Origin: a virus
Virus record (IMG/VR): IMGVR_UViG_3300028829_003089
Coordinates: 1 to 29,599 of that record
Reading direction: 5' to 3' (one strand)
DNA: 29,599 nt
Part shown: positions 1 through 29,599 of the stretch, in pieces
Numbering within the stretch: the stretch's first letter is position 1
Layout of the letters: every line of letters starts with the position of its first letter
The notes under the pieces: model-generated
What the model saw: only the letters and a program-made list of their open reading frames with translations
What the model was told of the DNA's origin: nothing
Database searches by the model: none
Position numbers and translations under genes: made by a program

Positions 1-947
1 GTTGCAGGTACACGCTGAAGCTTCCTGACGTACACCTTTCTCATGCTGGCACTGCGATGCCCTGCAAAGTTATCTTGGTGGTCAGAGACACCCATCGCCT
101 TCAGATCGTGAAACGGGAAGGGCTCAATTCCTGCCTTTCTCATGTGCCCCTGTAGGCGCCTCCACGCGCTTCTGAAGCCACTTTCGCTGTACTGATGGCA
201 GACGTAATCTCCACCCCTAACGTCGCTGAGAGCGGCTCTGAGGCGGTCTGAGAGCTCTGTGAGCTCCCCCTCACTACCCTTTAGGCGGTTGAACTCCAGA
301 TAGTCGTCGTGGATGTGCTCGACACGTATCGCAAGCACCTCAGAGAGCCTACCACGGAGCAAATAAGCAAGCTCCATCATCTGCCGGATCGATGGCGGCG
401 CCATCCTTAGCACCGTCTCATACTCGTCATCACTGACGTACCGCTTTCTCGGCTCCTCCCGATTAAGCTTCACCGATTTCGTTGGATTCTCCGGCACCTC
501 GTAACGCTCCTCGCACCATGACCATGCGCTCTTCAGCACGGCTATGTGGCGATTTGCTGCCACCGGGCTGGGGTAGGTGTCCAGGTAATCACGAATAGTT
601 CTCTTCGTCACACGGTCAAGTGTGCATTCCCCAAACGTCTTATCTCCGACCTGCTTGGCTCTCATCTTAGCGATAGCCGAGCGGTAGTCTTTCTGCGTCT
701 TTGGCTTGAGCCTCTGGAATTGCTGGCCCTCTAGGTAGAGATCAAACATCCAGCCCACCGTATCCTTTGGCGCGCTGCCGATCTCCTCCCATATTGTCCA
801 CAGCTCGGACATGCGGATGGTGTCATCAGCGAGGCGAATAGTCTTGCCCCACCGTTGCTTTCCGTCCACACGCCCAAGCCAGGGCTTATACCAGTACGCG
901 TTCCTAGCCCGAAAAACGTACCTCGGTAGCTTTCTTTCTTCTGTCAT
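1..947 (-). CDS. int: Tyrosine integrase, 3' end cut by window edge
   Basis: Site-specific recombinase that would insert the phage into the host chromosome. Reverse-strand translation gives 315 codons with no stop before the window edge. The start is ATG at 945-947, inside the end of the DUF4224 gene. The N-terminal 60 residues resemble an arm-binding domain (RARNAYWYKPWLGRVDGK); a SAM-like core-binding region follows. The catalytic domain shows Arg200 (LRGRLSEVL), Lys223 (RLKGS), His280 and Lys283 (FHDLKAMG), His297 (GHRSAS) and Tyr306 (KVYVRK). The usual HxxR is HxxK here, a variant I recall from other phage integrases. Only the last few residues should be missing, because the nucleophile Tyr lies about 10 residues before the edge. 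The attP site, if next to int, is outside the window. Confidence 0.93.
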   Translation of the reverse strand, partial: MTEERKLPRYVFRARNAYWYKPWLGRVDGKQRWGKTIRLADDTIRMSELWTIWEEIGSAPKDTVGWMFDLYLEGQQFQRLKPKTQKDYRSAIAKMRAKQVGDKTFGECTLDRVTKRTIRDYLDTYPSPVAANRHIAVLKSAWSWCEERYEVPENPTKSVKLNREEPRKRYVSDDEYETVLRMAPPSIRQMMELAYLLRGRLSEVLAIRVEHIHDDYLEFNRLKGSEGELTELSDRLRAALSDVRGGDYVCHQYSESGFRSAWRRLQGHMRKAGIEPFPFHDLKAMGVSDHQDNFAGHRSASMRKVYVRKLQRVPA

Positions 948-1101
948 CCTTGATTCCCTCGTTTAGCATATCGTCAGTGGTTCGTGGTTTCCCATCCGAA
1001 CCAATAACGAATGGTATACGATTGTCCCTCAAAAATCGACACACTTTACTAGGCTGCTTATACCCGCTGAGTAACTGGAGATCCTCAAAGTCCACAAGCA
1101 T
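904..1101 (-). CDS. DUF4224 family protein, integrase partner
   Basis: A 65-residue protein of the DUF4224 type, small phage proteins usually encoded just upstream of a tyrosine integrase. It has the typical start (MLVDFEDLQLLSGYKQPSK) and a winged-helix-like core that resembles an excisionase or DNA-binding fold (residues 4-45: SGYKQPSKVCRFLRDNRIPFVIGSDGKPRTT, non-contiguous features noted as G13, Y14, P32 and R40). Its stop lies 41 bases beyond the integrase start, so the two are translationally coupled. A role in integration/excision control is inferred from context and not proven for the family. Confidence 0.85.
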   Translation of the reverse strand: MLVDFEDLQLLSGYKQPSKVCRFLRDNRIPFVIGSDGKPRTTDDMLNEGIKDDRRKKATEVRFSG

Positions 1102-1207
1102 GGGACAGCTCCATTATGTTGTAGATGATTACCGAGGCGACTAGCGCCCCGATAATGACCAGCCCGACGGTGTTGAATGGTCGCCAGACACGTTTGTTAT
1201 TGCTCAT
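1085..1207 (-). CDS. Single-helix membrane peptide
   Basis: A 40-residue ORF with an excellent ribosome site (AGGAGGA at 1211-1217, 4-6 bases before ATG 1205-1207). It has a basic N-terminus (MSNNKRVWRPF), then one hydrophobic helix (residues 14-31, VGLVIIGALVASVIIYNI) and a short tail. It overlaps the DUF4224 start by 17 bases and follows the exported-protein gene by 8 bases, so it belongs to the same transcript. Function unknown; an inner-membrane location is predicted from the sequence alone. Confidence 0.6.
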   Translation of the reverse strand: MSNNKRVWRPFNTVGLVIIGALVASVIIYNIMELSHACGL

Positions 1208-1215
1208 TTCTCCTC

Positions 1216-1983
1216 CTAATACCCCTTGGCGCGCCGTGACACATCGAACTGATATGCCCTATACGACTTCTGTTTGTTGGTTTTGCTACACTCGCCCTCA
1301 TACCTAGACCCCAAACAGGCGGTCTCAAAGTTTGCGTACAGCACCCTAGAGTCGTGACCTAAAAAGCAGACCTGATTTGCCACCGTCTCATCTTGGGTCC
1401 AGTACAGATTCCCCTTCGCTCTAACCGCCCACATCTCGCATTTGGTACCGCCCAAGGGATCGCCATTTGGCTCCTCAGAGAACCAGACGTGGAATATGTC
1501 TTCTCCGCGTATGTCTCTGACGCGCTCGCCTGATGTGATCTGAAAATAGCCGTACCGCGTTACATCGGCCTGAGCCTGAGAGTCATTGCGAGCGGGCAGG
1601 GTGAATGGAATGGCCAGTGTCAACCTGTTCCTTATTCGGTAAGACCTTTCTCCGTTGTTTGCGATCCACGGGTCGTAGTTCCGTGATGCTTCACAGTCAA
1701 CAAGCGCGTAGTCGGCCCCGTAGCAGTAGTCACTGGGATCCGCATCGGCAACATAAGTACCGCCACCGTTGTTGTTGTCGTTGTTGTCGTTGCTGTCATC
1801 CTCGCCCCCATCGTCAGCGGCTACGACTGGGGCGTCAGGGGCTGTCACCACAACACCGTCATCAGTAACCTCGATAACCGTGCCTGATGGATAGGACACC
1901 TGTGCGTCTACTACCGCGCAGACAACCACGGACATCACGACGACTATCAAGCCGCGCATCCAAAAGTTATTTATGCCGTGCAT
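1216..1983 (-). CDS. Exported acidic protein of unknown function
   Basis: A 255-residue protein. The start is ATG 1981-1983, because GGAGGT lies directly upstream; the frame stays open 19 codons further but without a ribosome site. Residues 1-28 form a signal peptide (positive start, VVVMSVVVCAVVDA, cleavage likely after VDA). A low-complexity Asp/Asn/Gly linker follows (about 55-80), then a globular domain with about seven Cys that could form periplasmic disulfides. It sits between the terminator at 2021-2036 and the integrase cluster, outside the replication operon. That position suits a lysogeny-expressed accessory gene (moron) or a superinfection-exclusion factor; both are inference. I do not recognise the family. 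Confidence 0.8.
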   Translation of the reverse strand: MHGINNFWMRGLIVVVMSVVVCAVVDAQVSYPSGTVIEVTDDGVVVTAPDAPVVAADDGGEDDSNDNNDNNNGGGTYVADADPSDYCYGADYALVDCEASRNYDPWIANNGERSYRIRNRLTLAIPFTLPARNDSQAQADVTRYGYFQITSGERVRDIRGEDIFHVWFSEEPNGDPLGGTKCEMWAVRAKGNLYWTQDETVANQVCFLGHDSRVLYANFETACLGSRYEGECSKTNKQKSYRAYQFDVSRRAKGY

Positions 1984-2020
1984 AAAACCTCCATTTTCTT
2001 GTGTTTGTAGAAATCGGAAA

Positions 2021-2036
2021 GGGGCCTTTCGGCCCC
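2021..2036 (-). terminator. Rho-independent terminator of the leftward operon
   Basis: Perfect hairpin GGGGCC-GAAA-GGCCCC read on the minus strand, with a 6-bp G/C stem and a GNRA-type tetraloop, followed by TTTCCGATTT. It lies between the stop of the SSB-like gene (2057) and the start of the exported-protein gene (1983), so it would end the replication operon. Confidence 0.8.
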
Positions 2037-2056
2037 ACACTTAAAGCACTCCTTCA

Positions 2057-2320
2057 CTAAAAAGGAAGTGCCTCATCTTCAACCGGAGCCATAGCCGGTG
2101 CTGCCGCTGGCGCAGCCTTGCGCGGCTGCTCGTCGTCCAGGTCGTACAGGTTGAGCCACCCGCTGAACTCTGGGCCCACCGGCATCGCGTCCACCTTGAT
2201 GGAGACGCTCTTGTCGTCACGGACAAACGCCTTACCAACCGTCACGTAACGATTCTTCTCTTGCCCATTCGCGTCCGTGTACTTACCATTCGTCGCTACC
2301 ACTTTCTTCCACTGCTTCAT
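2057..2320 (-). CDS. SSB-like single-stranded DNA-binding protein
   Basis: An 87-residue protein with a short beta-rich core (residues 1-63, KKVVATNGKYTDANGQ to GWLNLYDLDDE). A Pro/Ala linker (68-80) follows, then an acidic tip ending DEALPF. That tip matches the SSB and gp2.5 plan, in which an acidic tail with a terminal Phe recruits replication and repair partners. The core is shorter than bacterial SSB (about 110 residues) and is assigned an OB fold by pattern only. It lies directly downstream of the annealing protein, with ATG 2318-2320 overlapping that gene's stop, which supports a recombination/replication role. Confidence 0.65.
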   Translation of the reverse strand: MKQWKKVVATNGKYTDANGQEKNRYVTVGKAFVRDDKSVSIKVDAMPVGPEFSGWLNLYDLDDEQPRKAAPAAAPAMAPVEDEALPF

Positions 2321-3039
2321 ACGGCACTCCTTGCCTGTTTAACAAAATCTCTTTCGCCATCGTTGAGACGGCCCCACACTGCCTTCCTTTCGTAGCTAGA
2401 CAACTCCTCAATTGTCTCTTTTAGTAGTGAATGATCGTCAGCCTCGTAAGCCTCCGAGATTGCTGCTGCCGACTCATCGAGCTGAGTATTGGCAACAGAC
2501 AGCAGGGCCCGCCATTCAGCTTTGAACGCAGTCTTACGTCCCGGTGGCGCATCATTAAAGATGTCAACGCGCTCCGTCTCGCTTAACTGCACCTGCACGA
2601 ACTCATGGAAGCCGCTTGCGTCCTGACTAGCCAGAAGCTGCTCTGCCTTGTCGAACTTTGTCTCAGCGACGACGTGCTTAAGGTCGCCCAGATACAAGCC
2701 CATCCCGACCCCGTGCATGGCGATTGCCTTTACGAAACAGCGCATCTGAGCATCACTGATGTCTCTCGCGTTGGGGGAGGCTATAGCCTTGTTACGATGG
2801 TCCATGACTGGTAGCTGCATCTCGTGAGTGATGTCTCTCACCGTCACCCCAGCCTTGACCATCATGCTTCCGTCAGGAAACGTGACAGGATCGCCAAAGT
2901 AGTAAGTGCTCTCTGGGTACTCCTCAACTAAAGCATTCCATGCGAAGGCCCAGCTCAAGTAGTCCAGGTTGCCCTTTCGCTCAATGCCGTTGCTGACATC
3001 CTTCCTCGATAACGCTACATAGCGATTAACTTTATCCAT
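2317..3039 (-). CDS. DUF1071 / Sak-type single-strand annealing protein
   Basis: A 240-residue protein whose N-terminal half matches the DUF1071 signature: GNLDYLSWAFAWNALVEEYP at residues 23-42, then YFGDPVTFPDGSMMVKAGVTV. It continues with the SDAQMRCFVKAIAMHGVGMGLYLG helix block, typical of phage annealing proteins of the Rad52-like superfamily. Such proteins pair complementary single strands in phage recombination. The C-terminal third is helical and variable. The ribosome site GGAGG sits inside the end of the DUF3310 gene, and the stop overlaps the SSB-like start. Together with the SSB-like and NinG-like genes it forms a recombination module. Confidence 0.82.
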   Translation of the reverse strand: MDKVNRYVALSRKDVSNGIERKGNLDYLSWAFAWNALVEEYPESTYYFGDPVTFPDGSMMVKAGVTVRDITHEMQLPVMDHRNKAIASPNARDISDAQMRCFVKAIAMHGVGMGLYLGDLKHVVAETKFDKAEQLLASQDASGFHEFVQVQLSETERVDIFNDAPPGRKTAFKAEWRALLSVANTQLDESAAAISEAYEADDHSLLKETIEELSSYERKAVWGRLNDGERDFVKQARSAV

Positions 3040-3351
3040 TTAGCCTCCTTGCTGTTCAAGTTCGTAGATGAGACGGCTCAGATAGAACTGGGCCTTCTTG
3101 CAGTCCTCCAACTGCGAGCCCTTTAGCTGATGCCTATGCATGTACTTGTAGACCTGCCCACGCAGATAGTCGTTCACACCAGAGCCCAGCATCATGTGTA
3201 TGTAGTCAATGCACTCGACCTCTGATGTGGTGTAGTGCGCTGGTCTGTTAACAGGGTCATGGCTGACTCCCACGGCGACACTGTTAAGGCTGTTCCACTC
3301 CTCTGGGGTGATGTCGTCGATGCTTCCCTTTCTCACTTTGTCAATGGACAT
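3040..3351 (-). CDS. DUF3310 protein (T7 gp1.7-like nucleotide kinase family)
   Basis: A 103-residue protein. The start is ATG 3349-3351, with AAGGAGG 7 bases upstream; an open frame extends 47 codons further but reads through another gene and lacks a ribosome site. DUF3310 features are clear: VNRPAHYTT (about 33-41), EVECIDYIHMML, YLRGQVYKYMHRHQLKGS and EDCKKAQFYLSRLI. T7 gp1.7, a family member, phosphorylates thymidine nucleotides; whether this short protein is catalytic is not shown. It directly precedes the annealing protein and overlaps the upstream membrane-peptide gene by 11 bases. Confidence 0.85.
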   Translation of the reverse strand: MSIDKVRKGSIDDITPEEWNSLNSVAVGVSHDPVNRPAHYTTSEVECIDYIHMMLGSGVNDYLRGQVYKYMHRHQLKGSQLEDCKKAQFYLSRLIYELEQQGG

Positions 3352-3517
3352 CGCTTTCCTCCTTGTGCGCGTCGGACTCATAGTCCAAGTCCTCATCTGA
3401 TGGGACGGTGTCCTCCCAGTGGTACGTAAGGCCGATGTACAGCCCCAGCGGAACCCACAGCGGTGCAGTGACAACCGCCAGAGCAGTCGCACACAAACTG
3501 TAAAAGTTAATGGACAT
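3341..3517 (-). CDS. Small membrane protein, hypothetical
   Basis: A 58-residue ORF from ATG 3515-3517. It has a hydrophobic N-terminal segment (residues 5-33, FYSLCATALAVVTAPLWVPL then GLYIGLTY) and a strongly acidic tail (DTVPSDEDLDYESDAHKEESD). The start overlaps the stop of the upstream gene by 11 bases, and the stop overlaps the DUF3310 start by 11, a chained-gene arrangement that supports real coding. Its frame differs from both neighbours. Function unknown. Confidence 0.55.
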   Translation of the reverse strand: MSINFYSLCATALAVVTAPLWVPLGLYIGLTYHWEDTVPSDEDLDYESDAHKEESDVH

Positions 3518-3719
3518 CAGTCATCTTCTCCTCTGCCTGCCCCATGATGATGTTGGCCTCTGTGCACAACACCTCCCACACCTCAATGAACCTGTCACAG
3601 CTAATGCCCTTCTCATCGCAGGCTGTTCTGATGTCTGAGATTGGTAGGTCCTCCACGCCGCCAACCATGTGGATGATGTCCCACAGCTCGGACAGGTTTT
3701 GATCAGCTCTCCAGTCCAT
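3507..3719 (-). CDS. Small hypothetical protein
   Basis: A 70-residue acidic, helical protein (MDWRADQNLSELWDIIHMVGG, then a Cys pair at 29 and 36). The start ATG 3717-3719 overlaps the last base of the metallophosphoesterase stop, so the two are coupled. I do not recognise the family. Its place in the replication operon suggests a small accessory or regulatory protein, but nothing in the sequence tells which. Confidence 0.7.
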   Translation of the reverse strand: MDWRADQNLSELWDIIHMVGGVEDLPISDIRTACDEKGISCDRFIEVWEVLCTEANIIMGQAEEKMTDVH

Positions 3720-4615
3720 TAATTCCTCCTCACTTTTGAACCGAGGTCCATGTACTCAATGTGCGGCTCACCATCGATCACCACGCCGCACGATATGATC
3801 GGCTTCTTGGCGAAGTTCTTGCCGTAGGCAAATGCCATGTGCTCGTGGTTCACTCCGCAGCCGACAGCCAGGCCCCACACCAGCTCCTGGTCCGTAGCCG
3901 TGGCAGAGATACCTGCGTTACTGTGGTTGTGCCCCGACACCGTGCAGCGCATCCGCGTCTCTGCGTCCTTACGGAAGCCGTTGATCCCGCCTGACGTCTC
4001 ACCGTGGTGATAAAGAACGTCATCAATCACAACTTGATCTGCAACGGTCCAGCCATCAGGCATACCAAACAGCTCCTCAATGGGGCGCATGAAGATGCTT
4101 GGCTCCATGCCCAGCTTGCGTAGCTGCCGTGCCGGGATGCGATCATGGTTGCCCATGATGAGAGTCACCTCTGGGAATGCGTCGTACCAATCCTGGGCGC
4201 GATGATAGGCAGACTCATACTCACCTATGACGTTGTGCAGCATCGGCTCGCTGTCGTGAAACGAGAGGCTGTGGTTATCGAACATGTCACCGATATGGAT
4301 CACGCGATCAACGCCCCACCTCCCAAACGTCTCCTCGCAAAAGCCGAGGTATCCGTCCAGCTCGTAGGGCAGGTGAGTGTCGCCAATGATCCCGACCCTG
4401 CTACCCTTCTCCGAGGGTGCCGCTCGTAAGTTGGCGCGCCTCTCCACAGACATCAGGCGCTCCCTAACACTCTTCTCATCGATGCCAAGCTCCCTTGCGG
4501 CAGCTCTCCTGCTCATGCCCTCGATGTAAACAAGAGTCACTGCCTCTTCCTGCTTTAATGTCTTGCAGTGCTGTAGCAGGTCACTTCCTGATGTATCCGT
4601 AGACCGTGAGGTCAT
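3719..4615 (-). CDS. HTH-fused calcineurin-like metallophosphoesterase
   Basis: A 298-residue protein. I place the start at ATG 4613-4615 because AAGGAGGG lies 8-9 bases upstream; a longer frame up to 4777 would run antiparallel in content through the NinG-like gene. Residues 18-60 form a helix-turn-helix (MSRRAAARELGIDEKSVRER). The phosphoesterase domain has the metal-binding set GDTH (78-81), GDMFDN (109-114), GNHD (155-158), HH (203-204) and GHNH (228-231). Such phage enzymes hydrolyse phosphodiesters or phosphomonoesters with two metal ions; the substrate is unknown. The HTH suggests DNA targeting (inference). It overlaps the upstream gene by 35 bases. Confidence 0.85.
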   Translation of the reverse strand: MTSRSTDTSGSDLLQHCKTLKQEEAVTLVYIEGMSRRAAARELGIDEKSVRERLMSVERRANLRAAPSEKGSRVGIIGDTHLPYELDGYLGFCEETFGRWGVDRVIHIGDMFDNHSLSFHDSEPMLHNVIGEYESAYHRAQDWYDAFPEVTLIMGNHDRIPARQLRKLGMEPSIFMRPIEELFGMPDGWTVADQVVIDDVLYHHGETSGGINGFRKDAETRMRCTVSGHNHSNAGISATATDQELVWGLAVGCGVNHEHMAFAYGKNFAKKPIISCGVVIDGEPHIEYMDLGSKVRRN

Positions 4616-5042
4616 GCTTTTTGCCCTCCTTGGCTTTTTGGAGCTCACCGTCGAGTCGCTTTGATTCGAGTCGATAGTGGGCTGAGATTGCTTTGATGTT
4701 TGCTCTGGCGTATTGCGCTCGTCCTTTGCAGGCGGCGATTTCAACCATCTTTTCAATAGCTTCATCTGGGTTGTCACCTCCGTGTATTCGTTTCCAGATT
4801 TCTATGTGCTCCACTGGGTGCCCCTCAACGTAGTTATGGCAATAGGCACATAGGCTGAGTTGCTTGGGGCTAAACCTCGAACCCCAGTGCATGCGTGAAA
4901 TGAAGTGGCTACATTGGAGGCCGGCTGGCTTCTCGGTGTAGTCCTTCTCGCATCGCTGGCACTTCCATTGCGCTGACTTCCTCACGCAGTCGGATAGGTG
5001 CTTATCGGCCACGTTGCGCTTGATCTTTCCTCCGAAGCCCAT
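4581..5042 (-). CDS. NinG/Rap-like HNH recombination endonuclease
   Basis: A 153-residue basic protein with paired zinc knuckles CQRC (about 28-31) and CAYC (about 66-69) around an HNH-like core (CSHFISRMHWGSRFSPKQLSLC). This matches the layout of the lambda NinG (Rap) family, which acts on branched recombination intermediates; a generic HNH endonuclease is the alternative. The start ATG 5040-5042 overlaps the methyltransferase stop (TGATG), with GGAGG 7 bases upstream. The position beside the annealing and SSB-like proteins fits a recombination role. Confidence 0.75.
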   Translation of the reverse strand: MGFGGKIKRNVADKHLSDCVRKSAQWKCQRCEKDYTEKPAGLQCSHFISRMHWGSRFSPKQLSLCAYCHNYVEGHPVEHIEIWKRIHGGDNPDEAIEKMVEIAACKGRAQYARANIKAISAHYRLESKRLDGELQKAKEGKKHDLTVYGYIRK

Positions 5043-5599
5043 CAGATAGCCTCCACCGCTTGGATGCGCTCACCTATCCACCTAACAACAGGCACAGCAA
5101 AGCTATTCCCCAGAGCCTTGTACCTCGGACCATCGGGACACTTATCTGCTGGCTTGTTGCGGTACGGGATCTGTGTATAAGAGTCAGGAAACCCCTGCAG
5201 CCTCTCGCACTCGGTTGGTGTCAGGCGTCTAACGCTTAGACCCTCGCGAACCGCTTGATATCCCTGACCAGGCTTGCCACCGCCACCAGACAATGAGTTG
5301 GTCACATTCATCTCGTAAACATCTGCCTTCTGGTTTTCGGCAAAGGCCACACAGCTCGTTGTTACAGCAGGCGGGTCACCACCGGCGAGCATTGGGGTCG
5401 CTTCCAGAGCTAACCTCAGTAGCGGCGGTAGCTTCTTCCCTCGCTTCTCGGCTCGGCGCAGGATTCCCTGACAGGCTTTCGCGCTCAAAAAGAACCGCTG
5501 CGGCACGTCTCCAGTCTCCAAGGTATCCGACAACGAACTCCAAAGTCCCGTCCTCCGTTCGATGACAGGACGCCGGGGACGTTTTCCCAGACCACCCAC
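5042..5599 (-). CDS. C5-cytosine methyltransferase, C-terminal fragment (frame -1)
   Basis: Frame holding the end of a phage Dcm-like enzyme: VRRLTPTECERLQGFPDSYT (motif IX region) and RYKALGNSFAVPVVRWIGERI (motif X), both needed to complete the SAM-binding fold. Its first third reads SLSDTLETGDVPQRFFLSAK and GILRRAEKRGKKLPP, which I recall from phage proteins next to or inside Dcm genes. The frame opens at a GTG (5599) without a ribosome site, so this is not a convincing separate gene. It needs a -1 shift from the upstream fragment. The QRRRR-type motif VIII region is absent. Either a decayed gene or one expressed by frameshifting. Confidence 0.6.
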   Translation of the reverse strand: MGGLGKRPRRPVIERRTGLWSSLSDTLETGDVPQRFFLSAKACQGILRRAEKRGKKLPPLLRLALEATPMLAGGDPPAVTTSCVAFAENQKADVYEMNVTNSLSGGGGKPGQGYQAVREGLSVRRLTPTECERLQGFPDSYTQIPYRNKPADKCPDGPRYKALGNSFAVPVVRWIGERIQAVEAI

Positions 5600-5910
5600 T
5601 GTGGCCGCTTGCGTTGAGCAAGCCTAATGAATTCGAGGGCCAGGTTGCCGCGCTCATCATCCATGCCGCCTCTGAGTCCGGCGACGCTAAATGACTGGCA
5701 TGGCGTCCCTCCCACGAGAAGGTCGATTGGTCCATATTCATCATCCTTGATAGAAGTAAAATCTCCGTGAAGCGGAACCGTTGGATAGTGGTGCTGTAGC
5801 ACCGCGCACGGAAATGCTTCGATGTCACTGAAAAATGCAGGCTTCCATCCCATGTGGTGCCAAGCCATGGTTGCGGCCTCTATGCCGCTGCATACGCTGC
5901 CGTACCTCAT
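5485..5910 (-). CDS. C5-cytosine methyltransferase, N-terminal fragment
   Basis: A 141-codon frame starting at ATG 5908-5910, which overlaps the upstream stop. It holds motif I (YGSVCSGIEAA), motif IV with catalytic Cys71 (GGTPCQSFS), the GLRGGMDDERGNL segment and motif VI (VVWENVPG, Glu109-Asn110-Val111). The enzyme would transfer a methyl group from SAM to C5 of cytosine in phage DNA, a common anti-restriction measure. After SSNGGRDFG the frame leaves the family pattern (VRCRIPW...) and stops at TGA 5485-5487. The text expected later, FVVGYLGDWRRAAAVLFERE, follows at once but in the +1 frame, so a deletion or indel has broken the gene here. Confidence 0.7.
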   Translation of the reverse strand: MRYGSVCSGIEAATMAWHHMGWKPAFFSDIEAFPCAVLQHHYPTVPLHGDFTSIKDDEYGPIDLLVGGTPCQSFSVAGLRGGMDDERGNLALEFIRLAQRKRPQWVVWENVPGVLSSNGGRDFGVRCRIPWRLETCRSGSF

Positions 5911-6185
5911 CAGTGCACCAGCCTTAGATGGGGCTTGTCGTCAGGGGTCAGGTCCACGTCCAAGTCGATGTCGTGAATCCATACAAAACGACCCCCTTCT
6001 GCCATCGTCTCGTCCATATAATCTATGGCCGCGTCGTGGGTCATGCCCTCCTGGGTGGTCAGGTAAGCAAGCACCGCATCGCAGTCGTAACAGACCACCG
6101 GCCCGCCTTCGCTGTATAGAAATTTAGTGGCGGCAAAAGCAAATTCCGGCACTAGGTCAATCTCAAAAAGCTCGTCGTCGTCCAT
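5910..6185 (-). CDS. Acidic hypothetical protein
   Basis: A 91-residue, strongly acidic protein (start MDDDELFEIDLV; VVCYDCDAVLAYL in the middle; end DLDVDLTPDDKPHLRLVH). GGAGGAT lies 7 bases before ATG 6183-6185. It is separated from the upstream gene by 2 bases and overlaps the methyltransferase start. The acidity recalls DNA-mimic inhibitors, but no specific family is recognised and the single Cys pair is not diagnostic. Function unknown. Confidence 0.72.
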   Translation of the reverse strand: MDDDELFEIDLVPEFAFAATKFLYSEGGPVVCYDCDAVLAYLTTQEGMTHDAAIDYMDETMAEGGRFVWIHDIDLDVDLTPDDKPHLRLVH

Positions 6186-6187
6186 GA

Positions 6188-6415
6188 CTAATCCTCCTCG
6201 AAGTCTTCTTCATCTAACTGGTAGCTGCCGTCGCGGCTGTACCATTCCTTGCCCCCGATCTCGTCCCAGGTTGAGTAATCCATCCCGAGCCTCTCAATCC
6301 ACTTCATGTGCTTTGGGCAGACCCGGTTGGACTCAACCAGCTCTATCTGCCCACCCCGCTGCAGGAACCTTTCCGTCTGGGCGGCAATCCTTTGCCGTAA
6401 CGCTTCCTTGCTCAT
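6188..6415 (-). CDS. Small hypothetical protein
   Basis: A 75-residue protein with a basic helical N-terminus (MSKEALRQRIAAQTERFLQRGG) and an acidic C-terminal tail (LDEEDFEED). The ribosome site AGGAGGTAAGGAG is strong, and ATG 6413-6415 overlaps the upstream stop (TAATG). The spacing shows an operon gene. Family not recognised. Confidence 0.72.
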   Translation of the reverse strand: MSKEALRQRIAAQTERFLQRGGQIELVESNRVCPKHMKWIERLGMDYSTWDEIGGKEWYSRDGSYQLDEEDFEED

Positions 6416-6603
6416 TACTCCTTACCTCCTAGTAGAGCCAAGCCAGTCTTGTAATGATCTCGGACGATGTCCCGAAGGTGCTCAGGCACATATCGCTCAA
6501 CAAAGGCTTTTTGCTTCTCTGGATCGCCCTGCATTTGAAGCAGGGCTGTTGCGAAGTGCCGGGGGGACCTACCGTCCGCCCCCCACCAATCACTGGCGCT
6601 CAT
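6415..6603 (-). CDS. Small hypothetical protein downstream of nrdJ
   Basis: A 62-residue protein starting at ATG 6601-6603, which overlaps the ribonucleotide reductase stop (ATGA). The frame stays open 8 codons upstream, but that part lies inside nrdJ. Sequence: MSASDWWGADGRSPRHFATA, then a charged helical part (EKQKAFVERYVPEHLRDIVRDH). The coupling suggests co-expression with the reductase. No family recognised. Confidence 0.68.
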   Translation of the reverse strand: MSASDWWGADGRSPRHFATALLQMQGDPEKQKAFVERYVPEHLRDIVRDHYKTGLALLGGKE

Positions 6604-8561
6604 AACTCGCAGGCACCAGCCACACACGCCAACTCCTTGGCGCCCGTGGTTGAGTCCTCTCCAGTCTCAAACTCAGACAGCCGATCCCATTCGATGGGTA
6701 GCTCCCTGACGATGTCCGGCAGCTTGATGCTGTCGTCCGGAACCATCTCGAACCCGTCCCAGATCATCTTCTGTTGCGGAACCACTCCGGCCTCGTACTG
6801 CTCCTTTGTGATCTGCTGGTAGGGTGCCTGTTGGTAAGTGCCACCGTCATAAGGCAGTAGACTGATGCCGCTCAAGCTGTCGAAGTTGTCCCACATCCAC
6901 GCCGCGACGTGCATAAACTCATCGGGCGTGTAATAGACGGTGATGCTTGGCTTGTGCTCGCACCATTCGTCCTGGTAGATCTTCCACAACCTAAGCTGCT
7001 CCATCGCGCCAACGTCCTCGACGCATACAGCAGAGTCAGGTGCCTTCTGGAAGAAGTGAAAGACCGTGGTGCTTCCCTCCTTGCCGACCGCTGGCTCGTT
7101 GTACGAGTAAGCGCGCAAGAGGTCCGTCACCGGGTCCTTGTCGTCCTGCCGAATGGTTCTGACGTAGTAGGGCGAGAACCTTGGGTGGATGCCCGAGGCC
7201 GTATCACACAGTTGGCTGACAGTGCCCGATGGCTTCACGCAGGTAATGGCAGCAGATTGCTCAATACCTAGCCTAGCCGCCCATTCCGCGTTCACCTCAA
7301 TGGCGTGGTCTCGCATATCGTTGAGCCACTTGGTCAGCTTCTCGTCACCCTCCCGACCAGAGAGCACGGCGTTATCCATGATCCCGGTTAGACTGACCCC
7401 TAGGAGACGCTCCTGCTCGGCATTCCTGCCCCAGATGCTGCGTACATACCTAAAGTCGTTAAGCGTTGACTGCAGCGTCCCGAATATGGTCGCCGTCTCC
7501 ACCTTCTTTTTCAGCGTGGCAAGTGTGTCGCCCTCCCTAACGATTACCTCGCTCAGGTTGCAAACGCCTGCCGATCTCAAAATTATCTCGCTGCAGGGAT
7601 TGGTCCCGAACGCATGGCTTGCGTCACGCCTGCCATTGCGTGCTGCGATCTTCTTTGACGCCTCCCTTGAGAAAAAGCCACGCTCTCCGCTGAAGCTGGA
7701 GTAGAGGCTGTGCATCTCCTTGAGGAACAGGGGAAACTCAGGCTTGCGGTTGTAGCAGGCACTGTTATTGGCAAGCTGTCGGTGTGGGTGAGTATCAAAC
7801 CAACGCCCAGACTTGGCCTCTCGCATGTAGTCATCTACTGGCGTGCTGAGTGAGAGCAACGCCGAGCGCCTTACCCCGCCCACGACAACTATATCCCCGA
7901 TTTTGCAAGCCAAATCGTGAGTTTCGATGCTGGTCAGCTTGCGCCCAGCGGCCTTGGTGAACATCTCAGTAGCAAAGACAAACAGGTCAACCAAAGGCTG
8001 AGGGCCTGATGCTCTACCGCCAAAGGTCTTGAGCCTTGCGCCAGCGGGCCGAACCTTGCTGACGTCCCACTTAGGAACCTCGCCCGACCACAGTAGGTGC
8101 AGCAGTTGCTTAAATGCCTTGGCCCAGCCGACCTTAGAATCGTGCACCACGATCACCGTGTCGGTGGGATGAAACTCCTCGGCGATGGTGGGTAGCTTAT
8201 CGACCACGTCGTCCTCACAAGAGAAGCCGACCCCAGTGCCGCAGCAGAGGATGTACAGCATCTCGTCAAAGGCGCGAGGATGATCTAGTGCAATGTACGA
8301 GCAGTTATATGCCGCCATTGCATCACCATCTAAAGCTGGACCGGCTGCCCACATAGCGCGCATTGATGGAACCGCACGCATCTCATGAACATCCTTGTAT
8401 AGCTTGTCAGACTCCTCCTTGGTGATGAGTTCCTTGTTCAGCCAATAGTCCACATAACGCCGACAGGTTTCCTCCCACGTCTCTCTCCTGCCCTCATCGT
8501 CCAGCCACCGTGCGTACCGCGTGCTGTGGATGACCTTGGAATAATCCGAAATCTTACTCAA
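6600..8561 (-). CDS. nrdJ: Class II (adenosylcobalamin-dependent) ribonucleotide reductase
   Basis: A 653-residue monomeric NrdJ-type enzyme that reduces ribonucleotides to deoxyribonucleotides with coenzyme B12 as radical source, feeding phage DNA synthesis. Cysteine spacing matches the Lactobacillus RTPR pattern: Cys87 (YNCSY), thiyl Cys323 with Glu325 (NPCSEI), Cys334 (GVCNLSE, 11 residues on), and the C-terminal reducing pair Cys646/Cys651 (ACVAGACEL). Other matches are KPSGTVSQL and the FGGRASGPQPL segment. The start is a TTG (8559-8561) with AAGGAG 8 bases upstream. As a B12 enzyme it works with or without oxygen and needs host cobalamin. Start of the nucleotide-metabolism stretch. Confidence 0.95.
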   Translation of the reverse strand: MSKISDYSKVIHSTRYARWLDDEGRRETWEETCRRYVDYWLNKELITKEESDKLYKDVHEMRAVPSMRAMWAAGPALDGDAMAAYNCSYIALDHPRAFDEMLYILCCGTGVGFSCEDDVVDKLPTIAEEFHPTDTVIVVHDSKVGWAKAFKQLLHLLWSGEVPKWDVSKVRPAGARLKTFGGRASGPQPLVDLFVFATEMFTKAAGRKLTSIETHDLACKIGDIVVVGGVRRSALLSLSTPVDDYMREAKSGRWFDTHPHRQLANNSACYNRKPEFPLFLKEMHSLYSSFSGERGFFSREASKKIAARNGRRDASHAFGTNPCSEIILRSAGVCNLSEVIVREGDTLATLKKKVETATIFGTLQSTLNDFRYVRSIWGRNAEQERLLGVSLTGIMDNAVLSGREGDEKLTKWLNDMRDHAIEVNAEWAARLGIEQSAAITCVKPSGTVSQLCDTASGIHPRFSPYYVRTIRQDDKDPVTDLLRAYSYNEPAVGKEGSTTVFHFFQKAPDSAVCVEDVGAMEQLRLWKIYQDEWCEHKPSITVYYTPDEFMHVAAWMWDNFDSLSGISLLPYDGGTYQQAPYQQITKEQYEAGVVPQQKMIWDGFEMVPDDSIKLPDIVRELPIEWDRLSEFETGEDSTTGAKELACVAGACEL

Positions 8562-8582
8562 TTGCCTGTCTCCTTGATTAAG

Positions 8583-8774
8583 TTATTTACTAGACTCAAA
8601 CTGATTAAGGCGGGTTAGCGCCTCGGTTAATGTGATTTGCTCAATGAAGGGAATTCCGTCAAATTCGTTCTCGAATCTGTCGCCAGCCCACTCGCGCGCG
8701 CTGACTTCCCCTGAAAACCACCGGGCGTGGCTTCCTGCGAGAACGCGCCAAACTGATACTTCTCTGTCTTGCAT
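8583..8774 (-). CDS. Small gene overlapping the helicase 3' end
   Basis: A 63-residue ORF with ATG 8772-8774 and a textbook ribosome site (TTGGAGGACGACGA, GGAGG 7 bases upstream) inside the helicase gene. It overlaps the helicase by 148 bases in another frame. The product reads like an ordinary folded protein (SAREWAGDRFENEFDGIPF, EQITLTEALTRLNQFESSK). An alternative is that it is the displaced C-terminus of the helicase after a frameshift. The downstream gene nrdJ starts 22 bases after its stop. Confidence 0.55.
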   Translation of the reverse strand: MQDREVSVWRVLAGSHARWFSGEVSAREWAGDRFENEFDGIPFIEQITLTEALTRLNQFESSK

Positions 8775-9688
8775 TCGTCGTCCTCCAATATGATCGGCCT
8801 GTACTGACCCAGATTGCTGTTGCACAACAGCCTGGCACCCTTACTGTGGGCGTGTAGAGATACAGAGCCATGCCAAGGTGCGAACCTCTGCTTGTGGACC
8901 GTGAATAGGTACTCTGGTCCAGCGTCTGGCGGTATCTCGTGCCCGTTTGTCCTCATCTCCCTAATGTCTGGATCGCACCAGATAGTTGCCACTGCTGCCG
9001 CCGCCCCAGTGAGATGCGTTGACCCGAGGAAGGAGCTCTTATCGGGTTTTTGGCGCTCTCCAAGTCCCCCAGATGGAGGCTTACGGAGGTGGTGGACCAG
9101 CAATATGGCGCAGCTCAGGTCCCTGCTCATTGACGCCAAACGAGTAATGAACTCACGCTCTGCGTCAGGCTCAGATGCCAGTGCTATCTGCATTAGCGGA
9201 TCAATCACGATCAGCTCGCAACCGAGCATCGTCCTCGCCACCCTCACAAACTCAAAGACCCTCTCCGGCGTCACCACCGACGTGCTGCTGTATAGGTATA
9301 GCTTTTCATCCGCCCAGCGAGAGAATTTCTCGATGTACGGCAGGTGAACATCCGGCACGCAGGAAGCCTGCTCTGCTAGAAGTTCCAATGTGAAGTCTGG
9401 CGGCATCTCAAGCGACATGATCGCCGTCTTGCGTCCACTGTTAGCTGCGTGCAGGCCCCACTGTGCTGCGAACGTTGATTTTCCCGTTCCCGAATACGCG
9501 CCTAGGACCGTTACCCCACGCAAGGGCAATGAGAACCTCCCAACCAGCTTGGAAACTGGCGCCTCTATGCCATCGTCGCCGCGCTCCCTGCGTGTAACGA
9601 TCTCCTCGTATAGGTGGCTAGGGTCAGCAATGTCATAAAGTCCGTTCTCGATAAGCCAACGCTCGTCGATATCGGAAAAGTCAGTCAC
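8627..9688 (-). CDS. RecA-fold (DnaB/RepA-like) replicative helicase ATPase
   Basis: A 353-residue single-domain ATPase: Walker A GAYSGTGKST (63-72), Walker B LIVIDPL (159-165), then LLVHHLRKP with a sensor-like His, and FLGSTHLTGAAAAVATIW. This is the RecA-like core of DnaB/RepA/Sak4-type phage ATPases; I favour a replicative helicase because an SSB-like and an annealing protein lie in the same operon, but a Sak4-type recombinase is possible. No primase domain is present. The start is GTG 9686-9688, overlapping the upstream stop with AGGAG directly adjacent, so translation probably depends on coupling. The last 49 codons overlap the next gene. Confidence 0.82.
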   Translation of the reverse strand: MTDFSDIDERWLIENGLYDIADPSHLYEEIVTRRERGDDGIEAPVSKLVGRFSLPLRGVTVLGAYSGTGKSTFAAQWGLHAANSGRKTAIMSLEMPPDFTLELLAEQASCVPDVHLPYIEKFSRWADEKLYLYSSTSVVTPERVFEFVRVARTMLGCELIVIDPLMQIALASEPDAEREFITRLASMSRDLSCAILLVHHLRKPPSGGLGERQKPDKSSFLGSTHLTGAAAAVATIWCDPDIREMRTNGHEIPPDAGPEYLFTVHKQRFAPWHGSVSLHAHSKGARLLCNSNLGQYRPIILEDDECKTEKYQFGAFSQEATPGGFQGKSARASGLATDSRTNLTEFPSLSKSH

Positions 9689-9858
9689 TCCTCAAGGTCC
9701 ATCTCATTTAAAATCTCCTCCGTGAGCTGCAGGATCTCCTCGTTACCAAGAGCCTCGACTGAGTAGCCAAGCCCCTCAAGGAAGTCCATGCAGAGTTGCG
9801 GGTAGGGCGAGTACCCCGCCCTCAGTTTTTCAAGCGCGCCCTGATACTTCTCGCTCAT
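9685..9858 (-). CDS. Small hypothetical protein upstream of helicase
   Basis: A 57-residue protein from ATG 9856-9858, with GGGGGAGGA 4-6 bases upstream. The frame is open 28 codons further, but that stretch (MGPIFKVPNWHMGGG...) lies in the preceding gene and is discarded. Mostly acidic helices (QGALEKLRAGYSPYPQLC, EEILQLTEEILNEMDLEE). It overlaps both neighbours by 3-4 bases. It could be a helicase partner from its position (inference); no family recognised. Confidence 0.68.
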   Translation of the reverse strand: MSEKYQGALEKLRAGYSPYPQLCMDFLEGLGYSVEALGNEEILQLTEEILNEMDLEE

Positions 9859-10358
9859 GATTCCTCCCCCTGCATATATATTCCCGTTAAGGCCCCATCC
9901 ACCTCCCATGTGCCAGTTTGGTACTTTAAATATAGGTCCCACGCAGCCTTTACCTGCTCTGGCGTGCCGTGTTTTTGCAGCGCCTCAATGTGGTCCAGTG
10001 CCCTGTCGCTGCGCTCGTGCGCGGCCTGGTCATACATCTGGGCATCGAAGTCCAGATACGTGCCCTCGCTGATTAGCTCAGGGTCGTCACTAGGCTCAAA
10101 GAATGCAGATGGTTCAGACTCCCAAATGTCATGGGCCACCTTGGCGTACCGAGATGCAGAGCCAAGCTCCCCCTCAATGCGCTTCATAAGTTCGCAGGGA
10201 TCGCTCACCTCATACATGAACGCAGTAACGTCATCGATGACGCCGTTACGTACCGCCCACTTGAACGCGCCACGGCTGCCGTTCTTAAAGTCCGTATAGG
10301 TGCTGTACTTGCGAGCCTCGGCCTCTACGGTCTCCCTATTCCATTTCATTACCGGCAT
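9855..10358 (-). CDS. Hypothetical protein with a nuclease-associated helical motif
   Basis: A 167-residue acidic protein. The start is ATG 10356-10358, overlapping the upstream TAA (TAATG). Residues 6-47 carry a motif (ETVEAEARKYSTYTDF, KNGSRGAFKWAVRNGVIDDV) that I recall, in the form KYKTRSEFxKGSxxAYxxAxxxGWLD, as a DNA-binding repeat in phage homing and VSR-like endonucleases and their fragments. The remaining 120 residues (DPELISEGTYLDFDAQM, EQVKAAWDLYLKYQTGTWEV) show no nuclease motif. Role unknown. Confidence 0.7.
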   Translation of the reverse strand: MPVMKWNRETVEAEARKYSTYTDFKNGSRGAFKWAVRNGVIDDVTAFMYEVSDPCELMKRIEGELGSASRYAKVAHDIWESEPSAFFEPSDDPELISEGTYLDFDAQMYDQAAHERSDRALDHIEALQKHGTPEQVKAAWDLYLKYQTGTWEVDGALTGIYMQGEES

Positions 10359-10594
10359 TACAGAATCCCCCACTCGTCGGTCTCACACTCTGGGTCCTCG
10401 TAGTCCTCAAACATCTCTATGAGGTCAGCAGGGTCCATTACAGACATGTCTCCAACCTCCCCAGCGATCTGCATTACCTCGTGCTCAGTTGTCTGAGCGA
10501 CCTGTACAGCGCCTGCTCCCGCCTTGACCGTCTGCCAATCGTTGAACGCCGGGTATAGCGGCTTGATGTTTCTCAAATAGCTTCTTGCCTTCAT
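10358..10594 (-). CDS. Small hypothetical protein, first gene after the tmRNA
   Basis: A 78-residue protein starting at ATG 10592-10594 (MKARSYLRNIKPLYPAF), chosen because AAGGAG sits 6 bases upstream; an ATG two codons earlier would touch the ribosome site. The C-terminal half is very acidic (DPADLIEMFEDYEDPECETDE). A copy of the TGACGTAG dyad (10608-10627) lies directly before the ribosome site, so this gene probably heads the long leftward replication operon. No family recognised. Confidence 0.72.
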   Translation of the reverse strand: MKARSYLRNIKPLYPAFNDWQTVKAGAGAVQVAQTTEHEVMQIAGEVGDMSVMDPADLIEMFEDYEDPECETDEWGIL

Positions 10595-10607
10595 TGTCAT
10601 CTCCTTA

Positions 10608-10627
10608 TGACGTAGAAAATTACTAGA
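10608..10627 (-). promoter_or_regulatory. Dyad regulatory repeat, copy 1
   Basis: TGACGTAGAAAATTACTA on the plus strand; on the coding (minus) strand TAGTAATTTTCTACGTCA followed at once by TAAGGAG. It shares 16 of the first 17 bases with copies 2 and 3. It stands between the tmRNA 3' part and the first gene of the replication operon. Confidence 0.6.
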
Positions 10628-10630
10628 ATT

Positions 10631-10880
10631 CGGTGCCAGTCTTCTGGTGACGAGGCGCTGGCTTTCCTCGGCATTAGCTTATGCTGCTAACGCTACGTAC
10701 TGCTCGTCATTTGCATTTATTGACGTTGTTGCGTTTGCCCGATACACGGCTGGCAGCTCCCGCACCAGTTCTCCACTGTGTCCACCTTCCCAGTCGAAAC
10801 CATATCTCCCCCATCGTTTTGGAGGAGGCGGGACTCGAACCCGCGTCCTGAGTCAGCTTTGCAGCTTCAACGAATCTCTA
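10631..10880 (-). ncRNA. ssrA: Circularly permuted (two-piece) tmRNA
   Basis: Read on the minus strand, the acceptor half comes first: T-arm GCGGG-TTCGAGT-CCCGC (10844-10828), acceptor strand CTCCTCC (10827-10821), discriminator A, no encoded CCA. After a 7-base spacer (10819-10813) the coding half starts GGGGGAG (10812-10806), which pairs with CTCCTCC over 7 bp, then ATATGGTTTCGAC, matching the tmRNA 5' consensus. CTGGG after TTCGA can pair with CTCAG before GACGCGGG (helix P2). A CTGG/CCAG plus GCGG/CCGT pseudoknot precedes the tag. The tag, 10714-10682, reads ANDEQYVALAA then TAA; the stop lies in the loop of an 8-bp hairpin (GCGTTAGC/GCTAATGC), as in P5. CGAGG/CCTCG and GCCAG/CTGGC form a second H-type pseudoknot. 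It would rescue stalled ribosomes and tag nascent proteins. The outer ends are approximate. Confidence 0.92.
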
Positions 10881-11171
10881 AACAATCTCCTCCTCAACCT
10901 CCTCAAACGAGCTCACACGGACCGAACCGCAGAGGGCATCCAACTTGCCCTGCGCCACCTCAACGAGGCCCCAGAACTCAGCCATGGCCTCCTCAGAGGC
11001 ATTCAAGGGCGAGAACTTCTCACCCAGCTTCAGCAAGCGAGCCATACGCTCCTCACCACGCTGCTCCGTGGTGCTCACCTCGCGCACCGCACGACGAGCC
11101 TTGCCCAGCAAGGCATCAACAGCCTTGCCCTGGCGCTCCGCCAACATGGCGGCATTGCTCACCTTCGGCAT
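10878..11171 (-). CDS. Helical hypothetical protein
   Basis: A 97-residue, almost entirely helical charged protein (MPKVSNAAMLAERQGKAVDA, LLGKARRAVREVSTTEQRGE, end EEVEEEIV). ATG 11169-11171 overlaps the upstream stop (TAATG) after GAGGAGGGG. Its stop codon falls at the edge of the tmRNA acceptor half, so gene and RNA are probably on one transcript that is later processed. Family not recognised. Confidence 0.7.
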   Translation of the reverse strand: MPKVSNAAMLAERQGKAVDALLGKARRAVREVSTTEQRGEERMARLLKLGEKFSPLNASEEAMAEFWGLVEVAQGKLDALCGSVRVSSFEEVEEEIV

Positions 11172-11359
11172 TACCCCTCCTCCCCAAACAAACCATCAAA
11201 CCGACCGGCCTCAGCCAGCTCCCAAAAGACCGCAGGGTCTTCCAACAGCAACGAGCCGTGACCACACAACAGCGAAAACTCCTCCGCTGAACTCAACTGC
11301 GCGACAAAGTCGCTACCACCGGCACTCACTTGGTGCCAAGAATCCACTTGCTTCGCCAT
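11171..11359 (-). CDS. Small hypothetical protein
   Basis: A 62-residue protein from ATG 11357-11359, with AAGGAG 7 bases upstream (an in-frame GTG two codons earlier is less well placed). Sequence MAKQVDSWHQVSAGGSDFVA, then LLLEDPAVFWELAEAGRFDGL. It follows copy 2 of the dyad repeat and a possible sigma-70 promoter, so it heads the two-gene unit that leads into the tmRNA. No family recognised. Confidence 0.7.
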   Translation of the reverse strand: MAKQVDSWHQVSAGGSDFVAQLSSAEEFSLLCGHGSLLLEDPAVFWELAEAGRFDGLFGEEG

Positions 11360-11373
11360 ATCCACTCTCCTTG

Positions 11374-11390
11374 TGACGTAGAAAACTACT
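11374..11390 (-). promoter_or_regulatory. Dyad regulatory repeat, copy 2
   Basis: TGACGTAGAAAACTACT on the plus strand, identical to copy 3. On the coding strand the core is GTAG-TTTT-CTAC, followed by GTCACAAGGAG, the ribosome site of the next gene. It would overlap the transcription start of the promoter at 11398-11425. Confidence 0.65.
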
Positions 11391-11397
11391 CATGCTG

Positions 11398-11425
11398 TAT
11401 ATAAGAACAGCTACCATTGCACCAA
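11398..11425 (-). promoter_or_regulatory. Possible sigma-70 promoter
   Basis: Minus-strand TTGGTG (11425-11420), a 16-base spacer and TATATA (11403-11398). The predicted start falls in or just before the dyad repeat at 11390-11374, a normal place for an operator. The -35 box is imperfect, so this is tentative. Confidence 0.35.
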
Positions 11426-11482
11426 AATAGTGCGTAACATGTCTAACCAGATTGCAAGCGCACAAAATTAGTGCAGCTCAAA

Positions 11483-11511
11483 TAAAAAGCCCGTTCTGTT
11501 TCCAGGTGGGC
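11483..11511 (-). terminator. Possible terminator after the 103-residue gene
   Basis: On the minus strand, GCCC-AC-CTG-GAAA-CAG-AAC-GGGC forms an interrupted hairpin with a GAAA tetraloop, followed by TTTTTATTT. It stands about 40 bases downstream of the stop at 11552. The stem is short, hence moderate confidence. Confidence 0.45.
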
Positions 11512-11551
11512 AACCCAGGGACCGTGGGCAGTCGCACGGCCAGACAATATT

Positions 11552-11863
11552 TTAACTGCTCTCTGACGGGACGCAGGGATCAGCAGAAGGATAAAACTTC
11601 CGTCTGATACACTCCAACACCTCACGAGCCGATTCATGCGTATCTGACGCCTGAACAGCCTCCTGCAGCAAGGAGTGAACCACGGTCTCGGCAACGTGAG
11701 GGTAAAATAGGCCCTCACTCTCGGCGATCTCTCGCACTATGCCGGGAACATCGCCCCAAACACGCCGATAGGCAGCCATCGTGGCCTGCACATCGGCAGT
11801 CTCGGTCACGGTTTCACCCGGCTCCAAGACACGACCCGTCATATCAACTACTGATGCTGTCAA
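11552..11863 (-). CDS. Hypothetical protein (TTG start)
   Basis: A 103-residue acidic helical protein. I take TTG 11861-11863 as start because GGAGG is 5-6 bases upstream; another TTG four codons earlier overlaps that ribosome site. Sequence MTASVVDMTGRVLEPGETVT, then VQATMAAYRRVWGDVPGIVR and AREVLECIRRKFYPS. It follows dyad copy 3 and is followed by a possible terminator, so it looks like a single-gene unit. Family not recognised. Confidence 0.65.
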   Translation of the reverse strand: MTASVVDMTGRVLEPGETVTETADVQATMAAYRRVWGDVPGIVREIAESEGLFYPHVAETVVHSLLQEAVQASDTHESAREVLECIRRKFYPSADPCVPSESS

Positions 11864-11891
11864 ATGCACCTCCAATATGACGATAACTTAC

Positions 11892-11908
11892 TGACGTAGA
11901 AAACTACT
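11892..11908 (-). promoter_or_regulatory. Dyad regulatory repeat, copy 3
   Basis: TGACGTAGAAAACTACT on the plus strand, the same 17 bases as copy 2. On the coding strand GTAG-TTTT-CTAC-GTCA precedes GTAAGTTATC and the GGAGG of the 103-residue gene. Confidence 0.65.
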
Positions 11909-11911
11909 ACT

Positions 11912-12043
11912 TTATTCCTCCTCTTTATACTCCTTTTTCATGGCGTTACTAATCGATATAACCAGTACCGCGCACACCATGACAGGTATTATGACGGGGA
12001 AAACTATGCAAATCAGTGCGGGCAATACGTATTTACTCCACAT
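11912..12043 (-). CDS. Single-helix membrane peptide
   Basis: A 43-residue peptide from ATG 12041-12043, with GGGAGGTG upstream (the frame stays open 19 codons further inside the previous gene). It is nearly all one long hydrophobic segment (residues 6-32, VLPALICIVFPVIIPVMVCA then VLVISIS) with a charged tail (MKKEYKEEE). Predicted inner-membrane peptide; holin-like, toxin-like or signalling roles cannot be separated from sequence. Confidence 0.62.
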   Translation of the reverse strand: MWSKYVLPALICIVFPVIIPVMVCAVLVISISNAMKKEYKEEE

Positions 12044-12044
12044 C

Positions 12045-12158
12045 TCACTCACCTCCCTTGTGCTTACGATAACCACGACGTGCCGCCTTCTTGCGGTCAA
12101 CCATCACCACTGCCTTATTAAAGCGACGGCAGTACTTCGCTACTGGATTATGTTTCAT
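12045..12158 (-). CDS. Small basic DUF7230-like protein
   Basis: A 37-residue, highly basic protein (MKHNPVAKYCRRFNKAVVMV, DRKKAARRGYRKHKGGE) with GAGGAG upstream of ATG 12156-12158. The pattern NPVAKxxxxFNxAxVxxDRKKAxxRGxxKHK is one I recall from tiny phage proteins labelled DUF7230; function unknown, nucleic-acid binding is likely from charge. The stop lies one base before the next ATG. It heads the leftward small-gene cluster and follows dyad copy 4. Confidence 0.72.
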   Translation of the reverse strand: MKHNPVAKYCRRFNKAVVMVDRKKAARRGYRKHKGGE

Positions 12159-12185
12159 GTCGCTCTCCTCAGTTGTTTGATGTAT

Positions 12186-12205
12186 TGACGTAGTAATCTA
12201 CTAAG
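12186..12205 (-). promoter_or_regulatory. Dyad regulatory repeat, copy 4
   Basis: TGACGTAGTAATCTACTAAG on the plus strand. On the coding strand TAGTAG-ATTA-CTACGTCA, the most symmetrical copy (GTAG-N4-CTAC). It lies about 28 bases upstream of the first small gene of the cluster, below A/T-rich DNA (12210-12245). Confidence 0.6.
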
Positions 12206-12297
12206 TTATTCCAAATTTTTTTAATTTATTTTCTTGTCTCTATACCCTTATAGGCCGAAATCGCGTAAGTCATTGACCAGCATCATAATTTTCCTAC

Positions 12298-12627
12298 CTA
12301 TTCAGCCAACATTTCCTTGATAACGTCCTCTAAATTGTCCCTCTGGGTGGCCGTCATGCGTGAATAACTCTCAATTAGCCTCGGTAGTCGCCTCGAAACA
12401 AGAAGGGCGGTGTCAATGTTGGGCGTCACAACGGCCTGTGGGCTCACCATCAGCACCTTACAGAGCGGCTCTAGGGTGGATAGCCTTGGACTGTGCTCGT
12501 TGTTGAGCAGGTTCCAGACGCTCTTCTGGCTCTTCTCGCCCATCCTCTGGGCTAGGTCACGGGTTGATATATCCCACTCAGCACACACTCGCTTGAGGTT
12601 GTTTGCCACGATCTCGCTTAATGTCAT
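12298..12627 (-). CDS. XRE-family repressor (HTH)
   Basis: A 109-residue DNA-binding protein. Residues 5-60 form an XRE/Cro-CI helix-turn-helix (LKRVCAEWDISTRDLAQRMG, then EKSQKSVWNLLNNEHSPRLS). The rest is helical and may dimerise (ESYSRMTATQRDNLEDVIKE). No CI-type S24 cleavage domain is present, so control would not be by RecA self-cleavage. GGGAGG lies 8 bases before ATG 12625-12627. It faces the divergent intergenic region, which suits a lysogeny repressor or Cro-like regulator. Confidence 0.85.
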   Translation of the reverse strand: MTLSEIVANNLKRVCAEWDISTRDLAQRMGEKSQKSVWNLLNNEHSPRLSTLEPLCKVLMVSPQAVVTPNIDTALLVSRRLPRLIESYSRMTATQRDNLEDVIKEMLAE

Positions 12628-12919
12628 TAGGTGACCTCCCTACTAGCGCAATATCCGGCGCACGGTAAATGATTACACGGCCAATGTATAGGTAGAAAGT
12701 TCGAGGTGGATTGGTCTATCATGCTTGCAGCCATACGATCTCCTAGGATCTGTGTGGTTAGCCGTCGGGGCTAGTTGGCAGCTGCCCCGCCGGCGATTTC
12801 ACCTAATATGTACTCATAAGCTACATATGTCTACCAAAATTACTAGCGTGTCACCTATTGCTAAGAACCTCTGGGGCGGTTTGGTATAGCCTTATGGCAT
12901 GTCATGTGGGGCAGGGCGA
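12628..12919. promoter_or_regulatory. Divergent intergenic switch region
   Basis: About 290 bases without a convincing gene between the repressor and the first rightward ORF. It holds: TACTAGCG at 12641-12648 and again at 12841-12848; an interrupted inverted repeat CGGGGC/GCCCCG (12766-12789); an inverted repeat ATATGTA-N9-TACATAT (12806-12828); and a possible extended -10 (TGGTATAGC, near 12885) for rightward transcription. On the minus strand TATACA near 12680 could be a repressor-gene -10. Operator positions are inferred. Confidence 0.5.
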
Positions 12920-13087
12920 ATGACTCGGATAGTAAAAAACAACAACGGGCTGCTTGAGGTGGTGGTAGATGGGCAGATCAGGGGCAGCTTTGGGCATGTA
13001 GTAGACGCAAACTGGTACGCCCTGGCACTGCTCCACGCTGGGCTGACCGGTAGCGTGACCCTCTCAAACGGTGTCGTGGTGGACTGA
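12920..13087 (+). CDS. Small hypothetical protein, first rightward gene
   Basis: A 55-residue ORF (MTRIVKNNNGLLEVVVDGQI, then GLTGSVTLSNGVVVD). The start ATG 12920 follows a weak GGGGCAGGG site; an in-frame ATG at 12899 is possible. Beta-rich by pattern. Its position opposite the repressor gene is where a Cro-like or antirepressor gene often sits, but no HTH is visible. Function unknown. Confidence 0.5.
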   Translation: MTRIVKNNNGLLEVVVDGQIRGSFGHVVDANWYALALLHAGLTGSVTLSNGVVVD

Positions 13088-13100
13088 TCAGGCCAAGAAT

Positions 13101-13116
13101 TGTGATAAATGTCACA
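13101..13116. promoter_or_regulatory. CRP-like palindrome TGTGA-N6-TCACA
   Basis: Perfect TGTGA-TAAATG-TCACA in an intergenic stretch (13088-13345) that otherwise shows no gene. The sequence equals the half-site consensus for CRP/FNR-family regulators. It lies about 245 bases upstream of the next gene, so a link to a promoter is not established. Confidence 0.45.
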
Positions 13117-13345
13117 AAAAGAGGGTGTTTTATGGGCCTTAACGGGAATAAAGGTAAGAGAGAACGATAAAGGTCAGAGGTCAGCCCCCCAAGGGCGATG
13201 ACAGTCACCTTCAACGCCATGTAGTCACTTACCTTCATTCAGCGTTGACCCCCACTCTATTCAATATATGGCCGCACTATTCTTAGTGGCGGCATCAGCA
13301 TAAATCTCATTTAGCCACTCTTTATAGATGTTACGGAGGACACCT

Positions 13346-13558
13346 ATGCCATCACCACAAAGAGACAGCAGATTGTATGCGATCAAAGAACATGCACTGG
13401 CTGAGATCCAGCTTTTAAAGGAGGAGATCAACATCTTCCTCAACAACCCAATGTTCATAGCAGGGCACAACAACCCACTATCTGATGTGACTGACATGCT
13501 TGAGCGCATATCGGTCCAGCAGGGCATCATCGACGCCATTGAAAGGGACTTCAAATGA
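13346..13558 (+). CDS. Small coiled-coil hypothetical protein
   Basis: A 70-residue helical protein from ATG 13346, with GGAGG 7 bases upstream (an in-frame ATG at 13328 contains that ribosome site and is rejected). Sequence MPSPQRDSRLYAIKEHALAE, then IQLLKEEINIFLN and TDMLERISVQQGIIDAIERD. Its stop overlaps the next start (ATGA). No family recognised. Confidence 0.68.
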   Translation: MPSPQRDSRLYAIKEHALAEIQLLKEEINIFLNNPMFIAGHNNPLSDVTDMLERISVQQGIIDAIERDFK

Positions 13559-13905
13559 TGGATAACGAATCATCGCTGCTTTTGGCAGCTACTTGCGCCT
13601 TACTAATACTCGCAAGCCCCGATGGGCTTGCTGACACGGTTATCACATACGACGACGGCAGCAGCTATACGCTTGAGGCTGGCGAAAAGGTATTCATCAC
13701 CAGCGGCAGACTATTCGGCCTGACCCAGACGGACGGCGCCTACAGCTTCGGCGAGCAGGAAGCCAACGAGAAGCGTGATTACACCGTCGTTGAGGATAGC
13801 TACGAAAACTACCCAATGTATTCAGAGAAGTGGTGTGAGCTGTACGAGCCGTGGCATGAGGGCTTCACGTTCAGGATGCAGGCGTGGATCAGGGGATGTC
13901 AATGA
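13555..13905 (+). CDS. Exported small protein
   Basis: A 116-residue protein with a signal-peptide-like N-terminus (LLLAATCALLILASPDGLAD, cleavage likely after GLA). A beta-rich part follows (VITYDDGSSYTLEAGEKVFI) and a Trp/Tyr-rich C-terminus (WCELYEPWHEGFTFRMQAW). Either ATG of the ATGATG at 13555 could start it. It overlaps the preceding gene by 4 bases. It looks periplasmic; function unknown. Confidence 0.68.
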   Translation: MMDNESSLLLAATCALLILASPDGLADTVITYDDGSSYTLEAGEKVFITSGRLFGLTQTDGAYSFGEQEANEKRDYTVVEDSYENYPMYSEKWCELYEPWHEGFTFRMQAWIRGCQ

Positions 13906-14138
13906 TGATTACCGAAGTAGCCGGCAAGTATTCACGCAGCAAAGCTGCTAAACCAGCCGATGGCTGGGCAGTATTCAATAAAGAGCGGTTCGCAAGGTAC
14001 GCACTACTTATAGCAACAGGGATCAGGAGTAGGTTGGATGACATCATTGAGGCGCTCGAAGAGGAAGGAGAACCCAGATCCGTTAGGGCTAAACAAGGAA
14101 CTGCCTCTCGTAAGCAAAAGGCCACACGAAAGCGATGA
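13902..14138 (+). CDS. Small hypothetical protein
   Basis: About 78 residues, starting at one of several clustered ATGs (13896, 13902, 13905); 13902 gives the common ATGA overlap with the preceding stop and has GGGG upstream. Sequence: YSRSKAAKPADGWAVFNKER, RYALLIATGIRSRLDDIIEA, and a basic tail TASRKQKATRKR. Probably nucleic-acid associated from charge; no family recognised. Confidence 0.62.
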   Translation: MMITEVAGKYSRSKAAKPADGWAVFNKERFARYALLIATGIRSRLDDIIEALEEEGEPRSVRAKQGTASRKQKATRKR

Positions 14139-14241
14139 TCGACTCGGGAACGACTGGCTCGAAAGCCTCGCTATCTTCCTCGCACTGGTCGGTATGACCG
14201 GCGCTGGTATAGCTCTCTATCATTTATCGCAACAGATGTGA
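14038..14241 (+). CDS. Single-helix membrane protein, holin candidate
   Basis: A 67-residue ORF with AGGAG 8 bases before ATG 14038, overlapping the preceding gene by 101 bases in another frame. It has a basic N-terminal half (MTSLRRSKRKENPDPL) and one C-terminal hydrophobic helix (residues 43-64, LESLAIFLALVGMTGAGIAL). Its place before the terminase would suit a holin or pinholin, but no endolysin is visible nearby, so the role is open. Confidence 0.5.
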   Translation: MTSLRRSKRKENPDPLGLNKELPLVSKRPHESDDRLGNDWLESLAIFLALVGMTGAGIALYHLSQQM

Positions 14242-14253
14242 GTGGGTACTAAC

Positions 14254-14694
14254 ATGATCGATGAGCATGATGATAGCACCGACTCATTACCCTTAGATAT
14301 GCCGCAAGAAACGGCCGTTAAACCTCCTCAGCGTGATCCAGTTAGCGGGCAGTTCCTACCGGGTAATAGCGGTGGAGGAAGGCCAAAAGGTAGCAAGGAT
14401 AAGGTGTCTCAGAAGCTTGTGACGCTGATGACTGAGCTGATGGAGAAGCGAGGAGAGGAGCTGATAGGCCGTGTAGCCGACGATGATCCAGCCGCTGCGC
14501 TGGCTATCTTGACGAGAATAGTGCCGCAAGCAGAGCTGCAGCGCATCTTCCTCGACGGTGATGAGGATAAGCAGGAACGAGACACCAACATCACTATCCG
14601 ATTGGTTAATCAGCAAGAGAATCAAGCACTTACACACGACACACCACGATTGGTTGAGGGTGAGCTGGTTGATGACGAGGTGGTGACACACTAG
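14254..14694 (+). CDS. Putative small terminase subunit (DUF5681-like)
   Basis: A 146-residue protein from ATG 14254 (GTG 14242 is an alternative). It has a basic DNA-binding-type segment (GQFLPGNSGGGRPKGSKDK, about 32-50), typical of DUF5681 proteins found beside terminase genes. A helical part follows (LVTLMTELMEKRGEELIGRV) and an acidic tail. Position just upstream of the large terminase supports a small-subunit role in choosing the packaging site. The annotation rests on context and the GRPKGSKD motif. Confidence 0.65.
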   Translation: MIDEHDDSTDSLPLDMPQETAVKPPQRDPVSGQFLPGNSGGGRPKGSKDKVSQKLVTLMTELMEKRGEELIGRVADDDPAAALAILTRIVPQAELQRIFLDGDEDKQERDTNITIRLVNQQENQALTHDTPRLVEGELVDDEVVTH

Positions 14695-14980
14695 ACCAAC
14701 TGACTATCAATCAGCGGGTCATCAGTCGTAAGTCATTGATACCATTGAGGTAATAGCCTAGGCGTTGGAGCAGGCATGCTCCTACACCACCCCCCAGGGG
14801 CCCCAGGCACCCCCAGGCACCCCAGGATCCGGCCCTATCTGACCCCCGGCAGGGGCCTCAGCAGCTTTTTGGGGGTTTACTGGAAATTATATATGACCAT
14901 CTACAGACTCGGCCTAGTTTTTTTGCTCCCCTCCTGCGCGATGGCCCCTATGGATGGCACATTGCTAAGGAAGGCGGTGA
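14695..14980. other. C-rich intergenic region between terminase genes
   Basis: 286 bases with no convincing gene. It contains a hairpin GGAGCA-GGCA-TGCTCC (14767-14782) and then a very C-rich stretch (about 14788-14860) in which CCCCAGGCAC repeats. A short A/T-rich patch (ATTATATATG, near 14890) follows. The location between terminase genes suits a cos/pac packaging site or a late promoter; neither is proven. Confidence 0.45.
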
Positions 14981-15183
14981 ATGAATATAGACATACCGAC
15001 TGCGTTTGCTCCCCTGCTGGAGAGTCAGAAGCGGTACAGGATAGCGGTTGGGGGCCGAGGCTCTGGGAAGTCGATTACGGCAGCCACAATGTGTTTATTG
15101 GAGTGCTATCAGGGCAAGAGGGTGCTGGCGTGCCGGGAGTTCCAGTCATCGATTGCGGAGAGTTCTCACAGCCTGATCAGTAG
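14893..15183 (+). CDS. Possible lipoprotein ORF overlapping terminase
   Basis: A 96-codon frame whose N-terminus looks like a lipoprotein signal (MTIYRLGLVFLLPSC, lipobox-like with Cys15). No ribosome site precedes ATG 14893, and from residue 30 it overlaps the large terminase in another frame. The rest reads like a shadow of the terminase. Only the first 30 codons are independent; recorded as a low-confidence candidate. Confidence 0.18.
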   Translation: MTIYRLGLVFLLPSCAMAPMDGTLLRKAVNEYRHTDCVCSPAGESEAVQDSGWGPRLWEVDYGSHNVFIGVLSGQEGAGVPGVPVIDCGEFSQPDQ

Positions 15184-16384
15184 CCTTGTTGAGCAGATAG
15201 GATTACCCGGATTTACGGTCACTAGGGACAAGATTAGCCATTCTAGTGGCGGCGAGATCATTTATAGGGGTCTTGCGAGGTCTCCAGAGAGCCTGAAGTC
15301 TCTGGCCAGGGTGGCGGTGGCGTGGATTGATGAGGCCCAGACGATTTCTGAGGAGTCTCTGAGGATCCTGACCCCTACCATTCGTGAGGCGGGCAGCTAT
15401 TTCATCATGACGGCGAACCCACGCTCTAGTGGGGACCCGTTCAGCGAGAAGTTTCTTGGTGACCGGATGTCGGCGCTGAGGACCAATAAGGTCCATGAGG
15501 ACGATATGTCCACGGTGCTCCTCGTTAACTACGACGACAACCCGTTTATGCCTGCTGAGCTGACCCAGGAGCGGCTGAACGACAAGAAGAACCTGCCGCC
15601 GGACCTTTATCAGCATATTTGGTGTGGTGAGCACTATGACAGCGTCGAGGCCGGACTCGTTGACCCCACATGGTTCGATGCCGCGCTGGAGATTGGTGAA
15701 AAGATCAAGTATCGACCCTCCGGGGCCAAGGTTTTGGGCTTTGACCCGGCCGATACGGGCCCAGATCCGGCGGGATTGGCCGTCAGGCACGGCGCCAAGG
15801 TCGTTGACATGGGTCTTAAGCACGATGGCGACGTTGCCGAAGCGCTTGATTGGAGCTTGGACTTCGTTGACCGCCATCACTGCAGCGATTTTGTTTACGA
15901 CCAGGACGGTTTGGGATTGGGTCTGGCACGCGAGGTGGAGAGGGCCCTTGGTTCTCGAAACGTTGGGTACTCCGGATTCCGTGGCGGCTCTACGCCTGAG
16001 AATCCGTCTGGAATGCATGACGGCCACCGCACGAATCGCGATGCATTCGCAAATCGAAGGTGCCAGGCGTATTGGAACGTGCGCGAGAGGTTCTGGAAGA
16101 CGTATCAGGCGAATGATGGGGAGTATATGGACCCCGACGAGCTGATTTTCCTGGATCCGGAGCATCCGCTGGTGCCGCAGTTGAGGTCAGAGATCTGCCG
16201 GATTCCTGTGATACCCCATCAGGCTGGGAAAATCGCTTTGATGAGCAAAGTGAACATGAAGAAGCCGCCGCTGAATCTGCCATCGCCTAACTTGGCTGAC
16301 GCGCTGGTCTACTGCTTCACGGTCACCGACTACTTGGTCGGATCGTGGAACAAGCCAATAGCCTATCAGGAGACATACATATGA
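14981..16384 (+). CDS. terL: Terminase large subunit
   Basis: A 467-residue DNA-packaging motor. ATPase domain: Walker A GGRGSGKS (24-31), Walker B VAWIDE (113-118) and the coupling segment FIMTANPRS (141-149). Nuclease domain (RNase H fold): FDPADTG with Asp255/Asp258, VYDQDG with Asp307/Asp309, and a late Asp in NLADALVYC. It is of the PBSX-like (Terminase_3) type, used to cut concatemers and drive DNA into the prohead. Start ATG 14981 follows AAGGCGGTG. It ends in an ATGA overlap with the HNH gene. Confidence 0.95.
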
Positions 16385-16782
16385 TCGAATGGAAGCCGGT
16401 TAAGGGCTACGAGGGACTGTATGAGGTCTCCAGCGAGGGCGACATCAAGAGCCTTGAGCGCCGTATCCATTACACGCTGCCCAGCGGTAAAGACTCGTCC
16501 CGACTGTGCCGTGAGCGAGTATTGAAGCCTAGCAATGGCGGGCGAGGTTATGCCCTCTACCACCTTTGTGGTGAGGAGCAGGTTTCTATGTACGGCCACC
16601 GTCTTGTGGCTGAGGCGTTTATTCCCAACCCAGACAGCAAGGCGCAGGTCAATCATATTAACGGCGACAAGTCAGACAACCGCGTCGAGAACCTTGAGTG
16701 GTCTACCCGTATGGAGAACATGCACCACGCTCTGGCTAACGGCCTGAATCGCTACAAAAAGAATTATGAGGTTTATGCCTGA
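16381..16782 (+). CDS. NUMOD4-HNH homing endonuclease
   Basis: A 133-residue free-standing endonuclease. It has an N-terminal NUMOD4 DNA-binding motif ([20 protein letters not shown], residues 3-22). The HNH core is [12 protein letters not shown], then [20 protein letters not shown] (catalytic His in NHIN, Asn in DNRVENL). Start ATG 16381 (AGGAG upstream) overlaps the terminase stop; the stop overlaps the portal start (TGATG). So it sits seamlessly between two essential genes, as homing genes often do. Target site unknown. Confidence 0.9.
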
Positions 16783-18860
16783 TGGTTGATTTGGAAGATC
16801 TAAAAGGCGTGATCGGATCTGAGATGGAGAATTCCGTCTCGGACGAGCTTGTGAGCAAGAAGCGTATTGCCCTTGATTACTATGAGGGGCGACTGCCCGC
16901 CAAGCCTGACACCGCCGGGCGCTCTGGCGTCGTCTCTACAGACGTGAGCGACAGCATCGAATGGCTGTTGCCCTCCATAGTCCAATCACTGACTGGCCGC
17001 TGCGTGAAGTTCATGCCGATGAGCCAGATGGATGAGGATCAGGCGCAGCTCGAAGAAGAGTTGACGGCGTTTGCCTTTAATGAAGATAACAATGGATTCC
17101 TGGCCATGTACGAGGCCGTCAAGGACGCCCTCTTGGTCGGCGTGGGGATCATGAAGATATGGTTTGACGATGCGCCAGAGCGTAGCGTTGAGCACTACAC
17201 GGGGCTGGACGAGAACCAGCTCCAGGCCCTGCTTGGCGATCCCCAAGTTGAGGTCACAGAGATTTCAAGATCCGAGACTGATGGCATAGCGGTGACAGCA
17301 TCGCGGATTATCCGTCAGGGTCGTGTAAGAGTTGAGGCTGTGCCGTGCGAAGAGTTCCGCATATCGAGTGACGCAAGTTCTTTGAACGTAGAGGAGGCGC
17401 GCTTTGTTGCACACACCACCCGCCGGTCAGCCTCAGACCTATTGGCTGATGGATACGATCCAGAGGTCATCGAGAACGCGCAGGATGGCTACCTAGACCG
17501 AGAGATTGGCGAGTACAACCTACCCAGCCATCTTGGTGACAGTGAGAAGCAGATCGTTACCACCCAAGCTTGGATGCACTACGACATTAACGACGATGGT
17601 GTTTCTGAGCTGGTCTGCGTTACCTATCTCGGCGAGTCCACCCCTACAGAGGTGCTGGATATCCAGGAGGTGCCATGCATCCCGTTCGTGGCGATGTCTG
17701 CTATTCCCATGCCCCACCAGTTCCGTGGCGTGTCGATCTTTGAGCGTTTGCGTGAAATTCAGGATGTAAAAACCGCCATTCTGCGCACCACCCTCGACGG
17801 CATGTACTACCAGAACCACAAGCAGCGTGTGGTCGTTGAGGGGCAGGTGAACCTAGACGACCTACTTGTGAATAGGCCGGGTGGGATCATCCGTAGTAAA
17901 AGCCCCAATGCAATCCAAGAGCTGGGCGGCAACTTCTTCAGCGGCGAGGCGATGCAGTTGCTGACCTATGCCGACAGCCAAAAAGACAGCCGTGTTGGCG
18001 TTAACCCAATGGGCACCGGCCAGAGCAATCTCGTAAATGCTGAATCTGCACATGGCGTCGAGAGAATGATGACGGCCCGTGAGGCTCTCGTGAACATGAT
18101 GGTTCGCGCGGTGGCTGAGACCGGACTCAAGCCTGCCTACACGATGGTCCGTGACCTACTTGTTCGCTATCAAACCACGCCGACGTCTTGGAAGTTCCGA
18201 GGCGCCTGGCAGTCAGTCTCACCCTCTACGTGGGGTGATCGATCACGCATACGCGTTGCGGTTGGCACCGGCACCACTGATGACCAGATGAAGATGGGCG
18301 CGCTGCAGCAGGTGTTCGGAATCCAGCAGCAGTTGATGCAGGACCCGATGAACCCGCTTGTTGACTACAGCAAGATGTACGGCGCGCTTAACGACATGGC
18401 GAAGATTGCCGACCTTGGCGAGACCGACAAGTTCTTTTTCGATCCTCAGTCCCAAGAAGGCCAGCAATTCGCACAAGGCAAGCAGCAGCAGGCGCAGCAG
18501 CAACAGCAGCAAGCCATGCAGGAGCAGCAAACCCAATTACAAATGCAGCAGCAGGCGTTGCAGGCTCAGATGCAGGTGGCCGGCGCAGAAGCGACTAAGG
18601 CTCAGGCCCAGATGGAAAATGGCCGCATGAAAAATGAAGTTGAGATGATCCGCAATCAATCTCAGCAGCAGATCGATGCCCTCGAAGCGCAATTGAAGGC
18701 GCTGAAGGATAACAACGATCAGGATCTCAAGCGTGCTGAGTTACAGGCCCGCACGGCTTTAGAATTAACCAAGATAGAAGTGCAAGCGAAAAAAGACCTA
18801 TCAGCTCAGAACGAGGCCAACAAATCAGCGGCCACACCTGCGGCTGCGGTGAGTAAGTAA
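16782..18860 (+). CDS. Portal protein (P22-like)
   Basis: A 692-residue dodecameric head-vertex channel through which DNA enters and leaves. The sequence fits the P22-like portal family: KKRIALDYYEGRLPAKPDTA, RSGVVSTDVSDSIEWLLPSI, DALLVGVGIMKIWFDD, FVAMSAIPMPHQFRGVSIFE, TTLDGMYYQNHKQRVVVEGQ. The C-terminal 150 residues are Gln-rich coiled coil (about 560-680), which would form the barrel seen in P22-type portals (inference). Start overlaps the HNH stop. Length matches the family (about 680-730). Confidence 0.92.
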   Translation: MVDLEDLKGVIGSEMENSVSDELVSKKRIALDYYEGRLPAKPDTAGRSGVVSTDVSDSIEWLLPSIVQSLTGRCVKFMPMSQMDEDQAQLEEELTAFAFNEDNNGFLAMYEAVKDALLVGVGIMKIWFDDAPERSVEHYTGLDENQLQALLGDPQVEVTEISRSETDGIAVTASRIIRQGRVRVEAVPCEEFRISSDASSLNVEEARFVAHTTRRSASDLLADGYDPEVIENAQDGYLDREIGEYNLPSHLGDSEKQIVTTQAWMHYDINDDGVSELVCVTYLGESTPTEVLDIQEVPCIPFVAMSAIPMPHQFRGVSIFERLREIQDVKTAILRTTLDGMYYQNHKQRVVVEGQVNLDDLLVNRPGGIIRSKSPNAIQELGGNFFSGEAMQLLTYADSQKDSRVGVNPMGTGQSNLVNAESAHGVERMMTAREALVNMMVRAVAETGLKPAYTMVRDLLVRYQTTPTSWKFRGAWQSVSPSTWGDRSRIRVAVGTGTTDDQMKMGALQQVFGIQQQLMQDPMNPLVDYSKMYGALNDMAKIADLGETDKFFFDPQSQEGQQFAQGKQQQAQQQQQQAMQEQQTQLQMQQQALQAQMQVAGAEATKAQAQMENGRMKNEVEMIRNQSQQQIDALEAQLKALKDNNDQDLKRAELQARTALELTKIEVQAKKDLSAQNEANKSAATPAAAVSK

Positions 18861-18868
18861 CTACGTCG
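18856..18868 (+). promoter_or_regulatory. Partial dyad-like repeat before the HNH gene
   Basis: AGTAACTACGTCG, overlapping the portal stop and running to the GTG of the HNH gene. It resembles the CTACGTCA end of the leftward dyad repeats but is shortened. A related copy lies just past the HNH gene (19769-19788). Confidence 0.3.
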
Positions 18869-19773
18869 TGGGTCTTTTCACGCAGGTAATAAAGAAGGGC
18901 GCCAAGGTCGTTGATGGTCTGCTTGATGATGCTGCCGATGCTGGCCAGAAGGTCGATAAGGTTGACTGGGAGGCAAGATATGCGGAGGCGAGAAGGCTAG
19001 ACGCAGAAAACTGGGACGAGGCCGCGTGGGTGGCAGAAAATCCACCGGCGGTTAATGGATGGCCGAATCGCCCATTAAAGGATTTTTCTGAAGAGGAAAG
19101 GAAGATCTATGACAGGTGGAGAAACAGGAAAAGTGCTGCCGCTACCAAAAATGTAAGGAAGCTGGATCGCGAGAGAAGGGGATCAGATCCAGATGTTCGC
19201 GCAAGAAACAACGAGAGGGCGCGGGAGAGGCATCACAGGCTTAAAGACGACCCCGATCAAATAAGAAAGAAAAGAGAGCAGTATGAGCGCGCCAAAGAAT
19301 ACAGAAGGGCGAAGGCTCGTCAGCATTATGCAGATAACAGGGAAAGGCAGATTGAGCTTACCAGAGAATATCGCAAGAAAAATAGGGAGCAGATTTTAGA
19401 GAAGAATCGCGCTCGGTATATGGCAAATCCGGAGCCTGCGAAGGCCGCCGCAGAAAAAAGAAGGGCTGCAAGGATTCAGAGGACGGTCCCTTGGTCTGAT
19501 GACGAAAAAATGAACGAAATATACAGAGCATCTAGGGAGATCAGTGAGATCACAGGGGTGCCCCATGACGTAGATCACGTTATGCCAATGCAAGGCCGGG
19601 GCGTAAGCGGCCTCCACCATCAAGACAACTTGCTCATCGTGCCAAGGTCTGTGAACGCATCAAAAAGTAATAAGTTTGAACCCGGCGACCTGCCACCAAG
19701 GGCAGGCATAAGAAACGCAAGGGCGCTGCTAAAGAAGATCAAAAAAGAGCATGGTCTTTTGGGAGTAGAGTAG
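18868..19773 (+). CDS. HNH endonuclease with long basic helix, likely inserted
   Basis: A 301-residue protein from GTG 18868, the only start in frame after a stop; no clear ribosome site. Residues 1-30 MGLFTQVIKKGAKVVDGLLD..., then a long Arg/Lys/Glu-rich coiled helix (about 70-205) with repeated (E/A)xYRxxxRxxx units. A C-terminal HNH-like domain follows: HDVDHVMPMQGRGVSGLHHQ, DNLLIVPRSVNASKSNKF. Arg is coded mostly by AGA/AGG here, unlike the CGN-rich portal and capsid genes, and the gene is A-richer, suggesting recent transfer. It lies between portal and head genes. A homing role is inferred. Confidence 0.8.
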   Translation: MGLFTQVIKKGAKVVDGLLDDAADAGQKVDKVDWEARYAEARRLDAENWDEAAWVAENPPAVNGWPNRPLKDFSEEERKIYDRWRNRKSAAATKNVRKLDRERRGSDPDVRARNNERARERHHRLKDDPDQIRKKREQYERAKEYRRAKARQHYADNRERQIELTREYRKKNREQILEKNRARYMANPEPAKAAAEKRRAARIQRTVPWSDDEKMNEIYRASREISEITGVPHDVDHVMPMQGRGVSGLHHQDNLLIVPRSVNASKSNKFEPGDLPPRAGIRNARALLKKIKKEHGLLGVE

Positions 19774-19788
19774 TAAAAGATTACGTCA
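19769..19788 (+). promoter_or_regulatory. Dyad-like repeat on the plus strand
   Basis: AGTAGTAAAAGATTACGTCA, followed by CTAACGAGGAG, the ribosome site of the next gene. It has the same order (AGTAG ... TACGTCA ... GGAG) as the leftward copies but with a longer, imperfect centre. Confidence 0.4.
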
Positions 19789-19803
19789 CTAACGAGGAGC
19801 AAC

Positions 19804-20052
19804 ATGGAAGTTGATCTGGTTCAAGAATCACGCAGGGGTCGCGCAGCACGCGCAGAGTTGGCCTTAGTTAAAGAGCACTTAGACGCGGAGAGGGAGCGAC
19901 TGTTTGGTCAGTTCTGCGACCCGAACAGCGGAGAGGAGATTTATGTTTTGAAAGAGGAGGCTAAGGCCCTGACACGGCTCGAAGCTTACCTTGAATCGCT
20001 AGTAACTACTGGAGAGCTAGCAGAGAAAACCAATGAAGGAGATTTAGTATGA
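19804..20052 (+). CDS. Small coiled-coil head-region protein
   Basis: An 82-residue helical protein (RRGRAARAELALVKEHLDAE, LKEEAKALTRLEAYLESLVT). GAGGAG lies before ATG 19804, and the stop overlaps the scaffold start by 4 bases. Small helical genes here often encode head-completion or scaffold partners; no family recognised. Confidence 0.7.
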   Translation: MEVDLVQESRRGRAARAELALVKEHLDAERERLFGQFCDPNSGEEIYVLKEEAKALTRLEAYLESLVTTGELAEKTNEGDLV

Positions 20053-21143
20053 GCGCCGATTCTAACCAGCAGCACGAGGGGGAACGCGGGAATACAATTG
20101 ATGCGGTTGCAGATTTGCTAATGGGCGAAGACCCAACCGTAGAGGTCGAAGAAGAGAAGGCAGTACACCGCCCGAACGACGATGACCTCGTTGATGATAG
20201 TGAAGAGTCAGAGGGAATAGAAGCACAAGAGTCAGACGACGTCGATTACGATGAAACAGACGACTCCAATGAGCTAGAGACCGACGACGACGATGGACTG
20301 GCAGCTTTAGCTAGTGAGCTTGGATTAGACGCAGACAAACTGACCCTCTCTGAGGACGGTGAAATCTTGGTCAATCTCAAGGTCAACGGCAAAGACCAGC
20401 AAATCGATTTAAAGGAGGCTATCTCCCAGACGCAATTTGGAAAGGCTAACGATGAGAAGGCCCGAAATCTTGCGGAAGAGAGAAAAACCTTCGAGTCTGA
20501 AAGGGTTCAAGTTGCGGAAGCGTACCAGCAGCAGTTACAGCAGGTACGTGGCCTAGGCGAGATGCTCCAGCAGAAATTGATGCAGGACTTCAACGGGATA
20601 GATTGGCAGGCACTAAGGGCCTCCGACCCCGGCGAATGGACTGCCAAGCAGAGAGAGTTTGAACTACGCAACCAAGAGTTGCAGCAAGCTGGTCAGATGC
20701 TTGGACAGCAACTGCGGATGGAGCAGGAGCAGCAATCACAGCAGGAAGCGCAGCAGAGATCAGCGATCCTGAACTCTGAGCGTGAGCGGATGATCGAGAA
20801 CAACCCGTCTTGGCGTGACCAGGAGAAGATGAAGGGCGATCTTTCAAAGATTGTCGAATACGCATCCTCCGTTGGTTTCGACGAATATGAGTTGCAGGAC
20901 GTTATCTATTCTAAGCATGTGGAAGTTCTCAAGAAGGCCATGCTGTTTGATGCCGGCAAAACTGTTGCCGACAAAAAATCAAAGCAGCCACCAAAGATGC
21001 AACGAGCCTCTAATGGTCGCTTTGTCAAAGGCGGTAAGAACGGCAAAGTTCAAAAACTAATAGAGCGAGCACAGTCAGCAAAAGGAGCATCAAAAAGGGA
21101 TGCCCAAGCTGATGCTGTAGCCGCTATGCTCATGGGAGAATAA
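20049..21143 (+). CDS. Capsid scaffolding protein
   Basis: A 364-residue protein placed between portal and major capsid genes. Very acidic N-terminal region (29-85, Asp/Glu runs), then a folded stretch (LKVNGKDQQIDLKEAIS), a long Gln-rich coiled coil (about 135-245) and a basic C-terminus (KQPPKMQRASNGRFVKGGKN), the layout of phage scaffolds whose basic tail docks on the coat protein. The 10-residue motif DAVADLLMGE (18-27) recurs as DAVAAMLMGE at the very end (355-364). Role: templates prohead assembly and then leaves. Confidence 0.85.
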   Translation: MSADSNQQHEGERGNTIDAVADLLMGEDPTVEVEEEKAVHRPNDDDLVDDSEESEGIEAQESDDVDYDETDDSNELETDDDDGLAALASELGLDADKLTLSEDGEILVNLKVNGKDQQIDLKEAISQTQFGKANDEKARNLAEERKTFESERVQVAEAYQQQLQQVRGLGEMLQQKLMQDFNGIDWQALRASDPGEWTAKQREFELRNQELQQAGQMLGQQLRMEQEQQSQQEAQQRSAILNSERERMIENNPSWRDQEKMKGDLSKIVEYASSVGFDEYELQDVIYSKHVEVLKKAMLFDAGKTVADKKSKQPPKMQRASNGRFVKGGKNGKVQKLIERAQSAKGASKRDAQADAVAAMLMGE

Positions 21144-21145
21144 TC

Positions 21146-22180
21146 ATGGCAGCAGGAAATATTGACTCGTTCAACTTAAAGAGTCTGGCAAAAGGGGGCG
21201 TCATCAATGAGGACGTCATGCAGCGGATACATGACATAAGTAAGGTGCCGTTACCATTTACGGATTTAATCGGATCAACAACGCACCGCAACGAGCGTTA
21301 CGATTGGATCATCGATAAGCTTCGCGCACCAGATGTAACCAACGCGCGCGTTGACGGTGCCGACGCCGGTTCTGCCGCAGCGGCAACCGACAAGCGTGTC
21401 GGGAATCACAGTCAGATAAGCGATGAAGTAATCGCGGTTTCGTACCGAGCTGACGCTTCGGACACAATCGGGCGTACCCGTGAACTGGCACACCGCCTCG
21501 TTCGCGGCAACCAGCAGATCCGCCGTGACGTTGAAGCCATCTCTCTGTCAAACCAAGCCTCTGTTGCTGGTACTGACACGGTAGCTGGTAAGACTGGTGG
21601 CCTGCCCACTTGGATTGAGACCACTGTGATGAATGGTGACGGCTCTGCCGCTACCCCCGGCGGTCACAACATGACCACTGGCCTGACAGAGGCTTACACC
21701 GAGGAAACTGGTGTTGCTCTGTCGTTCCAAGCGGTTAAGGACGCGATCCAAGGCGTTTACGAGGAAGGCGGTGAGGTAACTCACATGATGTCTACTCCGG
21801 GCGTTATTGGTGGCCTGTCTGCGTACATGTTTGACAACGAGGCTCGCGTAGCGACCTTGACGTCTGACCAGGGCGCACCTGCCAACTCTAAGGCAACCGC
21901 ACTGGCGAGCGTGAACGTGCTGGTATCGGACTTCGGCACCATCAAGCTTGTGCCTAACCGACTGCAGCAACTCGACGCGAACGGCAACGCTGTAGCGTTC
22001 CTGCTCGACCCAGAGTACGCATCTCTGTCCTACCTTGAGAACTATCGCACTGACCAACTTGCGAAAACTGGTTTGGCAGAGAAGCGCCAGATCTCAGTTG
22101 ACTGGGGCACGCGCGTACACAACGAGGCAGCACACGGCATGCTGGTCAACATCGACCCATCGCTTGACGTAACTGCCTAA
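21146..22180 (+). CDS. Major capsid protein (SU10/DUF5309-like)
   Basis: A 344-residue HK97-fold coat protein candidate. Features recalled from the SU10-type major head family: early FNLKSLAKGGVINEDVMQRI, PLPFTDLIGSTTHRNERYDW, RELAHRLVRGNQQIRRDVEA, then a central T/G-rich domain, VTHMMSTPGVIGGLSAYMFD and LLDPEYASLSYLENYRTDQL. GGGAG lies 7 bases before ATG 21146. Codon choice is the most biased in the window (CTG, CGT, GGT), as expected for an abundant protein, and a terminator follows the stop directly. Confidence 0.9.
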   Translation: MAAGNIDSFNLKSLAKGGVINEDVMQRIHDISKVPLPFTDLIGSTTHRNERYDWIIDKLRAPDVTNARVDGADAGSAAAATDKRVGNHSQISDEVIAVSYRADASDTIGRTRELAHRLVRGNQQIRRDVEAISLSNQASVAGTDTVAGKTGGLPTWIETTVMNGDGSAATPGGHNMTTGLTEAYTEETGVALSFQAVKDAIQGVYEEGGEVTHMMSTPGVIGGLSAYMFDNEARVATLTSDQGAPANSKATALASVNVLVSDFGTIKLVPNRLQQLDANGNAVAFLLDPEYASLSYLENYRTDQLAKTGLAEKRQISVDWGTRVHNEAAHGMLVNIDPSLDVTA

Positions 22181-22187
22181 GAAGCAC

Positions 22188-22207
22188 AGCCCCTTCGGGG
22201 GCTTTTC
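22188..22207 (+). terminator. Rho-independent terminator after the capsid gene
   Basis: AGCCCC-TTCG-GGGGCT hairpin (22188-22203) with a UUCG tetraloop and TTTT. It starts 8 bases after the capsid stop, so it would limit downstream expression relative to the coat gene. Confidence 0.85.
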
Positions 22208-22209
22208 TC

Positions 22210-22335
22210 GTGTTCCTCTGCGTTTGCAACAAAGTACGAGAGCACGACACCGATAGGCACCACCTCATTGGCAACCAGTGTGGCCGGTGCCTTGACCTAA
22301 TCTATATCCATCGGAACGGCAAAGGGATTTGGCGA
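22210..22335 (+). other. Open frame with CxC...CxxC, Bfd-like extension
   Basis: In frame with the next gene, 42 codons read from GTG 22210: FLCVCNKVREHDTD, then HLIGNQCGRCLDLI. The CVC and GNQCGRC elements resemble the [2Fe-2S] ligands of bacterioferritin-associated ferredoxin, but the spacing between pairs is short (17 rather than about 31 residues). No ribosome site is seen and the start lies in the terminator tail. It may be a remnant, a zinc knuckle or an unexpressed frame. Confidence 0.3.
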
Positions 22336-22686
22336 ATGAGCGATCTTAATTATACGCAGGACGGGGTAAGCGTTGGCTGGAAATACCAGCCGAGCGAGGG
22401 CCGCCTGTATGTGAAGCGGGAGGTGGATAAGGCCGTCCACGACACAATCGCTGAGAAGGCCAAGCAGGTACGCAACTCCGGTGGCACAAGAGAGAAGGAC
22501 GGATTCCGCCTGGTGGCAACAGTGCCCGCCGAGATGTTCACGATGGCTAACGAGGGCCGCACCTTCGACGGTAAGTACAAGGGCTTCCTGAACTGCGACA
22601 AGGAGATGCACCAGAAGCTGCTCTCCAAGTTCTTTCTTGAGCCCGAAGTGAAAATCTTTCTGACCAACGAAAACTACAAGGTCTGA
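22336..22686 (+). CDS. Hypothetical structural-region protein
   Basis: A 116-residue protein from ATG 22336 (AAAGGGA upstream): MSDLNYTQDGVSVGWKYQPS, then REVDKAVHDTIAEKAKQVRN and FLNCDKEMHQKLLSKFFLEP. Position after the capsid gene suggests a head or neck component. No family recognised. The frame is open to 22210 (see separate entry), so a 158-residue form is possible. Confidence 0.7.
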   Translation: MSDLNYTQDGVSVGWKYQPSEGRLYVKREVDKAVHDTIAEKAKQVRNSGGTREKDGFRLVATVPAEMFTMANEGRTFDGKYKGFLNCDKEMHQKLLSKFFLEPEVKIFLTNENYKV

Positions 22687-22687
22687 C

Positions 22688-22840
22688 ATGGTCCTAGTCA
22701 TCTACAAGAAGCGAAATAAGGGTGTGGTCGGCGTCCAAGATAAGGACGGCAAGACATGGCACACCAAGGGCGCGTTCGAAGATCGCGACGCCATGAAGGC
22801 GAAGAAGGAGGCCAAGGGTGGCGAGAAGAAGACGCCGTAG
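22688..22840 (+). CDS. Small basic hypothetical protein
   Basis: A 50-residue ORF: MVLVIYKKRNKGVVGVQDKD, GKTWHTKGAFEDRDAMK, lysine-rich end (KAKKEAKGGEKKTP). ATG 22688 follows AAGG by 6 bases and the preceding stop by 1 base; the stop (22838-22840) lies beyond the next start. It reads as a compact beta-hairpin plus basic tail. Function unknown. Confidence 0.55.
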   Translation: MVLVIYKKRNKGVVGVQDKDGKTWHTKGAFEDRDAMKAKKEAKGGEKKTP

Positions 22841-23045
22841 CCCTAGACGCAAGCGCGGCAACCTAATGCTGCACCGTACCCGCAACCTAGGCGTTGTCGG
22901 TACGAGAGGCGGCGGTCTCATAGCTTGGACCAAGGGTGCATTCAGCAAACTCAAGAGCGCAGTTCAGCGCATCAAGATTCTCATCGCCCAAGACGGCGAC
23001 ATCCTCGTCACAGAGGATGGCATAACCCTATCACCGGAGCGTTAA
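22818..23045 (+). CDS. Small basic hypothetical protein (GTG start)
   Basis: A 75-residue protein starting at GTG 22818, chosen because AAGGAGG is 6 bases upstream; it overlaps the preceding gene by 23 bases. Arg-rich start (MARRRRRSPRRKRGN), a Gly-rich middle (GVVGTRGGGLIAWTKGAFSK) and a beta-like end (IKILIAQDGDILVTEDGITL). It stops one base before the next ATG. Probably structural by position; no family recognised. Confidence 0.58.
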   Translation: MARRRRRSPRRKRGNLMLHRTRNLGVVGTRGGGLIAWTKGAFSKLKSAVQRIKILIAQDGDILVTEDGITLSPER

Positions 23046-25358
23046 ATGAAATTATCAGACTGGTTGCCATCGGTGTTCGTAGAGGGCGACGGAGACGACA
23101 TTCAGGTCACCACCAAGAAATTTAGCCAGTTCCCCACCGCAACCGGTGAGGGTATCCAGGGCGTGGGCATCAAGGACGGCAACAACGTCAGGTTTGAGCT
23201 GACCACCGACTCAGTAAAGGTTAACCCGGAACCATTCCGTAACGCTAAGGGCGAGTTCATCGGCACGCCAGAGGAGTTGGCGGGCCTAGAGAACCAGCGC
23301 GACGTTAACAACTTCCTCTACGAGGCGATCAGCGACATCGAGGCGGGTGACATTGACCTCGAGGGCTACGCCACAGAGGAGTGGGTCACCGAGCAGCTAG
23401 AAGGACTCACGCAGGACGAAAAGGTCGCGTTGATAGAAGCCCAGATCCAGTATCGCGGCTTGATGGAGTTGGACGCTGACGGCAAACCAGTATGGCCTGC
23501 TGATCAGACCAAGGATCGTGGCGGCTGGTGGGCTTACCCATCCTCTAAGTTTTCTAGCACTTGGAAATACGAAAATCTGGAGTGGATCTTTCCGCTTGCT
23601 GGCGAGGTTGGTGATGTAACAAAGCAAGCCGCGCCTACATATGAAGTCGGCGACATCATTCAACTACAGGTTAGCCATAACGAAGCGGGCGCTGGGACTA
23701 GCTGGCAGTATCTTGACACTGCGCCTGTGTATGTCGAGTACAAGGTAGAGGAGGTTTACTACCCCAACACTCAGGCCGGTAACGAAAACAAATACAAGCC
23801 CGCTTACCGAGTATCAAAGTCTGCCCCAGATCATCGATATGACGGCTCGCTTCCCACTGTGGTCAAGGGGCCAGAAGGCGATCCGAGTGATGCTTGGATA
23901 CAGTGGTATCCGACAGTCTTTGCGTTTGGCACTGCCGTTCCCGAGGATTTGGTTACAAAAGAATACGTTGACGATGCAGATCAGCAATTGCAGGTCGAGA
24001 TAGAACAGATAGCGCTGGGGCTTGAGGCGTTACTGACACAAAGAACGGTGGGCCAGTGGGCCTACGACGGCACAGTTGAAAGCGGCCCGCCACGCACACC
24101 CGGAACCTTTAGGGCGCTGGCAGATATGTCTGCCGAGGCAAACTATTTAGCCCTTCACTCGGAGGACGCCAATGGCGTAACCCACGGGTTTAGGGATGCT
24201 GAGGTAGGTGACTACATTGAGATTGTTGATATGGACAATCCTGATGTTTACGCGCTGTATGTGCTGACATCGGAGCCTGCTATTAGCGGCCTGCTGATAG
24301 AGCTTCCTGTCAGGCTGAAGGATCGTGGCGCTGACTTTGAGATTGGCGACTCATGCTCCATTAGGCAGTTCACCGTCAACGAAGAGAACATCAATCTTGC
24401 CGAGTTAGATGAACGCTATCTGAAGCTGACCGGCGGCACACTGACCGGCACTATCACTACTCCACGGCTGGAGATGAAAAAAGAGTCAGGCGAGGCGGTA
24501 ATGCTTGTAGAGGGCAAACTATCTAACAATAACTCTGCCGCCAGAATAACCATGTCAAATAAGATTAACCCAAATGCTTATGGCTCTCTTACGTTTCAAG
24601 GGCAAAACGGCAGTGCTTGGTTCAAGTTCAATAAAGATGTGGATGTGGGCGGCAATGACATTCGTTCGGTTAGCCACCTCAGATTTAGCGGTGAAAAGGT
24701 CATACAGGACGGCAATAAAAACCGGATACTGCTGAACGGCAATGTCGTAATATTCAAGGCTGGCGACAGCAATGTGGATGGTTTTGTCATTAAGGGCAAA
24801 ACAAGCGCCGGCAATAACGCTGACCTGTTTAGTGTCTACCACAACCTTAGTGGGCTAGATGCGGTTAATTACAAAGGCAAGCAAAGTGCTGGCTCTGACA
24901 ACGTCGCTACCTGTAAGTATGTGGACAACAAGGTTGAATCGGCTGGTGGTGGCGCAATCCCAGAGTGGACACTGGCGCATTTCAGCTTTGATATAGAGCC
25001 GGGACAGATGGCTTTCTGTGACGGGGACGCTAACGGCACTAACAGATTAGAAGCCGCTCGCGGCATTATCTTTTCTGCTACTGATGCCAACGGTAATCGC
25101 TTGGGTAGAACCAAGGACGGTGTTGATTGGCAGAGAGATCTCGGTGGCGCTCTTAATGTCTTATACGATGAAGAAAAGACACTGCTCTGTATGGCGAGAA
25201 GTCACGGTAGCGCACCCGCAAGCATTTACTACATGGCACAGGTTGATGCTTATCTGATTATCTGGCCCGCAGATAAAGACGCGGTTGTGACCAGCAATAT
25301 CACCCATGTTGTTCAAGATCAAAACTATAAGATCCATTGTCCAGAGATATTCTTTTAG
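23046..25358 (+). CDS. Large tail protein, fibre-like
   Basis: A 770-residue modular virion protein. N-terminal part (1-110) MKLSDWLPSVFVEGDGDDIQ..., with YATEEWVTEQLEGL at about 107-120. A middle carbohydrate-module-like part (140-300) and helical trimer-like spacers (YVDDADQQLQVEIEQIALGL) follow. Then comes the classic fibre element LDERYLKLTGGTLTGTIT (about 456-473) and a beta-rich C-terminal half (LRFSGEKVIQDGNKNRILLN). Likely a tail fibre or tail-hub appendage used in host adsorption. GGAG lies before ATG 23046. Confidence 0.78.
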   Translation: MKLSDWLPSVFVEGDGDDIQVTTKKFSQFPTATGEGIQGVGIKDGNNVRFELTTDSVKVNPEPFRNAKGEFIGTPEELAGLENQRDVNNFLYEAISDIEAGDIDLEGYATEEWVTEQLEGLTQDEKVALIEAQIQYRGLMELDADGKPVWPADQTKDRGGWWAYPSSKFSSTWKYENLEWIFPLAGEVGDVTKQAAPTYEVGDIIQLQVSHNEAGAGTSWQYLDTAPVYVEYKVEEVYYPNTQAGNENKYKPAYRVSKSAPDHRYDGSLPTVVKGPEGDPSDAWIQWYPTVFAFGTAVPEDLVTKEYVDDADQQLQVEIEQIALGLEALLTQRTVGQWAYDGTVESGPPRTPGTFRALADMSAEANYLALHSEDANGVTHGFRDAEVGDYIEIVDMDNPDVYALYVLTSEPAISGLLIELPVRLKDRGADFEIGDSCSIRQFTVNEENINLAELDERYLKLTGGTLTGTITTPRLEMKKESGEAVMLVEGKLSNNNSAARITMSNKINPNAYGSLTFQGQNGSAWFKFNKDVDVGGNDIRSVSHLRFSGEKVIQDGNKNRILLNGNVVIFKAGDSNVDGFVIKGKTSAGNNADLFSVYHNLSGLDAVNYKGKQSAGSDNVATCKYVDNKVESAGGGAIPEWTLAHFSFDIEPGQMAFCDGDANGTNRLEAARGIIFSATDANGNRLGRTKDGVDWQRDLGGALNVLYDEEKTLLCMARSHGSAPASIYYMAQVDAYLIIWPADKDAVVTSNITHVVQDQNYKIHCPEIFF

Positions 25359-25374
25359 GGAGGCGTAGGGAGAG

Positions 25375-25563
25375 ATGTTTGGCCAGATGATTTTTGCCGA
25401 GATCCCGCTCTCCGAAACGGGCAGACCCCCTCACGTTGAGACGGGATGGATCGGCGTCTGCAAAGACCCATGCCAAGAGGCTGCATGGATAAAAAAAGAC
25501 AAGAACGAGGTTAAGACAAACGACTGCGAATACATACCAACAAATTGGAAGCCCATTTCATGA
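25375..25563 (+). CDS. Small hypothetical protein
   Basis: A 62-residue protein (MFGQMIFAEIPLSETGRPPH, WIGVCKDPCQEAAWIKKDKN, YIPTNWKPIS) with GGGAGAG directly before ATG 25375. It sits between the large tail protein and the adaptor and overlaps the adaptor start (ATGA). Three Cys and many Trp suggest a compact fold. No family recognised. Confidence 0.65.
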   Translation: MFGQMIFAEIPLSETGRPPHVETGWIGVCKDPCQEAAWIKKDKNEVKTNDCEYIPTNWKPIS

Positions 25564-26195
25564 ATTACAAAGACATTGTGGATGCTGCCAAGGCTTATAC
25601 GGACAGATACGATGATGAGCTGGTTAAATCCATACCGGCTTTCACTCGCGTGGTTGAGGGGAAAATTAACAACGCCCTGAGAACCGGAGACCAGTCTGTC
25701 AGAGCCCAGATATGGCTGCAAAGGGGGCAGGAGTATTACAGCCTGCCATGCGACTGGGGCGGTGCCCGTGACGTGGAGCTACTTCACGCTGGGCAGCAGC
25801 ACGGTGACACGCTCGTCTACCTTGCCCCAGAGGAGATGAACAAGGTCACGCGACAGAATAACAGCGACAGAGGCCGTCACAACTACTACACGATCATTGC
25901 CGGTCAGATACAGATTGCACCTCCGACAGACAACGAGGTCTTGGAGGTGGTTTATTACCAGCGTCTCCCAGAGCTAAAGAATGATGACGATACCAACTGG
26001 CTGACAGGAAAAAACCCTGATTCCTACATTTTCGGCCTCTGCACAGAGATATCGGCATTCGCAAAAGATCCAGCGTCATTCGAGACATACAAGATGCGTT
26101 TTGCCGAGTCGCTGATGGACATAACTATGGAGGACCAGATCACGCGGTGGTCTGGGCCTGCTTTAAGGGCACAAGTGGAGGGCTTGATCGTATGA
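25560..26195 (+). CDS. Head-tail adaptor protein (SU10-type)
   Basis: A 211-residue protein from ATG 25560 (a longer TTG-initiated frame is rejected). It matches the phage adaptor pattern near portal-type genes: FTRVVEGKINNALRTGDQSV, YYSLPCDWGGARDVELLHAG, APPTDNEVLEVVYYQRLPEL, NWLTGKNPDSYIFGLCTEIS. Such proteins attach below the portal and seat the tail. The stop overlaps the next start (ATGA). Confidence 0.8.
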   Translation: MNYKDIVDAAKAYTDRYDDELVKSIPAFTRVVEGKINNALRTGDQSVRAQIWLQRGQEYYSLPCDWGGARDVELLHAGQQHGDTLVYLAPEEMNKVTRQNNSDRGRHNYYTIIAGQIQIAPPTDNEVLEVVYYQRLPELKNDDDTNWLTGKNPDSYIFGLCTEISAFAKDPASFETYKMRFAESLMDITMEDQITRWSGPALRAQVEGLIV

Positions 26196-26956
26196 GCATG
26201 AAGGAAGCAAGCGCCTCTAACTGGGTGGCAGAGAAGGCTAACGCAACTGATACTGGATTTACGCTGCTGGGCACCAGCAAGGGTTATGCGTCGTTTAGCA
26301 GGGCGTTCAAGCCTTCTCAGGACGTCTTTTATTCGGCATCTGACGAGTCTGGTAACCGGGAGGCTGGTTTTGCGAAGTTTGACGGCTCAAACCTTGTTTT
26401 GCGCCAGCCAACAGCCAGCCTGGTCAACGGTATATACACATCACCGACCCCTCCGAGGGTCAACTTCACCGGTCAGGTAACAGTTGCCTGCACCTTTAAC
26501 GCGGCAGCGTTTAACACGCTCTGGAAGGCGTTTCAGTCGTTCGATCCTGACGGTGACGGCGATATCAACATACCACCAGAGCTCATTGACGGCCTTGGAG
26601 AGGCACTTGCGGGAAAGGCAGATCAGTCTGCTTTAGATAATGAGGTTCAAGCAAGGAAAGACGGAGATGCATCACTGCAGGGCCAGATAGACGCTCTAGA
26701 AATACCTAGCATTGACGGCCTTGCCTCGGAGGAGTGGGTTGCCGATCAGATAGATGCCATTCCAGAGACCAATCTGTCTGAATATGCAAAAACGGACTAC
26801 GTGGATGCAGCAGACGAGGCGTTACAGAGCCAAATAGACGACATAGCTGGCGGGGGTATTGAGTTAGACCCCGTCAAATGGTCTGAAATAACAGAAAAGC
26901 CGGAGTCAATTCAGTCTCTCGGCGTAAACAATTTAATTACCGGGGGCACATTCTAA
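26192..26956 (+). CDS. Tail fibre/appendage protein 1
   Basis: A 254-residue protein from ATG 26192 (ATGA overlap). N-terminal beta-rich domain (1-125), then INIPPELIDGLGEALAGKAD and collagen-like/helical spacers (LDNEVQARKDGDASLQGQID), LASEEWVADQIDAI (about 185-198) and the end NNLITGGTF. The spacer style is that of trimeric phage fibres. It ends on the same base that starts the next gene. Confidence 0.72.
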   Translation: MSMKEASASNWVAEKANATDTGFTLLGTSKGYASFSRAFKPSQDVFYSASDESGNREAGFAKFDGSNLVLRQPTASLVNGIYTSPTPPRVNFTGQVTVACTFNAAAFNTLWKAFQSFDPDGDGDINIPPELIDGLGEALAGKADQSALDNEVQARKDGDASLQGQIDALEIPSIDGLASEEWVADQIDAIPETNLSEYAKTDYVDAADEALQSQIDDIAGGGIELDPVKWSEITEKPESIQSLGVNNLITGGTF

Positions 26957-27714
26957 TGGCAACAAAGATTATTAGTAAGTACGGCAACGGCGCACCAAAC
27001 GACGGCGACCTTGAAACTGGTGAGTTGGGCATTGATATCCTAAACCACAACATTTACACGAAGGACGGTGGTGGGCAGATCATTAAGCTCTCAGATGGCG
27101 AGGCTATCACCGCCATTGACTGGAATGAGATCACAAACAAGCCTGCCGAGTTCCCGCCATCAGACCATACGCACACTCAGGATGAGATCGATGGCTTGGG
27201 TGAGGCCCTGACTGAGATCAACCAAAACATCACCGAGATCAACACTGAGATCGGCGCAATTGCCACTACATTGGCATTCGGCGGCTCGTTTAGCGCAAGC
27301 ACCGGAAAGATCATCAAGGGCGCTAAGGCGGGTGTTGTAGACGGTGAAAATATCCCAGCAGCAGGACCCCTTGAAAACACTTTCCTAATCTGTGCCGAGG
27401 GAGGCAGTACGCCGGCGGTTATGGAAGAGGGCGACTGGCTTGTATCAAACGGGACCGCCTGGGTTCCCATTACTTACTCCAGCGGCTCTGCCGGCTCAGT
27501 AGCTTGGGACAATGTTCAGGGCAAGCCTGATTTCGATGCTTTGTACGCTCCCATTTCTCACAATCATGTGATTGATGACGTCACCGGACTTCAGGACGCC
27601 CTAGACGCAAAGCCTGACGCCGACCACAAGCATGAAATTGCAGACGTGAACGGCTTGCAGGCTGCGTTAGATAGCAAGGCCAACATTGATCAGATTACCG
27701 GCGGCACTTACTAA
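26956..27714 (+). CDS. Tail fibre protein 2
   Basis: A 252-residue fibre. The N-terminal module LETGELGIDILNHNIYTKDG (about 20-39) is a common phage fibre start; the first 45 residues are similar to those of the following gene. DHTHTQDEIDGLGEAL and SHNHVIDDVTGLQDALD, then HKHEIADVNGLQAALDSKAN are repeated fibre spacer units with HxH motifs. It ends DQITGGTY, matching the ITGGTF end of the previous gene. Start overlaps the previous stop by one base. Confidence 0.82.
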   Translation: MATKIISKYGNGAPNDGDLETGELGIDILNHNIYTKDGGGQIIKLSDGEAITAIDWNEITNKPAEFPPSDHTHTQDEIDGLGEALTEINQNITEINTEIGAIATTLAFGGSFSASTGKIIKGAKAGVVDGENIPAAGPLENTFLICAEGGSTPAVMEEGDWLVSNGTAWVPITYSSGSAGSVAWDNVQGKPDFDALYAPISHNHVIDDVTGLQDALDAKPDADHKHEIADVNGLQAALDSKANIDQITGGTY

Positions 27715-27727
27715 ATAGGAAGCAATA

Positions 27728-29599
27728 ATGACCGAGATCATTTTAAAGCAGGGAACTGGTGAGCCGGATGCCGATAAGGTGAAGGTGGCAGAGGTTGCCA
27801 TCGACACCGGCACCGGCGACCTATACACCAAGCTGGCCGATGGCTCGGTCAAGCACCTTAATCCAGAGTATGAGGCTGGCGACGGCGGTGATTCCCTCTG
27901 GGAGGAGAGCGGCTCTGATATCTATTACGACGCTGGAAATGTTGGTATTGGTACGGATAATCCTGCTTATACTTTAGATATTCAGGCTACCCCTTCCAGC
28001 TTTAATCCTGTCAGGTTTTCTGGATACGGCGCGTCTATAGATGCTTTTTTGTATACAGATGCCACGTATTGGTCTATAGGCGATACAGCGGCTTACGAGG
28101 GGAATCTTTGGGGAGGAAACAAAGCCAATAACTATGTTCACGCTTACACTAATGGCACAGAACGCATGCGTATTGACGCCAACGGCCTCGTCGGAATCGG
28201 AGGCGAACCCGGAACCCGTACTGCTGGTGAGTACCTAGAGCAAGCCAAGGAGCAGATAGCAGGCTGGAAGGCTGAGGTTAAGAAGCGCACAGCAGAGCAA
28301 CCAGAGGCCAGCACCCAAGAGATTACCCTTGAGGTTACAGATGGTGACTTCGGTGTATTCCCAACGACTGAGGCGTTAGCTGACAAGCTGGCTGAGAGGT
28401 CTATTGGTGGTGGTGCTGCTAAGTTGCAGGTTGCTGGGAACGGGTATTTCTCCGGCAACGCCTACGCATTAAGTTTTCAAGCAACCGGCGGGGTATACAA
28501 CACCACAACCACTACCGGATACCTTCAGGTAGAGGGAACCAATTGCTATCAATGGGACGCGCTTCAGTTATACCCATCTGTCCCGAAGGACTTAGGTAAC
28601 GGTAACTACAAGTGGAAGGACGGGTGGTTCTCTGGAAACGTTAATGCTAACGCAGTTAACGCGGTCGCATGGGCCACACCCGGAGGCACCGGCTATATTC
28701 AAATCAATGGGTCTAACACCGTTGAGTTGCGCTCTACGGTTATATTCCCGTTCAACAACAACACCGTTGACTGGGGCCGTAGTGATAAGAGGTGGAAAGA
28801 CGGGTATTTCTCTGGAACCATCTACGGTACTGTTGATGATGTCCCAACACACGTCAAGGCCATCACCCCAACCCAGATAGCTAACTGGGATGCTGGCACA
28901 GGCGGCGGGGGAGGCGGTGCCACCACTGACGGACGCATCAGCGACACCCAGATAACAAACTGGGATCAGGCGCATGGCTGGGGCAACCATGCTAGTGCTG
29001 GTTATCAGCCTGCTGGATCGTATGCGGCAGGCAACCACACCCACCCTGAGTATCTGACCTCTGGAAGTCTTAGTGGTTACGCCACAGAGACATGGGTTGG
29101 AAGCAACTACCAAGCTAAAGGAAACTACGCACTTGTAGGCGCTAGTTACACCAAGGCTGAGTCTAATGCCGCTTACCAACCAAAGGGTAGCTATGAGACT
29201 GCTGGCACCGCCTATACAAAGGCACAGTCAGACGCCAAGTATGAGCTAAAGGGCGCTGGCGGTTTGCCTGCTGGAGACTGGGCGTGTAGCGGAAGCATCA
29301 CTGCTGCAGGAAACATTACTGCTTACTATTCCTCTGATGAGCGCCTGAAGGACGACATCAAGGAGATGCCCGTTGGCCTCATCGACGACATACAGCCGTC
29401 TACATGGAGCTGGAAGGAGGGTGGCAAAGCATCTGGTGGTGTTGTTGCCCAGCAGCTTCAGTCCTGTGGATTAGGGCAGTGGGTTAACGAGGCGCCAAAC
29501 GGTGACCTTGGCGTTGATTACAACGCGTTAATCGGCGTCCTTGTTGCCGAGGTTCAGAGCCTCAAGGCTAGGGTGATGGAGCTAGAAAATGCCGACTAG
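27728..29599 (+). CDS. Tail fibre with C-terminal S74 chaperone domain
   Basis: A 623-residue fibre that ends on the last base of the window. The N-terminus (TGTGDLYTKLADGSVKHL) is paralogous to that of fibre 2. The shaft has paired repeats KWKDGWFSGN (near 295-305) and RWKDGYFSGT (near 355-365), a helical insertion (EYLEQAKEQIAGWKAEVKKR), and fibre spacers (YATETWVGSNYQAKGNY, YTKAQSDAKYELKG). The C-terminal domain starts SSDERLKDDIKEM; Ser536 is the predicted self-cleavage residue of peptidase S74 (intramolecular chaperone), followed by GVVAQQLQ and VDYNALIGVLVAEVQSLKAR. The domain helps trimer folding and is then released. Confidence 0.9.
   Translation: MTEIILKQGTGEPDADKVKVAEVAIDTGTGDLYTKLADGSVKHLNPEYEAGDGGDSLWEESGSDIYYDAGNVGIGTDNPAYTLDIQATPSSFNPVRFSGYGASIDAFLYTDATYWSIGDTAAYEGNLWGGNKANNYVHAYTNGTERMRIDANGLVGIGGEPGTRTAGEYLEQAKEQIAGWKAEVKKRTAEQPEASTQEITLEVTDGDFGVFPTTEALADKLAERSIGGGAAKLQVAGNGYFSGNAYALSFQATGGVYNTTTTTGYLQVEGTNCYQWDALQLYPSVPKDLGNGNYKWKDGWFSGNVNANAVNAVAWATPGGTGYIQINGSNTVELRSTVIFPFNNNTVDWGRSDKRWKDGYFSGTIYGTVDDVPTHVKAITPTQIANWDAGTGGGGGGATTDGRISDTQITNWDQAHGWGNHASAGYQPAGSYAAGNHTHPEYLTSGSLSGYATETWVGSNYQAKGNYALVGASYTKAESNAAYQPKGSYETAGTAYTKAQSDAKYELKGAGGLPAGDWACSGSITAAGNITAYYSSDERLKDDIKEMPVGLIDDIQPSTWSWKEGGKASGGVVAQQLQSCGLGQWVNEAPNGDLGVDYNALIGVLVAEVQSLKARVMELENAD

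Follow-up and report, generated by a model that had tools for sequence, protein, structure and literature searches.

On the minus strand of a 29,599-nucleotide viral contig (IMG/VR record IMGVR_UViG_3300028829_003089, analysed over its whole length and referred to here as the window) lies a circularly permuted ssrA gene, at positions 10876-10631, which was identified through Rfam models, ARAGORN and a base-by-base reading. Its location between early genes, proposed in a previous sequence-only reading of this DNA, is supported. The features of the locus are given below with the basis for each in brackets; G005, L003, L041 and L145 are records of related phages.

10878..11171, minus strand: upstream neighbour gene, 97 amino acids, function unknown (tblastn and alignment; conserved with G005 and L041)
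10820..10876, minus strand: acceptor piece of the permuted tmRNA (RF04321 alignment, coordinates read from the sequence)
10876-10845, minus strand: 3' strand of P2, within the acceptor piece
10844-10828, minus strand: T-arm GCGGG/TTCGAGT/CCCGC (base-by-base check)
10827-10821, minus strand: acceptor 3' strand CTCCTCC (base-by-base check)
10820, minus strand: discriminator A, A73 (base-by-base check)
10819-10813, minus strand: intervening 7-nt spacer AAACGAT (sequence)
10631..10812, minus strand: coding piece, with acceptor 5' strand, D-loop-like GGTTTCGAC, P2 5' strand, PK1, tag frame, P5 and PK2 (ARAGORN, Rfam models and sequence; helices covary in relatives)
10812-10806, minus strand: acceptor 5' strand GGGGGAG (7/7 pairs, including G3-U70)
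10801-10793, minus strand: D-loop-like GGTTTCGAC (base-by-base check)
about 10768-10747, minus strand: PK1 (base-by-base check)
10714-10712, minus strand: resume codon GCA (base-by-base check)
10679..10714, minus strand: tag frame ANDEQYVALAA followed by TAA (ARAGORN; synonymous-biased divergence against L003 and L041)
10671..10693, minus strand: P5 hairpin GCGTTAGC/GCTAATGC, 8 bp, with the stop codon in its loop (8/8 pairs; relatives show compensatory changes)
10635..10670, minus strand: PK2, an H-type pseudoknot, CGAGG/CCTCG and GCCAG/CTGGC (both stems kept in three relatives)
10358..10600, minus strand: downstream neighbour gene, 80 amino acids, ATG at 10594 as the probable start (conserved in G005, L041 and L145)

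The hallmarks listed in the sequence-only reading were all borne out base by base: the acceptor half comes first, the 7-bp acceptor stem closes across the 7-nt spacer with 7/7 pairs, and the T-arm, GGTTTCGAC, the resume codon GCA, the tag ANDEQYVALAA with its ClpXP-type -ALAA end, the stop codon in the P5 loop and two pseudoknots are in place. Both alanine identity elements, G3-U70 and A73, are present. One position of the P2d helix is unpaired (3/4), and the 3' end of the coding piece is uncertain, the beta_tmRNA model reaching to 10608. CCA is absent from the gene, A73 being followed by AAA. By analogy with known permuted tmRNAs, the spacer would be expected to be cut out during processing.

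The covariance-model and ARAGORN searches proposed with that reading were both positive and confirm a permuted two-piece tmRNA on the minus strand of a phage. RF04321 (tmRNA_permuted) gave a full-length match to window positions 10875-10679 (minus strand) of 75.8 bits (E 4.4e-13; gathering score 47 bits), a score below the 97-162 bits of clear bacterial permuted tmRNAs in the same comparison. ARAGORN called a permuted tmRNA at 10909-10588 with the tag ANDEQYVALAA, and in 4.4 Mb of Markov-simulated sequence (150 copies of the window) it made no tmRNA call. Within clan CL00001 the top model for the window was beta_tmRNA (RF01850), at 60.5 bits; this falls short of the curated cut-off of 84 for membership of that family, and the relative L010 (G005) scored 94.4 bits. 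A second RF04321 match, inside the capsid gene (21343-21216), was dismissed at 20.6 bits, far under the cut-off and with no ARAGORN call.

Elsewhere in the window are genes for terminase, portal and major head protein, together with genes for a Sak-like annealing protein, a DnaB-type ATPase, a B12-type ribonucleotide reductase and an XRE-type regulator. The frame at 3-947 (minus strand) matches phage integrase (phrog_1, E 5e-40), an assignment that relies on PHROGs together with tblastn hits to annotated phage integrases, the Pfam integrase match being below cut-off, and the frame at 904-1101 (minus strand) matches excisionase (phrog_1266). Because integrase and excisionase genes are present the phage is probably temperate, a point absent from the sequence-only reading, and attP is likely to lie near or past the left end of the contig. 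The statement in that reading that the tmRNA is not at an att site is supported to the extent that it lies about 10 kb from the integrase and excisionase genes (3-1101) rather than beside the integrase. Two other loci may be recorded. At 5042-5910 (minus strand) a C-5 cytosine methyltransferase is split, by either a real break or a sequencing error, into two overlapping frames, 5485-5910 holding the N-terminal part and 5042-5599 the C-terminal part; its DNA is 78% identical over 367 nt to that of Caulobacter phage DMCA, and it has no match in the relative G005. At 16345-16782 (plus strand), between terminase and portal, is a NUMOD4/HNH endonuclease gene, likely a homing endonuclease.

A search that did find an SmpB domain in a bacterial genome detected none in the window, as had been noted from sequence alone, and none in the relatives G001 and G005; viral records may be incomplete. 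With no SmpB gene found and no CCA in the tmRNA gene, the phage must obtain both from its host. No tRNA genes were found in these phage genomes, promoter-like sites near the tmRNA were at chance level, and no Rfam riboswitch family matched near it. Searches bearing on the host gave a lead only: the ANDxxYVALAA-type tag pattern had no match in a collection of genomes from 84,980 species, and a looser pattern returned, besides unrelated sequences, betaproteobacterial-type tmRNAs with the tag ANDEQFAVAA. None of 385 genomes of one class contained a relative of the neighbour gene, and of 369 genomes of another class a single one gave matches, which were short, repeated and weak.

Three divergent IMG/VR relatives carry a homologous permuted tmRNA. 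G005 (39 kb, terminase 74% identical), found by a terminase search, has a permuted tmRNA of 106.8 bits with the tag ANQDIYAIAA; L003, found by a tag-pattern search and the only record returned by pattern scans for very near copies of the window tmRNA, has one of 79.3 bits with the tag ANDDNYVALAA; and L041, which came from a permuted-gene pattern set, has the tag ANDDNYAIAA and shares the terminase, portal and neighbour genes of the window's phage group. As in the window, the tmRNA slot of G005 and L041 is flanked by homologues of the 97- and 80-amino acid genes, with extra insertions in the form of a small CxxC-containing gene and, in L041, a 105-amino acid frame. L003 has other small flanking genes, yet a helicase-like ATPase and ribonucleotide reductase lie downstream. 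G3-U70 and A73 are preserved in all four phages, which form one clade in a tree of 72 permuted tmRNA sequences; the alignment is short and gappy and the bacterial sister is not settled. In L003 (3296-3312) and in L076, a 3-kb contig of a gammaproteobacterial MAG that has seven tRNAs and may be phage DNA, the T-loop is TGCAAAT and not TTCGANT.

Helix pairing was assessed in six phage sequences, the four focal phages plus L046 and L029 from a neighbouring clade of the tree. The acceptor stem, which is fixed by register, pairs at 42/42 positions within sequences against 74% when each strand is combined with the partner strand of another phage, and 10 two-sided changes were counted; for P5, likewise fixed by register, the figures are 45/48 and 55%. 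The strands of P2 and the pseudoknots were picked by eye, which biases their pairing counts upward, whereas the acceptor stem, T-stem and P5 were not located in this way. The tags of the window and L003 differ at 10 nucleotides, eight of them at third positions, and keep 9/11 residues (P about 1.5e-4 under random placement). The L003-L041 comparison gives P about 0.002; taken by itself, L041 against L010 falls short of significance (P 0.10). P5 overlaps the tag frame, so structure adds some constraint on the tag. Taken from sequence comparison, the paired changes in the acceptor stem and P5, the synonymous bias of the tag and the retention of G3-U70 and A73 indicate that the tag is translated and the RNA folded, and thus that the gene is a working-type two-piece tmRNA and not a relic.

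L003 and L041 were recovered via the tmRNA itself, and are uninformative on how often it is retained. A search with the downstream 172-amino acid gene returned three further records, one of which (L143) ends before the tmRNA slot. L145, a 34.8-kb record, has both neighbour genes (97 and 80 amino acids), along with the small CxxC gene and a short basic frame, but no tmRNA, and L144 has neither the 97-amino acid gene nor a tmRNA; neither RF04321 nor RF00023 matched either record. As L144 and L145 cover the neighbourhood yet have none, the tmRNA is an accessory gene that was gained or lost within the phage group. Loss of the stem pairings and tag in related phages had been named beforehand as evidence that would count against the tmRNA assignment. 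Two relatives do indeed have no such gene, which makes it non-essential for the group and leaves its identity unaffected, and the carriers keep both pairings and tag.

The sequence-only reading had called a phage copy between early genes and away from an att site unusual, which is an overstatement. A strict permuted-gene pattern matched 58 IMG/VR contigs (some near-identical, and one being G005); in 55 of them the permuted layout was borne out by a structural check, and ARAGORN called 47. The spacers of these genes measure between about 7 and 123 nt, and several others lack CCA; bacterial contigs L072 and L074 also have CCA-less permuted tmRNAs. Tags ending in -PMAA and not -ALAA, such as AVPFELPMAA and AKDEPFALPMAA, occur in the phage permuted tmRNAs L021, L036, L038, L042, L045, L059, L062 and L071. 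In PMC9004378, 53 two-piece tmRNAs are reported among 18,146 phage genomes, 50 of the 53 from marine or aquatic samples, one is described from phage Melnitz, and the same kinds of role are proposed for phage tmRNA as in the sequence-only reading, namely ribosome rescue during infection or the steering of tagged proteins to proteolysis. The window tmRNA adds to these published phage-borne examples. Other reports tabulate 79 phage tmRNA sequences and present RF04321 (PMC11915505), and describe tmRNA together with SmpB in huge phages (PMC7162821) and tmRNAs in Bradyrhizobium elkanii phages (PMC12656738).

Like the genes of Melnitz and other aquatic phages, as these are set out in PMC9004378, the window gene is a complete permuted phage ssrA in an operon with no evident integration role. 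However, Melnitz is a 141-kb myophage with an alphaproteobacterial-type ssrA reported with a glutamine riboswitch (PMC9004378), whereas the window belongs to a small, probably temperate phage whose top clan match is beta_tmRNA, with a short spacer and no nearby Rfam riboswitch match. The betaproteobacterial two-piece tmRNA (RF01850; for example L074) shares with the window a 7-nt spacer, the lack of an encoded CCA, a tag beginning ANDEQ and a similar resume context (AAATGC), but its tag ends in FAVAA rather than YVALAA and the distance from tag frame to acceptor 5' strand is 86 nt as against 98. The one-piece tmRNAs of Streptomyces phages and mycobacteriophages are likewise phage-borne, but are unpermuted and belong to much larger phages; the Streptomyces phage genes resemble the window in sequence in the T-arm region only.

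G005 and L041 have in addition an H-type pseudoknot just 5' of the acceptor piece (L010 (G005) 1460-1500; L041 10250-10300), consisting of CATCTG, GCCGGG and CAGATG, then TAAA(A/T)CAA, CCCGG and ACTAA. None of 30 shuffles in G005, and a single one in L041, matched its strength. The one-piece model RF00023 aligns over this region with its 3' half, the A-rich stretch and ACTAA included, although the scores of 32.8 and 25.3 bits, respectively, are below threshold. In position and topology the element resembles PK4 of one-piece tmRNA. Nothing comparable is present in the window, where a pseudoknot at this position was no better than shuffles. To our knowledge, known two-piece tmRNAs have no PK4-like element 5' of the acceptor piece. 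Because G005 and L041 keep this element, it is conceivable, though on balance unlikely, that permutation arose in the phage clade separately from the known bacterial lineages, or that the clade has retained an intermediate form.

We consider it probable, at roughly 80%, that the gene is a working-type permuted ssrA, an accessory early gene of a probably temperate tailed phage, which frees stalled ribosomes with the help of host factors. The tmRNA would be co-transcribed with the minus-strand early genes, to judge from the shared strand and the promoter-like sites being no more frequent than chance. As in known two-piece tmRNAs, host RNase P, acting at G1, and 3'-end nucleases would then cut the precursor at the spacer, leaving acceptor and coding pieces joined by the acceptor stem and P2. 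The 3' end would be completed by the host CCA-adding enzyme, host AlaRS would charge it with alanine through G3-U70, and host SmpB would bring the charged tmRNA to stalled ribosomes, where translation would resume at GCA and append the ClpXP-type tag ANDEQYVALAA. The likely benefit would be to release, in lytic growth or upon induction, ribosomes that have stalled on broken mRNA.

A different role for the same RNA would be mainly regulatory or competitive, in that it captures the SmpB of the host and substitutes its own tag for the host's, so that particular host or phage proteins, such as a lysis-lysogeny repressor, are redirected or shielded. The phage is probably temperate and encodes an XRE-type regulator, integrase and excisionase; the tag, given that its pattern is unmatched in the bacterial collection, may differ from that of the host; and the tRNA-domain-only phage tmRNA of DS6A is reported to inhibit host tmRNA (PMC11915505, PMC4131195). 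However, a pure SmpB trap would need neither a tag of the ordinary AN...ALAA form nor selection on the mRNA-like part, both of which are seen here, and we regard this role as improbable.

Two further explanations, in which the sequence would not act as a tmRNA for the phage, are rejected. A non-functional relic of a captured host ssrA gene might be expected from the missing CCA and from the absence of the tmRNA in L144 and L145, but compensatory changes in several helices, the synonymous-biased tag and the conserved G3-U70 argue against decay, and CCA-less genes occur in the bacterial contigs L072 and L074 as well; a relic is therefore very unlikely. There is hardly any likelihood that the sequence is an attachment-site fragment, carried since the phage integrates into host ssrA. 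Such an origin would fit with the presence of integrase and excisionase genes and with ssrA being a common integration target (PMC11915505), but the gene is complete with both pieces, lies about 10 kb from the integrase amid a series of genes, and is retained in G005, which has no Phage_integrase match in its 39 kb.

In the passages of the literature examined, no test of a complete phage tmRNA during infection is reported. What our analysis adds is a group of small, probably temperate phages in which the gene, under measured selection, is present in some members and missing from others, and a PK4-like element in two relatives. As no tRNA genes and no SmpB were found in these genomes, any benefit of the tmRNA must come via host factors. 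Since the gene is present or absent within one group of small phages, with tag and fold under measurable selection, matched pairs of such phages could reveal its role.
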